From positions 1 through 50,689 of the IMG/VR virus record IMGVR_UViG_3300045977_000410: 50,689 nucleotides of DNA, one strand, 5' to 3'. Within the stretch, counting starts at the first letter, position 1. Each line of letters begins with the position of its first letter. Shown here one piece after another: positions 1-50,689 of the stretch. The position numbers and the translations under genes are program-made. The notes under the pieces are model-generated. The model was not told the DNA's origin. It saw only the letters and a list, made by a program, of their open reading frames with translations, and did no database searches. Origin of the DNA: a virus.

Positions 1-350
1 TCGGTCGCCCCGTTGAGAGCGATGGTGTCGCTGATCGCTTCGCCGGCAAAATTCGTCCCGGCGATGACCACATCGCCGGCATTCCCGACCGCATTGCCCT
101 TGATCGTCACAATCCGCGGGTAATCGGGCTGGGTGATACCTGTGGTGATCACCTGAGCCGCAGCAGTCATTGTGATTGCCGCGTGCACATAAGTCGCCGT
201 CTGCAAAGCCGGCGCGAAATAATAATGCGCCAGGAAGCGCGCAACGAGACTTCCGGCGATGTTCGCTTGTGGAACCTCGCTGGACATCCGCATGCTGCCC
301 GAATGGAATCGGGCATCCCTGCTGCCAAAAGCTAACGCCAATCTCGTCAT
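1..350 (-). CDS. Capsid-associated (decoration-like) protein, 3' end beyond window
   Basis: The reading frame opens at 350 with an ATG preceded by an AAGGAG Shine-Dalgarno site and stays open to base 1, so about 116 N-terminal residues are visible. It follows the capsid gene after about 90 bases. The visible part holds a beta-rich stretch of the type VTIKGNAVGNAGDVVI...TIALNGAT, a pattern I know from phage proteins encoded right after the major capsid gene. Role inferred: minor capsid or decoration protein. The family name is not certain. The C-terminus lies outside the window. Confidence 0.7.
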   Translation of the reverse strand, partial: MTRLALAFGSRDARFHSGSMRMSSEVPQANIAGSLVARFLAHYYFAPALQTATYVHAAITMTAAAQVITTGITQPDYPRIVTIKGNAVGNAGDVVIAGTNFAGEAISDTIALNGAT

Positions 351-442
351 TTCAAATCTCCTTATCATTTGCGCGGGCGGGACTGGTGGCAGTCCTCAGC
401 CCCACCCGCACCTGGTTGCTTGATTACTGATTACCTGATCAC

Positions 443-3157
443 TCAGGTGATCTTTACGTAAGCGCCCTTCTCCGGGACCGGGCTCTCCGTGGCGTTGAAC
501 TCCTCCACGTAATACTGATCTGCCGCCAGGAGCTTGCTGGTCCCGCCGCTCACATCATAGGTCGGGTAAGGGCCCATGATCTGCAAAGTTTGGAACACGC
601 GGTGCATTACCAGCTCGCGGTTGCCGACCACGCCGTAGGAGTCGCTCATCTCGGTGCTCTCGAACACCGGCAGGCCCTTCAGCCGGCCGATGAAGCCGTT
701 GGCGTTCAGGTCCGCATCCGGGCGATCGCCCGCTGCACTGAAGCCGTCCCAGTTGGCGATCTTGTCGGCGTTGGTCGCGCTCAGCAGCAGGAAGTTCGGA
801 TCGTAGTAGCGGTTGATCACCTTTACCTTCGCCACGCCGATCTTCTCCACGAACTCGGAGAGCGGGTCCAGATCGTCCCAGGTCCCGCCCGAGTTGCTCG
901 CCACTTTCAGCGCAGCCGCCAGAGCCATATAGATCGCGCCCTGGTCGATCTTGCGCCGTACCTGGCGGATCAGGTTGGAGAGCGTGCGCGCCACCGCATC
1001 CCAGCCGAGCTGGCTGCGGCTGAACACGATCGCCTCGCGGCTGATCTGGTCCGCCAGCCGGTCGGCTGCCGCATCTACCGTCACGTAGCTGAGCGAAACC
1101 TTGCCGCGCTCGATCGCTACCATCTCGCCCTTGCGGATCGCCGTGTACGTATAGTCCACGTCCAGCGCCGTTGAATCGCCGATCGAGCCGCCGTTAGCCG
1201 CCGTGATCGTGAATATCTCGCCGTTGGCGTAATCGATCACGTAATCTGTGCCCTCGATATACGCCGTGCCGCCGCCGTTTGGCTCCACAACCACGGATCC
1301 GGGCGTGACGCGCTTGTATGCCAGCGCAACCCACACGCCCTCATCCGAGGTCACGTTCTCATCGGTCACCGTGCCGGCATAGCCGGTCTCGCCCGAGAAG
1401 GCCTCGTAGTACAGCCGGAACGGGCTCATGTCCACCAGGCCGAAATCGAAGATTCCGGAGGAAACCAGGGTCGGGAACGCCTCCGCGATCACCGCCCGGC
1501 TGACGCTGTACGGCAGGTTCAGGTCGGAGGTCTGCTCCGCTTCTTCGAAGCGCCGCATCTCCTCCACCAGGTGCCGCTTGTACTGCTGGTCGAACTTCTC
1601 CAGGTACAGCTTGGTGAACTCCTCGTTCACATTCTTCGGCTTGGAGAGATCTCGCCGCTCGCGCAGCTCGCTCTTGCGGATACTCTCCGTCAGCTCGAAA
1701 GCCGGCACCGCAAAAGCGGGGATCTCCAGGTCTTGCTCGATCACCGGGCCGATCACCTCGATACCGCGAAAGCCGGCGTCCTGCAGCGCCTTGCTGGCGA
1801 ACAGCGCATCGTACTCGCGCTTGCGCACTTCCACCAGCTCCTTCACCGCCTCCGGAGTACCCGGGTTGCTGGCCTTGATGCTGGCAACGAATTTCTCGTT
1901 GATCTCCTTGCCCCAGCGCAGTCCCTTGGTGTGCTGTTCGATCGCCGTGCTGACCTTCATCTTGTTGGTCAGCTCCTCGAGCAAATTTTTGGCGTTCAGG
2001 TTCTCATCCAGCGCTGCGCTGAGCAGCACATCGTCGCCAAGTTTCAGCTTTGCCCGCAGAGTCGCCTCCAGCGTGGCCAGCTGCTTGTCCGTCATCTCGT
2101 CGAGCTGAGCCTTCGTAACGCCCAGCTCGGGATGCGATTCGATTAACTTTCTTAAAGCTACGGGGTCCATCATATCCTCCAGTTGCGCAACAACCTCCTC
2201 CGGAGTTAACTCCGCGTCGGAAGGCTCTTGCTTGTTCTCTGTGATGACGGCTGCCGGGTCGCTCGCCTCCACCACCAGGTCGTATCCGGTGATGGCCAGC
2301 TCGGTCACCTCGTCAACCGCCTTGCCGTTGACCTTGATCGAGCGCGTTTCCCCGCGCCCTCTCTGGGATATTGGGATCTTGACCCCGCCTTCCAGCAGCG
2401 CCCGGATGTCTTTGCCCTTCGACGTGGAGAGGATGGTTCCTTCGAGCAGCACCTGCCGCCCGTCGAAATCTACCGCCTCCCACTTGACCACCGTCTCCAG
2501 GATATTCGGTCTGCCGGATTTGGATGAGGGATGCTCCGCCTCGCCCAGTAACTGCACCGCACGCCCCTGTCCCGCACTTTCGTGCAGGTGGGAGCGCAGC
2601 TCGTTCACCGCCGCCGCCACCACGTACGCCGGGTAGCGCCGGTTATTTTCGTTGATCACGTCTGCTGTGATGCCGATCGCCTTGATCTTGCGCGGCCGGT
2701 CCTGACCCGCAGAATCGCCAGCCTCGCCTTCCGCCGCCGACTCCTCCACCAGCTCCACCACGCCGGCAGATTCCTCCACCAGCTTCGGCCAATCTTTTTT
2801 ACTTTCCGCCAGGCTGGTTTGCGGGCGGTACGATAGCTCGACGATTTTCCAATCATCCCGCTCGTCGAAGATGTATGTCTCGCCTTCCTTGCGGTAGCCG
2901 ACCTGGTAGTACTCGTCGTCACGCAGCTTCGTGCTCTGCACGATCACATAATCGCGAAACGATTCCGTAACCCACAGCGATTCCCGGTCCTGGTAAGGCA
3001 GCTCGTAGTTATTCGGGAACTGCGCGCTGAATGCCTTGCGGATCAGGTGCAGCGTGTACTCCAGGCTGCCCTTCACCAGCTCCTCCAGCGGCTCACCCTG
3101 ATCCAGGATGACCAGCGCTTTGATCTTACTGACCTTAGAATTGTCTATCTCCGGCAT
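443..3157 (-). CDS. Prohead protease-scaffold-major capsid protein fusion
   Basis: A single 904-residue reading frame appears to contain three head-assembly functions. After an N-terminal domain (about 1-150), residues 155-300 look like a T4-gp21/S80-type prohead protease: N-x3-RRYP near 171, GEAEHP near 205-210 with the candidate catalytic His, and ISQRGRG near 263-269 with the candidate catalytic Ser. Residues 305-500 are charged and helical, as in a scaffold. From about 510 to the end lies an HK97-fold-like major capsid region. The start at 3157 is chosen because GGAGGAGG sits directly before it; a longer in-frame start at 3172 lacks this. Cleavage between the parts is presumably by its own protease. 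Dyad site D1 lies upstream. Protease and capsid protein are usually separate genes, so the fusion is notable. Confidence 0.85.
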   Translation of the reverse strand: MPEIDNSKVSKIKALVILDQGEPLEELVKGSLEYTLHLIRKAFSAQFPNNYELPYQDRESLWVTESFRDYVIVQSTKLRDDEYYQVGYRKEGETYIFDERDDWKIVELSYRPQTSLAESKKDWPKLVEESAGVVELVEESAAEGEAGDSAGQDRPRKIKAIGITADVINENNRRYPAYVVAAAVNELRSHLHESAGQGRAVQLLGEAEHPSSKSGRPNILETVVKWEAVDFDGRQVLLEGTILSTSKGKDIRALLEGGVKIPISQRGRGETRSIKVNGKAVDEVTELAITGYDLVVEASDPAAVITENKQEPSDAELTPEEVVAQLEDMMDPVALRKLIESHPELGVTKAQLDEMTDKQLATLEATLRAKLKLGDDVLLSAALDENLNAKNLLEELTNKMKVSTAIEQHTKGLRWGKEINEKFVASIKASNPGTPEAVKELVEVRKREYDALFASKALQDAGFRGIEVIGPVIEQDLEIPAFAVPAFELTESIRKSELRERRDLSKPKNVNEEFTKLYLEKFDQQYKRHLVEEMRRFEEAEQTSDLNLPYSVSRAVIAEAFPTLVSSGIFDFGLVDMSPFRLYYEAFSGETGYAGTVTDENVTSDEGVWVALAYKRVTPGSVVVEPNGGGTAYIEGTDYVIDYANGEIFTITAANGGSIGDSTALDVDYTYTAIRKGEMVAIERGKVSLSYVTVDAAADRLADQISREAIVFSRSQLGWDAVARTLSNLIRQVRRKIDQGAIYMALAAALKVASNSGGTWDDLDPLSEFVEKIGVAKVKVINRYYDPNFLLLSATNADKIANWDGFSAAGDRPDADLNANGFIGRLKGLPVFESTEMSDSYGVVGNRELVMHRVFQTLQIMGPYPTYDVSGGTSKLLAADQYYVEEFNATESPVPEKGAYVKIT

Positions 3158-3190
3158 GTCTGCCTCCTCCATCCTGGCCTGAACACAGTT

Positions 3191-3210
3191 CAGGCAATCG
3201 TGCTTATCGG
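3191..3210 (-). promoter_or_regulatory. Dyad site D1, before the capsid gene
   Basis: Plus-strand arms CAGGCAA and TTATCGG with a 6-base spacer. The overlapping perfect dyad CCTGAAC-ACA-GTTCAGG (3178-3194) lies between it and the capsid start. Confidence 0.65.
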
Positions 3211-3220
3211 CTCTGAAACA

Positions 3221-4966
3221 CTAATTAAATAATTCCTTAGCCCCAACAGACTTCCCCTTTGCCGCCGCCGGCGCCTGCCCGCTCCATAGGCTCGCCGACG
3301 TGCAGTAATTCTCCGCGTGCGCGTAGTGGTCCGCCTGGCTGGCCACGTACACCGCCACCTTCTGCCCGCCCGGGCCGTCCTCCAGCGCCCGCACCGATGC
3401 CTTCATGTGAGCGTAATAGTCCGGGATATTTTTGGCGTCCCCCGGCAGCGTGTTCGAATGGTCGTAGAACCTGCCGAAAGTCACATCCAGCGTGCGTGTG
3501 CGGTCCAGGTTCACCACCCCGTCCGCCTCCACCCATTGTGCCTCGTCCATGCGCTTCGAGCCCGTCTTCTGCGAGGTGTAATATGCCAGCCAAACCAGCC
3601 CCTTGCGCAGCGATTCCTGCAGCTCCCGAGCCTTGCGCGTCTCCGGCAGCGCATCCACAACCGCCCGCTCCACGTTGTATTGGCGGATCAGCCTGCCCAG
3701 CGCCTCAAAGCTTTCCACCTCGCCGGCGAATCGCTGCGGCCTCTCCCCTGTCTCTATATCCTGCGGCCCGCGGATCACCACGTGCAGCACCTTACCCACG
3801 TCCGCCCCAAGGACGGTCTTCTCACCGCCCACCGGCTTGTGGGCGAAATCCCGCCGGCAGGCATCCAGCGTCTCATCCGTGAGCTGCCCGCCGCGCGGTT
3901 GGTAAGGCAAACCGAGATCCTGGTTATACGTTTCCTTGCGCTTCGTCTCATCCGTCGTGCGCAGCGATTCCACGATCGCCAGAAGATTCAAAACGCCGCT
4001 CATAAACTTCGTCAGGTGGAAGCCGGCTATCGGCCTCTCCGGGAACGCCACCACCCATTCCCCCAGCGCCTTCGGGTCAATCCTCTTTCCGCACCGCGTA
4101 CAGGCTGCCCAGGCCTCGCCGTCATCCATCCCATGCCAGGCCTTCGGGCGCTCCAAATCGTCCCACTCGGTGACCACACTGTTGATCGTGACGACCTGCC
4201 GCTCCCCGCAGTGCTCGCAGCGGATATGCCACTCGCGCTGGTCGCACTCATCCCATTTGGCGTGGATCCCGAAGCCCGGGTAGCTGGGAGTCGACAGCCA
4301 TAAAATATTGGCGATCGACGAGTGCCCCAGCCGCTTCACCGCGATCTCCGGCGCCCTCGGGTCCATCTCGTCCACCTCGTCCAGCGCCAATACATCCGCA
4401 TCGATGCTCTTGAGCTGCGCCGCCCGTCCCTGGTTATCCACCTGCCCACCGCGCAGATAAATAAAATTGTCCCGGATGCGCTTCAGGGTCACCCGGTCGG
4501 CGCCCCTTTTTCCTGCCCCCGCCCTTCCGCCATCCACCACGATCGACGATAAATAATCGCTCGCCTCGATTGCCGGCCCGATCCTGGCCGCCGAGAAATC
4601 GCTAACGTGCGTGTCGGTCGGGAACACATACAGCCCGTTCGCCCGCCTGACATCCGCCGCGTGCACCACATAAGAGATCGCCCACTCGCTGGCGCCCATC
4701 TGCGAGGCCTTATAAATCACAATCTCCTGCCTCCGGCACCGGTAAACATCTCGTAAATACAAATGACCAGCCAGGTCGAAGCGCACCTCCGGCTTCAAAG
4801 ACCGCCTCTGCAGCATCGTCCACATCAGCAGATCAGGCGCGGGCTGATCTCCGCCCTGCCCGCCTGCCTGCAAGCCGGCTTGCCGGCCGCTGATCTCAAT
4901 CAGCGCTGAGGCCAGCGATTCCCGCTGCTGCCTGTAAGTTGGCGATGAGCCAATCAAGCTCGTCAT
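3221..4966 (-). CDS. terL: Terminase large subunit, GpA type
   Basis: This 581-residue protein is the DNA-packaging motor: an N-terminal ATPase that pumps DNA through the portal and a C-terminal nuclease that cuts genome ends. A Walker A-like segment YKASQMGASEW lies near residues 84-94 and a Walker B-like segment DADVLALDEVDEMD near 190. A zinc-ribbon-like pair, CEHC and CTRC, follows in the middle, and LGADVG begins the likely nuclease domain. The layout matches the lambda GpA family, which suggests but does not prove cos-type ends. It overlaps terS by 71 bases, so the start could lie further in, but GAGGA precedes the chosen ATG. Confidence 0.9.
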   Translation of the reverse strand: MTSLIGSSPTYRQQRESLASALIEISGRQAGLQAGGQGGDQPAPDLLMWTMLQRRSLKPEVRFDLAGHLYLRDVYRCRRQEIVIYKASQMGASEWAISYVVHAADVRRANGLYVFPTDTHVSDFSAARIGPAIEASDYLSSIVVDGGRAGAGKRGADRVTLKRIRDNFIYLRGGQVDNQGRAAQLKSIDADVLALDEVDEMDPRAPEIAVKRLGHSSIANILWLSTPSYPGFGIHAKWDECDQREWHIRCEHCGERQVVTINSVVTEWDDLERPKAWHGMDDGEAWAACTRCGKRIDPKALGEWVVAFPERPIAGFHLTKFMSGVLNLLAIVESLRTTDETKRKETYNQDLGLPYQPRGGQLTDETLDACRRDFAHKPVGGEKTVLGADVGKVLHVVIRGPQDIETGERPQRFAGEVESFEALGRLIRQYNVERAVVDALPETRKARELQESLRKGLVWLAYYTSQKTGSKRMDEAQWVEADGVVNLDRTRTLDVTFGRFYDHSNTLPGDAKNIPDYYAHMKASVRALEDGPGGQKVAVYVASQADHYAHAENYCTSASLWSGQAPAAAKGKSVGAKELFN

Positions 4967-5525
4967 CCGTCCAATCCTCGAATTCGGATACCCTCTCCAC
5001 CTGCACCGGCTGTCCCGGTTTGCCGGCCAGCTCCACGTCCAGCGCTGACTTCGGCTTGTAGACGTTCATCGTCTCCAAATACGTGATCCTGTCCCGGTGC
5101 GCCGCCGGGTCCACCATCTTCGCTACCTTCACCCAGGCTTCCAACACATCCGGAAGGTGATCGCCCAGCATCGCCACCCGCGTGCGCTCGATCTCCAAGT
5201 CGATATTCGGATCGTTCTCCCGCCACTTGCGGATCGTGCGCGCATTCCGCAGGCCCAGCACATCCTGCGCCAGCGCGTCGATCGTCTCAGGCTTGCGCTT
5301 ATCCATCGGCACGCAACTCCAGGCGATAAAAGCAGCCTTGCGCCAGTCCCAGCCTTTGGTTCTAAGAGCCAGATACTCCGTCCACCAGGGGATGTCCTTA
5401 TAGCGCGCCTTCAGCATGCCATAAGCCATCCGGCTATCCACCTGCCCGGGCGTCGTTTCCGACGCCGGAAACGTAGAATCGCTTGGATCCGGATCTACAT
5501 AAATGCCTTCGTCCTCATCGACCAT
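4896..5525 (-). CDS. terS: Terminase small subunit
   Basis: A 209-residue protein directly before and overlapping the large terminase gene. It would bind the packaging site and hand the DNA to TerL. The N-terminus is acidic. The central part (about 45-110), with WRKAAFIAWSCV and NARTIRKWRENDPN, fits a helix-turn-helix DNA-binding region. The assignment rests on position, size and the helix-turn-helix; I see no family-diagnostic motif. A 29-residue leader frame and dyad site D2 lie upstream. Confidence 0.75.
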   Translation of the reverse strand: MVDEDEGIYVDPDPSDSTFPASETTPGQVDSRMAYGMLKARYKDIPWWTEYLALRTKGWDWRKAAFIAWSCVPMDKRKPETIDALAQDVLGLRNARTIRKWRENDPNIDLEIERTRVAMLGDHLPDVLEAWVKVAKMVDPAAHRDRITYLETMNVYKPKSALDVELAGKPGQPVQVERVSEFEDWTDDELDWLIANLQAAAGIAGLSAD

Positions 5526-5604
5526 CGTTCACCACAACTGCCCGCCAAGACCGGAAAACCAGCGGAAAAAACGGAACTTCTACGCCTGATTCGTTCCTGG
5601 ACAT
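5515..5604 (-). CDS. Possible 29-residue leader peptide before terS
   Basis: An ATG at 5604 follows AGAGGAGCT, a strong ribosome binding site, and opens 29 codons (start MSRNESGVEV) whose TGA overlaps the first codons of terS. This arrangement would couple translation into terS. The right arm of dyad site D2 supplies the ribosome binding site. The peptide resembles nothing I know, and it may act only as a translated leader. Confidence 0.4.
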   Translation of the reverse strand: MSRNESGVEVPFFPLVFRSWRAVVVNDGR

Positions 5605-5608
5605 AGCT

Positions 5609-5628
5609 CCTCTAATAACCCTTATCGA
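5609..5628 (-). promoter_or_regulatory. Dyad site D2, before terS
   Basis: Arms CCTCTAA and TTATCGA with 6-base spacer, in the gap between 5642 and terS. Its minus-strand right arm (TTAGAGG) forms the ribosome binding site of the 29-residue leader frame. Confidence 0.65.
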
Positions 5629-5641
5629 AACTGTATTCACT

Positions 5642-5842
5642 CTAAAAAAACTCCGCGCTCTCCGCGCTCTCTGCGGTAATATTTCCCGAGTACGGGTCCT
5701 CCTCGAGCTCTATCTCCCGCATCCCCTCCAGCCCCTGGATATATGCCCGCAGCAGGTTCGCCGTCTCTGGTCCGCACTTCTCCTCCACCCGCTTCAGCGC
5801 CTGCTCGATATCCTCCGGATTGACCCGCTGCGCCGCTCTCAT
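5642..5842 (-). CDS. 66-residue hypothetical protein ending in a repeat-derived tail
   Basis: The start is taken at 5842 because the ATG overlaps the TGA of the metallopeptidase-like gene (ATGA coupling). The body (NPEDIEQALKRVEEKCG...) is helical and charged. The last residues, NITAESAESAEFF, are encoded by a dispersed repeat found five more times in the window, so the C-terminus was probably created by repeat insertion. Function unknown. Confidence 0.6.
   Translation of the reverse strand: MRAAQRVNPEDIEQALKRVEEKCGPETANLLRAYIQGLEGMREIELEEDPYSGNITAESAESAEFF
5649..5681. repeat. Dispersed AESAESAE repeat, copy 1
   Basis: Reads CTCCGCGCTCTC-CGCGCTCTCTGCGG on the plus strand. It encodes the C-terminal tail of the 66-residue protein. 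Confidence 0.65.
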
Positions 5843-6606
5843 CTCGCCAGCTCCAGGTACTCCCGCAGCCCGCTTGCATCGATGATCCCGCTCGGCGTCA
5901 GCGCATCCTCCAGGACCAGGTCGATGTTTACATCGCCGGAATCGCTCAGTAGCCGCTCGAACATCGCAGTTGAATAAACATCGCCGTATGCCTGCCACTG
6001 CCGGCAAGGTACATTCTCATAAATGCCCCGCTCCGCCTCGCTCAGCTCTAAATCATCCAGCCAGTCCCGCTCCATGCCTGCGTCGCAAGATAAATCCAGC
6101 GCAGCCGCAATCGCCTCGTAGCGCAGCCCGTACACCAGCGCCGCCCGATATTCTGAGCGATGCTTGCCATCGTCCAACGCAGCCAGCGCCGCCAGCCCGG
6201 CGATATTCGCCTCGGTCTCCACCTGTGATCTCCGGCTCAGGCACATCATGCCCTGGTAGACATGCGCCGCCTCATGTGCCGCCACTGCAATCACATCCGG
6301 AGTACCGTAATAAGAATCATGCGGGTAGCGGTAGCGCGTCGAGACCCCGACCACCTGGTCGCAGCCGCCGTCCAGGATATACCTTCCCATCAGCACCGAC
6401 CCGCGCAGCTCGCCCGGGAACGGTACATAATACGCCGAGATACCCAGCGCCCGATCGGACACCCCGATCTCCACGAACGCCGGCGATATCGCCTCCGTCC
6501 AGCGCACCAGGTCAGCCTTCGTCGGCTCGACCGGCTGCCAGGCAATTGCAGTCCACAACCCATCCAGCGCCATCGCTAATGAAATCAACACTTCCAGGAA
6601 GCTCAT
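5839..6606 (-). CDS. HExxH putative metallopeptidase
   Basis: A 255-residue protein with a hydrophobic N-terminus (MSFLEVLISLAMALDGLW) that may be a signal or anchor, and the zinc-binding motif HEAAH at residues 111-115 inside VIAVAAHEAAHVYQG. A downstream Glu in the ETEAN segment could be the third zinc ligand. It lies between the endolysin and terS genes, so it may act in lysis, cell-wall or virion-protein processing, or on the host envelope; context alone cannot decide. The peptidase class is supported by the motif only. Confidence 0.65.
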   Translation of the reverse strand: MSFLEVLISLAMALDGLWTAIAWQPVEPTKADLVRWTEAISPAFVEIGVSDRALGISAYYVPFPGELRGSVLMGRYILDGGCDQVVGVSTRYRYPHDSYYGTPDVIAVAAHEAAHVYQGMMCLSRRSQVETEANIAGLAALAALDDGKHRSEYRAALVYGLRYEAIAAALDLSCDAGMERDWLDDLELSEAERGIYENVPCRQWQAYGDVYSTAMFERLLSDSGDVNIDLVLEDALTPSGIIDASGLREYLELAR

Positions 6607-6616
6607 CCTTCAAACC

Positions 6617-7702
6617 TCAAGCAACCGGTTCCAGGTAATACGTTCCATTCTCAAACAGGCACACCCAGTGCCCATCGTGTTGCCCACCCTTGATTTGCAC
6701 CCAGATCGTCTGCACCGGCGTCCCCGCTTTGACATTCAAGATCGGGAATTGGTCTCCCAGGAAAACATCGCCCACATCTGCGTGGTTGGTGCCCGGGCCG
6801 CTGCGTACATTCAATTTCGCTATCTTGACCCGAAATCTCATCTCGTCTTCTCCTCCTGGTGGAGGCGTAGCGCCTCCCGGCGGGCTGATACTGGTGCCGA
6901 ACTGCCGGTTGAACTGCTCGTAGCTGTAGTGATAGCGGTTCAGGTCAATGTCCCGGCTCTGCGCGCCCCACAGCGCTCCCGGCCCCTTCGCCGTGTACTG
7001 CCAGATCGTCCATGTTTCTGGGTTGGCAATCGCGCTCCAGTCGTAGGGAATAGTTGGCTCGGCAGCGCTGGTCCAGTGAGCCACATGCAGCAGCCGCTGC
7101 TTAGCCCAATCTGTGCGCGGCAGGTTCGTATTCCAGAATCCAGGGCTGGTGTAGATAGCCATCATCACGCCCGTTTTCTGCTCGAACTCCGTGATCGCCT
7201 TGTACAGCCAGCCTCCCAGCGCACTCTTACCCAGCCCGCCTGTATCCTCGCAGTCCGCTACCGGTAGCACCGCCGGCGAATCCTTGTAGACCGCAGCGAA
7301 CGATTCGGCGTGCTTGCGCCAGTCCTTATCCGGCTTCATGTACCAGTAAAGCAGCAGCGCCATCTGATGGTCCACCGTGCCCTGGGCGTTGTTCCCCAGC
7401 TGTGGATCAATATATGCATTTCCATAGCCCGCCCTGGCCATCAGAATCGACGCCATCTGGCTCAGGATCCCGAAGTCCATGATCCCTTGCCAGATCGAAA
7501 CGTCCGGGAATTCCACCGGGTAATCCGCAGCCAGAGCCTGCGCATCCACCCGCCGACTCAGCAGGAATTCCCGCGCTCGCTCGACGATCGACGTTGGCCC
7601 GGCGCGGTGCTGCTGGCTGAACGGGCGGGAAATGATTCCCCGCTGAGATAGGTAAGCTATCTCCTCCGGAGGAATATCATCAACACCAAAAGGAAATATC
7701 AT
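6617..7702 (-). CDS. Endolysin: GH25 lysozyme with SH3-like domain
   Basis: This 361-residue muramidase would cut peptidoglycan at the end of infection. The GH25 fold is indicated by FPDVSIWQG (Asp near 67) and VADCEDTGG (Asp150 and Glu152, the usual acidic pair on one strand), then WQYTAKG and DIDLNRY near the domain end. A Gly/Pro-rich linker (SPPGGATPPPGG) leads to a C-terminal bacterial SH3-like wall-binding domain (KLNVRSGPGTNH). The first about 60 residues form an extra N-terminal segment. There is no signal peptide, so export depends on the holin encoded immediately upstream. Confidence 0.92.
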   Translation of the reverse strand: MIFPFGVDDIPPEEIAYLSQRGIISRPFSQQHRAGPTSIVERAREFLLSRRVDAQALAADYPVEFPDVSIWQGIMDFGILSQMASILMARAGYGNAYIDPQLGNNAQGTVDHQMALLLYWYMKPDKDWRKHAESFAAVYKDSPAVLPVADCEDTGGLGKSALGGWLYKAITEFEQKTGVMMAIYTSPGFWNTNLPRTDWAKQRLLHVAHWTSAAEPTIPYDWSAIANPETWTIWQYTAKGPGALWGAQSRDIDLNRYHYSYEQFNRQFGTSISPPGGATPPPGGEDEMRFRVKIAKLNVRSGPGTNHADVGDVFLGDQFPILNVKAGTPVQTIWVQIKGGQHDGHWVCLFENGTYYLEPVA

Positions 7703-7703
7703 G

Positions 7704-8078
7704 TCAGCCCTCGCCGGTGCTTGGCTTGACCCCCACCTTGTTCAATGTCTTTGGCAGCACCCCTAGCGCCGACCAGTGACCCAGCAGTGACCCACCGATT
7801 TTCAGCACAACCGTCACATACACCGCATTCGGCGCCACCAGCTCGAAGGCCTCCGGGATAACCTGCCCGAAGAAGCTCGTGATAAAACTCACCGCCAGCC
7901 ACACCAGGATCGGAATCAAATCCGAATCGATATAGCCGGCCAGCTTCTCCAGCTCAAACCGCTTCTGCCGGAACGCAACATAAATCCCGAACAGCACATC
8001 CAGCACAACCAGCGCCAGCAAAAACAGAACCTGGTTCTGCACCGACTGCCAAAAAGCAAGTAAATTCTCGCTCGTCAT
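7704..8078 (-). CDS. Holin
   Basis: A 124-residue protein with three likely membrane segments (LFLLALVVLDVLFGIYVAF, LIPILVWLAVSFITSFF and a weaker one near NAVYVTVVLKIGGSLLG) and a charged loop between the first two. Placed directly before the endolysin gene, it should form the membrane lesions that release the lysozyme. The size, the topology and the DVLFGIYVA segment resemble phage holins of the toxin-secretion/lysis family; the exact family is uncertain. Confidence 0.8.
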   Translation of the reverse strand: MTSENLLAFWQSVQNQVLFLLALVVLDVLFGIYVAFRQKRFELEKLAGYIDSDLIPILVWLAVSFITSFFGQVIPEAFELVAPNAVYVTVVLKIGGSLLGHWSALGVLPKTLNKVGVKPSTGEG

Positions 8079-8112
8079 GACCTTATCCTCCTAACTTCTT
8101 GTTGCCTGATTC

Positions 8113-8511
8113 CTACTTCGCCAGCTCCCCGGTATCTTTCTTCTCCAGCCGCTCCACCTTGCTCTGTAGCCTGGCTATATGGATCTCCGCCTCGGCCAGC
8201 TTGCGCTCAGCCTCGCGCCGCTTCGTTCGCTCTATGTCCAGCTTCGCCTCCAGCTCGTCCCGGTTCCTTTCCAGCGCATCCACCCGCTCCGTGAGCTGCA
8301 GGATCAGCTCCTCCGAGGCCTTCCGGGCTGCCTCAGAGATATCCATCTGCAGCTTCTTCTCCGCCAGCTTATCCGCCTGGCTCTTCTGCCGAATCTCCTC
8401 CGCCGATTTGCGGTACTCCTCGCGCATCTTCCAGTAAAGCGGCAGCAGCCCGATCAATGCGGGTCCCATGCCGGCGATGCAGGCGACGATGACAGTCTCC
8501 CAATTGAGCAT
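8113..8511 (-). CDS. Membrane-anchored coiled-coil protein, spanin-like
   Basis: The 132-residue product has one N-terminal membrane segment (VIVACIAGMGPALIGLLPLYW), followed by about 95 residues of uninterrupted charged heptads. This resembles an inner-membrane spanin or a small lysis-associated coiled-coil protein. It sits between two membrane proteins of the lysis cassette. I see no partner outer-membrane lipoprotein, so a true spanin role is uncertain. Confidence 0.65.
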   Translation of the reverse strand: MLNWETVIVACIAGMGPALIGLLPLYWKMREEYRKSAEEIRQKSQADKLAEKKLQMDISEAARKASEELILQLTERVDALERNRDELEAKLDIERTKRREAERKLAEAEIHIARLQSKVERLEKKDTGELAK

Positions 8512-8513
8512 GG

Positions 8514-8843
8514 CTATGCGCGGACATCAGCGCCGCGGAAAATCAGGTGCTCGTATGCCAGCATCGTCATCACCCCGAGAATCAAAAAAGCGGCCTGCAA
8601 TCGCAGCACCGCCGACCAGAGCATAAAATCCAGACCAATTGCCAATCCCAGGAAGTCCTTTGCAAATACAAACGCGTAGAAAATGAGCACGTGCGCCAGC
8701 CACGAAAGCGGCGGAATCGTGTACGCCCACTCGTCGGGATGCCGCCGCCAGAAGACCGCCGTCATAAAAATCGATGCAATTGCTACGATCACCACCAGGA
8801 ACTGGACGTACTGCTGCGTTGTAAGCGCCGCCGTTGGTGCCAA
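8514..8843 (-). CDS. Multi-pass membrane protein of the lysis cassette
   Basis: About 109 residues with three or four hydrophobic segments (YVQFLVVIVAIASIFMTAVF, YTIPPLSWLAHVLIFYAFVF, LDFMLWSAVLRLQAAFLILG). The start is set at a TTG (8843) because GGAGG lies eight bases before it; a GTG at 8885 would fall upstream of the predicted transcription start. It is the first gene behind the lysis promoter at 8886-8914. It could be a second holin or an antiholin; the sequence does not tell. Confidence 0.6.
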   Translation of the reverse strand: MAPTAALTTQQYVQFLVVIVAIASIFMTAVFWRRHPDEWAYTIPPLSWLAHVLIFYAFVFAKDFLGLAIGLDFMLWSAVLRLQAAFLILGVMTMLAYEHLIFRGADVRA

Positions 8844-8885
8844 ATCGCTGCCCTCCACTCTCCCCCAGCTTCCTCGCCCCACCAC

Positions 8886-8914
8886 TTTATAGCATAAGTT
8901 TCTTAAGAATACAA
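8886..8914 (-). promoter_or_regulatory. Predicted sigma70-type promoter for the lysis genes
   Basis: On the minus strand a -35 TTGTAT (8909-8914) and a -10 TATAAA (8886-8891) are separated by 17 bases. Transcription would start near 8880, just upstream of the first lysis gene. Confidence 0.6.
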
Positions 8915-8957
8915 TAGCGTTTCACAAAAATAGTCCATTTCTCCCTTAAACGGCGAC

Positions 8958-8981
8958 CTCCCGGCTGGATCCAGCCGGGAG
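8958..8981. repeat. Perfect 24-base palindrome
   Basis: CTCCCGGCTGGA is followed by its exact reverse complement. Flanking GGCGA/TCGCC bases can extend the stem with a small bulge. It lies upstream of the lysis promoter. There is no clear T-run, so a terminator role is possible but unproven. Confidence 0.6.
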
Positions 8982-9017
8982 ATCTGACACTCGCCACATT
9001 AAAGGGATTTTTCGGTC

Positions 9018-9047
9018 GCCGGGGGGTTGGGGGGGAAGCCCCCCGGC
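9018..9047. repeat. G/C hairpin with G-runs
   Basis: GCCGGGGGG (9018-9026) pairs with CCCCCCGGC (9039-9047) around a G-rich loop containing seven consecutive G. Together with G-runs at 9052-9055 and 9068-9072 it could instead form a G-quadruplex. Confidence 0.5.
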
Positions 9048-9213
9048 TTCAGGGGACGTGATCTGTTGGGGGAGAACAGACCACGCAGCCACAGTGTAGC
9101 ACGGTTTCGATTGTTGTCAAGATCGTTTCAGTAGAAACACTGATACTACTCAGCCAGTACTATCCCGCCGGTACCGCCTGGAACCGGCTATGAGAGCAGT
9201 AGTAGTACTGGTT

Positions 9214-9233
9214 TCGCTAACGGACATTAGCGG
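9214..9233 (-). promoter_or_regulatory. Dyad site D3, end of early genes
   Basis: Arms TCGCTAA and TTAGCGG, the most symmetric copy. It overlaps the stop codon of the 9227-9607 gene and precedes the structured region and lysis promoter. Confidence 0.65.
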
Positions 9234-9607
9234 AGCCGTCGCAAGTTCCATAACCGCGAAAAATCCTCCAGCGGTTCTGGATCCGGCGAAGGTCTCTGAT
9301 AGATCGATGCTCTCCAGCCCTCCAGATCCTTTCCCCCTCCCAGCAACAGTTGCCGCGCCAGCTCCTCGAACCCATCCATCATGCCCTGAGCTATCCGCTC
9401 CCGCCAGGCTGCCATCGTAACAGGGTGGATCAGCAGCACATCTCCCATCCGGTATGCACCCGGATTCGGCACCATGCACTGCTTATGGCGCACGATCCCC
9501 CGCCCCTTCAGCCTGACCGGTGTTGTTTCCTCCACCATCAGGTACGCGCTCTCCACCACCTTCACCCCATAGATCGATCCTATCAATGCTTGCATCTCAT
9601 CATTCAT
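9227..9607 (-). CDS. 126-residue hypothetical protein
   Basis: Not recognised. It begins MNDEMQALIGSIYGVKVVES and contains a HKQCMVPNPGAYRMGDVLLI segment that reads like a small beta-barrel. It overlaps the preceding gene by eight bases and is the last gene of the early leftward run. Dyad site D3 overlaps its stop codon. Confidence 0.6.
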   Translation of the reverse strand: MNDEMQALIGSIYGVKVVESAYLMVEETTPVRLKGRGIVRHKQCMVPNPGAYRMGDVLLIHPVTMAAWRERIAQGMMDGFEELARQLLLGGGKDLEGWRASIYQRPSPDPEPLEDFSRLWNLRRLR

Positions 9608-9824
9608 CGCTCAAATACTCCCGGATCAGCTCGTTATCCGGCCAGACCTTCACCGCCTTATCCATCAACTTGGTCATGAATTCCAGGATATGCTCTGGCG
9701 AGTTGAATCGCAGCCCTATGCTGCTCTCTCCGATCCACATCACTCCCACCACATGATCCTTCTTGGCATAGAACTCAACCGGTAAGGCCACCGTCTCTGA
9801 GATCCTCACTCGTCTGTGGCTCAT
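9600..9824 (-). CDS. 74-residue hypothetical protein
   Basis: The start is set at 9824, where ATG overlaps the HNH gene stop (ATGA). The protein (MSHRRVRISETVALPVEFY...) looks like a compact alpha/beta domain. No family recognised; it is co-translated with its neighbours. Confidence 0.6.
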   Translation of the reverse strand: MSHRRVRISETVALPVEFYAKKDHVVGVMWIGESSIGLRFNSPEHILEFMTKLMDKAVKVWPDNELIREYLSDE

Positions 9825-10402
9825 GGATTGATCCTTTTGAACTCGATCACCCACATCTGCTCAACAGTTGATATTTGCTCGGTAGTTCTATAATCAAAAT
9901 ACCTGGCCTGCTTAATCTCGTTGTGTTTTCGGCAAAGAGGTTGCATGTTTACGGGGTGATCTACACCGCCTTGGGCTAACGGTTTTATATGATCCCACTG
10001 TGTCTCTTTCATTGAGCCACAATAAATACACGCCCATCCAAGTATTTGTTTTAACTGTTCAAGATCATGGGGGGCATAAGGGATGTGTAAGTCTTTCTTC
10101 TTGGCTTGTCTTTGCCTTTCGTAAAATCGGTTGGCTTGTCGTTTATTCTCGATATCCCTGGTTCTCAGAGACGATTCGGAGTGACAGGATTTACATTGCG
10201 ACTTTAGTCCATTGGGCGTGCGTTTATCTTTATGAAACTCGTTGCCAGGCAACCATCTTTCACACGTTGGGCATTGCCAGCATTCCATACCATCGAAAAT
10301 TGCGCTCTGTTTTCTTTTGCCACCGTTGGCAATGAAAGACGCAATACGTTTCGATAGGTGTTTATCTGAAAAAGATTTACCCTTAGGCCACGGCATCTTC
10401 AC
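9821..10402 (-). CDS. HNH endonuclease
   Basis: A 193-residue protein. The N-terminal zinc cluster has CPTC and CKSC around residues 44-75. The C-terminal HNH nuclease has CIYCGSMKETQWDHIKPLAQ, then NMQPLCRKHNEIKQ. The DH...N...H order is complete, so activity is plausible. Its DNA is visibly more AT-rich than its neighbours, which suggests a recently acquired free-standing mobile nuclease. It overlaps the genes on both sides by ATGA. Confidence 0.88.
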   Translation of the reverse strand: MKMPWPKGKSFSDKHLSKRIASFIANGGKRKQSAIFDGMECWQCPTCERWLPGNEFHKDKRTPNGLKSQCKSCHSESSLRTRDIENKRQANRFYERQRQAKKKDLHIPYAPHDLEQLKQILGWACIYCGSMKETQWDHIKPLAQGGVDHPVNMQPLCRKHNEIKQARYFDYRTTEQISTVEQMWVIEFKRINP

Positions 10403-11028
10403 ATTCTCCTAAATGTTATACACCAAACCCAGGGATTGCTCTCCCAGGAATAGCCGCGTTTGGCGTTGAGTTTGTCCCAATAATCTTGAAATTTATCAGT
10501 TGGAATTGGTTCAGCTAAAGTTTCACCATAATAAATAAAACCTTCCCGTTCCGCATCATCGTCGCTGATCTCCTGCAATCTTTCCACCCGAATACCTGTG
10601 ATCTCCAGTGTGATTCTCGAAGCCCAGCGCGGCATGTGAATGGATGGTCTGCGTCCATCGTTTATATATGTCAGCCAGGCGCGGTCTGAATCGTTATAAA
10701 TTGTTCGCTCAAACCATCTACGCTCTCCATCTGCAAAATAATCACAGGCTAATTCGGCTTCATCGGTAAAACCAATGGCGCAGTTCTCCCGTACCCATAG
10801 CTGATCTCCAGGCTGACCGTAAGGACAATAATCGGCAAAGTTTGTATGAATAGAATCGTAAAACTCGGATTTGGATTTTTGCCATCCATAAAAATCTATA
10901 TCGGCAAATCGCCCCACGCCTGTAATATGTTCAGGCTGCGGCTTGATCACCCGCCTGGTCTGTGTCTTTCGTCCATCCAGGAGCGCCTTGACCATTTCGC
11001 CGGAAAATAGAATCGGTCTCTCTTTCAT
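10399..11028 (-). CDS. ASCH/PUA-like domain phage protein
   Basis: A 209-residue protein starting MKERPILFSGEMVKALLDG, followed by RKTQTRRVIKPQP. This opening is typical of a widespread phage family usually linked to the ASCH (PUA-related) fold, which is thought to bind RNA or modified nucleotides. Further conserved-looking parts are YGQPGDQLWVRE and SIHMPRWASRITLEI. The start at 11028 gives an ATGA overlap with the preceding gene. The molecular role in phages is not settled. Confidence 0.7.
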   Translation of the reverse strand: MKERPILFSGEMVKALLDGRKTQTRRVIKPQPEHITGVGRFADIDFYGWQKSKSEFYDSIHTNFADYCPYGQPGDQLWVRENCAIGFTDEAELACDYFADGERRWFERTIYNDSDRAWLTYINDGRRPSIHMPRWASRITLEITGIRVERLQEISDDDAEREGFIYYGETLAEPIPTDKFQDYWDKLNAKRGYSWESNPWVWCITFRRM

Positions 11029-11234
11029 TTTTCCTCCCATCTCTTGCTTACGCCGCGCACAAACTCAGCCGCCACTGCAAAGCACGTCGCAGGCTCAGCA
11101 CCGAAAATATCGCAAGTCTGGACCACCCAATGACCGAGTGTGAATAAAGCAAAATCTCTAGTGCTGGGTTGTTCCAATTGTGAGCGAACTCGAGCGATCC
11201 GCTCCATATCCAGCGGGATATCAAGTTTATCCAT
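11025..11234 (-). CDS. 69-residue paralogous protein, copy A
   Basis: The start is set at MDKLDIPLDMERIARVRSQL. The C-terminal half (VQTCDIFGAEPATCFAVAAE and onward) is almost identical to the protein at 16125-16334, also at DNA level, so one arose by recent duplication. It is all-helical with two Cys. Function unknown. Confidence 0.65.
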   Translation of the reverse strand: MDKLDIPLDMERIARVRSQLEQPSTRDFALFTLGHWVVQTCDIFGAEPATCFAVAAEFVRGVSKRWEEK

Positions 11235-11254
11235 TCTGGCTCCTCTAATCCTTC

Positions 11255-11491
11255 TTAGCGATACTGCCACTGCCCGCCGGTGACCATGATCCCCCGGGCT
11301 CCTGCCATCATCTGGATCTTGCCATCTTTCGCCAACCTGGTCAGGTAATACACCACCGTCGAGGTAGACGACATTCCCATCCCCTCCGCGATCTCCCTGA
11401 TCGTCGGCGGTATCCCGTCGTGCTCACTTTTGTACCGCACGATGAAATCGAACACCTGCTCCCGCCTCGTGCCGTCAACATTTCTGCTCAT
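11255..11491 (-). CDS. LexA-type winged-helix DNA-binding protein without peptidase domain
   Basis: 78 residues that match the N-terminal LexA DNA-binding domain: REQVFDFIVRYKSEHDGIPP, TIREIAEGMGMSSTSTVVYY and LTRLAKDGKIQ. The auto-cleaving peptidase domain of LexA is absent, and the protein ends after the wing. It could compete with host LexA for SOS boxes or regulate phage operators independently of RecA. It overlaps its upstream neighbour by four bases. Confidence 0.8.
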   Translation of the reverse strand: MSRNVDGTRREQVFDFIVRYKSEHDGIPPTIREIAEGMGMSSTSTVVYYLTRLAKDGKIQMMAGARGIMVTGGQWQYR

Positions 11492-12816
11492 CTCTCACCT
11501 CTCACTTCGCCCTGTACGGGCGTAGCAATTTGCTTCGCCCCAACCGGCACTTCCCAACCCCATTCGATCATCCTCTCAACCACCGCCCGCGCCTTCATCG
11601 GCCCCATCGCGCTCGCTGCCCCCAGCCTCCGCGCCAGATCCCGCTGCTCCTCCGTCTGCGCCTGGAATGCCGACCACGCTCGCAGCACCCCGGCCACCTC
11701 CGCCATTCCCTCGATCCTTCGATTCGCCCCCCTTCTCAGATAGGCATATTCGCCCCGCAAATAGGCCTCGAAATTTTCCATCACCCGCGCCAGCCTCGGG
11801 AATCTCTCCCTGTGTTCTCGCCAATCCGCTAACAATTCTCCATTCTCGCCTCTCTGAATTCCTAACTCATACTTCGCAATAATTCCATCGATGTCTCCCC
11901 ACTCCCGCAACGATTCCAACCGGTTGAACACCGTCTGCCCGCCGATCTTCATCTGCCTGCCGATCGCCTCCGCCGGCAGCCCCACCGCCCTGGCCAGCAG
12001 CATGAACGCATCCCCATCGTCGCTCCACAATAATTTCATGCCGTTCCCTTTGCCTTTTGGGAAGAAAAGATCAGCCTTCATTACCTCCGAGCGCCTCACG
12101 AACCAGAAATTCCACTTCCCACCCGGGTTCCGGCCGCCCAGGTTAACCGCCTGCACCCCGCTCAGCCGGCCAAGCGACAGGAACCGCAGCACATCCCGCG
12201 AGTCGATAATATGCCCGTTGAAAGCACCGGTGAAATACTTCGCCACCTGCGGCAGCGTCCACCACTCGTCGCCCCACCGCTCCCGCTTCAGCCGGCACAG
12301 CCGCCGCAGGCGCCGGTCTCTGATCCGATCCATGTCGAACCAGATCCAGTTCGCCGGGTTCACCAGCCAGCGCTCCAACACAACCCACTTCACCCGCCGG
12401 ATCTTCCTGCCCCCGGGCAGCACCTCGCCCGGCAAAAGCCCGCTGTCCACCCAATAAGTAACCTTGTGAGCGTCCTGCCCCAGGAGCTTTGCAATCTTAT
12501 TCGCCGTGAGATACTCAGGGTGCTTCGAAGGCGCCGGCAGGCGCAAGTCCCGCTTCCAGCGCAGGTGAACACCCGTCAGCGACCTGCCCAGGCGCACCGC
12601 CATTTCATCCTCTGCCATAAAACCCAGATTCCGACGCAGGAAATCGTCCTCCGCCTCAGCCCACCTCGGCGGCTTCGAGCGCCTGCCCTGCTCCACTCCG
12701 GAAAGCCGGCTGACCAGGCCCGGAGCCCTCGCCGCCACGATCTCCGGCGCCACCCCGGCATCCATCTCCCCTCCCGCCACCGCCAGCTCTGCCAGCAGAT
12801 CCAGATCATTCATCAT
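11488..12816 (-). CDS. 442-residue multi-HTH DNA-binding protein
   Basis: The N-terminal part (about 50-95) resembles a Myb/SANT-like helical DNA-binding unit (WAEAEDDFLRRNLGFMAEDE and AVRLGRSLTGVHLRWKRDL). It is followed by an excisionase/MerR-like HTH (LTANKIAKLLG...KVTYWVDSGLLPG). A later segment (EWWTLPQVAKYFTGAFNGHI) may be a third HTH. Its place next to ParB suggests a role in DNA organisation, replication or transcription control; this is inference. The last codons contain a GGGCG...CGCCC hairpin (11518-11540). Confidence 0.6.
   Translation of the reverse strand: MMNDLDLLAELAVAGGEMDAGVAPEIVAARAPGLVSRLSGVEQGRRSKPPRWAEAEDDFLRRNLGFMAEDEMAVRLGRSLTGVHLRWKRDLRLPAPSKHPEYLTANKIAKLLGQDAHKVTYWVDSGLLPGEVLPGGRKIRRVKWVVLERWLVNPANWIWFDMDRIRDRRLRRLCRLKRERWGDEWWTLPQVAKYFTGAFNGHIIDSRDVLRFLSLGRLSGVQAVNLGGRNPGGKWNFWFVRRSEVMKADLFFPKGKGNGMKLLWSDDGDAFMLLARAVGLPAEAIGRQMKIGGQTVFNRLESLREWGDIDGIIAKYELGIQRGENGELLADWREHRERFPRLARVMENFEAYLRGEYAYLRRGANRRIEGMAEVAGVLRAWSAFQAQTEEQRDLARRLGAASAMGPMKARAVVERMIEWGWEVPVGAKQIATPVQGEVRGER
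11518..11540. repeat. GCGAAGC-type hairpin inside a coding 3' end
   Basis: GGGCGTAGCAA (11518-11528) pairs with TTGCTTCGCCC (11530-11540) with one mismatch, within the last codons of the multi-HTH gene. Confidence 0.45.
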
Positions 12817-13708
12817 GCTTCGCCCCTGCAGTCATCTCAATCATCTTGCTCACCAGCTCCACCGCCGGGCAGTCTCCACACGTGCTCCGCGAGGCCATGT
12901 CCCGCAAAGTGCAGCGCCGGCATGTCCTCTCTGCCGCCTGTGCCACAACTTCCCACGGCGGGACCCTCCCGAGCTGGCAGGCGAGATCCCACGCCGGCAG
13001 TTCTACGACCCGGCGCGCGTAGCGTACCGCCGGCACGCCGATCTCTTCCGGCGCCCCGCTCGCCGCCTGCATTTTGAGCAGATTCGTCATCCGTGCCGCA
13101 GCCGCTATCACCGTCTGGATGCTGGACCGGTTCGCCGCCAGTCTGGCTGCCAGCTTCACCCGCGCCTGGCTGTCCGGGATCTTCTTCAGCGCGCCGACCG
13201 CGCTCCTGTCATGCGGCAGGCTGCCGGCGGCGATATGCTCCAGTATCTCCGCCTCCAGCGTCAAAAGATCGAGCCTGGCATAAATCATCACCGGCGCCTT
13301 CCCCGTCCGCCTGGAGATCTCCGCCACGCTCAGCCCGTGCTCCACCTGCAGCCGGCGGTAAGCCTTTGCCTCCTCCACCGCGTTCAAATCCCGCCTTTGC
13401 ACGTTCGCCACCAACGCCCGCACAAGCCGATCCCTCGAGCCTGTTCCGTTAAGCGGCGCCTGCACCAACGCCGGAATCAACTCCAACCCGGCCAGCTTCG
13501 CCGCCCGCAGCCGGCGCTCCCCATCATGCAGGATATAAATACCTTCGTCCGCTGCCTCCACCGTGATCGGCTGGATCAGCCCTTGCTCCGCGATCGACTG
13601 CGCCAGCTCCTCCAGCCCGTCCTGGTCGAAATCCACTCGCGGCTGCTCCGGGTTCGCCAGCACTGCCGCCACCGGAATCAAATCAAAAGTCCTATCATCC
13701 TTCATCAT
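12806..13708 (-). CDS. ParB-like partition/nuclease-fold protein
   Basis: A 300-residue protein with the ParB N-terminal signature: NPEQPR near 19-24, EQGLIQPITV near 41-50, and HDGERRLRAAKLAGL near 61-75. A central HTH follows (LSVAEISRRTGKAPVMIYAR). ParB binds centromere-like sites or regulates genes. The C-terminus has an unusual Cys cluster (CRRCTLRDM...CGDCP) that may bind zinc or an Fe-S cluster. No ParA ATPase is encoded nearby, so classical partition is doubtful. It overlaps its neighbours on both sides. Confidence 0.85.
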   Translation of the reverse strand: MMKDDRTFDLIPVAAVLANPEQPRVDFDQDGLEELAQSIAEQGLIQPITVEAADEGIYILHDGERRLRAAKLAGLELIPALVQAPLNGTGSRDRLVRALVANVQRRDLNAVEEAKAYRRLQVEHGLSVAEISRRTGKAPVMIYARLDLLTLEAEILEHIAAGSLPHDRSAVGALKKIPDSQARVKLAARLAANRSSIQTVIAAAARMTNLLKMQAASGAPEEIGVPAVRYARRVVELPAWDLACQLGRVPPWEVVAQAAERTCRRCTLRDMASRSTCGDCPAVELVSKMIEMTAGAKHDE

Positions 13709-14507
13709 TCCGCCCTCCTCTCGGCCATTCCCTCACCCGCAAATCTTCCGGCCACTGCTCCGGGTCGCCGCGCTTGTCTGGCCATCCGCCGAGCTGCTTG
13801 ACAAAAACCGGCGTCCCGGCCATTCTGCACTGATCGATGATCGACCGCGCCCAGTCCAGCTCCATCGGCCTGTGTCCTGTCCCCGATTCCCCGCCGACCA
13901 CCACCCAATCGATTGACATATCCTTCCACCAGGAGAATTGCGGAGCCTGCTGCTCAATATGTCGCGCCGCGCCATAGATATCTACCGGCCCCAGCAGTGG
14001 CTCGCAGCTCAGCCAGTGCACCGCCGCCAGGGTGCGCTGTAGTTGCGGGATACGTTTATTGGCCGCATTCTGGTTCTCAACGCTCACGCCCAGCCAAACA
14101 TGCTCCAGCCGGTCCGGCAATTTCGTGCGTATCTGTGGCACAAGCTCCGCCATTCGCTCTGCGCGCTTGGTCAGCACCTGGAAGATATGCTGCGGCGCCG
14201 ACGCCATAATTTTGAAGACTGCATAAATCCACTCATCCGGCACCGTCTCCAGGAAAAGATCGGTCATCGAGCACACGAAGACCATCCGCGGCTTCTTCCA
14301 CTTCAGCGGCCAGCTTAAGATTTCCTGGTCCACGCGCAGCTTATCCGCCCCCACCCGGTACTCCGGACCGCCGAAGCGCAGGTTGAGCCGCTCGGCATAG
14401 CAATTCTTACACCCCTCGCTGACCTTCATGCAGTGCCAGCGCCCTTTGATTCCCCGGATCGGGTTCCACGTCGCATCCGTCCACTCGATCTTGCTCTTAT
14501 CCGCCAT
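13695..14507 (-). CDS. Phage gp37/gp68 family protein (DUF5131)
   Basis: A 270-residue protein with the family hallmarks: IEWTDATWNPIRG at the start, then CMKVSEGCKNCYAERL, MVFVCSMTDLF, QVLTKRAER, WLGVSVENQ and VVGGESG. Three Cys in the pattern C-x6-C-x2-C could hold an iron-sulfur cluster as in radical SAM enzymes, although the spacing is not the classical CxxxCxxC. The family is common in phages and often lies near ParB-like genes. Substrate unknown. Confidence 0.85.
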   Translation of the reverse strand: MADKSKIEWTDATWNPIRGIKGRWHCMKVSEGCKNCYAERLNLRFGGPEYRVGADKLRVDQEILSWPLKWKKPRMVFVCSMTDLFLETVPDEWIYAVFKIMASAPQHIFQVLTKRAERMAELVPQIRTKLPDRLEHVWLGVSVENQNAANKRIPQLQRTLAAVHWLSCEPLLGPVDIYGAARHIEQQAPQFSWWKDMSIDWVVVGGESGTGHRPMELDWARSIIDQCRMAGTPVFVKQLGGWPDKRGDPEQWPEDLRVREWPRGGRNDEG

Positions 14508-14520
14508 AATCCCTGATCTC

Positions 14521-14910
14521 CTATCTCGTCTCTCTCATCTCCAATCTGCCCCGCTCGTCCGCCGCCACCTCGAATACCATCCCTCCCCGCTCCCACATTT
14601 CCCCGACCGCCAGATAATGCAAATGCAGCAGATCGCGCAACTCCGCCCGGTTGAGCATTGTATTGCTGCCCCACAGTCCAAGCGGATCCCGCACCAGGCG
14701 GTAGCCGTCTACCGCATGCTCTACACGGCTGCCCTTCGAGCGCCCGTTCCCGCTCTCTCTCTTTCGCTCCGCAGCATGCTCCGCCTGGCAGTCTGGGCAG
14801 CGCCGGCTCTTCCCCCTGGCGTGCCTGGCCACCTGGTACACATCCCCGCAGTCCGTGCATACCATATCCACTTTGCGCTGCGCCCTGGCCCGGGCTTCCT
14901 CCGTCCACAT
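14521..14910 (-). CDS. Zinc-ribbon small phage protein
   Basis: The start is set at 14910 (MWTEEARARAQRKVD), preceded by GGGGTG. A zinc ribbon is formed by CTDCGDVY...CPDC near residues 18-40. The C-terminal half (NRAELRDLLHLHYLAVGEMW) is helical. It is probably a small DNA- or RNA-binding protein. Dyad site D4 lies 20 bases upstream. Confidence 0.6.
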   Translation of the reverse strand: MWTEEARARAQRKVDMVCTDCGDVYQVARHARGKSRRCPDCQAEHAAERKRESGNGRSKGSRVEHAVDGYRLVRDPLGLWGSNTMLNRAELRDLLHLHYLAVGEMWERGGMVFEVAADERGRLEMRETR

Positions 14911-14930
14911 AAGCACCCCAAAATCCCGCT

Positions 14931-14950
14931 CAGCTAATGCAAGTTAGCGG
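14931..14950 (-). promoter_or_regulatory. Dyad site D4
   Basis: Arms CAGCTAA and TTAGCGG with 6-base spacer, 20 bases before the zinc-ribbon gene starting at 14910. Confidence 0.65.
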
Positions 14951-14952
14951 AA

Positions 14953-15201
14953 CTAAAGTCCTAACCGCTCCCACCAGGGGCGACAATTACACTCTTCCGT
15001 GGACGGGTCCCAGCCTTGTTGTATTGCCCAATCGTTGCGATATTCTTCGATCAAGTCTATTTGTTTGGTTGACTCATATACCATGTGGCACTCCAGACAT
15101 TCTGGTGGGTGGAAGAACATACCACAATGCGGGCATTGCAACTCTATTTCTGGATCGTCTCGCTCAATATATCTGCCTGAAGAGTCAAACATCGTCATCA
15201 T
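14953..15201 (-). CDS. Small zinc-finger protein
   Basis: 82 residues with ELQCPHCGMFFHPPECLECH, a likely C2-C2/H zinc site, and CNCRPWW near the end. A strong AGGAGG precedes the ATG, and dyad site D5 is directly upstream. No family recognised. Confidence 0.6.
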   Translation of the reverse strand: MMTMFDSSGRYIERDDPEIELQCPHCGMFFHPPECLECHMVYESTKQIDLIEEYRNDWAIQQGWDPSTEECNCRPWWERLGL

Positions 15202-15213
15202 AATCCTCCTGTT

Positions 15214-15233
15214 CCCATAATAGAATTTATCGG
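15214..15233 (-). promoter_or_regulatory. Dyad site D5
   Basis: Arms CCCATAA and TTATCGG, directly upstream of the AGGAGG of the gene starting at 15201. Confidence 0.6.
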
Positions 15234-15234
15234 C

Positions 15235-15498
15235 TCAACCTATATATTCGATTTCGTATAAATGCCATACAAATTCATCTACCTGATATGTGCCAATATA
15301 TTTACCGAATGGATTTGGCTGACCTGTTCCAAAAATACGAAAATATCTGTTCTCATAAGGTGCATTCAAGTTGACTTCAGCCCATAGGCAGGGCGTTCCC
15401 TGTTGCATTTGGACAGTTAATATCTTTGCCCCCATTGGCATGGCTATACTAAATTGATCTGTAGAAACAAACCGATATTTATAAATTACAGTATTCAT
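15235..15498 (-). CDS. Conserved small phage protein (DUF7352-like)
   Basis: 87 residues. The pattern KYRF...FSIAMPMGAKILTVQMQ, PCLWAEV and then FGTGQP resembles a small beta-sandwich phage family, which I believe corresponds to DUF7352. Function unknown. It overlaps the upstream gene by 20 bases. Its DNA is more AT-rich than average here. Confidence 0.55.
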   Translation of the reverse strand: MNTVIYKYRFVSTDQFSIAMPMGAKILTVQMQQGTPCLWAEVNLNAPYENRYFRIFGTGQPNPFGKYIGTYQVDEFVWHLYEIEYIG

Positions 15499-15679
15499 TA
15501 TCCTCGCTCAATTCGGGATAAGCATCATCCCACTCTAGATCGTCCAGGGTGAAGTCGGGCTCGCCGTCGTCGTTAAGAAAATAATCCCGGTTTTCGCATT
15601 GGCAAATGCCGCGCATCTCTCCGCAATCCGGGCACCAGTTAGGATCGCCCATGTCCTCAGGTCGGATTGGTTGGATCAT
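15479..15679 (-). CDS. Acidic small zinc-binding protein
   Basis: 66 residues with CPDCGEMRGICQC near the N-terminus (likely zinc site) and a very acidic second half (LDDLEWDDAYPELSEDNEY). It is one of a run of short Cys-rich genes. No known family. Confidence 0.5.
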   Translation of the reverse strand: MIQPIRPEDMGDPNWCPDCGEMRGICQCENRDYFLNDDGEPDFTLDDLEWDDAYPELSEDNEYCNL

Positions 15680-15872
15680 TTCGCACCATTTCTCTAATCT
15701 CTAACAAGTGATATGAACCCGGGCATGCCTCCTTAGTCGGGTGTGTTGTCAACCGTCCAATTTTTCGATAATGCCTTGGCAGTAATACCCCAGTGCCATC
15801 TCCGCCCTTGGGGATAACACCTTTGTAATTCTGCAAACACCAGGGACATTGATAATATTCTGTTGTTCTCAT
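15657..15872 (-). CDS. Small zinc-ribbon protein
   Basis: 71 residues starting MRTTEYYQCPWCLQNYKG, with later Cys and His (RHYRK, CPGSYH) completing a probable zinc site. ATGA-type overlap with the upstream gene. Function unknown. Confidence 0.5.
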   Translation of the reverse strand: MRTTEYYQCPWCLQNYKGVIPKGGDGTGVLLPRHYRKIGRLTTHPTKEACPGSYHLLEIREMVRNDPTNPT

Positions 15873-16123
15873 TTCGCATCTCTGTATTTTTTGGCTAACT
15901 CTAAAACCTTACCCCGCTCGATTTCCACAGCGCCATATTTCACGGCGAGCGCACGTTTTGATTTGCAGATGTCGTAATGCGGGACATTTTTCGCCTGGAA
16001 CCATTTGCGCTGGACACCGATCCTGTCTGCCATTTCATGAAGCTCATCCAGGCTATCTGCCAGCATGTGGCACATGATCATGCGACCATATCGATTTCGA
16101 GCGGCGTCCACATATATAGCCAT
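15869..16123 (-). CDS. DUF4031 family protein
   Basis: 84 residues matching the DUF4031 pattern: IYVDAARNRYGRMIMCHMLA, then DSLDELHEMADRIGV, WFQ..., HYDI and AVKYGAVEI. The family is frequent in phages and actinobacteria; its activity is not known. The gene is coupled to the paralog at 16125-16334 upstream. Confidence 0.7.
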   Translation of the reverse strand: MAIYVDAARNRYGRMIMCHMLADSLDELHEMADRIGVQRKWFQAKNVPHYDICKSKRALAVKYGAVEIERGKVLELAKKYRDAK

Positions 16124-16124
16124 T

Positions 16125-16334
16125 TTATTTCCCTTCCCAGCTCTTGCTTACCCCGCGCACAAACTCAGCCGCAACAGCGAAGCATGTCGCCGGCTCAGCA
16201 CCGAAAATGTCGCACGTCTGGACAATCCATCCTCCGAGGATGATCAGCGCATAATCTCTGGTATATGGTTGCTCCAGTTGACTTCGTAATCGCGAGACGC
16301 TCTCCCGGTCTATCGGAAAATCTTTGTCTTTCAT
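16125..16334 (-). CDS. 69-residue paralogous protein, copy B
   Basis: It shares its C-terminal 35 residues nearly exactly with the protein at 11025-11234, while the N-terminal half has diverged (DFPIDRESVSRLRSQLEQPY against DIPLDMERIARVRSQLEQPS). Two copies kept about 5 kb apart suggest a useful but unknown role. Its ATG overlaps the preceding gene. Confidence 0.65.
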   Translation of the reverse strand: MKDKDFPIDRESVSRLRSQLEQPYTRDYALIILGGWIVQTCDIFGAEPATCFAVAAEFVRGVSKSWEGK

Positions 16335-16894
16335 GGCTCATCCTCCAATATTTCTTGGAGCTTTTCCACAACTTCTTTAGCCAACTCTGGGCTCTGGTTG
16401 CCGTATTCATAACTTTGAAGCGCCCGAATGGCAGCAAGTAAGGCAGTTCGCAGCCCTGTTATTTGCAATACCAATTTGCCATTTTCAGCTTCAGCGCGAT
16501 CCAACATTGCGGCTGCCGCCACATCAATATCATCCAGAGTCAAGTCGGCGGTAGTCCCTAGATACACGAGCCCTCGTCGAGTCCACTGATACCACCCCTC
16601 TTCCGCACACTGTTCAGCCGGATAGCCCTCGGGTCGTGTCCAATAAAACGGCTCTTTGGCAATATGCTGTTTCAGATCATTGATCTGTTGACGCAACATC
16701 TCAGCTTCGATAGCCAATTCCGCATTTCTGACCTGCAGCTGCTCGTTGATGGCTTCGGCAGATTCGGCGCGTGATATCCCGTTGTGTATAACGTTCAGGA
16801 ACTCCTCAGCCTTTGCCTGCATCCGCTTTTTGTGTTCCTCAACCAGATCGCTCGGATGATCTTCAGGATCAAACCCGGGGGGAAATCCATTCAT
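16331..16894 (-). CDS. Coiled-coil hypothetical protein
   Basis: 187 residues, start at 16894 (MNGFPPGFDPEDHPSD) by ATGA overlap. Long helical heptads run through residues 20-80 (QVRNAELAIEAEMLRQQIND), then a small aromatic-rich segment (YWTRPEGYP...WYQWTRRG), then another helical end. Not recognised. Confidence 0.55.
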   Translation of the reverse strand: MNGFPPGFDPEDHPSDLVEEHKKRMQAKAEEFLNVIHNGISRAESAEAINEQLQVRNAELAIEAEMLRQQINDLKQHIAKEPFYWTRPEGYPAEQCAEEGWYQWTRRGLVYLGTTADLTLDDIDVAAAAMLDRAEAENGKLVLQITGLRTALLAAIRALQSYEYGNQSPELAKEVVEKLQEILEDEP

Positions 16895-17130
16895 TTCTTC
16901 TCTCCACAAATCTTGTCTAGTTCTATTTCGAGTGATGGGTCGAGACGATTTATAACCTCGTCTATTAGATCAGACTCGAAAGACAGTATAGAATAATCTG
17001 CCCACACCTTTTCGATGAGTAGATCGACGAGGCGTTCATTCGTCATCTTCTTCAATTCGGTTTGGCGATCTTTCGATTGCATCAACTTGTCAAAAAACTG
17101 CTGTAAGCGTTGTGACTGCGTATATTTCAT
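16891..17130 (-). CDS. 79-residue hypothetical protein
   Basis: A lysine/glutamate-rich helical protein (MKYTQSQRLQQFFDKLMQSK). Dyad site D6 lies immediately upstream, and its right arm provides the GGAG ribosome binding site six bases before ATG. This is the first gene of a short leftward cluster down to 15869. Confidence 0.55.
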   Translation of the reverse strand: MKYTQSQRLQQFFDKLMQSKDRQTELKKMTNERLVDLLIEKVWADYSILSFESDLIDEVINRLDPSLEIELDKICGEKK

Positions 17131-17138
17131 GTTCAGCT

Positions 17139-17158
17139 CCGCTAAGATTCCTTACCTG
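17139..17158 (-). promoter_or_regulatory. Dyad site D6
   Basis: Arms CCGCTAA and TTACCTG inside a longer dyad with outer GTTCAG/CTGAAC. The minus-strand right arm supplies the GGAG ribosome binding site for the gene starting at 17130. Confidence 0.6.
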
Positions 17159-17182
17159 AACTCTACGCACTCTGCGGTGAGC
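17159..17182. repeat. Dispersed AESAESAE repeat, copy 2
   Basis: CTCTACGCACTCTGCGGTGA, intergenic between 17130 and 17183. Confidence 0.6.
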
Positions 17183-17368
17183 TCACAAATACTCCGCCAT
17201 CCACCAGATCACCAGGATCGCCGGCCAGAACAGCGCAAACAGCGCCAGCCGCAGCGCGTACCCACCCGCCGTCAGATATTTCCGGTCGATCTTTCTTTTA
17301 CCCTGATCTATGCCAATAACCAGGTACGCCAGAGCAAGAGCGCTTCCGCCAACTATCCACCCGAGCAT
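17183..17368 (-). CDS. Small two-segment membrane protein
   Basis: 61 residues from MLGWIVGGSALALAYLVIGI, a basic loop (KRKIDRKY), and a second membrane span (LRLALFALFWPAILVIWW). The start at 17368 is preferred over an in-frame start at 17416 because the protein then begins with the membrane segment. Unknown role. Confidence 0.5.
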   Translation of the reverse strand: MLGWIVGGSALALAYLVIGIDQGKRKIDRKYLTAGGYALRLALFALFWPAILVIWWMAEYL

Positions 17369-17571
17369 TTTTCCTCTCCATCCAGCTCCAGGTAATGCCT
17401 GGCTCGATCCCGGCACCGCTCCGCCGCGGCGTACATCCCCAGGTCGTGAAACTCCGCCGCCGCCTTCTCCAGCAGCTCGGGGTCACCCTCCGCCTCTCCC
17501 ACCGCGCGCAGCGCCCGCGCCACCCGGTATTGCTCCAATCCGATACTCAATGTGACCGGTAAATCAAGCAT
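17353..17571 (-). CDS. 72-residue helical protein
   Basis: TPR-like helical content (RVARALRAVGEAEGDPELLE, AAEFHDLGMYAAAERCRDRA). It overlaps the G39P-like gene and the small membrane protein. Not recognised. Confidence 0.5.
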   Translation of the reverse strand: MLDLPVTLSIGLEQYRVARALRAVGEAEGDPELLEKAAAEFHDLGMYAAAERCRDRARHYLELDGEEKCSGG

Positions 17572-18115
17572 CTCCTGCTCCTAACTCGAGCTCATGCCTG
17601 GATTCGATAAACTGCCGTACCTCCGGGAGCATCAAATTTTCATCGGTAAATTTGCGCATCGCCGCCTCGTACATCTTGAAAAAATGCGCCCGGTCCGTGC
17701 TCAAATTCTCCCCCGGGAAAAAGCGCGGCCATCCCAGGCTTTCCGCTACCCGCTTCACAACCGGGTGCGACCACTGGTATTCCTCGTTTTTCTCTACCCA
17801 TTCGCCATCCTCGTTGTGCCCGAAATAAGTCATCGTCTCGTGCGCCCGCTGGATCACCTCCTCCCAGGCTTCGTAAACCTCTGGCACCTTCAGTACCCCG
17901 CGCTGTAAATCGCTGGCCGCCCGCCGCAGCTCGTGAACGCTCGGAAAAAAATCACCGCTCGTCGCACACTGCATTGCTGCTGCCCGCAGGTAATCCGCCG
18001 GCAGATCGGCCAGGAGTTGCGTATAGACCTGCACCGTCTCCTTCGTCGGGCTGAAGCGCGGGTACGCTGCCCCCAGCATCGCCAAAATCTCGATCACGTC
18101 CTCACTGCTTGCCAT
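17564..18115 (-). CDS. G39P-like replicative helicase loader/inhibitor candidate
   Basis: 183 residues. The N-terminal part (ILAMLGAAYPRFSPTKETVQ, QLLADLPADYLRAAAMQCAT, FFPSVHELRRAA) has the helical pattern of phage helicase-loader proteins such as SPP1 G39P, which bind the replicative helicase. It directly follows the DnaD-like initiator gene, as in many Gram-positive phages. No helicase gene is visible, so it would act on the host helicase. Confidence 0.6.
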   Translation of the reverse strand: MASSEDVIEILAMLGAAYPRFSPTKETVQVYTQLLADLPADYLRAAAMQCATSGDFFPSVHELRRAASDLQRGVLKVPEVYEAWEEVIQRAHETMTYFGHNEDGEWVEKNEEYQWSHPVVKRVAESLGWPRFFPGENLSTDRAHFFKMYEAAMRKFTDENLMLPEVRQFIESRHELELGAGDA

Positions 18116-18866
18116 TCAGTTGATCCTCCTGGTAATCTCTCAGCGCCTGGAAGATCCCAGGCTCGCCGTTCTTCTTTTGATCTTTTCGCCGGTCCGATCC
18201 GTACCCCTCTTTGGACCACCTGCGCAGAATCGCCTCGATGTATTTCCAGCTTCGCCCGTTATTTGCCGACGCTTCCCGGATCGCCGCCATCACCCACTGC
18301 GCCGTGTGATCCTCCTCGGCCAGAATCAGCGCATCCCGAATCAACGGCGTCAACGGTCCAATTTCCTGCTCGTAAATCCGAAAAACATTAGAGCTTGCCG
18401 CACCGCCGGCCTCCTCCTCTGCCTCTGATTCTTCCTCTGATTCTGATTCTTCCTCTGCTTCTATAACGGCATTGTAACGTTTCGGTGTAACGTTACTAGA
18501 ACGTTTCTCGCGGTGCCTCCGTACTCGCTCTGAAACGTTGTCGCTCTTCGGCTGGCGCTTGGACCAGTTCACGATCTGGATTACCTCATCGCCGGCGATC
18601 ATGCTTAGAATACGAAACTCATCCAGAATCGGTCCGAGCACCTCCCTGGGCAAACCTGTCTCCTCCTCCAGGTCATCGACCGTGAATGGTATTTCCTCCG
18701 ACAGCAGCAAGAAGCCCCGCCGCGGAGAATCGCTCGCAACTGCCAGCATGCACACCCATATGCCGATCACAAGCGCCGGAGTCTGGCCGGTCTTTTTGCA
18801 AACTCGCATCAGTTTCCGATCACGCCGCATATCACCGTAAACTCGAAACCAGGGCATCGATGTCAT
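18102..18866 (-). CDS. DnaD-like replication initiation protein
   Basis: About 254 residues. The N-terminal winged-helix replisome-organiser part (MPWFRVYGDMRRDRKLMR, then a TVDDLEEETGLPREVLGPIL region) is followed by an acidic Glu/Ser linker and a C-terminal DnaD-like domain (FRIYEQEIGPLTPLIRDAL, WVMAAIREASANNGRSWKYI). DnaD-type proteins open origins and recruit helicase loaders. The start is set at ATG 18866; a TTG at 18893 is possible. Confidence 0.82.
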   Translation of the reverse strand: MTSMPWFRVYGDMRRDRKLMRVCKKTGQTPALVIGIWVCMLAVASDSPRRGFLLLSEEIPFTVDDLEEETGLPREVLGPILDEFRILSMIAGDEVIQIVNWSKRQPKSDNVSERVRRHREKRSSNVTPKRYNAVIEAEEESESEEESEAEEEAGGAASSNVFRIYEQEIGPLTPLIRDALILAEEDHTAQWVMAAIREASANNGRSWKYIEAILRRWSKEGYGSDRRKDQKKNGEPGIFQALRDYQEDQLNGKQ

Positions 18867-18889
18867 AAAATAAATCCGTTCAGTCAATG

Positions 18890-19090
18890 TCAATTATCAG
18901 CACCACTGGTAGCGCGCATCCTCTTCGCCACCCGCCGCAGATCGTTTGCCAGCCTGCGCGCCAGCGTATCGCTGATCAGTACATAGCGTGTGCCTTCCGG
19001 CTCATCCCGGATCGCCCCATGCCGCTCCGCCCGATCCAGCTCCTCCGCCAACATCATCAGATAAAGAGCATCCGTCTCTCGATAGCTCAT
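18890..19090 (-). CDS. 66-residue hypothetical protein
   Basis: A short helical, basic-ended protein (MSYRETDALYLMMLAEELDR ... RRLANDLRRVAKRMRA) between the Cas4-like nuclease and the DnaD-like gene, coupled to both by overlaps or near-overlaps. Not recognised. Confidence 0.55.
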   Translation of the reverse strand: MSYRETDALYLMMLAEELDRAERHGAIRDEPEGTRYVLISDTLARRLANDLRRVAKRMRATSGADN

Positions 19091-19725
19091 CCCCTCACCC
19101 CTTCCCCCTCACCCCTTATTTTCTTTTCCCCATTCGCGTTATTCGCGGAATCACACTTCCCGCAGGAGCACACTGGCCGCTCGTAGCCCAGCACCGCGTC
19201 CACCAGCCGGCCAACCTTCAGCTGGATATCCACACCCAGCTTCTCGTCATAATGCAGACCGAAGACCTTCACCTGGCCGTGGTCCCTGGATAGATATACC
19301 ACGTGGCAGAATCGCCGCTTCAGGTAGTGCATGTACGCTTGGCACTGCCAGTACACACGACCCGGCACCTTATTGCCCGGCAGAAATTCCCTCAGCGGCA
19401 CCGTCTTGATCTCCAGGATCTCGCGCCCGTCCAGCAGCCCGTCTGTATGACCCTGCACCAATCCGTCGAATAGCGTAATCGTCTCCCCGGGTGCGTAGAT
19501 TCCCAGCAGCCTGAGCCGCCCCTGCAGAGCCTCCTCCAGCTCATAGCTCAGCCGCGTCCGCAGGTGCTCCTCCACCGAGATATGATTCCCGTTGCGCACC
19601 CGGTCGTAGATCTTGCGCTCGCAGTCCCCGATCCCGCTCAAACCGATATACGGCCGCCGGAAATCGTGCCCGCTGTTCTTCGCCGTCCAGTCCACTAGAC
19701 GCTTCTGCAGCTCTTTAGAATTCAT
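19087..19725 (-). CDS. Cas4/RecB-like PD-(D/E)XK nuclease with likely Fe-S cluster
   Basis: 212 residues. The nuclease core shows GHTDGLLDGREILEIKT (Asp and E-x-K of the PD-(D/E)XK site) and a Q-rich motif WQCQAYMHYL. A Cys in SGIGDCERKIYDRV near the N-terminus and CSCGKC near the C-terminus resemble the four-Cys iron-sulfur arrangement of Cas4 and AddB nucleases. It likely processes DNA ends in replication or recombination. The Cys spacing is not exactly canonical. No CRISPR array is present. Confidence 0.75.
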   Translation of the reverse strand: MNSKELQKRLVDWTAKNSGHDFRRPYIGLSGIGDCERKIYDRVRNGNHISVEEHLRTRLSYELEEALQGRLRLLGIYAPGETITLFDGLVQGHTDGLLDGREILEIKTVPLREFLPGNKVPGRVYWQCQAYMHYLKRRFCHVVYLSRDHGQVKVFGLHYDEKLGVDIQLKVGRLVDAVLGYERPVCSCGKCDSANNANGEKKIRGEGEGVRG

Positions 19726-20249
19726 TCCTCATCCTCCCGTAATCGTTTTCTCCGCATCCGCTGAACCAGGTTGCGATTCAGCCTCTGATGCTCAGCACAG
19801 CAGCACCTGGTCATTGGCCATTCCGGAACGAAGCTGATTCCGCACGGCGGGTAAGAGCAGATCCTGCTGCGCCCCATCACCAGCGATCCAGGTTTGACCA
19901 TGTCCGGCCTGGCATGGACCGTTACACTTTCTGTTTCCGCCACCATTGCCGGCGTGCCATCTATCATCGCTCCCAACGCGGAGATCGCCCTGCGCAGTTC
20001 CGCACTGGCTGCCATGTGACCCTTGTAAACCGAGTGTAGATACTTCTTCGTCCACGCCGGCTTATGATCGATGATCCGGCTCAAATCGGCCGCCAAAAAA
20101 GCAAATGACGCCATATCCGGATTCAGCCCCAATGCGGCCATAATCTCAGCGAGGGCATACTTATCCCCTCTCGCACCATAAAACGCAATTTGCCTGTCCA
20201 GAACCTGTCCAGAAAGGTAGGTATTGGAAACCGACTTAGCGGGATTCAT
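19722..20249 (-). CDS. Hypothetical protein with C-terminal zinc cluster
   Basis: 175 residues. The helical N-terminal two thirds (AEIMAALGLNPDMASFAFLA) lead to CSYPPCGISFVP...RCCCAEHQRLNRN, a probable zinc site followed by a basic tail (RMRRKRLRE). This suggests nucleic-acid binding. Overlaps both neighbours. Not recognised. Confidence 0.55.
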   Translation of the reverse strand: MNPAKSVSNTYLSGQVLDRQIAFYGARGDKYALAEIMAALGLNPDMASFAFLAADLSRIIDHKPAWTKKYLHSVYKGHMAASAELRRAISALGAMIDGTPAMVAETESVTVHARPDMVKPGSLVMGRSRICSYPPCGISFVPEWPMTRCCCAEHQRLNRNLVQRMRRKRLREDEE

Positions 20250-20526
20250 GGCTTGGAACCAACATGCCTCGATATCGCAGCGGGCGGATCATGATGATCC
20301 TTTCCGCTTCGTGGATCGCTCGCCGGAATTCGTCCTTGTGATCCGGATGGACTACCGGAAGATCGATGAAAATGCTCCACGCATAAGCCAATGTATACAG
20401 GACTTCGTACTCCTTCTCGGATAGAGCCCATTTCAGCGGCTGACACAGCGGGCACTGGCGCTCATTCGGATAAGCGATCTCGTGCTCGGTGCACCAGGTC
20501 AGTTGAGTAGCATCCAGCATGTCCAT
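20236..20526 (-). CDS. 96-residue zinc-binding hypothetical protein
   Basis: An N-terminal zinc-like site (WCTEHEIAYPNERQCPLC) is followed by a helical part (LSEKEYEVLYTLAYAWSIFI). It is in the same Cys-rich run of genes as 19722-20742. Function unknown. Confidence 0.5.
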   Translation of the reverse strand: MDMLDATQLTWCTEHEIAYPNERQCPLCQPLKWALSEKEYEVLYTLAYAWSIFIDLPVVHPDHKDEFRRAIHEAERIIMIRPLRYRGMLVPSHESR

Positions 20527-20538
20527 CAGCCCCTCCTC

Positions 20539-20742
20539 TCAAAACAGTAGACCATCACGCATAGCCTCCTGGCACTGCGCACAACAGCAGTATCCCGCTT
20601 CCATCTTCCCGAACGAAATCCCACAGCCCGGGCAGACGACAATCACCTCCATCGCATCCAGCTCCAGCCTCTCTAGGCAATATGGACACAGCCCGTACGG
20701 CGCATCCTCCGCCGGCAGCTCGTCATATTTCGACCTCGCCAT
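20539..20742 (-). CDS. Double zinc-ribbon mini-protein
   Basis: 67 residues with CPYC, CPGC and CCCAQC, enough for two zinc sites. A strong GGAAGGAGG precedes the start. The 5' leader carries dyad site D7 and the dyad CTGAAC-N3-GTTCAG, as do the capsid gene and the gene at 42175. Perhaps a small transcription or DNA-binding factor; unproven. Confidence 0.55.
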   Translation of the reverse strand: MARSKYDELPAEDAPYGLCPYCLERLELDAMEVIVVCPGCGISFGKMEAGYCCCAQCQEAMRDGLLF

Positions 20743-20788
20743 CCTGCCTCCTTCCGCTCCTGAACTCCGGACTGAACTGGGTTCAGTA

Positions 20789-20808
20789 CAGGCAACACTT
20801 ATTATCGA
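20789..20808 (-). promoter_or_regulatory. Dyad site D7
   Basis: Arms CAGGCAA and TTATCGA. A second dyad CTGAAC-TGG-GTTCAG (20772-20786) lies between it and the gene starting at 20742. Confidence 0.65.
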
Positions 20809-20845
20809 TACCAGACTCTCCCCCTTTAGGGGGAGCTGGAGGGGG

Positions 20846-21298
20846 TCACCCCACCTTCGAACCCTTCAGCCGCCCGCTCCGCACCATATGCGCCGGGTTG
20901 TGCTCGCTCTCGACGATCACCGTCAAGCCGGGATTGCCCGCCTCTGGATTCTGCGACCCGTTGCCCTTTTTCTTATCCCATACCTCTTTCATCATGCACG
21001 ACTGACACAACCCGTAGCGGTTCACCCGCAGATCCTTCCTCCCGCACCTGGTGCATGCCTCACCATTGGCATTCGCCTTGGCTTTACTCTTTGGCGCCGG
21101 CTGCAGCAGCGTATTCCCTTCCACATGCTCCGCCAGGTCGCGCAGCATAGCGTTGAATTTCTCCGCGTCCTCCTCCGAGACCACGATCACTACTGCCTCG
21201 TACGTCGCCAGCCCGTAGTAATTCTCCAGCGAGTTGATCAGCGAGCACAGGTTGTTGCGCTCCACCGTCCCCTCCGGCATCCGAATGTAATATTTCAT
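20846..21298 (-). CDS. Zinc-ribbon hypothetical protein
   Basis: 150 residues: an alpha/beta N-terminal domain (MKYYIRMPEGTVERNNLCSL, AVVIVVSEEDAEKFNAML), a Lys/Ala linker, then a zinc ribbon CTRCGRKDLRVNRYGLCQSC. The last residues are encoded by a GC-rich repeat-like stretch. Not recognised. Confidence 0.55.
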   Translation of the reverse strand: MKYYIRMPEGTVERNNLCSLINSLENYYGLATYEAVVIVVSEEDAEKFNAMLRDLAEHVEGNTLLQPAPKSKAKANANGEACTRCGRKDLRVNRYGLCQSCMMKEVWDKKKGNGSQNPEAGNPGLTVIVESEHNPAHMVRSGRLKGSKVG

Positions 21299-21314
21299 CG
21301 CCTCTCCTAATTTC

Positions 21315-21551
21315 CTAGCAGCTCAGCAGATAATGCACCCTGCCCGGGTCCAGCTCGCACACGCACGGATTCGGCGTCCCGTCGAGGAACGATCCAGAAT
21401 CGATCTTCCAACCCCTTGTCCCCGACCAGTGCCTTGATTCCGCCTGGCGCTCCACCTCCGCCCGCGACATGTCCGCCGGCGCGCACACACTGATATGCAC
21501 CAGCCCGCCGGAGTAGATCACGATCTCATCCACCGGCGCTCTTAGTACCAT
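21315..21551 (-). CDS. 78-residue hypothetical protein
   Basis: Short beta-rich protein (VDEIVIYSGGLVHISVCAPA ... TPNPCVCELDPGRVHYLLSC) overlapping the start of its downstream neighbourhood by ten bases. No family recognised. Confidence 0.5.
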   Translation of the reverse strand: MVLRAPVDEIVIYSGGLVHISVCAPADMSRAEVERQAESRHWSGTRGWKIDSGSFLDGTPNPCVCELDPGRVHYLLSC

Positions 21552-22246
21552 TGCCGCGCCTCCATCGATTTCGAAATCCCGTTCAGAATCATGCCGATCG
21601 CAATCAGCGCCATGCGAATCCCCTGTTGGTCATCCAACTGGAAATGAGCCCCGTTCAACAGCGTGGCCGGGTCGAAGATATCGACCCCTCCCCCTTTATC
21701 CATTCTCCCTTGCTCCTCTTCCCACCCATCCTGACGCTGCCGGACCTCCATCTCCTGCTCCGCCTTGATATCCCCGATCTCCGCCGCCTTTGCCAGCGCC
21801 AGCGCCAGGTCGTCAATAAACTCCTCCTCGTAGCTCAGGTACCAGCCCTCCTCCCACCTGCGCGGTTGGTAGCGCAGCACGCTCAGCGCATTCCGGTTAG
21901 CCAGCACCGCTCCTGTGACTACATGATCATGTTCCTCCGGAGTCCATTCGGTCACCTTGCGGATATAGAACCGCACCGGCGCCAGGCCGGGCACATTCAG
22001 ATCGGCAATCCGGTCATATCGCTGCTCACTGTCCGGCCGAGAATCGAGAATCGTCATGTATTGACGAATGCTCCTCGGCAGCCATTCCATCACAGCTGTA
22101 AGCATCACGATCTCTTCTTTCTCATGCTGCTCCGCTTTCAGCTCCTCGATCTCCATCTGCCGGCGCAACTCTGCCTCCGCACAGCTCCTGGCATACACCA
22201 CCAGCTCATCCAATTCCACATCCGGCAAATCCAGCTTCACATCCAT
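21542..22246 (-). CDS. 234-residue hypothetical protein
   Basis: Helical and charged (ELRRQMEIEELKAEQHEKEE), with a central beta part (LNVPGLAPVRFYIRKV) and a C-terminal helix. It lies among replication and recombination genes. I do not recognise it. Confidence 0.5.
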   Translation of the reverse strand: MDVKLDLPDVELDELVVYARSCAEAELRRQMEIEELKAEQHEKEEIVMLTAVMEWLPRSIRQYMTILDSRPDSEQRYDRIADLNVPGLAPVRFYIRKVTEWTPEEHDHVVTGAVLANRNALSVLRYQPRRWEEGWYLSYEEEFIDDLALALAKAAEIGDIKAEQEMEVRQRQDGWEEEQGRMDKGGGVDIFDPATLLNGAHFQLDDQQGIRMALIAIGMILNGISKSMEARQWY

Positions 22247-22249
22247 CGC

Positions 22250-22468
22250 TCATCCCTCCGACTTCCCCAGCCATAAATGATTCTTCAGCACCTGGTGCGT
22301 GCGCCGCACCTCGATTCCCTCCGGCCCCTCCCCCTCCGTCTTCGTATTGACGAAGCACAAATTGGGCGCTGCCCCGTACTTCTTTCTGTAGTAATCCACC
22401 GCCCGCTGGATCTTCGTCTCCAGCGTCGCCTTCGGATCGTTGTCATACCAGAGCATCCCGATATTCAT
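22250..22468 (-). CDS. Conserved 72-residue protein of DNDPK type
   Basis: The pattern MNIGMLWYDNDPKATLETKI, then RAVDYYRKKYGAAPNLCFVN and HLWLG is one I recall from many small proteins of Anaerolineae and related Chloroflexota; function unknown. If correct, it supports that host group. ATGA-type overlap with the next gene upstream. Confidence 0.6.
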   Translation of the reverse strand: MNIGMLWYDNDPKATLETKIQRAVDYYRKKYGAAPNLCFVNTKTEGEGPEGIEVRRTHQVLKNHLWLGKSEG

Positions 22469-22794
22469 GCAGCACCGCCGTTCACCGCACGGGCCCTGAT
22501 AGCGATCCGCTCCTGCCCGGCAACCCGCATTGGCTGTGCGTACAATACAACCTGCTTGCCGGTCCAGTCGTTCGTCTCGTCGCTGCCCAGCGCTTGGGCG
22601 ATGCCCTCAGCCAGCGGCCTCGAGAGAATCACACCCTTGCTGGCCTTCTCGCATTTCAGCACGAACGCCCTTACCTTGCCTTCTCCCGGCCGGTAAAACT
22701 CCGCCGTCTCGATGCCGGCGATCACCACGGTCACCGGTCCGCTCAAATCATCCCCCCTCAAATATTTTGATGGATACATGTCGGAGATTTTCAT
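22465..22794 (-). CDS. 109-residue conserved phage protein, possible OB-like DNA-binding protein
   Basis: Begins MKISDMYPSKYLRGDDLSGP and continues with beta-strand segments (VTVVIAGIETAEF, KQVVLYAQPMRVAGQERIAI). Proteins with this opening are frequent in phage recombination/replication regions. An OB-like fold is a guess from the strand pattern. Confidence 0.5.
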   Translation of the reverse strand: MKISDMYPSKYLRGDDLSGPVTVVIAGIETAEFYRPGEGKVRAFVLKCEKASKGVILSRPLAEGIAQALGSDETNDWTGKQVVLYAQPMRVAGQERIAIRARAVNGGAA

Positions 22795-22795
22795 G

Positions 22796-23284
22796 TCATA
22801 CGCCCTTCCACGATATTCTTTTTACAGCATGCTCGATTGCCGACCGGGTCACGCCGTATTGCTTAGCTAGTTCGACATAATTTACTGGACCTTCTGCATA
22901 AAGCATGCGCAAATGTTTCACTTGTTCCTCTGTTAGTTTATGCCGGGGATGTTTGTCCCCTTTTTGAGCTTTCAAGATAGATCGCCCCTTGTTTTCAGCA
23001 TCAGCAATATTGTCTTGGTTTGTGCCTAAAAACAGGTGAGCTGGATTGACACAAGCCGGGTTATCGCACTTGTGACATACATATAACCCGTTAGTAATCT
23101 CTCCGCTGGATAGCTCCCAGGCCAGCCGATGGGCGCGCTTGATACGTCCGCCGCCAATCGCAAAATGCCCGTACCCCTTGGGGTGTTTGAAAGCTTTCCA
23201 AGGCCAGCAGGCATCAGGACCACCAGACTTATCAACCTTGCTCCAAAATCTTTCTTCTAGGGTTGTCTCAGCCCATCTAGGCAT
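22796..23284 (-). CDS. HNH homing-type endonuclease
   Basis: 162 residues. The HNH_3-type nuclease region holds RAHRLAWELSSGEITNGLYV, CHKCDNPACVNPAHLFLGT and NIADAENKGR. A C-terminal HTH (YVELAKQYGVTRSAIEHAVK) would recognise the target. Its base composition is more AT-rich than the neighbours, as expected of a mobile nuclease gene. Dyad site D8 lies 38 bases upstream. Confidence 0.85.
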   Translation of the reverse strand: MPRWAETTLEERFWSKVDKSGGPDACWPWKAFKHPKGYGHFAIGGGRIKRAHRLAWELSSGEITNGLYVCHKCDNPACVNPAHLFLGTNQDNIADAENKGRSILKAQKGDKHPRHKLTEEQVKHLRMLYAEGPVNYVELAKQYGVTRSAIEHAVKRISWKGV

Positions 23285-23322
23285 CTTGCACCTCTGCAGG
23301 AACCAGCTCGTGAAGGGCTGCT

Positions 23323-23342
23323 CCGCTAAGCCACATTATCGG
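23323..23342 (-). promoter_or_regulatory. Dyad site D8
   Basis: Arms CCGCTAA and TTATCGG flanked by CTC and AACTGCAG, 38 bases upstream of the HNH gene start. Closest to the family consensus. Confidence 0.7.
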
Positions 23343-23369
23343 AACTGCAGCTCGAGTTTCGCTCGGGAC

Positions 23370-25169
23370 CTAATTCGCATCTCCCAGCGCCGCCCGCACC
23401 GCAGCGAACGCCGCCCCGCCCGCGTACCCGTATACCCTTCTCTGGATCTCATTCATGCTCAGCCCCTCCGTCGCCAGCCGGCGGATCTCCTCATCCTTAT
23501 CCTCTATCCCCTCCGCCCCTGTCTCTATCTCCATCCATCCTACGTCCAGCACGCTGCTCCTCACTCCCCTCTCACCCAATAACCCCTCGATCTCCTCGTC
23601 ACTCGGCGCGAACGCAACCCCCCGCACCAGCCCCCCGCCCAGGGTCGCCATGAATTGCCGCAAACCAAGCCCTTCCGCTCCGCCGGCGTTCAGCACCACC
23701 CGCGATGCGTCCCCATCCCGCACCCGGAAAGCCAGCGCCGACATATTCCTGCGGATCCTCAAATCGATGCTCTTGTGCGTCGGGTCCTGCAGCGCCAGCG
23801 CCAGGTGCACTCCTGCCTTGCGCCCCTCCGCCGCCACCATGCGCGCCCAGCGCCACAGCTCCTCCCGCTCCTTCGGCGCCAGGGAATCGGCCAGGTTGCC
23901 GAACTCGTCGAAAGCCCCCAAGATGCGCGGCCCACGTCCTTCCCAGCGGCTCCACGAGCTGGCCCCCTCCGCCGTCATCTCCTCGAAGCGCCGGCGGATC
24001 TCAGCATACATCGCCCTCAAGTACCAGATCGCCTGCTCGCCTTCCTCCAGGATTACCAGCCTGGCGCCCGGATGCTCGCGGAATACCAGGTAATCCAGTC
24101 CGCTCCGGTCGAAGATCGCCGCCTGCCAGCCTCCTGCCAGGGCAGCAGCGATCAGCGGTCGCAAGCCGTAGCGTGTCTTCCCGCTGCCCGTCGTGCCGGC
24201 GATCAGCAAGTGCGGAGCCGCCTCCGGGTCGGCCGCAATCGGCCCCTGCGCTCCCATCCCCAGGAGAAGAGATCGTCCCGGCCAGCGCCGCATCCAATCC
24301 CAACCCGGTGGAGAAGGCAGTGGGATCTCCACATCCTTCGCCCCTCCGCTTTCATCCTTGATTCTGTTGGCCTGCGCCAGCACTTTGCCTCTCCCTAAGC
24401 CTGGTCCAGCCGCCAGCAGCAGCTCCGCAGCCTGCGCCCTGGCCGCCGCCTGAGACTGCAATAGATTATCCTCGTGCCCGTAAATCGTTACCTGGCCGCT
24501 TTCCCGGTCGAGAGTAGTCCCCGGTCCCAGAGCGCGGGTATAGTCGATCATCCCCACCCCGCCTTGGATCGGCGCAATCAGGATAGGCTTGCCGCTCCAG
24601 CTCACCACACCGAACAGCCGCACCAGCGCCCACGGCAGCACCTGCACTAAGAAGACGAAAAACAGAATCAGGATCAGCAGCACCAGGATCACCAACATCG
24701 CCCAGCCCGACCAAGTGCGCAGCGCCTGCGTGTCCTGCTCGCGGCGCATCGCCGCAGCCAAAGCGCCCGCCGTAGCGGTCGCCGCCGGCTGGGTCTGCTG
24801 CCAGGCCATCATCTGCTGAGTAGCGGTCGCCTGCTGCTGCCAAGCTGCAATCGTGGCCGTCATCTGCGCAGCGAGCAGCTCTTTCTGGTTCGCCAGCATC
24901 TCCGCCGTAGCCGTGCCCTGCGCGCTGATCCGCTCTATCTCCACCTGGTGGGCGTCCTGCGTCAGCGCCGCGTCCTGGGTAGCCTGCCACTCGCTGCCTT
25001 CTCGCGCTTCCTGGGTCGCATCCAGCCGCGCCTTCACCGCCGCCTGAGTTGCTCGAGCATTGGCGTCCGCCGCGTAGAGGTCCGGGCTGTATGCCGTCTC
25101 ATCACATCCTGACAGTAAAGCCCAAAAAATCCCCATCATCACCGCCAAAAAAAAACCTTTCTTGATCAT
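23370..25169 (-). CDS. Lipoprotein-anchored FtsK/HerA-like ATPase
   Basis: About 599 residues. A lipoprotein signal (MIKKGFFLAVMMG...LLSGC, lipobox Cys22) is followed by a Gln/Ala/Thr-rich coiled coil (about 30-150) predicted outside the membrane, then one strong membrane span (153-182). The cytoplasmic ATPase has Walker A GTTGSGKT (325-332) and Walker B ILGAFDEFGN (near 422). The C-terminal LATEGLSMNEIQRRVYGYAG looks like a DNA-binding HTH. It would pump or tether DNA at the membrane, similar to FtsK or conjugative TraB/TcpA proteins. A start at 25169 is preferred, with GGTGAG upstream. An outside lipidated coil joined to a DNA motor is unusual in a phage. Confidence 0.8.
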   Translation of the reverse strand: MIKKGFFLAVMMGIFWALLSGCDETAYSPDLYAADANARATQAAVKARLDATQEAREGSEWQATQDAALTQDAHQVEIERISAQGTATAEMLANQKELLAAQMTATIAAWQQQATATQQMMAWQQTQPAATATAGALAAAMRREQDTQALRTWSGWAMLVILVLLILILFFVFLVQVLPWALVRLFGVVSWSGKPILIAPIQGGVGMIDYTRALGPGTTLDRESGQVTIYGHEDNLLQSQAAARAQAAELLLAAGPGLGRGKVLAQANRIKDESGGAKDVEIPLPSPPGWDWMRRWPGRSLLLGMGAQGPIAADPEAAPHLLIAGTTGSGKTRYGLRPLIAAALAGGWQAAIFDRSGLDYLVFREHPGARLVILEEGEQAIWYLRAMYAEIRRRFEEMTAEGASSWSRWEGRGPRILGAFDEFGNLADSLAPKEREELWRWARMVAAEGRKAGVHLALALQDPTHKSIDLRIRRNMSALAFRVRDGDASRVVLNAGGAEGLGLRQFMATLGGGLVRGVAFAPSDEEIEGLLGERGVRSSVLDVGWMEIETGAEGIEDKDEEIRRLATEGLSMNEIQRRVYGYAGGAAFAAVRAALGDAN

Positions 25170-25214
25170 TCTCACCCGTTGCTCAGCCGCCTGGTATCCC
25201 AATCTCTTGATTAC

Positions 25215-25712
25215 CTATTCCTGCAACTGGATATCGATCCTCATTTGTTCAGGATCCACCGATATCACTGCGCCGCGCTCCGTTACAAACGGCAAAGATT
25301 CCTGCACGGCTTTCTCTAATACGCCGCGCCCGCGCAGCAGATCATAATTCCACAGTCCATACCGCTCTACGATTGGCAGAAATTCCTCCACATCATGGTG
25401 GAGCATCTTAGGAATCCCGTCCGTATAATTGCAGTGATACAGCTCGTGATCGATCAGCGCCCGGCGCTGTTCAGGAGTGAATTTGGTGTACACATCTTCA
25501 GCAATCCAGATCAGGAAATCAAGATCCAGATGCGAGCGCAGCTTATCGCTGATCTTGCTCGCCTTGCCGCAAGTCTGTTTCCCGTTGCTGACAGGCGCCT
25601 CATCCCGGAGCACAAAACCGATCTTCGCTTCTTTCAAGTCAGGATGGAACTGATCGATCAGCTCCCTGGCAATATCCAGCACTTCGCTCGATGGCTCAGA
25701 CCAAATCGTCAT
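25215..25712 (-). CDS. Putative phage metallopeptidase (PF18894-like)
   Basis: 165 residues with the zinc motif HELYH (residues 89-93) in QRRALIDHELYHC, preceded by IGFVLRDEAPVSNGK and DFLIWIAEDVY. This layout fits the phage metallopeptidase family PF18894. The substrate is unknown; related proteins often sit in early regions. Twelve or so bases separate it from its downstream neighbour's region; it is transcribed with the FtsK-like gene. Confidence 0.8.
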   Translation of the reverse strand: MTIWSEPSSEVLDIARELIDQFHPDLKEAKIGFVLRDEAPVSNGKQTCGKASKISDKLRSHLDLDFLIWIAEDVYTKFTPEQRRALIDHELYHCNYTDGIPKMLHHDVEEFLPIVERYGLWNYDLLRGRGVLEKAVQESLPFVTERGAVISVDPEQMRIDIQLQE

Positions 25713-25738
25713 CTCTCAAATCCTTCTAACCTGGTTGC

Positions 25739-25939
25739 CTATAAAATCGGCTGCCGGCGAAAATACCACCCGCCGTCCCTATCCACTTTCGCTTTGGCAT
25801 CCGCTTCGTTATCAAATCGTTGCATATCCCAACCCGACGCCGACCGCCATTCGTAAGGCAGCTCACGAATGCTCTCTAAATAACGCGCCTCACTGTCTGC
25901 CAACTTCCCTAAAACCTGCACCCGGCTCGATGAACTCAT
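25739..25939 (-). CDS. 66-residue hypothetical protein
   Basis: Short protein (MSSSSRVQVLGKLADSEARY ... GGWYFRRQPIL). It overlaps the upstream gene by 50 bases. The ending DAKAKVDRDGGWYFRR reads like a small beta hairpin. Not recognised. Confidence 0.45.
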   Translation of the reverse strand: MSSSSRVQVLGKLADSEARYLESIRELPYEWRSASGWDMQRFDNEADAKAKVDRDGGWYFRRQPIL

Positions 25940-26165
25940 CTAAAAACCTTTCCTTTTTGACTGCTCTCCCAAACTCATCGACACACTCGCCAGGTCCGTG
26001 TTGGCTGCGTGGATGCTTCGGCTGCCCGGCAGATGGGTTGAAAAAATGCTGCTTACTTCTTGCCGGGCGAGAAAAATACATTCCCCATCCGGCGCTGTCA
26101 TTAGCCCATATCCACTCTCGACCGTGAGCAATCTCGATTTTCGGGAACATCGATAACTGAGACAT
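25890..26165 (-). CDS. 91-residue hypothetical protein
   Basis: Starts MSQLSMFPKIEIAHGREWIW directly behind dyad site D9. The mid part is rich in Gly, His and Pro (PSAGQPKHPRSQHGPGECVD). A competing frame (25940-26131) is considered a shadow because this one starts closer to the regulatory site and has a plausible small-domain composition. Function unknown. Confidence 0.5.
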   Translation of the reverse strand: MSQLSMFPKIEIAHGREWIWANDSAGWGMYFSRPARSKQHFFNPSAGQPKHPRSQHGPGECVDEFGRAVKKERFLDEFIEPGAGFREVGRQ

Positions 26166-26173
26166 ACCCGGCT

Positions 26174-26193
26174 CAGCTAAGACAAATTATCGG
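26174..26193 (-). promoter_or_regulatory. Dyad site D9
   Basis: Arms CAGCTAA and TTATCGG with outer GGCT/AGCC bases, immediately upstream of the gene starting at 26165. Confidence 0.65.
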
Positions 26194-26199
26194 AGCCGC

Positions 26200-26415
26200 C
26201 TAATACTTCCACCGTTTCACGCGCCGGCGGTTGATCCGGTTGCTCGCCGCGGCCATCTTACGCCGCGACTTACTCTCGCCCTGGCCATGATTTTGACGGA
26301 AGATCGGTCTCACCTTCTTCATCGCTGTAGGTCCCCGCGCCGGGGTATTCGACCCTTGCGGGATAAGGTCCTTCATCGCCTCGATCATCAATTTGAGCTG
26401 CTCGTAAAGCATCAT
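26200..26415 (-). CDS. Basic 71-residue protein
   Basis: A helical start (MMLYEQLKLMIEAMKDLIPQ) followed by a strongly basic tail (KSRRKMAAASNRINRRRVKR). It is likely nucleic-acid binding. Not recognised. Confidence 0.45.
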   Translation of the reverse strand: MMLYEQLKLMIEAMKDLIPQGSNTPARGPTAMKKVRPIFRQNHGQGESKSRRKMAAASNRINRRRVKRWKY

Positions 26416-26427
26416 CTCGCCTCCTCG

Positions 26428-26455
26428 AAAAAACTCTGCGTACTCTGTGGTGAAT
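26428..26455. repeat. Dispersed AESAESAE repeat, copy 3
   Basis: CTCTGCGTACTCTGTGGTGA, intergenic between 26415 and 26459. Confidence 0.6.
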
Positions 26456-26458
26456 CAC

Positions 26459-26860
26459 TCAAAACAGCTTCCCTTGCATCGAATACGGCCCCCACTTGCG
26501 GTTCCCCTCCTGTTCCAGCGCCCGCATCTGCTCCGCCAGGTCCTTCACCCGGCTGCGCAGCTCCCGATCAAGGTACTCGTTCAGCTCCTCCCAATCCCGC
26601 GCGATCCAGTAACCTCCGTCGAATCCACCGGTGGAGCAGATCATATTCCCGTCCTTGCGCAGCTGGTTGATGCACGCCCGGACCACCCGTTCGTGTACCG
26701 GGAAGCCCAGTTTGTGCACCGCCATCACCAGCGCTTCCCGGCCGACCGCGTTCTCCCGGCCGATATGGAAGCCGAGCACCCGCAGCACCGCCCGCTCCGC
26801 TCCCGGGTCCATCTCGTCCACCAGCTTATGGATATCCACGCCTACATTGAATTGATTCAT
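26459..26860 (-). CDS. 133-residue winged-helix-like protein
   Basis: The start is set at 26860 (MNQFNVGVDIHKLVDEMDPG) because GGAGGTGATGCC precedes it and ATG overlaps the upstream stop; a longer open frame to 27079 is rejected. Residues 45-90 (GREALVMAVHKLGFPVHERV, VRACINQLRKDGNMIC) read like a winged helix. The C-terminus is a charged coiled coil. Confidence 0.55.
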   Translation of the reverse strand: MNQFNVGVDIHKLVDEMDPGAERAVLRVLGFHIGRENAVGREALVMAVHKLGFPVHERVVRACINQLRKDGNMICSTGGFDGGYWIARDWEELNEYLDRELRSRVKDLAEQMRALEQEGNRKWGPYSMQGKLF

Positions 26861-27126
26861 GGCATCACCTCCCGGTACACCACCTCGAACGGCATCAGCA
26901 CTTGCAAGCACCGCGCTCCCGGCGCGATCACCGAATACACCTTCACCGGTTCTACAACCGCATCGATCCTCAGCTTGTTGCACGGTGTAGGCAGAAAACC
27001 GCGCACCACATGCTCGTCCATATAAACCACCATCGCCCCGCCCCGGATCAGCTCCGCATCCCCTGCCCGCGGCGCCCACGGCTGCAAGCTGGCTATGATC
27101 AACGGAATAAAAACAATCACATTCAT
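26857..27126 (-). CDS. Small protein with hydrophobic N-terminus
   Basis: 89 residues beginning MNVIVFIPLIIASLQPWAPR, which looks like a signal or anchor, then a beta-rich domain (VVEPVKVYSVIAPGARCLQV). Possibly envelope-located. Coupled by ATGA overlap to the next gene. Not recognised. Confidence 0.5.
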   Translation of the reverse strand: MNVIVFIPLIIASLQPWAPRAGDAELIRGGAMVVYMDEHVVRGFLPTPCNKLRIDAVVEPVKVYSVIAPGARCLQVLMPFEVVYREVMP

Positions 27127-27136
27127 TCCTGGTTCC

Positions 27137-27355
27137 TTATTCGCTACTCGCCATTATTCGCTCGATCTCCCGGATCGCCGCCAGGTTCTCACCCAGCGCG
27201 TTCGCCGCCCTGGCCACCAGGATCGCCATCGTCTGCGGGCCCGGGTTATCGTCGATCAGCCGGCGCAGCGCCTCCCGCGCCGCCTGGTTGGCGTTCACCG
27301 CCCGGCAGATCTCCTGCCGCATCGCATACCCGCCGACCTTCCTCTTGTTGGTCAC
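27137..27355 (-). CDS. 72-residue helical protein
   Basis: All-helical (RAVNANQAAREALRRLIDDN, AILVARAANALGENLAAIRE). It overlaps the upstream membrane-protein gene by four bases. Unknown function. Confidence 0.5.
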   Translation of the reverse strand: MTNKRKVGGYAMRQEICRAVNANQAAREALRRLIDDNPGPQTMAILVARAANALGENLAAIREIERIMASSE

Positions 27356-27678
27356 CCTTCACCCTGCTCCAATGATTCCCGCGCCACCTGCCGCGCCTTC
27401 TCCTCGTCGATCTTTCTCTGGCGGTTGCTCCTCAGCATCGATCCGGCGATCATCGGCAGCCCGGAAGCCGTAAAACACAGCCCGACGATCAGCGCCGCCT
27501 CCAGCCCGATCACCAGTGCCGATCCCGAGAGCGTCGCCACCACCCCCGCCACTACCAGGAACGCCGTATAGCCCCGGTCGTACCCCTCCCGCTCCATCCA
27601 GGCAATCAGCACGTTATAGCCGACCCCGAAACCGAACAGTCCCACAAAAACCGCAGCCAGTACGACGCCTTTTTCCAT
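27352..27678 (-). CDS. Membrane protein with cytoplasmic tail
   Basis: 108 residues from MEKGVVLAAVFVGLFGFGVG, with three hydrophobic segments, ending in a charged tail (RSNRQRKIDEEKARQVARES). The start at 27678 is chosen because the frame above it (to 28074) is low-complexity antisense-like sequence overlapping the recombinase. Unknown role. Confidence 0.55.
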   Translation of the reverse strand: MEKGVVLAAVFVGLFGFGVGYNVLIAWMEREGYDRGYTAFLVVAGVVATLSGSALVIGLEAALIVGLCFTASGLPMIAGSMLRSNRQRKIDEEKARQVARESLEQGEG

Positions 27679-27756
27679 CCTTTTGCCATCCTTTTCTTGA
27701 ACCCGGCTCCGCCAATGGTTATTATCCGTACAAGCCCTGCCGCCTCCCCTTACCCC

Positions 27757-27787
27757 CCTCTCCTGAGCTCCTGCGAGCCAGGAGAGG
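27757..27787. repeat. Hairpin after the recombinase gene
   Basis: CCTCTCCTG (27757-27765) pairs with CAGGAGAGG (27779-27787) around a 13-base loop. It lies just after the stop of the tyrosine recombinase gene (27801). There is no T-run, so it is a structural repeat or weak terminator. Confidence 0.45.
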
Positions 27788-27800
27788 GACCGGGTGAGGA

Positions 27801-28871
27801 CTAAAGCCCCAGCAGCGCTTCCACTTTTACCCAATGCGTATCGGCATGCCCCTCCACCTCGTGGAGGTAGATCTGCGTGATCGCCAGAGAGGAGTGAGCC
27901 AGGAATTGACAGATATCCTCCACCCCCGCTCCGGCCTCCTTGCGCAGCATCGCCGCCGTGTGTCTCAGCGTGTGCACGTGGATCTTCGTCGCGTCCAGCC
28001 CCGCCCGCCGGCAGTACTTCTTCAGCAGGCTGCCCACGAATCGCATCGAAAGCGGCTGGGCATGCGGGTTCCACGTCTCCGCCTCCACCTGCGGGAACCT
28101 GCCCGCCATATCATTCAGCGCCGTGAAGATGTAATCTTCATCGCGCATCCCTTCCAGCCTGCCGGCAGCCCTCAGATAAGCGAGCATGACCTCGTAGACT
28201 GTTTTCGGGCACTCGAAGCGCTTATTCTTCTTCCCCTTTCCGCTCCAGCGGTAGTAGATTTTCCCGCCGCTCTTCTCGAAATCGCCCCAGCGCAGCATGC
28301 GCGCCTCGCTGTTTCGCCGGCCGGTGCTCAAGTAGAACAGGAACAGCGCATAATCTCGCAGCCCCTGGACAGAGTCCTTCGGGATTGCCCGCAGCAGGGC
28401 TCGCGCCTCGCTCACATCCAGGTAGCTCGCCTTGCCGTATGGGTTGACCTTCGTGCGCAGGCTCTTCGAAGCCGCCGGGTTAGAATCGTGCAGCGCCGCC
28501 CGCCTTCCGTCCGGGTTCACCACCTCGTACTCGTCCCGGCAGTACTCGTAGAAGCTGCTGAGCGCCGCCACCCGCTGGTTGATCGTCGCCTCGCTCAGCC
28601 TTTGCTTGCGCAGCTCCTCCACCCAGCGCGCCACATCCGTGCGGGTCGCGTCCCAGGGCTGTCGCTCGCAAAACGCCAGGAACTCCCGCCAGGCGGCGTG
28701 GTATGCCCGCCGCGTGTTAACCGAGCGCCGGCTTTCCAGCCACAGCGTAAACGCCTCCGCCCAGGCTTGCATGCGATCCATCGCCGTCGGCGTATATCGC
28801 TGAATCTCGCCAACTTTTACATCCTCCCAGACCGACATCTCTCTCGTCGCCACGACCCCTGTTTCAGACAT
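27801..28871 (-). CDS. Tyrosine recombinase (XerC/D-like), early-region copy
   Basis: 356 residues. The SAM-like N-terminal domain is FTLWLESRRSVNTRRAYHAA. The catalytic domain shows STGRRNSEARML (Arg I), GKGKKNKRF (Lys), HVHTLRHTAA (His-x-x-Arg), QFLAHSSLAI (His) and TQIYLHEV (Tyr nucleophile), so all active residues are present. It is encoded in the early leftward operon, 3 kb from attP, and is clearly different from the integrase at 31888. It could resolve genome dimers, act as a second integrase, or invert DNA. Confidence 0.88.
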   Translation of the reverse strand: MSETGVVATREMSVWEDVKVGEIQRYTPTAMDRMQAWAEAFTLWLESRRSVNTRRAYHAAWREFLAFCERQPWDATRTDVARWVEELRKQRLSEATINQRVAALSSFYEYCRDEYEVVNPDGRRAALHDSNPAASKSLRTKVNPYGKASYLDVSEARALLRAIPKDSVQGLRDYALFLFYLSTGRRNSEARMLRWGDFEKSGGKIYYRWSGKGKKNKRFECPKTVYEVMLAYLRAAGRLEGMRDEDYIFTALNDMAGRFPQVEAETWNPHAQPLSMRFVGSLLKKYCRRAGLDATKIHVHTLRHTAAMLRKEAGAGVEDICQFLAHSSLAITQIYLHEVEGHADTHWVKVEALLGL

Positions 28872-28977
28872 CGATTCTCAACTCCTCTTTTGCCCGCAGC
28901 ACCTTGTATTCCAGACGTGCTATCGATGCCAGCGGCAAAGCGATCAAAATTATGAATACAACCAGGTCGATAATCAT
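28864..28977 (-). CDS. 37-residue membrane peptide
   Basis: MIIDLVVFIILIALPLASIA is followed by a charged tail (RLEYKVLRAKEELRIDV). ATG at 28977 overlaps the preceding stop and the end overlaps the recombinase start, which indicates real translational coupling. A single membrane span; unknown role. Confidence 0.5.
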   Translation of the reverse strand: MIIDLVVFIILIALPLASIARLEYKVLRAKEELRIDV

Positions 28978-29159
28978 CCTTCCACCCTCCCCAGCATTCC
29001 GGTCCACCAAAGATAGAACCACCAGAATACGCTCGCCGCCGCCCAGGGCAGCAGGCACCATGCCGCCGGATGCCCACCAAGCAGCAGCCCGATCATCACC
29101 CCTGCCGGCAGCGCCAGGAACAACGTCATGCGGATCTTGATCCAATCAATGCAAATCAT
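28974..29159 (-). CDS. 61-residue membrane protein
   Basis: Starts MICIDWIKIRMTLFLALPAG at 29159, with two membrane spans (the second is AAWCLLPWAAASVFWWFYLW) and a short tail. ATGA overlaps on both sides. Not recognised. Confidence 0.5.
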   Translation of the reverse strand: MICIDWIKIRMTLFLALPAGVMIGLLLGGHPAAWCLLPWAAASVFWWFYLWWTGMLGRVEG

Positions 29160-29239
29160 CCCCGCCTCCACAGTCCGTCTGCATATAGCAGAATTACAGT
29201 CAACAAAAACACGAGAATTCCCCACGCAATGATGTCCAT
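29156..29239 (-). CDS. 27-residue membrane peptide
   Basis: MDIIAWGILVFLLTVILLYA is followed by DGLWRRG. The stop overlaps the next ATG (ATGA), making three tiny membrane proteins in a coupled chain (29239 to 28864). Phage peptides of this kind can affect membranes or exclude other phages; unproven. Confidence 0.45.
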   Translation of the reverse strand: MDIIAWGILVFLLTVILLYADGLWRRG

Positions 29240-29242
29240 CTC

Positions 29243-29484
29243 TCACCCCAATCCGGCGTATGCCATAATCGCCATACTCGCCAGCCCGATCGCAATGAAC
29301 AGCTTGACGATCTTACAGCGCAGACCTTTACCCAGGTCCTTGCTGTGCGCCGGCACCACGCATGACCCTCTTGCCGTGCTCACCACGAAATGGCTGCCCT
29401 TCCCGTTGCGCACCTGCGCTCCCTTGCTGCGCGCGTGCGTAATAAATTCGTCGCCCCTACGGAGCTGGTCAAGATTCTTTGCCA
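29243..29484 (-). CDS. HicA-like RNA-binding domain with hydrophobic tail
   Basis: 80 residues. The segment ARSKGAQVRNGKGSHFVV... then CVVPAHSKDLGKG matches the HicA toxin fold, including the Gly-Ser-His of the catalytic site. After this the usual HicA ending is replaced by a membrane-like tail (KLFIAIGLASMAIMAYAGLG). No HicB antitoxin is adjacent; a 50-residue protein precedes it with a 16-base overlap. Activity as an mRNA interferase is possible but the context is atypical. Confidence 0.65.
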
Positions 29485-29621
29485 TCTCCCCCAACCTCCC
29501 GAATTTCCACCAGTCCGCCGGCCATTTCCAGGCCGTAAGCCTCAACGATCACCTTGATCGTCTCCAGCAGGCTCTCCGCCTGCTCCCGGGTCATCCCCTC
29601 GACGTAGAAATCGAATTCCAT
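29469..29621 (-). CDS. 50-residue partner of the HicA-like protein
   Basis: Starts MEFDFYVEGMTREQAESLLE, acidic and helical; its 3' end overlaps the HicA-like gene by 16 bases. It is too short and differently built for a typical HicB antitoxin, but its position suggests a functional partner. Not recognised. Confidence 0.5.
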   Translation of the reverse strand: MEFDFYVEGMTREQAESLLETIKVIVEAYGLEMAGGLVEIREVGGDGKES

Positions 29622-29637
29622 ATCTGGCTCCTAGAGA

Positions 29638-29672
29638 CAAAAAATCACCCTCGCGCCCCGCCGCTTGGGTGA
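29638..29672 (-). terminator. Rho-independent terminator after the RHH gene
   Basis: On the minus strand TCACCC (29667-29672) pairs with GGGTGA (29645-29650) around a GC-rich loop and is followed by a T-run (29638-29644). It would stop transcripts from the promoter at 29916-29944, so the downstream early genes need read-through or antitermination. Confidence 0.65.
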
Positions 29673-29674
29673 CA

Positions 29675-29878
29675 TTATTCGCTGATTTCTTCGAGCAGTA
29701 CCTGGCGTCCCTTCTCGGTCAGGATATAACGCTTGTCATGTAGATCAGACCACTCGCTGATAATGTTGCGGATAGCCGCGCTCAGCCCCTTGCCACCGAA
29801 ACCACCATCTCGCACATGTTCCCTTACAATCTTTTCAGTCTTTTCGTCCAAGTAAATCTTGCGCTGAATCAGGCTCAT
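29675..29878 (-). CDS. Ribbon-helix-helix-like regulator, first early gene
   Basis: 67 residues from MSLIQRKIYLDEKTEKIVRE, with GGKGLSAAIRNIISEWSD, which fits a ribbon-helix-helix DNA-binding protein with a C-terminal extension (RYILTEKGRQVLLEEI). The start at 29878 is preferred because transcription should begin near 29909 and AAGGATG precedes it. It is divergent from the repressor gene, the classic place for a Cro-like or antirepressor function. Confidence 0.65.
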   Translation of the reverse strand: MSLIQRKIYLDEKTEKIVREHVRDGGFGGKGLSAAIRNIISEWSDLHDKRYILTEKGRQVLLEEISE

Positions 29879-29915
29879 GTCCACATCCTTTTTCATAGTG
29901 TCAATCGCAATGGAC

Positions 29916-29944
29916 ATATTACCTGAAATAGTACCTTTTGTCAA
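29916..29944 (-). promoter_or_regulatory. Early leftward promoter
   Basis: A consensus TTGACA (29939-29944, minus strand) lies 17 bases from TAATAT (29916-29921). This is an almost perfect sigma70-type promoter and would drive the ribbon-helix-helix gene. Confidence 0.75.
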
Positions 29945-29951
29945 TACCCAG

Positions 29952-29980
29952 TTACAGATTGTCCATCTACATTCCTGTAA
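29952..29980. promoter_or_regulatory. Inverted repeat in the divergent control region
   Basis: TTACAG (29952-29957) and CTGTAA (29975-29980) form an inverted repeat between the early promoter and the repressor start. TGTCA/TGACA pairs lie further out. It is a candidate operator for the Xre repressors or the ribbon-helix-helix protein. Confidence 0.45.
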
Positions 29981-29997
29981 GCCATGACAGAATATAA

Positions 29998-30429
29998 ATG
30001 CTCATGGACAAGGAAAAGTGGACTACCTGGATAATGGCTGAGATGCGCAGGCAGAATCTGACCCAAGCTGTTCTATCACGTAAATCTGGACTGATCCGGC
30101 AGACGATCAGCAATTACGTCAACAACCCACCAGATAAACCGGACCTCGATGTATTTTCGGATTTGGCAAAAGGATTGGGTTTGCCGCTCAGTATCCTACT
30201 CGAGAACGCCGGCTATATCAACGAGTTGACTGACTCGAAACAAGTTGCTGAGAAAGTCGCTGCTTACAAACTTTCCGAGCTGAATGAAGAACAACTCGAT
30301 CGAATCATCGAATACATCGAATTCATACAGGACCGGGCGAGTCCTACAAGCTACGTCCAGACGAAGAGAAAGAAAACTCGGGAGGGGTCACCCCCTCCCG
30401 AGCAGGTTAAAGATAAAGTAGAACAATAG
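29998..30429 (+). CDS. Xre-family repressor 1 (CI-like)
   Basis: 143 residues. The HTH lies near 15-70 (MRRQNLTQAVLSRKSGLIRQ, TISNYVNNPPDKPD), with a helical C-terminal part (LNEEQLDRIIEYIEFIQDR). There is no S24 peptidase domain, so RecA-driven self-cleavage is not expected. ATGs at 29998 and 30004 are both possible; no clear ribosome binding site is seen. A perfect hairpin lies in its 3' end (30377-30402). It probably maintains lysogeny. Confidence 0.8.
   Translation: MLMDKEKWTTWIMAEMRRQNLTQAVLSRKSGLIRQTISNYVNNPPDKPDLDVFSDLAKGLGLPLSILLENAGYINELTDSKQVAEKVAAYKLSELNEEQLDRIIEYIEFIQDRASPTSYVQTKRKKTREGSPPPEQVKDKVEQ
30377..30402 (+). repeat. Perfect 11-bp stem inside the repressor 3' end
   Basis: CTCGGGAGGGG (30377-30387) pairs with CCCCTCCCGAG (30392-30402) around a four-base loop. 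No T-run follows. It may protect or attenuate mRNA between the two repressor genes. Confidence 0.5.
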
Positions 30430-30446
30430 TTCTGTGCAGTAAAAGC

Positions 30447-30794
30447 ATGAATGACCGGACTGATTTTGTCACATGGCTAACCTCAGAAATGGATACAAAA
30501 TACTGGAATATATCAGAGCTGGGTAAGCATTCTGGGTTGAGCAGAGGCGCAATAAGCAACGTGATCCACCGTAAACGAAAGCCCGGCGCCGCATTCTGCC
30601 AGGGTATTGCACAAGCTTTTGATCTGCCAGTGGAACTGGTTTATCTGAAAGCTGGTCTGCTTCGGCAGATCGAAAATCCAATGCGTATAGCAGAGATTAT
30701 CATCCATCGTAAAGCTAACAGGATGAACGACAATCAATTGCAGGAGCTGATCCGTTATATCGACTGGATGCAATACCGGAATAGAAGCGCATAA
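30447..30794 (+). CDS. Xre-family repressor 2, paralog of repressor 1
   Basis: 115 residues. The HTH ([20 protein letters not shown]) and the C-terminal helix ([19 protein letters not shown]) align with the first repressor, indicating tandem duplication and divergence. No peptidase domain. The two may form heterodimers or bind different operators. Confidence 0.78.
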
Positions 30795-30798
30795 GAAA

Positions 30799-31281
30799 AT
30801 GAAAAAATGTCCCTACTGCGCCGAAGAAATCCAGGACGAAGCCGTCGTCTGTCGCTACTGCGGCCGCGACCTGGCCGGCGAGAGCAAAGCCACCGTTAAA
30901 GTGACCGCCGCCAAACCGCAGAAGAAGAGCTCGCCGGTGATCACAGTCATTCTGATTCTGATCACCATAATCTGCCTGGGGATCTTCCTGCTCTCCCGCC
31001 AGGGCAACGGCGGCACAGAAAAATCCTACGTCCCCAACGACACTGAAGCCTCCATCATGTGCCAGGTCTTCGTCGAGCGACAGCTCAAAGCCCCCAAGAC
31101 CGCCGACTTTCCAGCCACCAGCCAGGACAAAGTGACCCACACCGGCAGCGCCTGGACCATCGTTTCCTATGTGGACGCTGAGAATTCCTTCGGCGCTATG
31201 ATCCGCACCGACTACGATTGCACCGTCGAATACATTGGCAATGAAGAATGGAAGCTGATCTCCCTGGAAACCAGCCCATGA
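30799..31281 (+). CDS. Zinc-ribbon membrane protein (lysogenic conversion candidate)
   Basis: 160 residues. The N-terminal zinc ribbon is [19 protein letters not shown]; a basic linker and one membrane span follow ([20 protein letters not shown]), and then an outer domain of about 90 residues with [16 protein letters not shown]. Since it is on the repressor transcript it would be expressed in the lysogen, and could change the host envelope or exclude other phages. That role is inference. Confidence 0.6.
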
Positions 31282-31463
31282 GCGGGCCACGCCTTGCCTA
31301 CCTGTTGGTTGCTCTAGGTGTGGGAGTTCTCATACTGGGAATCACCTACGCCTGGTTCGCAAACAGTCTGCCGGCGTATGCCTGGCTAGTAACCGTTATA
31401 GTCGGAATCGTCTACCTGGTACTGGCCAGGGTCGGCTGGGTCCGTCTACGATCCATGATGTAG
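31278..31463 (+). CDS. Two-span membrane protein
   Basis: 61 residues from [20 protein letters not shown] with a second span ([20 protein letters not shown]). The start at 31278 overlaps the preceding stop (ATGA). Co-transcribed with the repressors; unknown role. Confidence 0.5.
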
Positions 31464-31473
31464 AGACGCAGCT

Positions 31474-31493
31474 CCGCGAACGCCGATTATCGG
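31474..31493 (-). promoter_or_regulatory. Dyad site D10, after the conversion genes
   Basis: Arms CCGCGAA and TTATCGG. It lies just past the end of the rightward genes at 31463 and before attP, with no leftward gene directly behind it. Confidence 0.6.
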
Positions 31494-31500
31494 AACTGTA

Positions 31501-31531
31501 GGGGCAAAGCGACGCTCCATTGCTTCGCCCC
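31501..31531. repeat. GCGAAGC-type hairpin after the conversion genes
   Basis: GGGGCAAAGC (31501-31510) pairs with GCTTCGCCCC (31522-31531) with one mismatch. Possible weak terminator of the rightward repressor transcript. Confidence 0.45.
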
Positions 31532-31586
31532 CTTAAAAATCAAAACAAACAGGCAACCGTACATCACACGGCTCGTACTACCGCGC

Positions 31587-31795
31587 TACACACGGATCCC
31601 CACCGCTCCCATCCGTGCGCACCCCGGCTCCCCCTCGACTGCTCATAGTTCACATCCGTGAGGTCGGGGGTTCGAGCCCCTCCGCGCCCACCACGCCGCC
31701 CCAAGGGTGCACGGATACACCCAAAACTCATCCGTGCACCCCCCGGCTCGGGTTCCTTACCAGAACTCCTCCACCGCGCATCACACGGACCGGTT
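31587..31795. other. Integrase arm-type repeat cluster
   Basis: Copies of ATCCGTGCACCC or parts of it flank the core: ATCCGTGCGCACCC before it, an inverted GGGTGCACGGAT after it, then ATCCGTGCACCC again, plus weaker CACACGGA copies at both edges. This spacing resembles integrase arm-binding sites around attP. Confidence 0.55.
31649..31693 (+). other. attP core: 3' half of tRNA-Val(CAC)
   Basis: Forty-five bases reproduce a tRNA from anticodon loop to end: loop TTCACAT (anticodon CAC), stem half CCGTG, variable AGGTC, T-arm GGGGG-TTCGAGC-CCCTC, acceptor strand CGCGCCC, then ACCA. The 5' half is absent (the preceding bases cannot pair), so this is not a tRNA gene. It is the usual form of a phage core that restores the host tRNA after integration. 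Confidence 0.85.
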
Positions 31796-31826
31796 GCCTC
31801 CTCTAAAAAAAATAACCGCATAAAAA

Positions 31827-31866
31827 TTATCAGAACTGTTCTGATCATTATCGGAACAGAAGTTCT
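31827..31866 (+). promoter_or_regulatory. Operator-like palindromes before the integrase
   Basis: ATCAGAAC-T-GTTCTGAT is a near-perfect palindrome, followed by TTATCGGAAC (right half of the phage-wide dyad) and GAAC-AGAA-GTTC. They lie 20-60 bases before the integrase start and probably control its transcription. Confidence 0.55.
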
Positions 31867-31887
31867 ATCACCGGAGGCAATACGGAC

Positions 31888-32820
31888 ATGTCCACTACTG
31901 ACCAGATCACCTTCTCCCAGGCCATCGAAGGCTTCGAGCTCGCCTGCCTGGCCCGCCGGCTCAGCCGGCACACCCTGCGCGATTACAAGACTACCTTCAA
32001 GAAATTCTCCGCCTGGCTCGATTTTGATCCCCCCATCGACCAGGTCACCCACCACCAGGTGGAGCGATTCCTGGCCGAGCAGCCGGTCTCCGCCAAGACA
32101 GTGCTCAACTACCATACCGGCCTTTCCGCCCTGTGGACCTGGTCCACCGCCGAGGACATAACCGCACACCACATCCTGCGCCGCGTCGAGCGCCCATCCC
32201 CGGAGAAGCGCGCCATCATCCCTTACACCGAAGCCGACATCAAAGCCATGCTCGCCAGCCTGGCCTCCTCTCGCCCATACGGCCGGCCAGGAAAGCGCAC
32301 ATCGACCCACAGCCTGCCCCACCAGGAGCGCAACCGCGCCGCCATCCTGCTCCTGCTCGATACTGGCATGCGCGCCTCTGAGCTGAGCGAGCTGTCCATC
32401 CACCAGCTCGATCTGAAAAACAGGAGATGCCGCGTCTTCGGTAAGGGCGCCAAAGAGCGCAGCCTGCCCATCTCCCCCAACACCGCACAGGCTCTCTGGC
32501 GCTACCTGCAGACCCGCCGCTCCGAGCGTGCCGGCGCGCCTTTGTTCGCCACTGCGAACGGGTCCACGATCACCCGCGACCGGCTGTTCAAGCTGCTCCA
32601 GACCATCGGCGCCCGCGCAGGCGTGCAGGATGTCACCGTCCACCGCTTCCGCCACACCTTCGCCATCACCTACCTGCGCAACGGCGGCGATCCCTGGAGC
32701 CTGCAGGTCATGCTTGGCCATACCACGATGGACATGGTGCGCAAATACCTCGCCATCGCCCAGGCCGACCTGGAGGCGCGCCACAGCATCGCCTCCCCTG
32801 TCGCCAACTGGAATCTGTAA
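31888..32820 (+). CDS. int: Phage integrase (tyrosine recombinase)
   Basis: 310 residues: core-binding domain (LARRLSRHTLRDYKTTFKKF) and catalytic domain with DTGMRASELSEL (Arg I), GKGAKERSLP (Lys), HRFRHTFAI (His-x-x-Arg), MLGHTTMDMV (His) and RKYLAIAQ (Tyr). Its position about 195 bases downstream of the tRNA-type attP core makes it the likely integrase. No separate excisionase is obvious. A terminator hairpin follows at 32974. Confidence 0.92.
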   Translation: MSTTDQITFSQAIEGFELACLARRLSRHTLRDYKTTFKKFSAWLDFDPPIDQVTHHQVERFLAEQPVSAKTVLNYHTGLSALWTWSTAEDITAHHILRRVERPSPEKRAIIPYTEADIKAMLASLASSRPYGRPGKRTSTHSLPHQERNRAAILLLLDTGMRASELSELSIHQLDLKNRRCRVFGKGAKERSLPISPNTAQALWRYLQTRRSERAGAPLFATANGSTITRDRLFKLLQTIGARAGVQDVTVHRFRHTFAITYLRNGGDPWSLQVMLGHTTMDMVRKYLAIAQADLEARHSIASPVANWNL

Positions 32821-32973
32821 CATGCGCCAAAACGGAAAAAACGGTCCTTCTTTTCCGGGAAGGTCCCCCCTGCAGGCCCGACCGCCGCCCGCGCGCGTGG
32901 CGCTCCTCGAGGAGTGTATTCACATGTCTACACGCATTATTCGAAAGAAAAGGGATTAATCAATGAGAGATTA

Positions 32974-33005
32974 GGCAATAAGGAAAACCTGGTCGCCTTA
33001 TTGCC
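32974..33005 (+). terminator. Terminator-like hairpin after the integrase
   Basis: GGCAATAAGG (32974-32983) pairs perfectly with CCTTATTGCC (32996-33005), followed by TTGTTGCCTTATTT. It probably ends the integrase transcript. Confidence 0.6.
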
Positions 33006-33018
33006 TTGTTGCCTTATT

Positions 33019-33046
33019 TAAAAACTCTGTCCTTTGTGGTGAAAAA
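33019..33046. repeat. Dispersed AESAESAE repeat, copy 4 (degenerate)
   Basis: CTCTGTCCTTTGTGGTGAAA, between the integrase terminator and the Fur-like palindrome. Confidence 0.5.
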
Positions 33047-33051
33047 TCTTT

Positions 33052-33082
33052 AATTGAAAATCATTTTCAATTATGATATACT
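33052..33082 (+). promoter_or_regulatory. Promoter overlapped by a Fur-box-like palindrome
   Basis: TTGAAA (33054-33059) and TATACT (33077-33082) with a 17-base spacer form a strong sigma70-type promoter. The perfect palindrome AATTGAAAAT-C-ATTTTCAATT (33052-33072) covers the -35 and spacer, and its core TGAAAAT-C-ATTTTCA fits the 7-1-7 pattern of Fur-family operators. Transcription should start near 33089. Confidence 0.65.
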
Positions 33083-33088
33083 CGAATT

Positions 33089-33240
33089 ATGCGAGACAAA
33101 CACGCGCCATCTGTGAAAGGCTGCAAACCGGAGTCGGAGCCGGGAAAGCGGGTGCAACGCCCACCTCGGCGCGTGCCATTTTTCATTCATCTCGCATAAG
33201 TAGCCCGGAAGCGCTGGCCCCGCCCGGGCTGCTTTGTCTC
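33089..33240 (+). ncRNA. Candidate structured RNA of unknown class
   Basis: The predicted transcript begins with ATGCGAGA (33089-33096), which pairs exactly with TCTCGCAT (33190-33197). Inside, CACGCGCC (33101-33108) pairs with GGCGCGTG (33168-33175), and smaller hairpins (such as GGGTG-CAA-CGCCC) fill the interior. A final hairpin AAGTAGCCCGG/CCGGGCTGCTT (33198-33234) may terminate it. An overlapping short open frame starts within the promoter and is unlikely to be translated. No known riboswitch or sRNA class was recognised. Confidence 0.5.
33198..33234. terminator. Hairpin at the end of the RNA candidate
   Basis: AAGTAGCCCGG pairs with CCGGGCTGCTT (one G-U pair) around a 15-base loop, then TGTCTCTTCCCC. 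It could terminate the rightward RNA and, read in the other direction, the leftward tail operon. Confidence 0.5.
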
Positions 33241-33265
33241 TTCCCCTTGTCCCCTCTCCCTTGTT

Positions 33266-33285
33266 CTGCTAACCGGCATTATCGA
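33266..33285 (-). promoter_or_regulatory. Dyad site D11, end of the tail operon
   Basis: Arms CTGCTAA and TTATCGA, between the last late gene (33294) and the structured RNA candidate. Confidence 0.6.
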
Positions 33286-33293
33286 AACAGGAA

Positions 33294-33593
33294 TCAGCCA
33301 TCAGTGGTCGGCCGTCCGCTTTCGATTTTTTCCTTCATCGCCGCCTCGATCCGCATCCCCTGCATCTTGGCTAGCGCCGCTTCCAGGATTGCAATCGCAT
33401 CCCCGAAATTGAGCTGCGCTGTCCCGATCACCGTAATCCCAACCTCGCCCGGAAAGCGGTAATCTGCCCTCAGCACAATATCCACCACCGGTGCCGTCTC
33501 AGCTGCCAGTAGATTCTGCACCCGCTTAGCCTGTTCGGATTTGTTTTTTGTTTGCAGCAGCGCCGGCAGGTCTGCCTTCCTATTTGGTTTCAT
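33294..33593 (-). CDS. 99-residue protein after the tail fibre
   Basis: Basic N-terminus (MKPNRKADLPALLQTKNKSE), then a beta/helix part (VVDIVLRADYRFPGEVGITV, AIAILEAALAKMQGMRIEAA). It is the last gene of the late leftward operon and overlaps its neighbour by 14 bases. Not recognised. Confidence 0.5.
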   Translation of the reverse strand: MKPNRKADLPALLQTKNKSEQAKRVQNLLAAETAPVVDIVLRADYRFPGEVGITVIGTAQLNFGDAIAILEAALAKMQGMRIEAAMKEKIESGRPTTDG

Positions 33594-33831
33594 TCAAGCC
33601 TCCTAATATCACCAGCGGCAGCCGGATTTTAGAACGCGGTTGATAATTAGGACACTCCGGCCAGCAATCGCTGCATCCTGGATAACAGATCCACGGCTCC
33701 GGTGTGTGCAGTATATAGACAGCGGTTATAGTTCCTGGCCAAGGTCCTTGTGCGCCAGTCTGAACTGCATCAAAAGCCATTACTATCATCATCAGAACAG
33801 ATACGATTAAGAGAAACCAAAATATTTTCAC
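33580..33831 (-). CDS. Small membrane or secreted Cys-rich protein
   Basis: 83 residues: one N-terminal hydrophobic segment (MKIFWFLLIVSVLMMIVMAF) and an outer part with four Cys (CYPGCSDCWPEC). Position after the fibre gene could suit a lysis, exclusion or fibre-assembly role; the sequence alone does not tell. Confidence 0.5.
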   Translation of the reverse strand: MKIFWFLLIVSVLMMIVMAFDAVQTGAQGPWPGTITAVYILHTPEPWICYPGCSDCWPECPNYQPRSKIRLPLVILGGLNETK

Positions 33832-33841
33832 TTAAACCTCC

Positions 33842-35761
33842 TCACGCGGTATGATACACAAACTGCCCGACAACCGTCTTTGTTCCAGACGATGCTAGAT
33901 TGGTTCCATCCGGATTATAGAACCCAACCGTGTTACCACTGGCAGCAACGCTTCCCACACCGATAAACCACGATCCGCCGCTCAATATCTGACAGGCAAA
34001 GTTCATCTGGATACTGCCCTGATTCGAGTATGGCAAGTTGAAATTGGTCGCGGCTGCGTCTGCCGTGCCAGATACATGAAACCACACATATACAGTTTTT
34101 CCGACTTTTTTATAATAGATCAAGGCGGTTGTCAGTGAAGACCAACCCGACTCTGTGACGGAGTAATTCGACCAGGCAATTGTGTACAAATCCGCTTGTG
34201 GTCTCAAGTCGCTGTCAACTACCAGTTGATCCGGTGTGCGGAGCTGGTCGGCGGCATCACGGTAAAGATGAGCATCGCCGCCCAAAAGAATGCCATAAGA
34301 TGAACCCTGTCCAGGCACTAGGATTCGTCCTGTGGGTGGATTTGTTGTAGCACCTACAGTAAGACCTCCGGTAATAATAGCATCCCCGGTATCCACGACT
34401 TGCCCGGTCGAGCCAACATACAACCCACTACCAACGCTCAGATCATACTGCACATCCACTGGCGCATTCATCAGCCGGATTTGCGCCCCTGCCGGGTCGG
34501 CATCAAGGTAAACATACGGCTCTGATCCTGCCCCTTCGTTGAACGCGGTTAGGTAAAGCTGCCCATAACGGTTAGGTGTTGATCCAGTAGTATTGCAGAA
34601 GATGTTTGCCATGTCAACACTGGGCGTGCTTACTACCCAAGTGATCTTGGAATAGCGGTTGGTGGACGCATCAATGCTCATTCCGGTTGGAGTAAAGGAG
34701 ATATGTGCACCAGCAGTCTTGATTACCAGACCATCAGCCGTTTCGGCATTGTAGCTGAGATATTCGCCAAGCGAATAATCTCCGATCCCGATCCCGTACC
34801 TATCAATTGCCCCCGTGCTATATTCGCCGCGCATATTCCCAAGTCGAACCATCAACGTCTGCGCATTATACGTTGCCCCTTGCTCGTAGATCGAGACCGC
34901 CGGCGCGCCGCTGTAGGCATATATCTCGACCCGCCCGTCCCCGCTCTGACCTAACACTGCAAATGCCGATCCCTGCGGCCATGAGTTTGCTCCGCTTCCG
35001 TCTACGTTCCTGGTCACGTTATACGTTGTCCCACTTACCAGGCTACCAACCGTCATGTACTCCAGCTGCAAGCTGATGCGGAAGATCACAAAATCACCCG
35101 GAGTCATCGCTTTGCCAAAATCAATCTGCGTGGCAATCGAAGTCACATCTGCCGGTAAACTGCCAGCATCCGGTGTCACATAGAACCACCCGCCCAACAG
35201 CGTGATCGTATTTTGCGCGAATAAGATCGTGTCAAGTTCAGAGAGCCAGCCCTTGCGCCACAACCTGCTCCACGACCCGAGATCGTAGGTATCAGTCGCC
35301 GCTGGCAGCAAGTCCGACTCCACGTAATCGTCGATCTTCAGGTTGCCAGCGTTGATATAGATTCCCGAATTGAACGTGTGCAGCGCTCCCCAACTGAAGG
35401 CATAAGCCAGATTCACGCTCAGCGTGCGGTCCGCTGTCAATGCCCCGCCCCCGGTCATCCCCGTCCCCGCGCTGATCGATTTGTTCAGCTGGTCTGCCTT
35501 CAAGCCAGTCACCGTCTGCCCCTGCGCGTTCGCCCCTAATGTATAAGGCGGCATTGCGCTCGCCGGCGCAAAGCTGTGCTGCGCCGTGATCGTCCTGCCC
35601 GCGCTGATATGCACGTACTGGCTGTGATCGTCGTCTCCCAGCCCGCTCAGCGTCCCGTGGTCCGTAGGCGTGGTCGGTGTGACCGGCGCCAGGTTGGTCA
35701 GCACCCGGATCCCCCCGATATCCTTCTCGATTTGCTTGTTACCCAGGATGCGCCGTCTCAT
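33842..35761 (-). CDS. Tail fibre protein
   Basis: 639 residues from MRRRILGNKQIEKDIGGIRV (start at 35761 by ATGA overlap). It contains the fibre motif DHGTLSGLGDDDHSQYVHIS near the N-terminus, a long beta-rich Gly/Ser/Thr shaft, and a C-terminal domain (IYYKKVGKTVYVWFHVSGTA). It would bind the host surface. Codon use in the distal part is less GC-rich, as often seen in exchanged receptor-binding domains. Confidence 0.82.
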   Translation of the reverse strand: MRRRILGNKQIEKDIGGIRVLTNLAPVTPTTPTDHGTLSGLGDDDHSQYVHISAGRTITAQHSFAPASAMPPYTLGANAQGQTVTGLKADQLNKSISAGTGMTGGGALTADRTLSVNLAYAFSWGALHTFNSGIYINAGNLKIDDYVESDLLPAATDTYDLGSWSRLWRKGWLSELDTILFAQNTITLLGGWFYVTPDAGSLPADVTSIATQIDFGKAMTPGDFVIFRISLQLEYMTVGSLVSGTTYNVTRNVDGSGANSWPQGSAFAVLGQSGDGRVEIYAYSGAPAVSIYEQGATYNAQTLMVRLGNMRGEYSTGAIDRYGIGIGDYSLGEYLSYNAETADGLVIKTAGAHISFTPTGMSIDASTNRYSKITWVVSTPSVDMANIFCNTTGSTPNRYGQLYLTAFNEGAGSEPYVYLDADPAGAQIRLMNAPVDVQYDLSVGSGLYVGSTGQVVDTGDAIITGGLTVGATTNPPTGRILVPGQGSSYGILLGGDAHLYRDAADQLRTPDQLVVDSDLRPQADLYTIAWSNYSVTESGWSSLTTALIYYKKVGKTVYVWFHVSGTADAAATNFNLPYSNQGSIQMNFACQILSGGSWFIGVGSVAASGNTVGFYNPDGTNLASSGTKTVVGQFVYHTA

Positions 35762-37011
35762 GGCTTGAACCTTCCCGTCTCTCGCTTCCGCTTCTGTGCC
35801 GCCCGCTTGATCTTCTGCCATTCCTCTGGCGTCAGGGCCATCCTATCCGCCCTGGTCATCCCCAGCAGCTCCCACACATGCCGGCTGCCTCCCTCACCCG
35901 CCCCCGTTGCGCTGGCAGATGCCGTGCTCTCCAGAGATTCCTGGTATGCCTGCTGCGCCGCCAAAATCTCGCTCTCCTCGAACAAGTCTGTCTTCAGCGC
36001 CCAGCCGCCTGGTCCCACCTCCACCTCATCCACGAAGATATCCCGCGCGTCCGCCAGCCACCCGCCGTATTCCTGCTTTTTTACCGGGTAGCTCAAATCG
36101 CGCACCACCCCCGGCTTAATCGTCCACGGGTTGACCTGCTCCGATCCGCCCACGCTGGTATATAGCTCGCCTCCACGCAAATAATAGGCCGGCGCCGTGT
36201 TGATCTGCCGGTAATAAGCCCGCCGGTCATTTTCCACCCACAACCGCCACGGGTTGCCGCTCGCATCGCCCAGGTCCTCCATCTCGTTCAGCTTATCGTA
36301 CGCCCGGATCGGCACATTGGCGCTCTTCTTCACCGTCAGTGTATTGGCCTCGATGCTCCCAATCTGCAGGAACTGGCAGTCCGCCGCCAGGATCTCCCCA
36401 ATAAAATCGCTGGCATAATCGTCCGTCCCGTCTCCCGCAGTCAGGTAGCGCCAGTTCGCCGTGAAGATATATCCGCACACCACCACGGTTAGCAAATTCT
36501 GCTCCAATCCTTGATGGCTGCCCACCGGCCGCGCCCACGGCCAGGCATTTTCTTTCAGGAACGTATCCCGCAATGCTTCGCTGGCTGCCTGATCGTAGCC
36601 GTCCAGGGTCAGCAGCTCTTCCCTCCTGCCGTACCTGGCGATGCTGGCATCGTTCGTCGCCGCCGAAGAAGTCTGGATCGCATCCGCCGTATCGATATAT
36701 GTGGACTTGACATGATTGCTCATCCGGTCTAAACTGCGCCGTCGGGTGCTCCCGCCCAGGGTCAAGTCCATCTCGTAAAGGATCCCCTCCCAGGTCTTAT
36801 TCCCTCCGGTCTTCTCCTCGAAATGGCTGCCCAGGAACTCGTAGAAAAACTGCGCCAAAAAAGACGGGTCACCTCCCAGGCTAAACGAGCCGCGCCAGTA
36901 GCCACCCTTGCGCCGTGTAGATCTTCGCCAGGTCAGCGCCGCCTGGTCGGTTAAGTCCATCAAGAACGCCGACCCCTTCAACAGGTGCTCGTAGAGCCTC
37001 AGAGATTGCAT
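35758..37011 (-). CDS. Tail-tip protein
   Basis: 417 residues, encoded between the distal tail gene and the fibre. It contains a mid part with ILAADCQFLQIGSIEANTLT and WRLWVENDRRAYYRQINTAP, and a C-terminal basic helix. The position and length suit a tail-tip or baseplate hub protein (Tal-like), but no diagnostic motif is seen. Confidence 0.6.
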   Translation of the reverse strand: MQSLRLYEHLLKGSAFLMDLTDQAALTWRRSTRRKGGYWRGSFSLGGDPSFLAQFFYEFLGSHFEEKTGGNKTWEGILYEMDLTLGGSTRRRSLDRMSNHVKSTYIDTADAIQTSSAATNDASIARYGRREELLTLDGYDQAASEALRDTFLKENAWPWARPVGSHQGLEQNLLTVVVCGYIFTANWRYLTAGDGTDDYASDFIGEILAADCQFLQIGSIEANTLTVKKSANVPIRAYDKLNEMEDLGDASGNPWRLWVENDRRAYYRQINTAPAYYLRGGELYTSVGGSEQVNPWTIKPGVVRDLSYPVKKQEYGGWLADARDIFVDEVEVGPGGWALKTDLFEESEILAAQQAYQESLESTASASATGAGEGGSRHVWELLGMTRADRMALTPEEWQKIKRAAQKRKRETGRFKP

Positions 37012-37014
37012 CGC

Positions 37015-38361
37015 CTAGCTCCGGTAGCTCAACCAGCGTTTCTTCAAAGTCAGATCCAGGTCGCAGGTCCGCGAAAGCAGGTGCTCGGATGCGCCTTGCG
37101 CCGCCAGTACCAGCAAGCCTCCCCCGATCGGATAAACGAAATTATCGAATTCATATTCCACGTTGCCAAAATTCCCGGAAGCAGCCGTGCGCCCCAAGGC
37201 ATACTGCACCTCGTCCTGTGACGAGTAGATAGTTAATGGCCCGCCGGTGGACCCGACCTGAGCGCCATCGATCACCGCCAGGTGCTCCGCAGGAATCATC
37301 AAAAAGCAGTCCACGTCCAGGCTGCCTGATGCGGAAAGCCGCTCGGCATACAACACCAAATGATAGTTGCCGATTTCATCATTCAGACTGGCGCGGCTGT
37401 CGCGGTTGCCGGTCGGCGGTATCTGCACAACTCCCAGGGGAATCAGGTTCCAATTCGTCAGATTTGAATCGGTCACCGCTGAGAGATAGGTCACACCGAT
37501 GCTCGTCTCCGCCCCGGAGAAGCCGGCCCAGCCGTGACGCATATCGATAGCCACCTCCACCGTGCCGGCCGATAATTTACACCGCGCCAGCATCAGATAG
37601 GTGCCGATAATATCGTCCTTCACCGTCGGGCTGGTCTGCACCTGGTCCCAGCGCAGCGCGAAGCGCTTCGCCATCGCCGCCGAGGTCGCAAAGCTGATTG
37701 TCACCTTCGAGCCGCCAGAAGCCCCACCGTCGGCTGTGTCTGCCGCATCCAGGATATTCGTCCCGTCTTCCGCCTGCCAGGTGGAGATGAAGCCAGCCGT
37801 CCCGTAGCGCAGCTTGCGGATCCCGATCCAAAATTTCGATAAATCACCAACCGACGCGCTGTCCAGCTTCAATACGCTGATCCGCTGCGGATAAGAGCCG
37901 CCATCGTTGCCGATGCTCCACGTTCCGCCCGTGGTGCTGATCCCGGTCTGCGTCGGGTTGACGGAGGCGGTCTCCTCGAATATCGGTGAGTGCAGCACAG
38001 CAATCCGCACCACAGCAACATCCCTGCCCAGCATCGGGGTGATGACATCTCCCGCCAGGGTCTCGGTCCAAATATCGTGTACGACGGTCCGGCGCACGGT
38101 CTCGCCCTCCGCCGCCCAATTTAAATAACATGGCTCGCTTTCGTTAGAATCGGCGATAAAATTCACCGCCAGGACCTTCAGCTTATCCAGCGTTTCCATC
38201 TTTGACCGGAACGTCGCGTCCGCCTGGTCACTGACCACCTCGAACACCGTCCAAACCAGGTCTTCGGAGGTGCGGTATGAAAAACCGCCTCTGGCCAATA
38301 TAAATTCGGTCAGCAAATTGACCGACGTGGACCCGCATGCAATTTGCAGCGTCTTCGCCAA
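37015..38361 (-). CDS. Distal tail protein candidate
   Basis: 448 residues immediately after the tape measure, the usual place of Dit. Beta-rich, with repeated strands such as YEFDNFVYPIGGGLLVLAAQ and FWIGIRKLRYGTAG. No signature I can name, so the call is by gene order. Confidence 0.6.
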   Translation of the reverse strand: MAKTLQIACGSTSVNLLTEFILARGGFSYRTSEDLVWTVFEVVSDQADATFRSKMETLDKLKVLAVNFIADSNESEPCYLNWAAEGETVRRTVVHDIWTETLAGDVITPMLGRDVAVVRIAVLHSPIFEETASVNPTQTGISTTGGTWSIGNDGGSYPQRISVLKLDSASVGDLSKFWIGIRKLRYGTAGFISTWQAEDGTNILDAADTADGGASGGSKVTISFATSAAMAKRFALRWDQVQTSPTVKDDIIGTYLMLARCKLSAGTVEVAIDMRHGWAGFSGAETSIGVTYLSAVTDSNLTNWNLIPLGVVQIPPTGNRDSRASLNDEIGNYHLVLYAERLSASGSLDVDCFLMIPAEHLAVIDGAQVGSTGGPLTIYSSQDEVQYALGRTAASGNFGNVEYEFDNFVYPIGGGLLVLAAQGASEHLLSRTCDLDLTLKKRWLSYRS

Positions 38362-38364
38362 ATC

Positions 38365-40518
38365 TTACCTCCCCATGCTCGCGTCCAAACGTTTTCCGCG
38401 CATCGATTCCACGAACGCCATCCCCAGCGCCGCTGCGCCGGCATTGTAGAAGTGCTGGTTAAAGACCTGGTTTCCCCCTCCGCCTTCACCTTGCGAACCC
38501 TGCCCCTGCGGCCAGATATCCACCCGCTCCCCGCTAGTTGCAGCTACCAGGTAGCTGTCATCCGGGTATCCCGGCGGGATGAAGCCGTGTAGCCCACGCG
38601 CCCCGCCCGGCACTTGGCCCGGGTCCAAATCCTCCTCCGGGTAGATCACTGGCGCATCTGGCCCCGGTTCGCTGGTCTTGACCCGGTTCTCCTTGATCGT
38701 GATCGTGAACGTGTGCGCCGTCGGCAATCCGCGCATCTTCTGTCCCAGGAGATCGATCTTCTGCCCGGAGAGACGTGTCCCCGCGTCCAGGCTCTGCCAG
38801 AACTCATCCGCCGCCTGCATTGCTATGCGAGTATCCTCGTCGATCAAGCCCCACTTCTCCGCAGTCAGGAGCAGCGCTTCCTGGGCTTTTGCGAGCTCTT
38901 CTCCGGTCAGCCCCGCAACCGCCAGCCGCTGCTGCAGGATATCGAACAGGATCTCCTTCGTCGCCCGGTCGTGCGCTTCCGCATTCTCCCCGATCTGCGC
39001 CTCCACCTCTCCCAGCTCTTCCTTCAGCCCTTCCAATTCCCCCTTCTGCTGCTCGGTCAGATACTTGCGCCCCTCCAATTCCCGGATAGAGCCCTGAATC
39101 AGGTCCGCCTTCTCGCGTAAATTCTCCAGCTTGATCTTCTGCTCGTCGGTCAGGTAGTTACGGTCTTCGAGCTTCTTAATCTTCTCGTTGATCCCATCCA
39201 CAGAGTCGCGCATGTCCGCAAGCTGGATCTTCTGCTCGTCGGTCAGGAATTTCTCGGTTGACAGATCCTTGATCTTGGTGCGCAGCTCCTGCGCCCGGGT
39301 TGCCAGGTCGCGCTGCGTATCGTTGAAATCGTCCGCCTCCGGCCCCAGCCGGCCGCCGATCATGTCGTTCAGGTCGGACATAGCCTGGTCAAGGTCTTTC
39401 TGCGCCTGCTCGGCTTCCTTGGCCGCATCCCGCACCTTGTACAGCGCTCCGTAGTAGCGCGTCGCGCGGTCTTGCAGAGCTTCCATGCGCTCCTCGCGCT
39501 TCAGCCCTACCCGCACTGCCTCCCATTCCTGCTCGGTCAGCAAGCCCAGGTTGGTGATCAGCCCCACCAGCCCGGCATCGTACATATCCGTCGAGCGCGC
39601 CAGGTCATCCACCGTGCGCCCCGATTCCGCCCAGCTCAGGATCAGCGCCCGGTCTTCCTCGGTCAGCATGCCAGCGACCACCGCCGCCCGGGTCATCTCC
39701 TCGATGTATTCCTTGTAGCTGTCCGCGCTCTCCTTCATCACCTGGTTGTGCTCGGCGAGCGCGTCGGTGATCTTCTGGTTGGCCGTCAGCAGCAGGTTAG
39801 CTGCGTCCACCGCCCGCAGCAGAGTCGGATACAACCCGGTCTTGATCCGGTCCTCCAGGTTCTGCACCGAGGCTTCGAAGCGGGCAAAGCTGCCTGCGTC
39901 CTGGTCAGCGATATCCCCAACCAGGGCGAGCTGCTCCTCCGCCTGCGCCAGGAACGCCATCTTGAAAGCCTCGTTGGCGTCGTAGCCGGCTTCCTCCAGC
40001 TCTTTTACCTTCTCCTTGAACCCGTCCACCGAGACGCCCAGGGCGTCGAAGCGCATCGTCGTCTGGTTGGTCAAGGTGAGTACGAGCTGGTTCATATTCA
40101 TCCCCAGAGCGCCCGCCACCTTCGTCAGCCGCACCGCTTCCTCGTGCGTCTTCGCCAGCCCCAACGCCATCAGATCGCCGGCGCTCGCTACCAGCACCGA
40201 GTCGGCCACCAGCCCGCGCGTCGCCGATTTGAGATCGCGCATCAACGCATCTCCGGTGGTTCCAATTGACTCCGCCAGCCGGTCGAACTTCTCCCGGGCA
40301 TAGTCGAGCTGAGCTCCCTCTTTGCCGAAGTCAAAAGCCTTCTTCATCACCAGAGCCGAAGCCGCGATCCCCGCCACAGCCCCGGTCACCATGCGCGACA
40401 CGCCTAGAGCCTTATCGCCAAAGCCGCCCAGCGCCTTGCGCGAATCATCGACGCCTTTCTTAACTCCGGAGGAGTCCAGGTGGATCTTGCCGTACGCACT
40501 TCCGAGCTGAATCGCCAA
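38365..40518 (-). CDS. Tail tape measure protein
   Basis: 717 residues, mostly helical, that set tail length and enter the host at infection. N-terminal MVTGAVAGIAASALVMKKAF, with a tape-measure-like domain following. Residues about 440-530 hold three tandem 31-residue coiled-coil repeats (each begins YLTDEQKIKL or close). Start TTG at 40518 after GGAG. By the usual proportion, the tail would be roughly 100 nm. Dyad site D12 lies upstream. Confidence 0.9.
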   Translation of the reverse strand: MAIQLGSAYGKIHLDSSGVKKGVDDSRKALGGFGDKALGVSRMVTGAVAGIAASALVMKKAFDFGKEGAQLDYAREKFDRLAESIGTTGDALMRDLKSATRGLVADSVLVASAGDLMALGLAKTHEEAVRLTKVAGALGMNMNQLVLTLTNQTTMRFDALGVSVDGFKEKVKELEEAGYDANEAFKMAFLAQAEEQLALVGDIADQDAGSFARFEASVQNLEDRIKTGLYPTLLRAVDAANLLLTANQKITDALAEHNQVMKESADSYKEYIEEMTRAAVVAGMLTEEDRALILSWAESGRTVDDLARSTDMYDAGLVGLITNLGLLTEQEWEAVRVGLKREERMEALQDRATRYYGALYKVRDAAKEAEQAQKDLDQAMSDLNDMIGGRLGPEADDFNDTQRDLATRAQELRTKIKDLSTEKFLTDEQKIQLADMRDSVDGINEKIKKLEDRNYLTDEQKIKLENLREKADLIQGSIRELEGRKYLTEQQKGELEGLKEELGEVEAQIGENAEAHDRATKEILFDILQQRLAVAGLTGEELAKAQEALLLTAEKWGLIDEDTRIAMQAADEFWQSLDAGTRLSGQKIDLLGQKMRGLPTAHTFTITIKENRVKTSEPGPDAPVIYPEEDLDPGQVPGGARGLHGFIPPGYPDDSYLVAATSGERVDIWPQGQGSQGEGGGGNQVFNQHFYNAGAAALGMAFVESMRGKRLDASMGR

Positions 40519-40528
40519 AGCGTTCTCC

Positions 40529-40560
40529 TAATTCCTGATTACCTGATCGCCTGATTCCTT
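40529..40560. repeat. GATTACCTGAT-type short repeat
   Basis: CCTGATTACCTGATCGCCTG resembles TTGATTACTGATTACCTGAT at 420-440 and shorter pieces near 8104 and 25206. All are in short gaps between genes; probably host-like intergenic repeats. Confidence 0.4.
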
Positions 40561-40563
40561 GTT

Positions 40564-40583
40564 TCCATAATCCGCCTTAGCGG
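40564..40583 (-). promoter_or_regulatory. Dyad site D12, before the tape measure
   Basis: Arms TCCATAA and TTAGCGG, in the short gap between chaperone and tape-measure genes. Confidence 0.6.
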
Positions 40584-40602
40584 ACCCGCTCCTGACACTC
40601 CC

Positions 40603-40836
40603 TCACCACACCCCACTCTCCGGCACCTTAACCTTCCGCGCCATCCCGCCCATCCGCGCGAACGAGCCGGGCGCGCTCGCATGCGTGCCTCTCGGCCCTT
40701 TGCCGTCTGAAACTGCCCCGGCAACCAGCGCCGCCAGGTCGAACTGGTACGCCGCCCACTCATCCCGGATTCCCAGGATCGCGCTTGGCCTTTGCCCGTA
40801 CCTTGACGCCACCCGGTCCAGCAGCCTCATCTCCAT
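40603..40836 (-). CDS. Tail assembly chaperone, downstream frame
   Basis: 77 residues (MEMRLLDRVASRYGQRPSAI...) in the +1 frame relative to the upstream chaperone, overlapping it by 77 bases. No ribosome binding site precedes its ATG. Reading this frame upstream gives APFAQNEMEMRLLDRV, which continues naturally from the first protein. It is most likely made as a frameshift fusion at CCC-TTT (40850-40856). Confidence 0.65.
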   Translation of the reverse strand: MEMRLLDRVASRYGQRPSAILGIRDEWAAYQFDLAALVAGAVSDGKGPRGTHASAPGSFARMGGMARKVKVPESGVW

Positions 40837-41182
40837 TTCGTTCTGGGCGAAAGGGGCGCACCGCCACGGTCACCTCGTTCGCCCAATTCCAGATCGCAAT
40901 GCAGTCCGCCGCGCTGAGCAGCTCTGCCGGCACGTTGGCCGGCTCCTGGATGCAGGCATGCGCCAGCAGCCGCACCACCGGCTCGTATTTCTGAAAATTC
41001 TGCACGCTGATCGTCCAGGCGTCCTCAGCAAGCTGCTTGTTCGCCAACCCGATCAGCGTGGACGGGATCTGCCCCAGCGCCGCCAGGTCCAGCAGCTGGA
41101 GGCGCTTCAGGCGCACCTCCAGCCCGGTCGGCAGCGTGAAAGCCTCGCCCAAACGCGCCTCGCGCCACTCTTCTAAATTCAT
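40760..41182 (-). CDS. Tail assembly chaperone, upstream frame
   Basis: 140 residues between tube and tape-measure genes, helical (LRLLDLAALGQIPS-type segments, LLSAADCIAIWNWANEVTVA). It would coat the tape measure during tail assembly. Its last about 25 residues after VRPF look random (GDEAAGPGGVKVRAKAKRDP), as expected if the functional long form shifts frame before them. Confidence 0.7.
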   Translation of the reverse strand: MNLEEWREARLGEAFTLPTGLEVRLKRLQLLDLAALGQIPSTLIGLANKQLAEDAWTISVQNFQKYEPVVRLLAHACIQEPANVPAELLSAADCIAIWNWANEVTVAVRPFRPERNGDEAAGPGGVKVRAKAKRDPGNPG

Positions 41183-41197
41183 ATTCCATCCTTGTAG

Positions 41198-41251
41198 GGG
41201 CGAAGCAAGATAACCTGCCTCGACCCTGATCTATTACTGTTTGCTTCGCCC
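41198..41251. repeat. GCGAAGC hairpin after the tail tube gene
   Basis: GGGCGAAGCAA (41198-41208) pairs perfectly with TTGCTTCGCCC (41241-41251). It lies just downstream of the tube gene stop. Related hairpins occur at 11518, 31501 and 46204. It may stabilise or terminate the tube mRNA. Confidence 0.55.
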
Positions 41252-41254
41252 TTA

Positions 41255-41779
41255 CTATGATGTCGGCAGGTTGGCCGCCGTCTCGTTCTGGACGATATCC
41301 AGGATCCCGTTTGTGCCGTCATCGATGGCGATCCCGGCCGCGCCTGTCATGAAGAACTGCGCATCCTGGAATGTGCCTTCCAGCGGGCTAGTCAGCTTCG
41401 CCTTCCAGAACTTCACATGCACATCGTCGTCGCCGTCGCCCAGGCTCTTGCCGTATATCTTGAAATACGGCATCTTCGCACCGGCGTGGATCTCCAGAGT
41501 GTTCGTGCGGTTGGGCGTGGTACCGGCCTCGACAGCCGTCAGGCCCATCATGATCTCGTAAGCGTCGATGTCGATCCCGCCTGCCTCGAGCGACCACTCC
41601 ACCGCGTCGATGAAGCTGGCGATCGCCACCAGCGAATCGTCGCCGCTCAGCTCGCCCGTGCGCAGCCGCAGCCGCATCAGCAGCGTCCGTCCAGCCGGCA
41701 GGTCGGATTGCACCGTCCCGCCGATATTGGTCAGCTTCACATCCCGCAAACCGAATAACTTGTTCCCGTAAGTGCTCAT
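41255..41779 (-). CDS. Major tail (tube) protein
   Basis: 174 residues, beta-rich (MSTYGNKLFGLRDVKLTNIG, LLMRLRLRTGELSGDD, AGAKMPYFKIYGKSLGDGDD). Located directly before the chaperone pair and tape measure, the standard site of the tube subunit. Assignment by gene order, size and composition. Confidence 0.75.
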   Translation of the reverse strand: MSTYGNKLFGLRDVKLTNIGGTVQSDLPAGRTLLMRLRLRTGELSGDDSLVAIASFIDAVEWSLEAGGIDIDAYEIMMGLTAVEAGTTPNRTNTLEIHAGAKMPYFKIYGKSLGDGDDDVHVKFWKAKLTSPLEGTFQDAQFFMTGAAGIAIDDGTNGILDIVQNETAANLPTS

Positions 41780-41801
41780 CTTGCCTCCTAATCCTTAAAT
41801 T

Positions 41802-41830
41802 AAATCTCTGCGTGCTCCGCGGTGAATCTC
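41802..41830. repeat. Dispersed AESAESAE repeat, copy 5
   Basis: CTCTGCGTGCTCCGCGGTGA, in the gap between the tail tube and anchor-domain genes. Confidence 0.6.
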
Positions 41831-42174
41831 TAAAGCCTGAACGCTCCGATCGTGATCGTGGTCACCGCGCTGAACGTGAACCAGATATATCCATCGGATT
41901 GAATATAATCTGCCGTGAACGGACCGATTTTCTTACGAACGCCGTTGGACACCGCAACAACGGGGTCAGCAACCGCCTGCCCGTCCACCGTGCGTGGTAA
42001 ATCGATAGTGACATTGATCGGCGCGCCCGAGCCGTTATTCACCTCCAGCCACATGGTCGGGTCGAACAGCACCTTGTTGCCGTCCGTGGCCGTCGGCGTG
42101 GTGGGCAGCGTATCGACAATCCCCGCCCGGCTGAGCTGTGTGGCCGTAACTGCGACTGCTCCTGCGTATGGCAT
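41830..42174 (-). CDS. Virion-anchor domain protein (stand-alone copy)
   Basis: 114 residues (MPYAGAVAVTATQLSRAGIV ... FSAVTTITIGAFRL). It is a close paralog of the first 110 residues of the beta-helix protein at 42519, with shared IVDTLP-T, TMW-EVNN-SG and RKKIGPF-ADY blocks. This small beta-sandwich probably sits on the virion. Unknown family. Confidence 0.65.
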   Translation of the reverse strand: MPYAGAVAVTATQLSRAGIVDTLPTTPTATDGNKVLFDPTMWLEVNNGSGAPINVTIDLPRTVDGQAVADPVVAVSNGVRKKIGPFTADYIQSDGYIWFTFSAVTTITIGAFRL

Positions 42175-42417
42175 TTAGACCTCCTTTTCCTCTGCTTGTT
42201 CCCCTCCCTTCAGGGAGGGGGCGGGGGTGGGTTCATTCCACCACTTCTTCTTCTTCGGCTTCGGCTTCGTCGTCTCCGAAAACTCGTTGAACGGGTCCGT
42301 TAGCAGATCCTCCAGGATCTCCGGTTCAGTCACCTCACACACGAACCCGTTCTCCTCGTTCCACTCGTACGGCCCGACAATCCTTCTCCTGCGCCTTCCG
42401 GTATATTGGATGTACAT
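42175..42417 (-). CDS. 80-residue hypothetical late protein
   Basis: MYIQYTGRRRRRIVGPYEWN resembles the small neck/tail-associated family that starts with basic strands; then an acidic middle and a Lys/Pro tail (KPKPKKKKWWNEPTPAPS). The leader carries dyad site D13 and the dyad CTGAAC-N3-GTTTAG. Function unknown. Confidence 0.55.
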   Translation of the reverse strand: MYIQYTGRRRRRIVGPYEWNEENGFVCEVTEPEILEDLLTDPFNEFSETTKPKPKKKKWWNEPTPAPSLKGGEQAEEKEV

Positions 42418-42463
42418 GATCGCTCCTTTCGCTTCTGAACTCCGGACTGAACTGTGTTTAGTA

Positions 42464-42483
42464 CAGGCAATTCACGTTATCGA
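42464..42483 (-). promoter_or_regulatory. Dyad site D13
   Basis: Arms CAGGCAA and TTATCGA. A second dyad CTGAAC-TGT-GTTTAG (42447-42461) lies between it and the gene starting at 42417. It separates the inserted beta-helix gene from the next late genes. Confidence 0.65.
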
Positions 42484-42518
42484 AATAAACGCCTGCTCAC
42501 TTGATACCTGACTCTTCC

Positions 42519-44312
42519 TCACGCCCCCACCGTGCTGTGGGCGTCCTGACCGGTGCCTGCCTGATAAGTCGTGATTGTCAAATAGTCCGTGCCTTCCACC
42601 CGGTTTCTGGTGGAGTCGTCGTAGAAATTGTTGTAATCACTGTCGAGGTTGTCTGCTTCGGCAATGTCATAGCAGCGAGTGATGTTCACGTTGTAGTTGT
42701 TGTTGCGAGCGTAGAAGGTTGTACTGGCGTGGGAAGCGTAGAACAGGATCGAGCCATACGCACCGCCAGCCAGAACCAGGTCCTGCACGTCCAGGGCATA
42801 AGCTAGAGTCCCATAGACCATTCCGCCGTTGGTGATGGCATCCAGAGTCCACAAACCACCGTCGATTGTGATGGTTGCGCCGGCAATGTTGTTGCCTACG
42901 ATCCTGCCGCCGTTGTGGGTGATATTGCAGTTGCGAAGGGTGTGCTCTACTGCGCTAGCTGTACGCAGCCCTACCGCTGAGGCGCTGACCGGCATGGTGA
43001 AATCGGACCCATCGAGCAGCACAGACGTGGCGTTCACGAACTCAAAACCAACGATGAGGTTGGAGTAAGAGCAGCCGATATACTGCACTGCGCCGAAGTC
43101 GCCGGACGTGTTGGCATGACCGTAGAAGCCTGACCCGAGACTGTCGTAGGCGTCGCTGATTGCCTGACAGTTGATGTGCAGCAGCCCCAGAGAAGCGGGC
43201 GTGTTCTCATTGGCGACAAAGTAAGTGTGAGAGGTGAGTCCATAGTAGGCGTTTTGAGCAATGACGCCAGCCAGAAACGAGCCGTCGCGGTATAAAAGAT
43301 TGTGCTTGCTGCCGGATGAGCAAAGGCAATTGACGATTGTGGATGTTCTGCCTGTCATCAGGCTGCCGTTGGCGCTGAGGTTCTTACGCGTTTCGATGCC
43401 TGTGATCTTGCAGCCTGAATAGTCATAGGAGTACAAGCCATAGAGGCGGTGGGAATACTCGTAAACTTTGCCGCTCGCTCCCGGATCGCTGCTATCGGTG
43501 GCGTGGATGTAGAGTGTAATAGTCCCGGTAGCGGCAGAAGGGAAGCAGCTCCCCGGGGTGCTGTCGCAGGTCGCCAGGTCTGCGGCGCGGGTGAGAAAAG
43601 AGTCATCCTCCCAGACGTTGAGCCAATTACTCACCCCCCAAAGGGGGGTGATGTTGACCTCATAAACATTGGTGCGACCGGCGGTCTTTGCCCACGAGCC
43701 GGCGCTGATGAGGTCTGATGCGTCAAGGATTGGGAGCGCCCCGCTGCCGTAAGCCTCCACCGTGCACCCGTTCCCCGGCAGATCCAATTGCTCGCGCCAA
43801 TGGCTTCCTTTCGCTAGCCCCACGCTCTCCCCCGCCTGTAGCACCGTCAGCAGCTTCGCAATCGTCGCAAACGGGTAAAATGCCGAGTCTCCGCTGTTGC
43901 TGTCGCTGCCGCTGATCGAATCGACATACCAGTCGTAATCGAGCTGGTCAAGTCCATAACGATATGAGTACGCCCGGAATGCCCCAATGGTGACCGAGGT
44001 CACCGCACTGAAAGTCAGCCAGACATAACGGTCGATCTGCAAATAGTCCGCCGCGAACGGCCCAATCTTCTTCCTCGCCCCGGCATTGATCGTCACAGTC
44101 CGATCGGTTGCCGCTTGCCCATCCATTACTCGCGTGACATGGATCGTCACAGTGATCGGGCTTCCTGAGCTGTTGTTCACTTCCACCCACATCGTCGGAT
44201 GGAATCTGACTTTGTTGCCATTGGCAGCATCCGGCGTGATGGGCAGCGTATCCACGATCCCCCACCGCTTGATCTGCGTCGCCATAACCTCAACCGCTGA
44301 GCTATAAGGCAT
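42519..44312 (-). CDS. Beta-helix tailspike-like protein with duplicated anchor domain
   Basis: 597 residues. Residues 1-115 repeat the stand-alone anchor protein at 41830. From about 125 (DWYVDSISGSDSNSGDSAFY) a right-handed parallel beta-helix of pectate-lyase type follows, with many N/T/G-rich turns (HTLRNCNITHNGGRIVGN), ending in a TTYQAGTGQDAHSTVG tail. It probably binds or degrades surface polysaccharide. The beta-helix DNA is less GC-rich and differs in codon use from neighbours, indicating acquisition. Interrupts an otherwise ordinary head-tail gene order. Confidence 0.8.
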   Translation of the reverse strand: MPYSSAVEVMATQIKRWGIVDTLPITPDAANGNKVRFHPTMWVEVNNSSGSPITVTIHVTRVMDGQAATDRTVTINAGARKKIGPFAADYLQIDRYVWLTFSAVTSVTIGAFRAYSYRYGLDQLDYDWYVDSISGSDSNSGDSAFYPFATIAKLLTVLQAGESVGLAKGSHWREQLDLPGNGCTVEAYGSGALPILDASDLISAGSWAKTAGRTNVYEVNITPLWGVSNWLNVWEDDSFLTRAADLATCDSTPGSCFPSAATGTITLYIHATDSSDPGASGKVYEYSHRLYGLYSYDYSGCKITGIETRKNLSANGSLMTGRTSTIVNCLCSSGSKHNLLYRDGSFLAGVIAQNAYYGLTSHTYFVANENTPASLGLLHINCQAISDAYDSLGSGFYGHANTSGDFGAVQYIGCSYSNLIVGFEFVNATSVLLDGSDFTMPVSASAVGLRTASAVEHTLRNCNITHNGGRIVGNNIAGATITIDGGLWTLDAITNGGMVYGTLAYALDVQDLVLAGGAYGSILFYASHASTTFYARNNNYNVNITRCYDIAEADNLDSDYNNFYDDSTRNRVEGTDYLTITTYQAGTGQDAHSTVGA

Positions 44313-44315
44313 TTT

Positions 44316-44738
44316 TCACCCTTCCCGGTCCCGGTGCAGCACGAACCGGCTGGTAGCCATCGCGCAGCTCAGCGCCTGGTCTTCCTGCTCCAAAATATCG
44401 TTGGCGTGGTGCGTCTCCCAGGTGTTGTAAGTCGTCGCCAGTTTCTGCCGGTGCAGCAATGTATAGATCCGGTTCAGAGCCGCCTCGATATTGCTGTTGC
44501 CGGCCCGCTCGTATAGGAAAATGATCACATATACCCGGCTAGACCCGTCGAACGGCCCCCAGGGCGTCTCGACTTCCGTCTTGACCAGCGCGCAGGGCAG
44601 GATCTCGCTGTTGGCGTCGAAAGCCGCCGGCATCCCCTGGCGCGTGATCTCCATCCCGGTGTGTATCCCGCCGGTCAGAATCATCATCAACGCGACATCC
44701 GCCGCCAGGATCGCCTTCGCATCATCCGCCAGGCTCAC
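44316..44738 (-). CDS. Tail completion/terminator protein candidate
   Basis: 140 residues (MSLADDAKAILAADVALMMI, GMPAAFDANSEILPCALVKT, YVIIFLYERAG). The composition and mid-strands resemble small tail-terminator proteins, which finish the tail tube. Call is by size, general pattern and gene order. Confidence 0.6.
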   Translation of the reverse strand: MSLADDAKAILAADVALMMILTGGIHTGMEITRQGMPAAFDANSEILPCALVKTEVETPWGPFDGSSRVYVIIFLYERAGNSNIEAALNRIYTLLHRQKLATTYNTWETHHANDILEQEDQALSCAMATSRFVLHRDREG

Positions 44739-44945
44739 TCAATTCCTCCCGCAATATTTCCGCGCAAACGCCAGGCTGCGCTTATACTGTATCCACCGCA
44801 CCCAGACCAGCCGCTTGACCTTCTTGTGATCGAGCTCGATCATTGCCATATTCAGGCTCGGACGCCGCACATCGACCGCTCTTTGGACGCCGCACATGAC
44901 ACCGGACCACTTGACACCCGGACCACTTGACACTTTGAACTTCAT
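44739..44945 (-). CDS. 68-residue basic protein with tandem DNA repeat
   Basis: Start at 44945 (MKFKVSSGPGVKWSGVMCGV), overlapping the Mu-F-like stop (ATGA). The first codons cover a perfect 16-bp tandem repeat (44902-44933). The C-terminal part is basic (HKKVKRLVWVRWIQYKRSLA). Unknown function. Confidence 0.5.
   Translation of the reverse strand: MKFKVSSGPGVKWSGVMCGVQRAVDVRRPSLNMAMIELDHKKVKRLVWVRWIQYKRSLAFARKYCGRN
44902..44933. repeat. Two tandem 16-bp copies
   Basis: CCGGACCACTTGACAC is repeated exactly at 44902-44917 and 44918-44933. Nearby GGACGCCGCACAT also occurs twice. Likely local slippage expansion within a short coding gene. Confidence 0.7.
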
Positions 44946-46195
44946 AATCCCAACCTCCCTTCCATCTCGCCCTTCCCACCGAACAGCCACACCCCCAGCG
45001 CCTTTGCGATCGCATCATCCAGGAAGCTCATCCCCCCGGTTTGCTCCGCCGTGTTCGCCCCGATGAACTTGGCGTACCCATCCATCCCCGCGTCGCTACC
45101 GCCCCGCACCCAACCCCGCAGCCGCTCGATGAATTCCTTCTCCGGCTGCATGACGGTCACTTTATAGCACAGACAATGTGGATGAAGCGGCAACACGATC
45201 TCGCCCACCGGGTAAATCCCCTTTCCGCCCTCCCCGCCCTCCACCACCAGGTCGCAGATATCCTCCACCGCGTGCGCCGGCGAGAGCATGATCTGCTCCT
45301 TTTCCACCCACGGCTGGACGGCCATCACCCCATCGCTCGCTGCGTGGTGCGCCGCCTGGATCTCCGTCCTGGCCATGCGCAGCGCCTTATACGCCACACC
45401 CTGCCCCCGGCATTCCTCCCCGCTCTTCAAGCCCCTGCGGTCGCCGGAAGCGATATCCTTCTTCGTCAGCTTGTATAACCTGGTGCTCGTCCACCTCGGG
45501 CAGTCCTGGTTTGCCCCCAGGAACTGCTCCAGGTCCTTCGCCGTCTCCCAGGCGGAGCGCCGGCTGACGATCGAATCCATCATGATCCGGTTGATCCCCT
45601 GCCGCGCCTCCCGGTCCAGCTTCCACACCCTGCTGGATAGGTTCAGCCCGTCGCCGTAAATGCGCTGCGTCGCCGCCTCGATCAAAGCCTGCAGCTGCGG
45701 CTCGAACACCGGACTGGCTTTCTGCTCTTCTATTTCCCTTCCCCTGCGATCCTTCGGATCGACCCCCTTACCCTTAAAACTCTCCGCGCTCTCTGCGGAC
45801 TCCGCGGTGAAATTCTTTCTCACCAGCTTCTCGTGCCTCACCGCCATTGCCCCAAACGGAATGCTTGCCGCCTCCCGCCTGGCCGCCTGGAACATTGGCA
45901 GCCAGCCGTCCATATACGCCTTCTGCCAGGCCGCCAGCAGCGCCTGCTGCGCCCGCGCCGCCTCCCCCGCGTCCAGCACCCCATCCTCCCCGGCAAACTC
46001 CATCAGGATCCCCCTGGAAGTACTCGCAAAATCGGATAACAACTCGTGTGTACTGCCAATAACGAACAACTGCAGGCGCATCAAAGCCGCCTGCTGCGCC
46101 AGCGGCAGCCTGCGTAGCGAGATCCCGGCCATCTTCTGCGCGGGGCTTTTCACTTTCCTTGCCTCATCCAAAATACCCAACGTCATCCTAACCAA
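44942..46195 (-). CDS. Minor head protein, phage Mu F-like
   Basis: 417 residues. The C-terminal Mu-F domain shows MARTEIQAAHHAASDG, then a C-x-D segment and LPLHPHCLCYKVTV, the expected Cys/His pattern. It takes part in early head assembly near the portal. Between residues about 125 and 150 it carries an in-frame insertion of the dispersed repeat (KNFTAESAESAESFKGKG). Dyad site D14 lies upstream. Confidence 0.85.
   Translation of the reverse strand: MVRMTLGILDEARKVKSPAQKMAGISLRRLPLAQQAALMRLQLFVIGSTHELLSDFASTSRGILMEFAGEDGVLDAGEAARAQQALLAAWQKAYMDGWLPMFQAARREAASIPFGAMAVRHEKLVRKNFTAESAESAESFKGKGVDPKDRRGREIEEQKASPVFEPQLQALIEAATQRIYGDGLNLSSRVWKLDREARQGINRIMMDSIVSRRSAWETAKDLEQFLGANQDCPRWTSTRLYKLTKKDIASGDRRGLKSGEECRGQGVAYKALRMARTEIQAAHHAASDGVMAVQPWVEKEQIMLSPAHAVEDICDLVVEGGEGGKGIYPVGEIVLPLHPHCLCYKVTVMQPEKEFIERLRGWVRGGSDAGMDGYAKFIGANTAEQTGGMSFLDDAIAKALGVWLFGGKGEMEGRLGL
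45776..45815. repeat. Dispersed AESAESAE repeat, copy 6, inside the Mu-F-like gene
   Basis: CTCTCCGCGCTCTCTGCGGA followed by CTCCGCGGTGAA. It is inserted in frame and encodes NFTAESAESAES in the middle of the head protein. Confidence 0.7.
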
Positions 46196-46203
46196 CCACT
46201 CCC

Positions 46204-46226
46204 GCGAAGCGGCTCTATCGCTTCGC
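46204..46226. repeat. GCGAAGC hairpin before the Mu-F-like gene
   Basis: GCGAAGCG (46204-46211) pairs perfectly with CGCTTCGC (46219-46226). Confidence 0.5.
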
Positions 46227-46257
46227 CAAGCACTGGCAATGTTCTTTATTGCCTGTG

Positions 46258-46277
46258 CCGCTAATCACACTTATCGA
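46258..46277 (-). promoter_or_regulatory. Dyad site D14, before the Mu-F-like gene
   Basis: Arms CCGCTAA and TTATCGA, in the gap between portal and Mu-F-like genes. A hairpin GCGAAGCG/CGCTTCGC (46204-46226) lies closer to the gene. Confidence 0.65.
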
Positions 46278-46292
46278 TACAGCCATCGGCGG

Positions 46293-47606
46293 TCAGCCGT
46301 CGGCGGTCGCCTGCCCGCCCAACCTCGCCCCAATATCCGCCATCCTCCCTGCATCCCCTGCATCTCCGCCCTCGCCGCTCACCAGCTCGTCCGGATCCAC
46401 CTCCGGCAGGTAGCGCGCCACGATCCGAGCGATTACCTCCGGCGCCCACCCCAGGATCTGCATCTGCATCGCCGCCCGCGTGATCGCCTCCACGTCCCCC
46501 GCCGTCGGCTCCTTCTTCGAGCGCCACTCGATCGTATAATCCAGGCTCGGCGGGTAAATCCCAGCCAGCAGCCACTGCCGCTCCAGGATCGGCCCTACCA
46601 GCTCCGCACTCACCCATTCCCGCAACTGCGCCAACGTCTCGCCGTATTCCAGCGTCTTGACGCCCAGCACATCCCGGTTCAAATCCTCCCCATAAGCCAC
46701 CAGCTCCATCGGCACCTCACCGGCCGTGAACCAGGTCGCGATCTGGTGCTTCACATCGCTGATATCCCCCAGAGTCATATCACCCTGCACCGCGTTGATC
46801 TTCACCGTCCCGAAAAAGTCCTGCACCGCCGCGAACGGGTCCTCCAGGTTGTCCTGGTTCATCTCCTTGTACGCTTCGATCTCCCCCTCCGAAGTGCCGG
46901 CCGGGAACTCGTGCACGTACTTCATCCCCGCCCGCGTCTTCCTTCGCACTGCGATATCCAGCTCCCCTTCCGTCAGCTTTTTGAAATGTCCCGTCCCACT
47001 GGCCAGCATCGGCGTCCCGTAACGACTGCCTTCGTCGTGCTCCCAGCGTGCGTGCACGATCTGCCAGGCCGCGAACCACAGCGCGTTCGCCGGCGGCTCC
47101 GCTCCATACATACTGGCCGCCCACCAGTACGCCCGCTCCGGATCGTTGAATCGATCTTTATCATTCGAGTTGCGGTGCATCTCCAACGATGGCTTGCGGG
47201 TTATCCCAACGATCTCCAGCCGCTCGTTGATCGAGATCTCCAAAAAGCTATCCCCGTCCCGGCACGTCAGGCGCACGTAATCGTCCAGTCTCTTATCCAG
47301 CTTCAGCCGCCTGGTGAGCTCCTCGGCGATCTCTACCGCCCGCTGGTCATCGCACTTAACCACGAAGCCGCCCTTGACCATGTCCCGCGCTAGCATGCGG
47401 ATCATCTTCTTCGCCCGCGGGTCAGAGCTGTACATCTCGCGGCACCGCCTGACCACCTCCGCCCGGCTGCGCTCCGCCTGGAAACGTTCCATGCTCTCGT
47501 TCGCCGCCGGCGCCCTCGGGGGCTCCATCATCACGATCACCTGCTGCTGCTCCTGCTCGGCGCTGCGGCGGAAGATAGCCCGGATGCGGTCTACAATGGA
47601 TGCCAT
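46293..47606 (-). CDS. Portal protein
   Basis: 437 residues forming the dodecameric head gate. YWWAASMYGAEPPANALWFA, YGTPMLASGTGHFKK, EDLNRDVLGVKTLEYGETLA and WRSKKEPTAGDVEAITRAAM fit portal sequences of the T4-gp20-related type, in line with the gp21-like protease in the capsid fusion. The DVEAI...GWAPEVIARIV helix is a typical C-terminal portal part. Confidence 0.88.
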   Translation of the reverse strand: MASIVDRIRAIFRRSAEQEQQQVIVMMEPPRAPAANESMERFQAERSRAEVVRRCREMYSSDPRAKKMIRMLARDMVKGGFVVKCDDQRAVEIAEELTRRLKLDKRLDDYVRLTCRDGDSFLEISINERLEIVGITRKPSLEMHRNSNDKDRFNDPERAYWWAASMYGAEPPANALWFAAWQIVHARWEHDEGSRYGTPMLASGTGHFKKLTEGELDIAVRRKTRAGMKYVHEFPAGTSEGEIEAYKEMNQDNLEDPFAAVQDFFGTVKINAVQGDMTLGDISDVKHQIATWFTAGEVPMELVAYGEDLNRDVLGVKTLEYGETLAQLREWVSAELVGPILERQWLLAGIYPPSLDYTIEWRSKKEPTAGDVEAITRAAMQMQILGWAPEVIARIVARYLPEVDPDELVSGEGGDAGDAGRMADIGARLGGQATADG

Positions 47607-47628
47607 TCGTTCGCTCCTTTGAACGCGC

Positions 47629-48054
47629 TCATCTCAACAGCTCCCGGACCATGCGCTCCAGGTCCCCAAGATTGGCCTCGATCGTGCTCATAATGATCGC
47701 GTACCTCCCACCATTAGACAGTTCTAAGTAGCGCCCATAAAAAACACTGTGTCCCAGCGTCACGATCAGCGTGTCTTTGTCCCCCGATTCCACCGTCACG
47801 TCGCTCATTTCCGCCTTGGCATCTGCTGTCACCTCCCCGGTGATCGTGCCCAGCCCGAAGCCATCCACCGCGAAGAAGATCCCGCTCCTGGCGTTGCCCG
47901 TGCGGTCCTCCCACGGAGCATTGCGCCGTGCATCATCCTGGATGCCCTGCCCCCATCTCGTCGCCACAGCCTGCACCGCTACCAGGATCCGCTCGCCATA
48001 TTTAGCGATATTATTAGCCAGCACAGAAGGTGGAGTTACCCATTCGATCGTCAC
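47629..48054 (-). CDS. HK97 gp10-like head-tail connector/neck protein
   Basis: 141 residues: RWGQGIQDDARRNAPWEDRT, GNARSGIFFAV and LGHSVFYGRYLELSNGGRYA match the gp10/neck protein pattern (A-x2-NAPW-x-TG-x-A/LR, then Y-x-x-YLE). It joins head and tail. Confidence 0.8.
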   Translation of the reverse strand: MTIEWVTPPSVLANNIAKYGERILVAVQAVATRWGQGIQDDARRNAPWEDRTGNARSGIFFAVDGFGLGTITGEVTADAKAEMSDVTVESGDKDTLIVTLGHSVFYGRYLELSNGGRYAIIMSTIEANLGDLERMVRELLR

Positions 48055-48410
48055 AGCGGCACCTTGGCAATATTCACGATCGGAAATTTCACGTGATCCT
48101 TCAACGGCAGGTTGCTGCCCAGGCTGGAATCGTAGGTACCCTCAACAACCAGATAGCGCCAGCTCACCAGCTTGCCCGAATCTAGAGCCAGGTCGACTCC
48201 GGACAGAACGATTGTCACTGTCGCAGCCGGTGAAGTAATTACCACTTCCTCCCGGTTGTTGACGATCGTTACCCCATCCTCCTTGACCAGCGACCAGTTC
48301 AGCCCGGCCTTCGGAATCACATCCGCGCCAAGTTCATCCGTGAAGCTGACATCAATCGCGAATGTGCCGCCTTCGTGGGCAGCTTCGTCGAGCGAGATCT
48401 CGCCAGGCAT
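48051..48410 (-). CDS. Ig-like late structural protein
   Basis: 119 residues, beta-rich with an Ig-like strand pattern (TFAIDVSFTDELGADVIPKA, TIVLSGVDLALDSGKLVSWR). ATG overlaps the upstream stop. It resembles small phage proteins near the connector; exact role unknown. Confidence 0.55.
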   Translation of the reverse strand: MPGEISLDEAAHEGGTFAIDVSFTDELGADVIPKAGLNWSLVKEDGVTIVNNREEVVITSPAATVTIVLSGVDLALDSGKLVSWRYLVVEGTYDSSLGSNLPLKDHVKFPIVNIAKVPL

Positions 48411-49231
48411 CAGCTCAATCCTATATCCAGGCTGCCGGCCGTGAAGCGCGCCGTGTCGCCGTCGCCCACCGCCTGGTCAGCCATATCGTTGTCATAGAAC
48501 AGCACGTTCCCTGCCCCGGTTGTGACCGAGTCGACAGTCGCCACCGACGTGATCGTTCCCCAGGCCGCACCGGATGCCGGTCCCAGGTCGATGTCGTGCG
48601 TGTTATCCACCACACCCGCCGCAGCCAGGTCCCAGGTCGGCGAAGCGCCGCCGTTGACATTGACCTGCTCGCGGGCATACGCTCCACTGCCTGGCTCTCC
48701 CAGCGTGGATCCATCATCGCTCTCGTCGATGGTCGTGGTGGAAAGAGCCACATATGTGCTGGGCTTGGTGTAAGCCACATTGCGGAACATCAGATCCAGC
48801 AGCTTGTTCGCCAGATAAGTGGAGATCTCCGCCAGGATTTCTACGTATACCTCAGCATCTGCCACAGATGGCGTGTTGCCGCTGACGATCGCCTTCGAGG
48901 CGCCGAACGCTCCATGAGCCAGCACATTCCCCGCGCCGTGCGTGGCGTTATCTACTACAGACCAATGGGTGACCGTGCCCCACGCGCCGGTCGCTGCAGG
49001 GAACGTTACCGCTCCGGTCTGGGTGACCCGCCTGGAGGCTGCAGCTGCGAAGGTAATCGCCGTGCGCGCGTACGATCCCGAGTTGGGTACCTCGTTCATC
49101 GACGCCCCGGTAGCCGCGTCGGTCGGGTCGGCGGTCGCCAGCGCCAGGTAAACCGTCGCTACCGGCGTATAAGCTGCGTTGAATACATGGTCGAGCAGCT
49201 CAAGCTCTGAATAATCAGTCAATGATCCCAT
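48410..49231 (-). CDS. Two tandem tail-fibre-like (Gp80-fold-like) domains
   Basis: 273 residues with two copies of a domain of about 130 residues: first VYLALATADPTDAATGASMN ... YARTAITFAAAASRRVTQTG, then YVALSTTTIDESDDGSTLGE ... YAREQVNVNGGASPTWDLAA; each ends in an AWGTVTHWSVVD or AWGTITSVATVD strand. This pattern resembles phage fibre-like proteins assigned to a Gp80-like fold. Probably a virion surface protein. Confidence 0.65.
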   Translation of the reverse strand: MGSLTDYSELELLDHVFNAAYTPVATVYLALATADPTDAATGASMNEVPNSGSYARTAITFAAAASRRVTQTGAVTFPAATGAWGTVTHWSVVDNATHGAGNVLAHGAFGASKAIVSGNTPSVADAEVYVEILAEISTYLANKLLDLMFRNVAYTKPSTYVALSTTTIDESDDGSTLGEPGSGAYAREQVNVNGGASPTWDLAAAGVVDNTHDIDLGPASGAAWGTITSVATVDSVTTGAGNVLFYDNDMADQAVGDGDTARFTAGSLDIGLS

Positions 49232-49246
49232 GACAAAAACTCCTTA

Positions 49247-50689
49247 TCAATCGAACTCTGCGCCGGGATGCCGGCTTTGGTAAGACACCCCCGGTTTTTT
49301 AGAAGAAAACCCGATTCCAGGCGTCTTGCCTGAAAAACTCATGCTGACCAGCCCGGCGATGATCGCCAGCGCCAGGGTGATATCGTCCGGCGTAGCGCTC
49401 GCCGCCTGCAGGGTCGCCGCCATCGCCCGCAGCACCGCCAGGTCTGGAGCGCTCGTGCCGGACTGTGCTCCCAGCGCAGCCGACATGCTGCGCAGCACCG
49501 CCAGGTCGGCCGTACCCGTCGCGCTGGCTGCCTGCATCTGGGCCGCCATCGCCAGCACAATCAGCAAGCCGGCAGTATCGGGTGTTGCAGATACAGCCTG
49601 CATCGTGGCTGCCATCTGCAAGAGCAGGCCGAGAGTCGCATTATCCGGCGTGGCAGAAACCGCAGAAGCCGCGGCGCTCATCTCCCGCATTACAGCTAAA
49701 GCCGGATTGTCCGGAGTGGCGGACTGTGCCAGTAGAGAAGCGACAAACTCGCGTATACCGGAAATATCCAGGTTGATGTCATCGGGCGTCGCACTGGCTG
49801 CCGCCAGGCTCGCCAGCATCTCACGCAGCACCGCCAACGCAGTTGTATCCGGAGTGGCGGATGCGCCTGCCAGGGATGCCGACATCGCCCGCAGGACGGC
49901 CAGAGCAGAAATATCCGGCGTGGCGGAGGCTGCCTGCAGCACGGCGGTGAAAGTCTTGACGATCACCAGGCTGGCAGTATCGGGTGTGGCCGATTGGGCT
50001 GAAAGGGTGGCAGCCAAAATGCGCAGTACAGCCAGATCAGGAGTGTCAGGCGTCGCGCTGGCCGCCTGCAAGGTCGCCGTCATCGCCCGCAGCACGGTAA
50101 GATCGGCTGCCGGCGTTGCGGATTGGGCGACGATCCCGGCCTGCATGGAGCGCAAAACTGCCAGAACCGGCGTGTCGGGAGTGGCGGAAGCAGCCGCAAT
50201 AGCTGCCTGCATCTGCACAACCAGGCCCAGGTTCACCGTATCCGGCGTTGCGGACTGGGCATTCAGTGCTGCCTGCATCGACCTCAACACGGATAATTTG
50301 GGTGTGTCGGGCGTGGCGCTGGCCGCCCCTAATGTGGCCGACACTGACCGCAGCACCGCCAGGGCAGGATTATCCGGCGTCGCCGAGGCCGCATTGGCAG
50401 CCGCGGAGAAGTTGACCACCGTGCCGCCCGTGGTGTACTCGGCATGGATTTTGGCGGCATAGCTCGCTCCGAGGGTATATCCGCACACCTGCACTATTTG
50501 AGTCGTGCTGTTAGCAATCAGGATGCAGTTAAGCACCGCCGCGGCGCTGTAGTCATACGAATCTTCCAACTCCTGCAAGATCGTAGCAATCGAGGGACTG
50601 CTGATAAACGTGCTGACTGCCGTGTCAGCGGCAATCCAGGATACACTGGCGGTCGTGCGGGTTCGGCCGGAAATGTTGTTATTGCCCGA
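49247..50689 (-). CDS. Repeat protein with 15-16 SATPD units, 5' end beyond window
   Basis: The frame is open to the window edge, so the N-terminus is missing; about 480 residues are visible. A beta-type module (TRTTASVSWIAADTAVSTFI ... GYTLGASYAAKIHAEY) is followed by 15 full repeats of 21-24 residues, each like SATPDTPALAVLRSMSATLQ, plus a partial last one. The end holds three short units (FSGKTPG, FSSKKPG, YQSRHPG). Probably a structural fibre or internal virion protein; not a known family to me. Confidence 0.65.
   Translation of the reverse strand, partial: SGNNNISGRTRTTASVSWIAADTAVSTFISSPSIATILQELEDSYDYSAAAVLNCILIANSTTQIVQVCGYTLGASYAAKIHAEYTTGGTVVNFSAAANAASATPDNPALAVLRSVSATLGAASATPDTPKLSVLRSMQAALNAQSATPDTVNLGLVVQMQAAIAAASATPDTPVLAVLRSMQAGIVAQSATPAADLTVLRAMTATLQAASATPDTPDLAVLRILAATLSAQSATPDTASLVIVKTFTAVLQAASATPDISALAVLRAMSASLAGASATPDTTALAVLREMLASLAAASATPDDINLDISGIREFVASLLAQSATPDNPALAVMREMSAAASAVSATPDNATLGLLLQMAATMQAVSATPDTAGLLIVLAMAAQMQAASATGTADLAVLRSMSAALGAQSGTSAPDLAVLRAMAATLQAASATPDDITLALAIIAGLVSMSFSGKTPGIGFSSKKPGVSYQSRHPGAEFD

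Follow-up and report, generated by a model that had tools for sequence, protein, structure and literature searches.

Many bacterial chromosomes encode small RNAs (sRNAs) that respond to iron, and RyhB, PrrF, FsrA, and IsrR are Fur-repressed examples with an iron-sparing role. In Bacillus, FbpA, FbpB, and FbpC are small, basic proteins that are also Fur-regulated. IsrR, the staphylococcal member of the Fur-repressed sRNAs, finds its targets by means of C-rich unpaired regions (PMC9410917). Host Fur also controls promoters carried by phages, as is the case for stx1 of Stx phages (PMC5552940) and for a prophage operon of C. difficile whose promoter has a Fur site (PMC6311696). Prophages also encode sRNAs, such as AsxR, StxS, AgvB, and DicF (PMC7873438). 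A small search of the open-access literature retrieved no report joining Fur-box control with a phage sRNA. The initial annotation of the DNA analyzed here had suggested that a temperate phage RNA controlled by the metal status of the host would be new; within that search this holds for a phage sRNA with a Fur box, but Fur-controlled promoters of phages and prophages were already known (PMC5552940, PMC6311696).

The window, i.e., the whole stretch of DNA that was analyzed, is a 50,689-base record of a temperate bacterial virus. The - strand encodes the main structural genes (terminase, tail), the last of which converge on position 33294. Between these convergent tail-end genes and the integrase there is a gap that contains a Fur-box unit, which we read as a phage-borne, Fur-repressed transcription unit that would act mainly as RNA (probability of about 0.47). 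The relevant features are the following.

29998 to 30429 and 30447 to 30794: repressor-like genes
31888 to 32820, + strand: tyrosine integrase gene (phrog_1 match, E 1e-43; PF00589), immediately 5' of the Fur-box unit
32973 to 33006, + strand: AGGCAATAAGG/CCTTATTGCCT hairpin, identified by inverted-repeat analysis between the integrase and the Fur-box promoter
33051 to 33073, no strand: Fur-type operator TAATTGAAAATCATTTTCAATTA, a perfect odd palindrome of 23 bp with 11-bp arms and a central C
33054 to 33082, + strand: sigma-70-type promoter with -35 TTGAAA, 17-nt spacer, and extended -10 TGATATACT
33089 to 33197, + strand: proposed 5' structured domain, stem 1 plus stem 2 with inner hairpins, from single-sequence folding only
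33089 to 33199, + strand: leaderless open reading frame (ORF) of 36 codons, MRDKHAPSVKGCKPESEPGKRVQRPPRRVPFFIHLA, with ATG at the predicted +1 and TAA at 33197-33199
33198 to 33235, + strand: strong hairpin (-21.6 kcal/mol, z -2.83), 3' of the structured domain and followed by CTTTGTCTCTT
33236 to 33267, + strand: C/U-rich stretch TCTCTTCCCCTTGTCCCCTCTCCCTTG, predicted to be mostly unpaired
33281 to 33332, + strand: second candidate terminator, an ATCGAAA...TTTCGAT stem followed by TTTTT

Several other elements surround the integrase gene. On its 5' side, TTCACATCCGTGAGGTCGGGGGTTCGAGCCCCTCCGCGCCCACCA (31648-31696, + strand) resembles a tRNA 3' half with CCA, whose anticodon loop would read CAC (valine), and is the probable core of attP; it is this element, and not the Fur-box element, that looks like an attP. 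The repeat CATCCGTG, with copies at 31610, 31653, and 31729, possibly provides arm sites for the integrase. Just 5' of the gene there is a perfect 17-bp palindrome, ATCAGAACTGTTCTGAT (31829-31845), of which a second copy with two mismatches is found at 33791-33807. It is likely an operator of the phage repressor and differs from the Fur-type palindrome, for which the identity of phage repressor operator was rejected because of this distinct palindrome before int. The hairpin at 32973-33006 likely insulates the integrase from the Fur-box promoter. Its inverted repeat (AGGCAATAAGG...CCTTATTGCCT) is followed by an additional copy, TTGCCTTATT, and these repeats (32973-33018) could be the terminator of the integrase or a protein-binding array; the - strand folds strongly in this area (z -3.9 for the segment starting at 32961). 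The promoter region is flanked by CGCATTATTCGA (32933-32944) and its near-complement TCGAATTATGCG (33082-33093). Elsewhere, the longest perfect palindrome of the window is an even one of 24 bp, CTCCCGGCTGGATCCAGCCGGGAG, at 8958-8981.

The promoter TTGAAA-17-TATACT of the initial annotation is present, with the -35 at 33054-33059, the -10 at 33077-33082, and a TG preceding the latter; it scores 10 of 12 matches plus the extended -10. The start predicted from this -10 is 33089, which is, as had been proposed, the first base of stem 1. The palindrome covering the promoter had been described as having 21 bases; its symmetry is indeed perfect, but it extends over 23 bp. Its core, TGAAAAT-C-ATTTTCA, follows the 7-1-7 pattern of Fur boxes (close to TGATAAT-N-ATTATCA), and the operator overlaps the -35 and most of the spacer, as expected of a Fur box acting on a promoter. 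This placement is of the repressor type. The palindrome is beyond chance, because the whole window, shuffled 60 times, produced arms of 11 bp in just one case and because the 17-mer TTGAAAATCATTTTCAA has no second place in the window at up to three mismatches (0.07 expected). No gene of the Fur family was found in the record, hence the regulator would be that of the host. Taken together as a Fur-type operator with its promoter, these elements are identified with high confidence.

Transcription from 33089 would begin at an ATG, which opens the 36-codon ORF; at its other end, the stop codon of this ORF closes stem 1. The earlier statement that no gene fits on this strand is thus incorrect. The main rival to our reading is a leaderless gene, repressed by Fur, for a basic peptide of 36 residues (MRDKHAPSVKGCKPESEPGKRVQRPPRRVPFFIHLA), in which the pairing of the ends is incidental or regulatory. 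The ATG lies exactly at +1, six bases past the -10, which is the classic leaderless spacing and arises by chance in about 2.8% of local shuffles; moreover, this ORF scores best among the six frames, and a hairpin lies directly 3' of its stop codon. On the other hand, its codon score ranks at the 2.4th percentile among real segments of phage genes and at the 85th among noncoding frames, 52% of the shuffles with an ATG at +1 remain open for at least 36 codons, the search for homologs of the product found none, and stem 1 is predicted to sequester the start codon. We regard this coding reading as unlikely, even if it fares best among the alternatives: the unit is more likely a noncoding regulatory RNA than a microprotein, and an RNA with both functions is possible.

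The 8-bp stem enclosing a second 8-bp stem, as initially annotated, was recovered exactly. Stem 1 (TTATGCGAGA/TCTCGCATAA, 33087-33096/33190-33199) has 8-10 bp, of which 33089-33096/33190-33197 are within the structured domain, and stem 2 (CACGCGCC/GGCGCGTG, 33101-33108/33168-33175), of 8 bp, lies inside it. At the DNA level, these nested stems are beyond chance, because stems of that size arise in 1 of 2,000 shuffles and occur nowhere else in the window. Relative to shuffles, the + strand folds moderately better (z between -1.3 and -2.5), whereas the - strand, with extra G-U pairs, reaches z -3.4 to -3.9 over the stem unit of 113 bases. Because some thirty of 633 other segments tested have z ≤ -3 on at least one strand, little can be concluded from folding energy alone. 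The stems might instead belong to the - strand, as a structured 3' untranslated region of the leftward tail transcript, with the Fur-box promoter serving something else or nothing. The folding scores (z -2.4 for the + strand but -3.4 to -3.9 for the - strand) and the greater number of G-U pairs are in line with this, as is a terminator-like site on the - strand (32863-32846); yet that site has just five pairs, and the 2.5 kb scanned would by chance alone yield 2.3 sites of this kind, while the strong promoter, the hairpin-plus-T signals, and the position of the start on stem 1 favor the + strand. The - strand origin is therefore improbable. As for the structured RNA of no known family that had been proposed, the exact nested stems speak for it and the lack of Rfam matches and of homologs, the better fold of the - strand, and the leaderless ORF at +1 speak against it, so that a structured RNA read from the + strand is possible.

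The strong hairpin that had been noted after the stems is present at 33198-33235. Few T residues follow position 33235, and it may act as a first, weak terminator. The stem at 33281-33332, which overlaps the end of the convergent ORF at 33294, is a better terminator signal. If transcription reads through the first hairpin, the C/U-rich stretch between the two is a candidate base-pairing region; tracts of this kind (30 of 33 positions pyrimidine or purine) number five in the window. Pairing of the predicted transcript with the start regions of the phage genes gave no convincing target and nothing beyond chance. In terms of the features of Fur-repressed sRNAs, the terminator-like hairpins are present, yet the 36-codon ORF opens at +1.

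When 206 bases of the locus were compared by blastn with 399 genomes of the Brevibacillus phylum, almost all matches were confined to the palindrome. The identical 25-mer (33050-33074) occurs in four Bacillota genomes, in all four of them 5' of feoAB, with about 100 bases to the FeoA-like gene and feoB next (FeoB was assigned by TIGR00437 and FeoA named from sequence and position). In a Brevibacillus genome, TGAAAATCATTTTCA with at most one mismatch has 12 sites, against 1 for the reversed control, and the sites inspected precede genes for a Fe-dicitrate-type ABC ATPase, two siderophore-binding lipoproteins, a flavodoxin, and fumC, which make up a recognizable Fur regulon. Identical or nearly identical sequences are thus found before iron genes in the Bacillota genomes inspected. 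The reading of the palindrome as a metal (Fur) box is strongly supported by these identical and near-identical sites, and that the operator corresponds to a genuine iron-box sequence is, at the sequence level, well supported. The palindrome might also be the operator of Zur or of an unrelated dimeric regulator, with zinc or something other than iron as the signal. The mycobacterial Zur box has the same core as the phage site (PMC2660348, PMC4298942): the box of M. tuberculosis, TATTGAAAATCATTTTCATTA, has ATTGAAAATCATTTTCA in common with it (PMC2660348), and sites similar to this box have been described (PMC4298942). In all the Bacillota contexts inspected, however, it is iron genes that follow the site. 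A regulator other than Fur is about as improbable as a - strand origin of the stems, and iron appears to be favored over zinc as the metal sensed.

The Rfam search proposed with the initial annotation gave no match at the gathering score and no credible one up to E 10. A known RNA family or riboswitch was rejected, the only low match (RNase P, E 2.5) being noise; likewise, no tRNA or tmRNA was detected, and a retron noncoding RNA was discarded because the record has no RVT_1 (reverse transcriptase). Homologs of the stem region were absent from viral contigs, phages, plasmids, E. coli, 23 related phage records, and about 785 genomes of two phyla. Nothing was matched by blast in the collections of phages, plasmids, and E. 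coli, and searches of 386 genomes from the Calothrix phylum and 399 from the Brevibacillus phylum, made without a positive control, gave no convincing match beyond the palindrome. Such an absence is weak evidence, because of the missing control and because the true host group is probably outside the genomes covered. The palindrome is also absent from the 23 related phage records, the relatives of the integrase in viral contigs (44-56% identity) have other downstream sequence or none that matches, and no relatives of the neighboring tail-end proteins were found. Three viral loci matching short RNA patterns (L049, L050, and L051) were rejected as chance: the matches span only 18-20 nt, and their contexts are unrelated, with tRNA genes adjacent to one locus and dissimilar flanks around the other two. 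On the evidence of these searches, the Fur-box unit seems private to this phage. That it is an AT-rich palindrome next to unrelated inverted repeats in an intergenic gap, devoid of function, would fit the lack of conservation among the searchable related phages and of homologs of the stems, and is very improbable given the 25-bp identity to feoAB operators, the exact overlap with the promoter, and nested stems found once in 2,000 shuffles.

In favor of the RNA unit, we count the 25-mer identical to feoAB operators, the Brevibacillus sites, the placement over the -35, the lack of a phage Fur, the distinct operator of the phage itself, the start on stem 1, the nested stems (1/2,000), the hairpin and terminator-like signals of the + strand, and the parallel with the C-rich regions of IsrR. 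Against it, we count the lack of a homolog, and hence of covariation, the better fold of the - strand, the ATG-opened 36-codon ORF at +1, the lack of a convincing phage target, and the 23 related phage records without the site. The phage would carry a small unit with its own promoter and terminator or terminators, located in the gap that separates the integrase from the convergent tail-end genes. Iron-loaded host Fur would occupy the 23-bp palindrome, block the -35 and the spacer, and keep the promoter off; upon iron starvation, Fur would be released and transcription would start at 33089. Beyond repression and release, we infer that the transcript would comprise a closed domain of two stems, then a hairpin, and probably an unpaired tail rich in C/U, and that it would most likely be an iron-starvation regulatory RNA, acting like RyhB and IsrR by base-pairing with messages of the host or the phage. 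The fuller proposal, in which a Fur-repressed structured regulatory RNA without known relatives is encoded by a temperate phage itself and, from its place at the integrase end of the prophage, retunes host or phage expression under iron starvation, is tentative. If true, a virus would sense the iron status of its host via the host's own repressor and answer with an RNA, not with a toxin or another protein, which would unite the iron-responsive sRNAs of chromosomes with the Fur-controlled promoters of toxin phages.

Like RyhB, PrrF, FsrA, and IsrR, the phage unit has a Fur box inside a sigma-70/A promoter, a short predicted transcript with hairpins, and terminator-like signals; unlike them, it is carried by a temperate phage, may have an ORF at +1, and is unrelated in sequence, and its transcript and targets are putative. 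The C-rich stretch predicted to be unpaired recalls that of IsrR, by analogy and not by kinship (PMC9410917). If the ORF is real, its product would be short, basic, and induced by iron starvation, as are FbpA, FbpB, and FbpC, from which it would differ in being leaderless and in showing no homology. We know of no Fur-box promoter for AsxR, StxS, AgvB, or DicF, and the phage unit differs from these in having one; no sequence relation to them was found. Like them, it would provide a phage-borne regulatory RNA, in this case a predicted one, read in the lysogen (PMC7873438). Finally, it shares with stx1 (PMC5552940) and with the C. difficile prophage operon (PMC6311696) a phage promoter carrying the operator of the host Fur; in those two systems the promoter drives protein genes, whereas here it would drive a candidate phage RNA.
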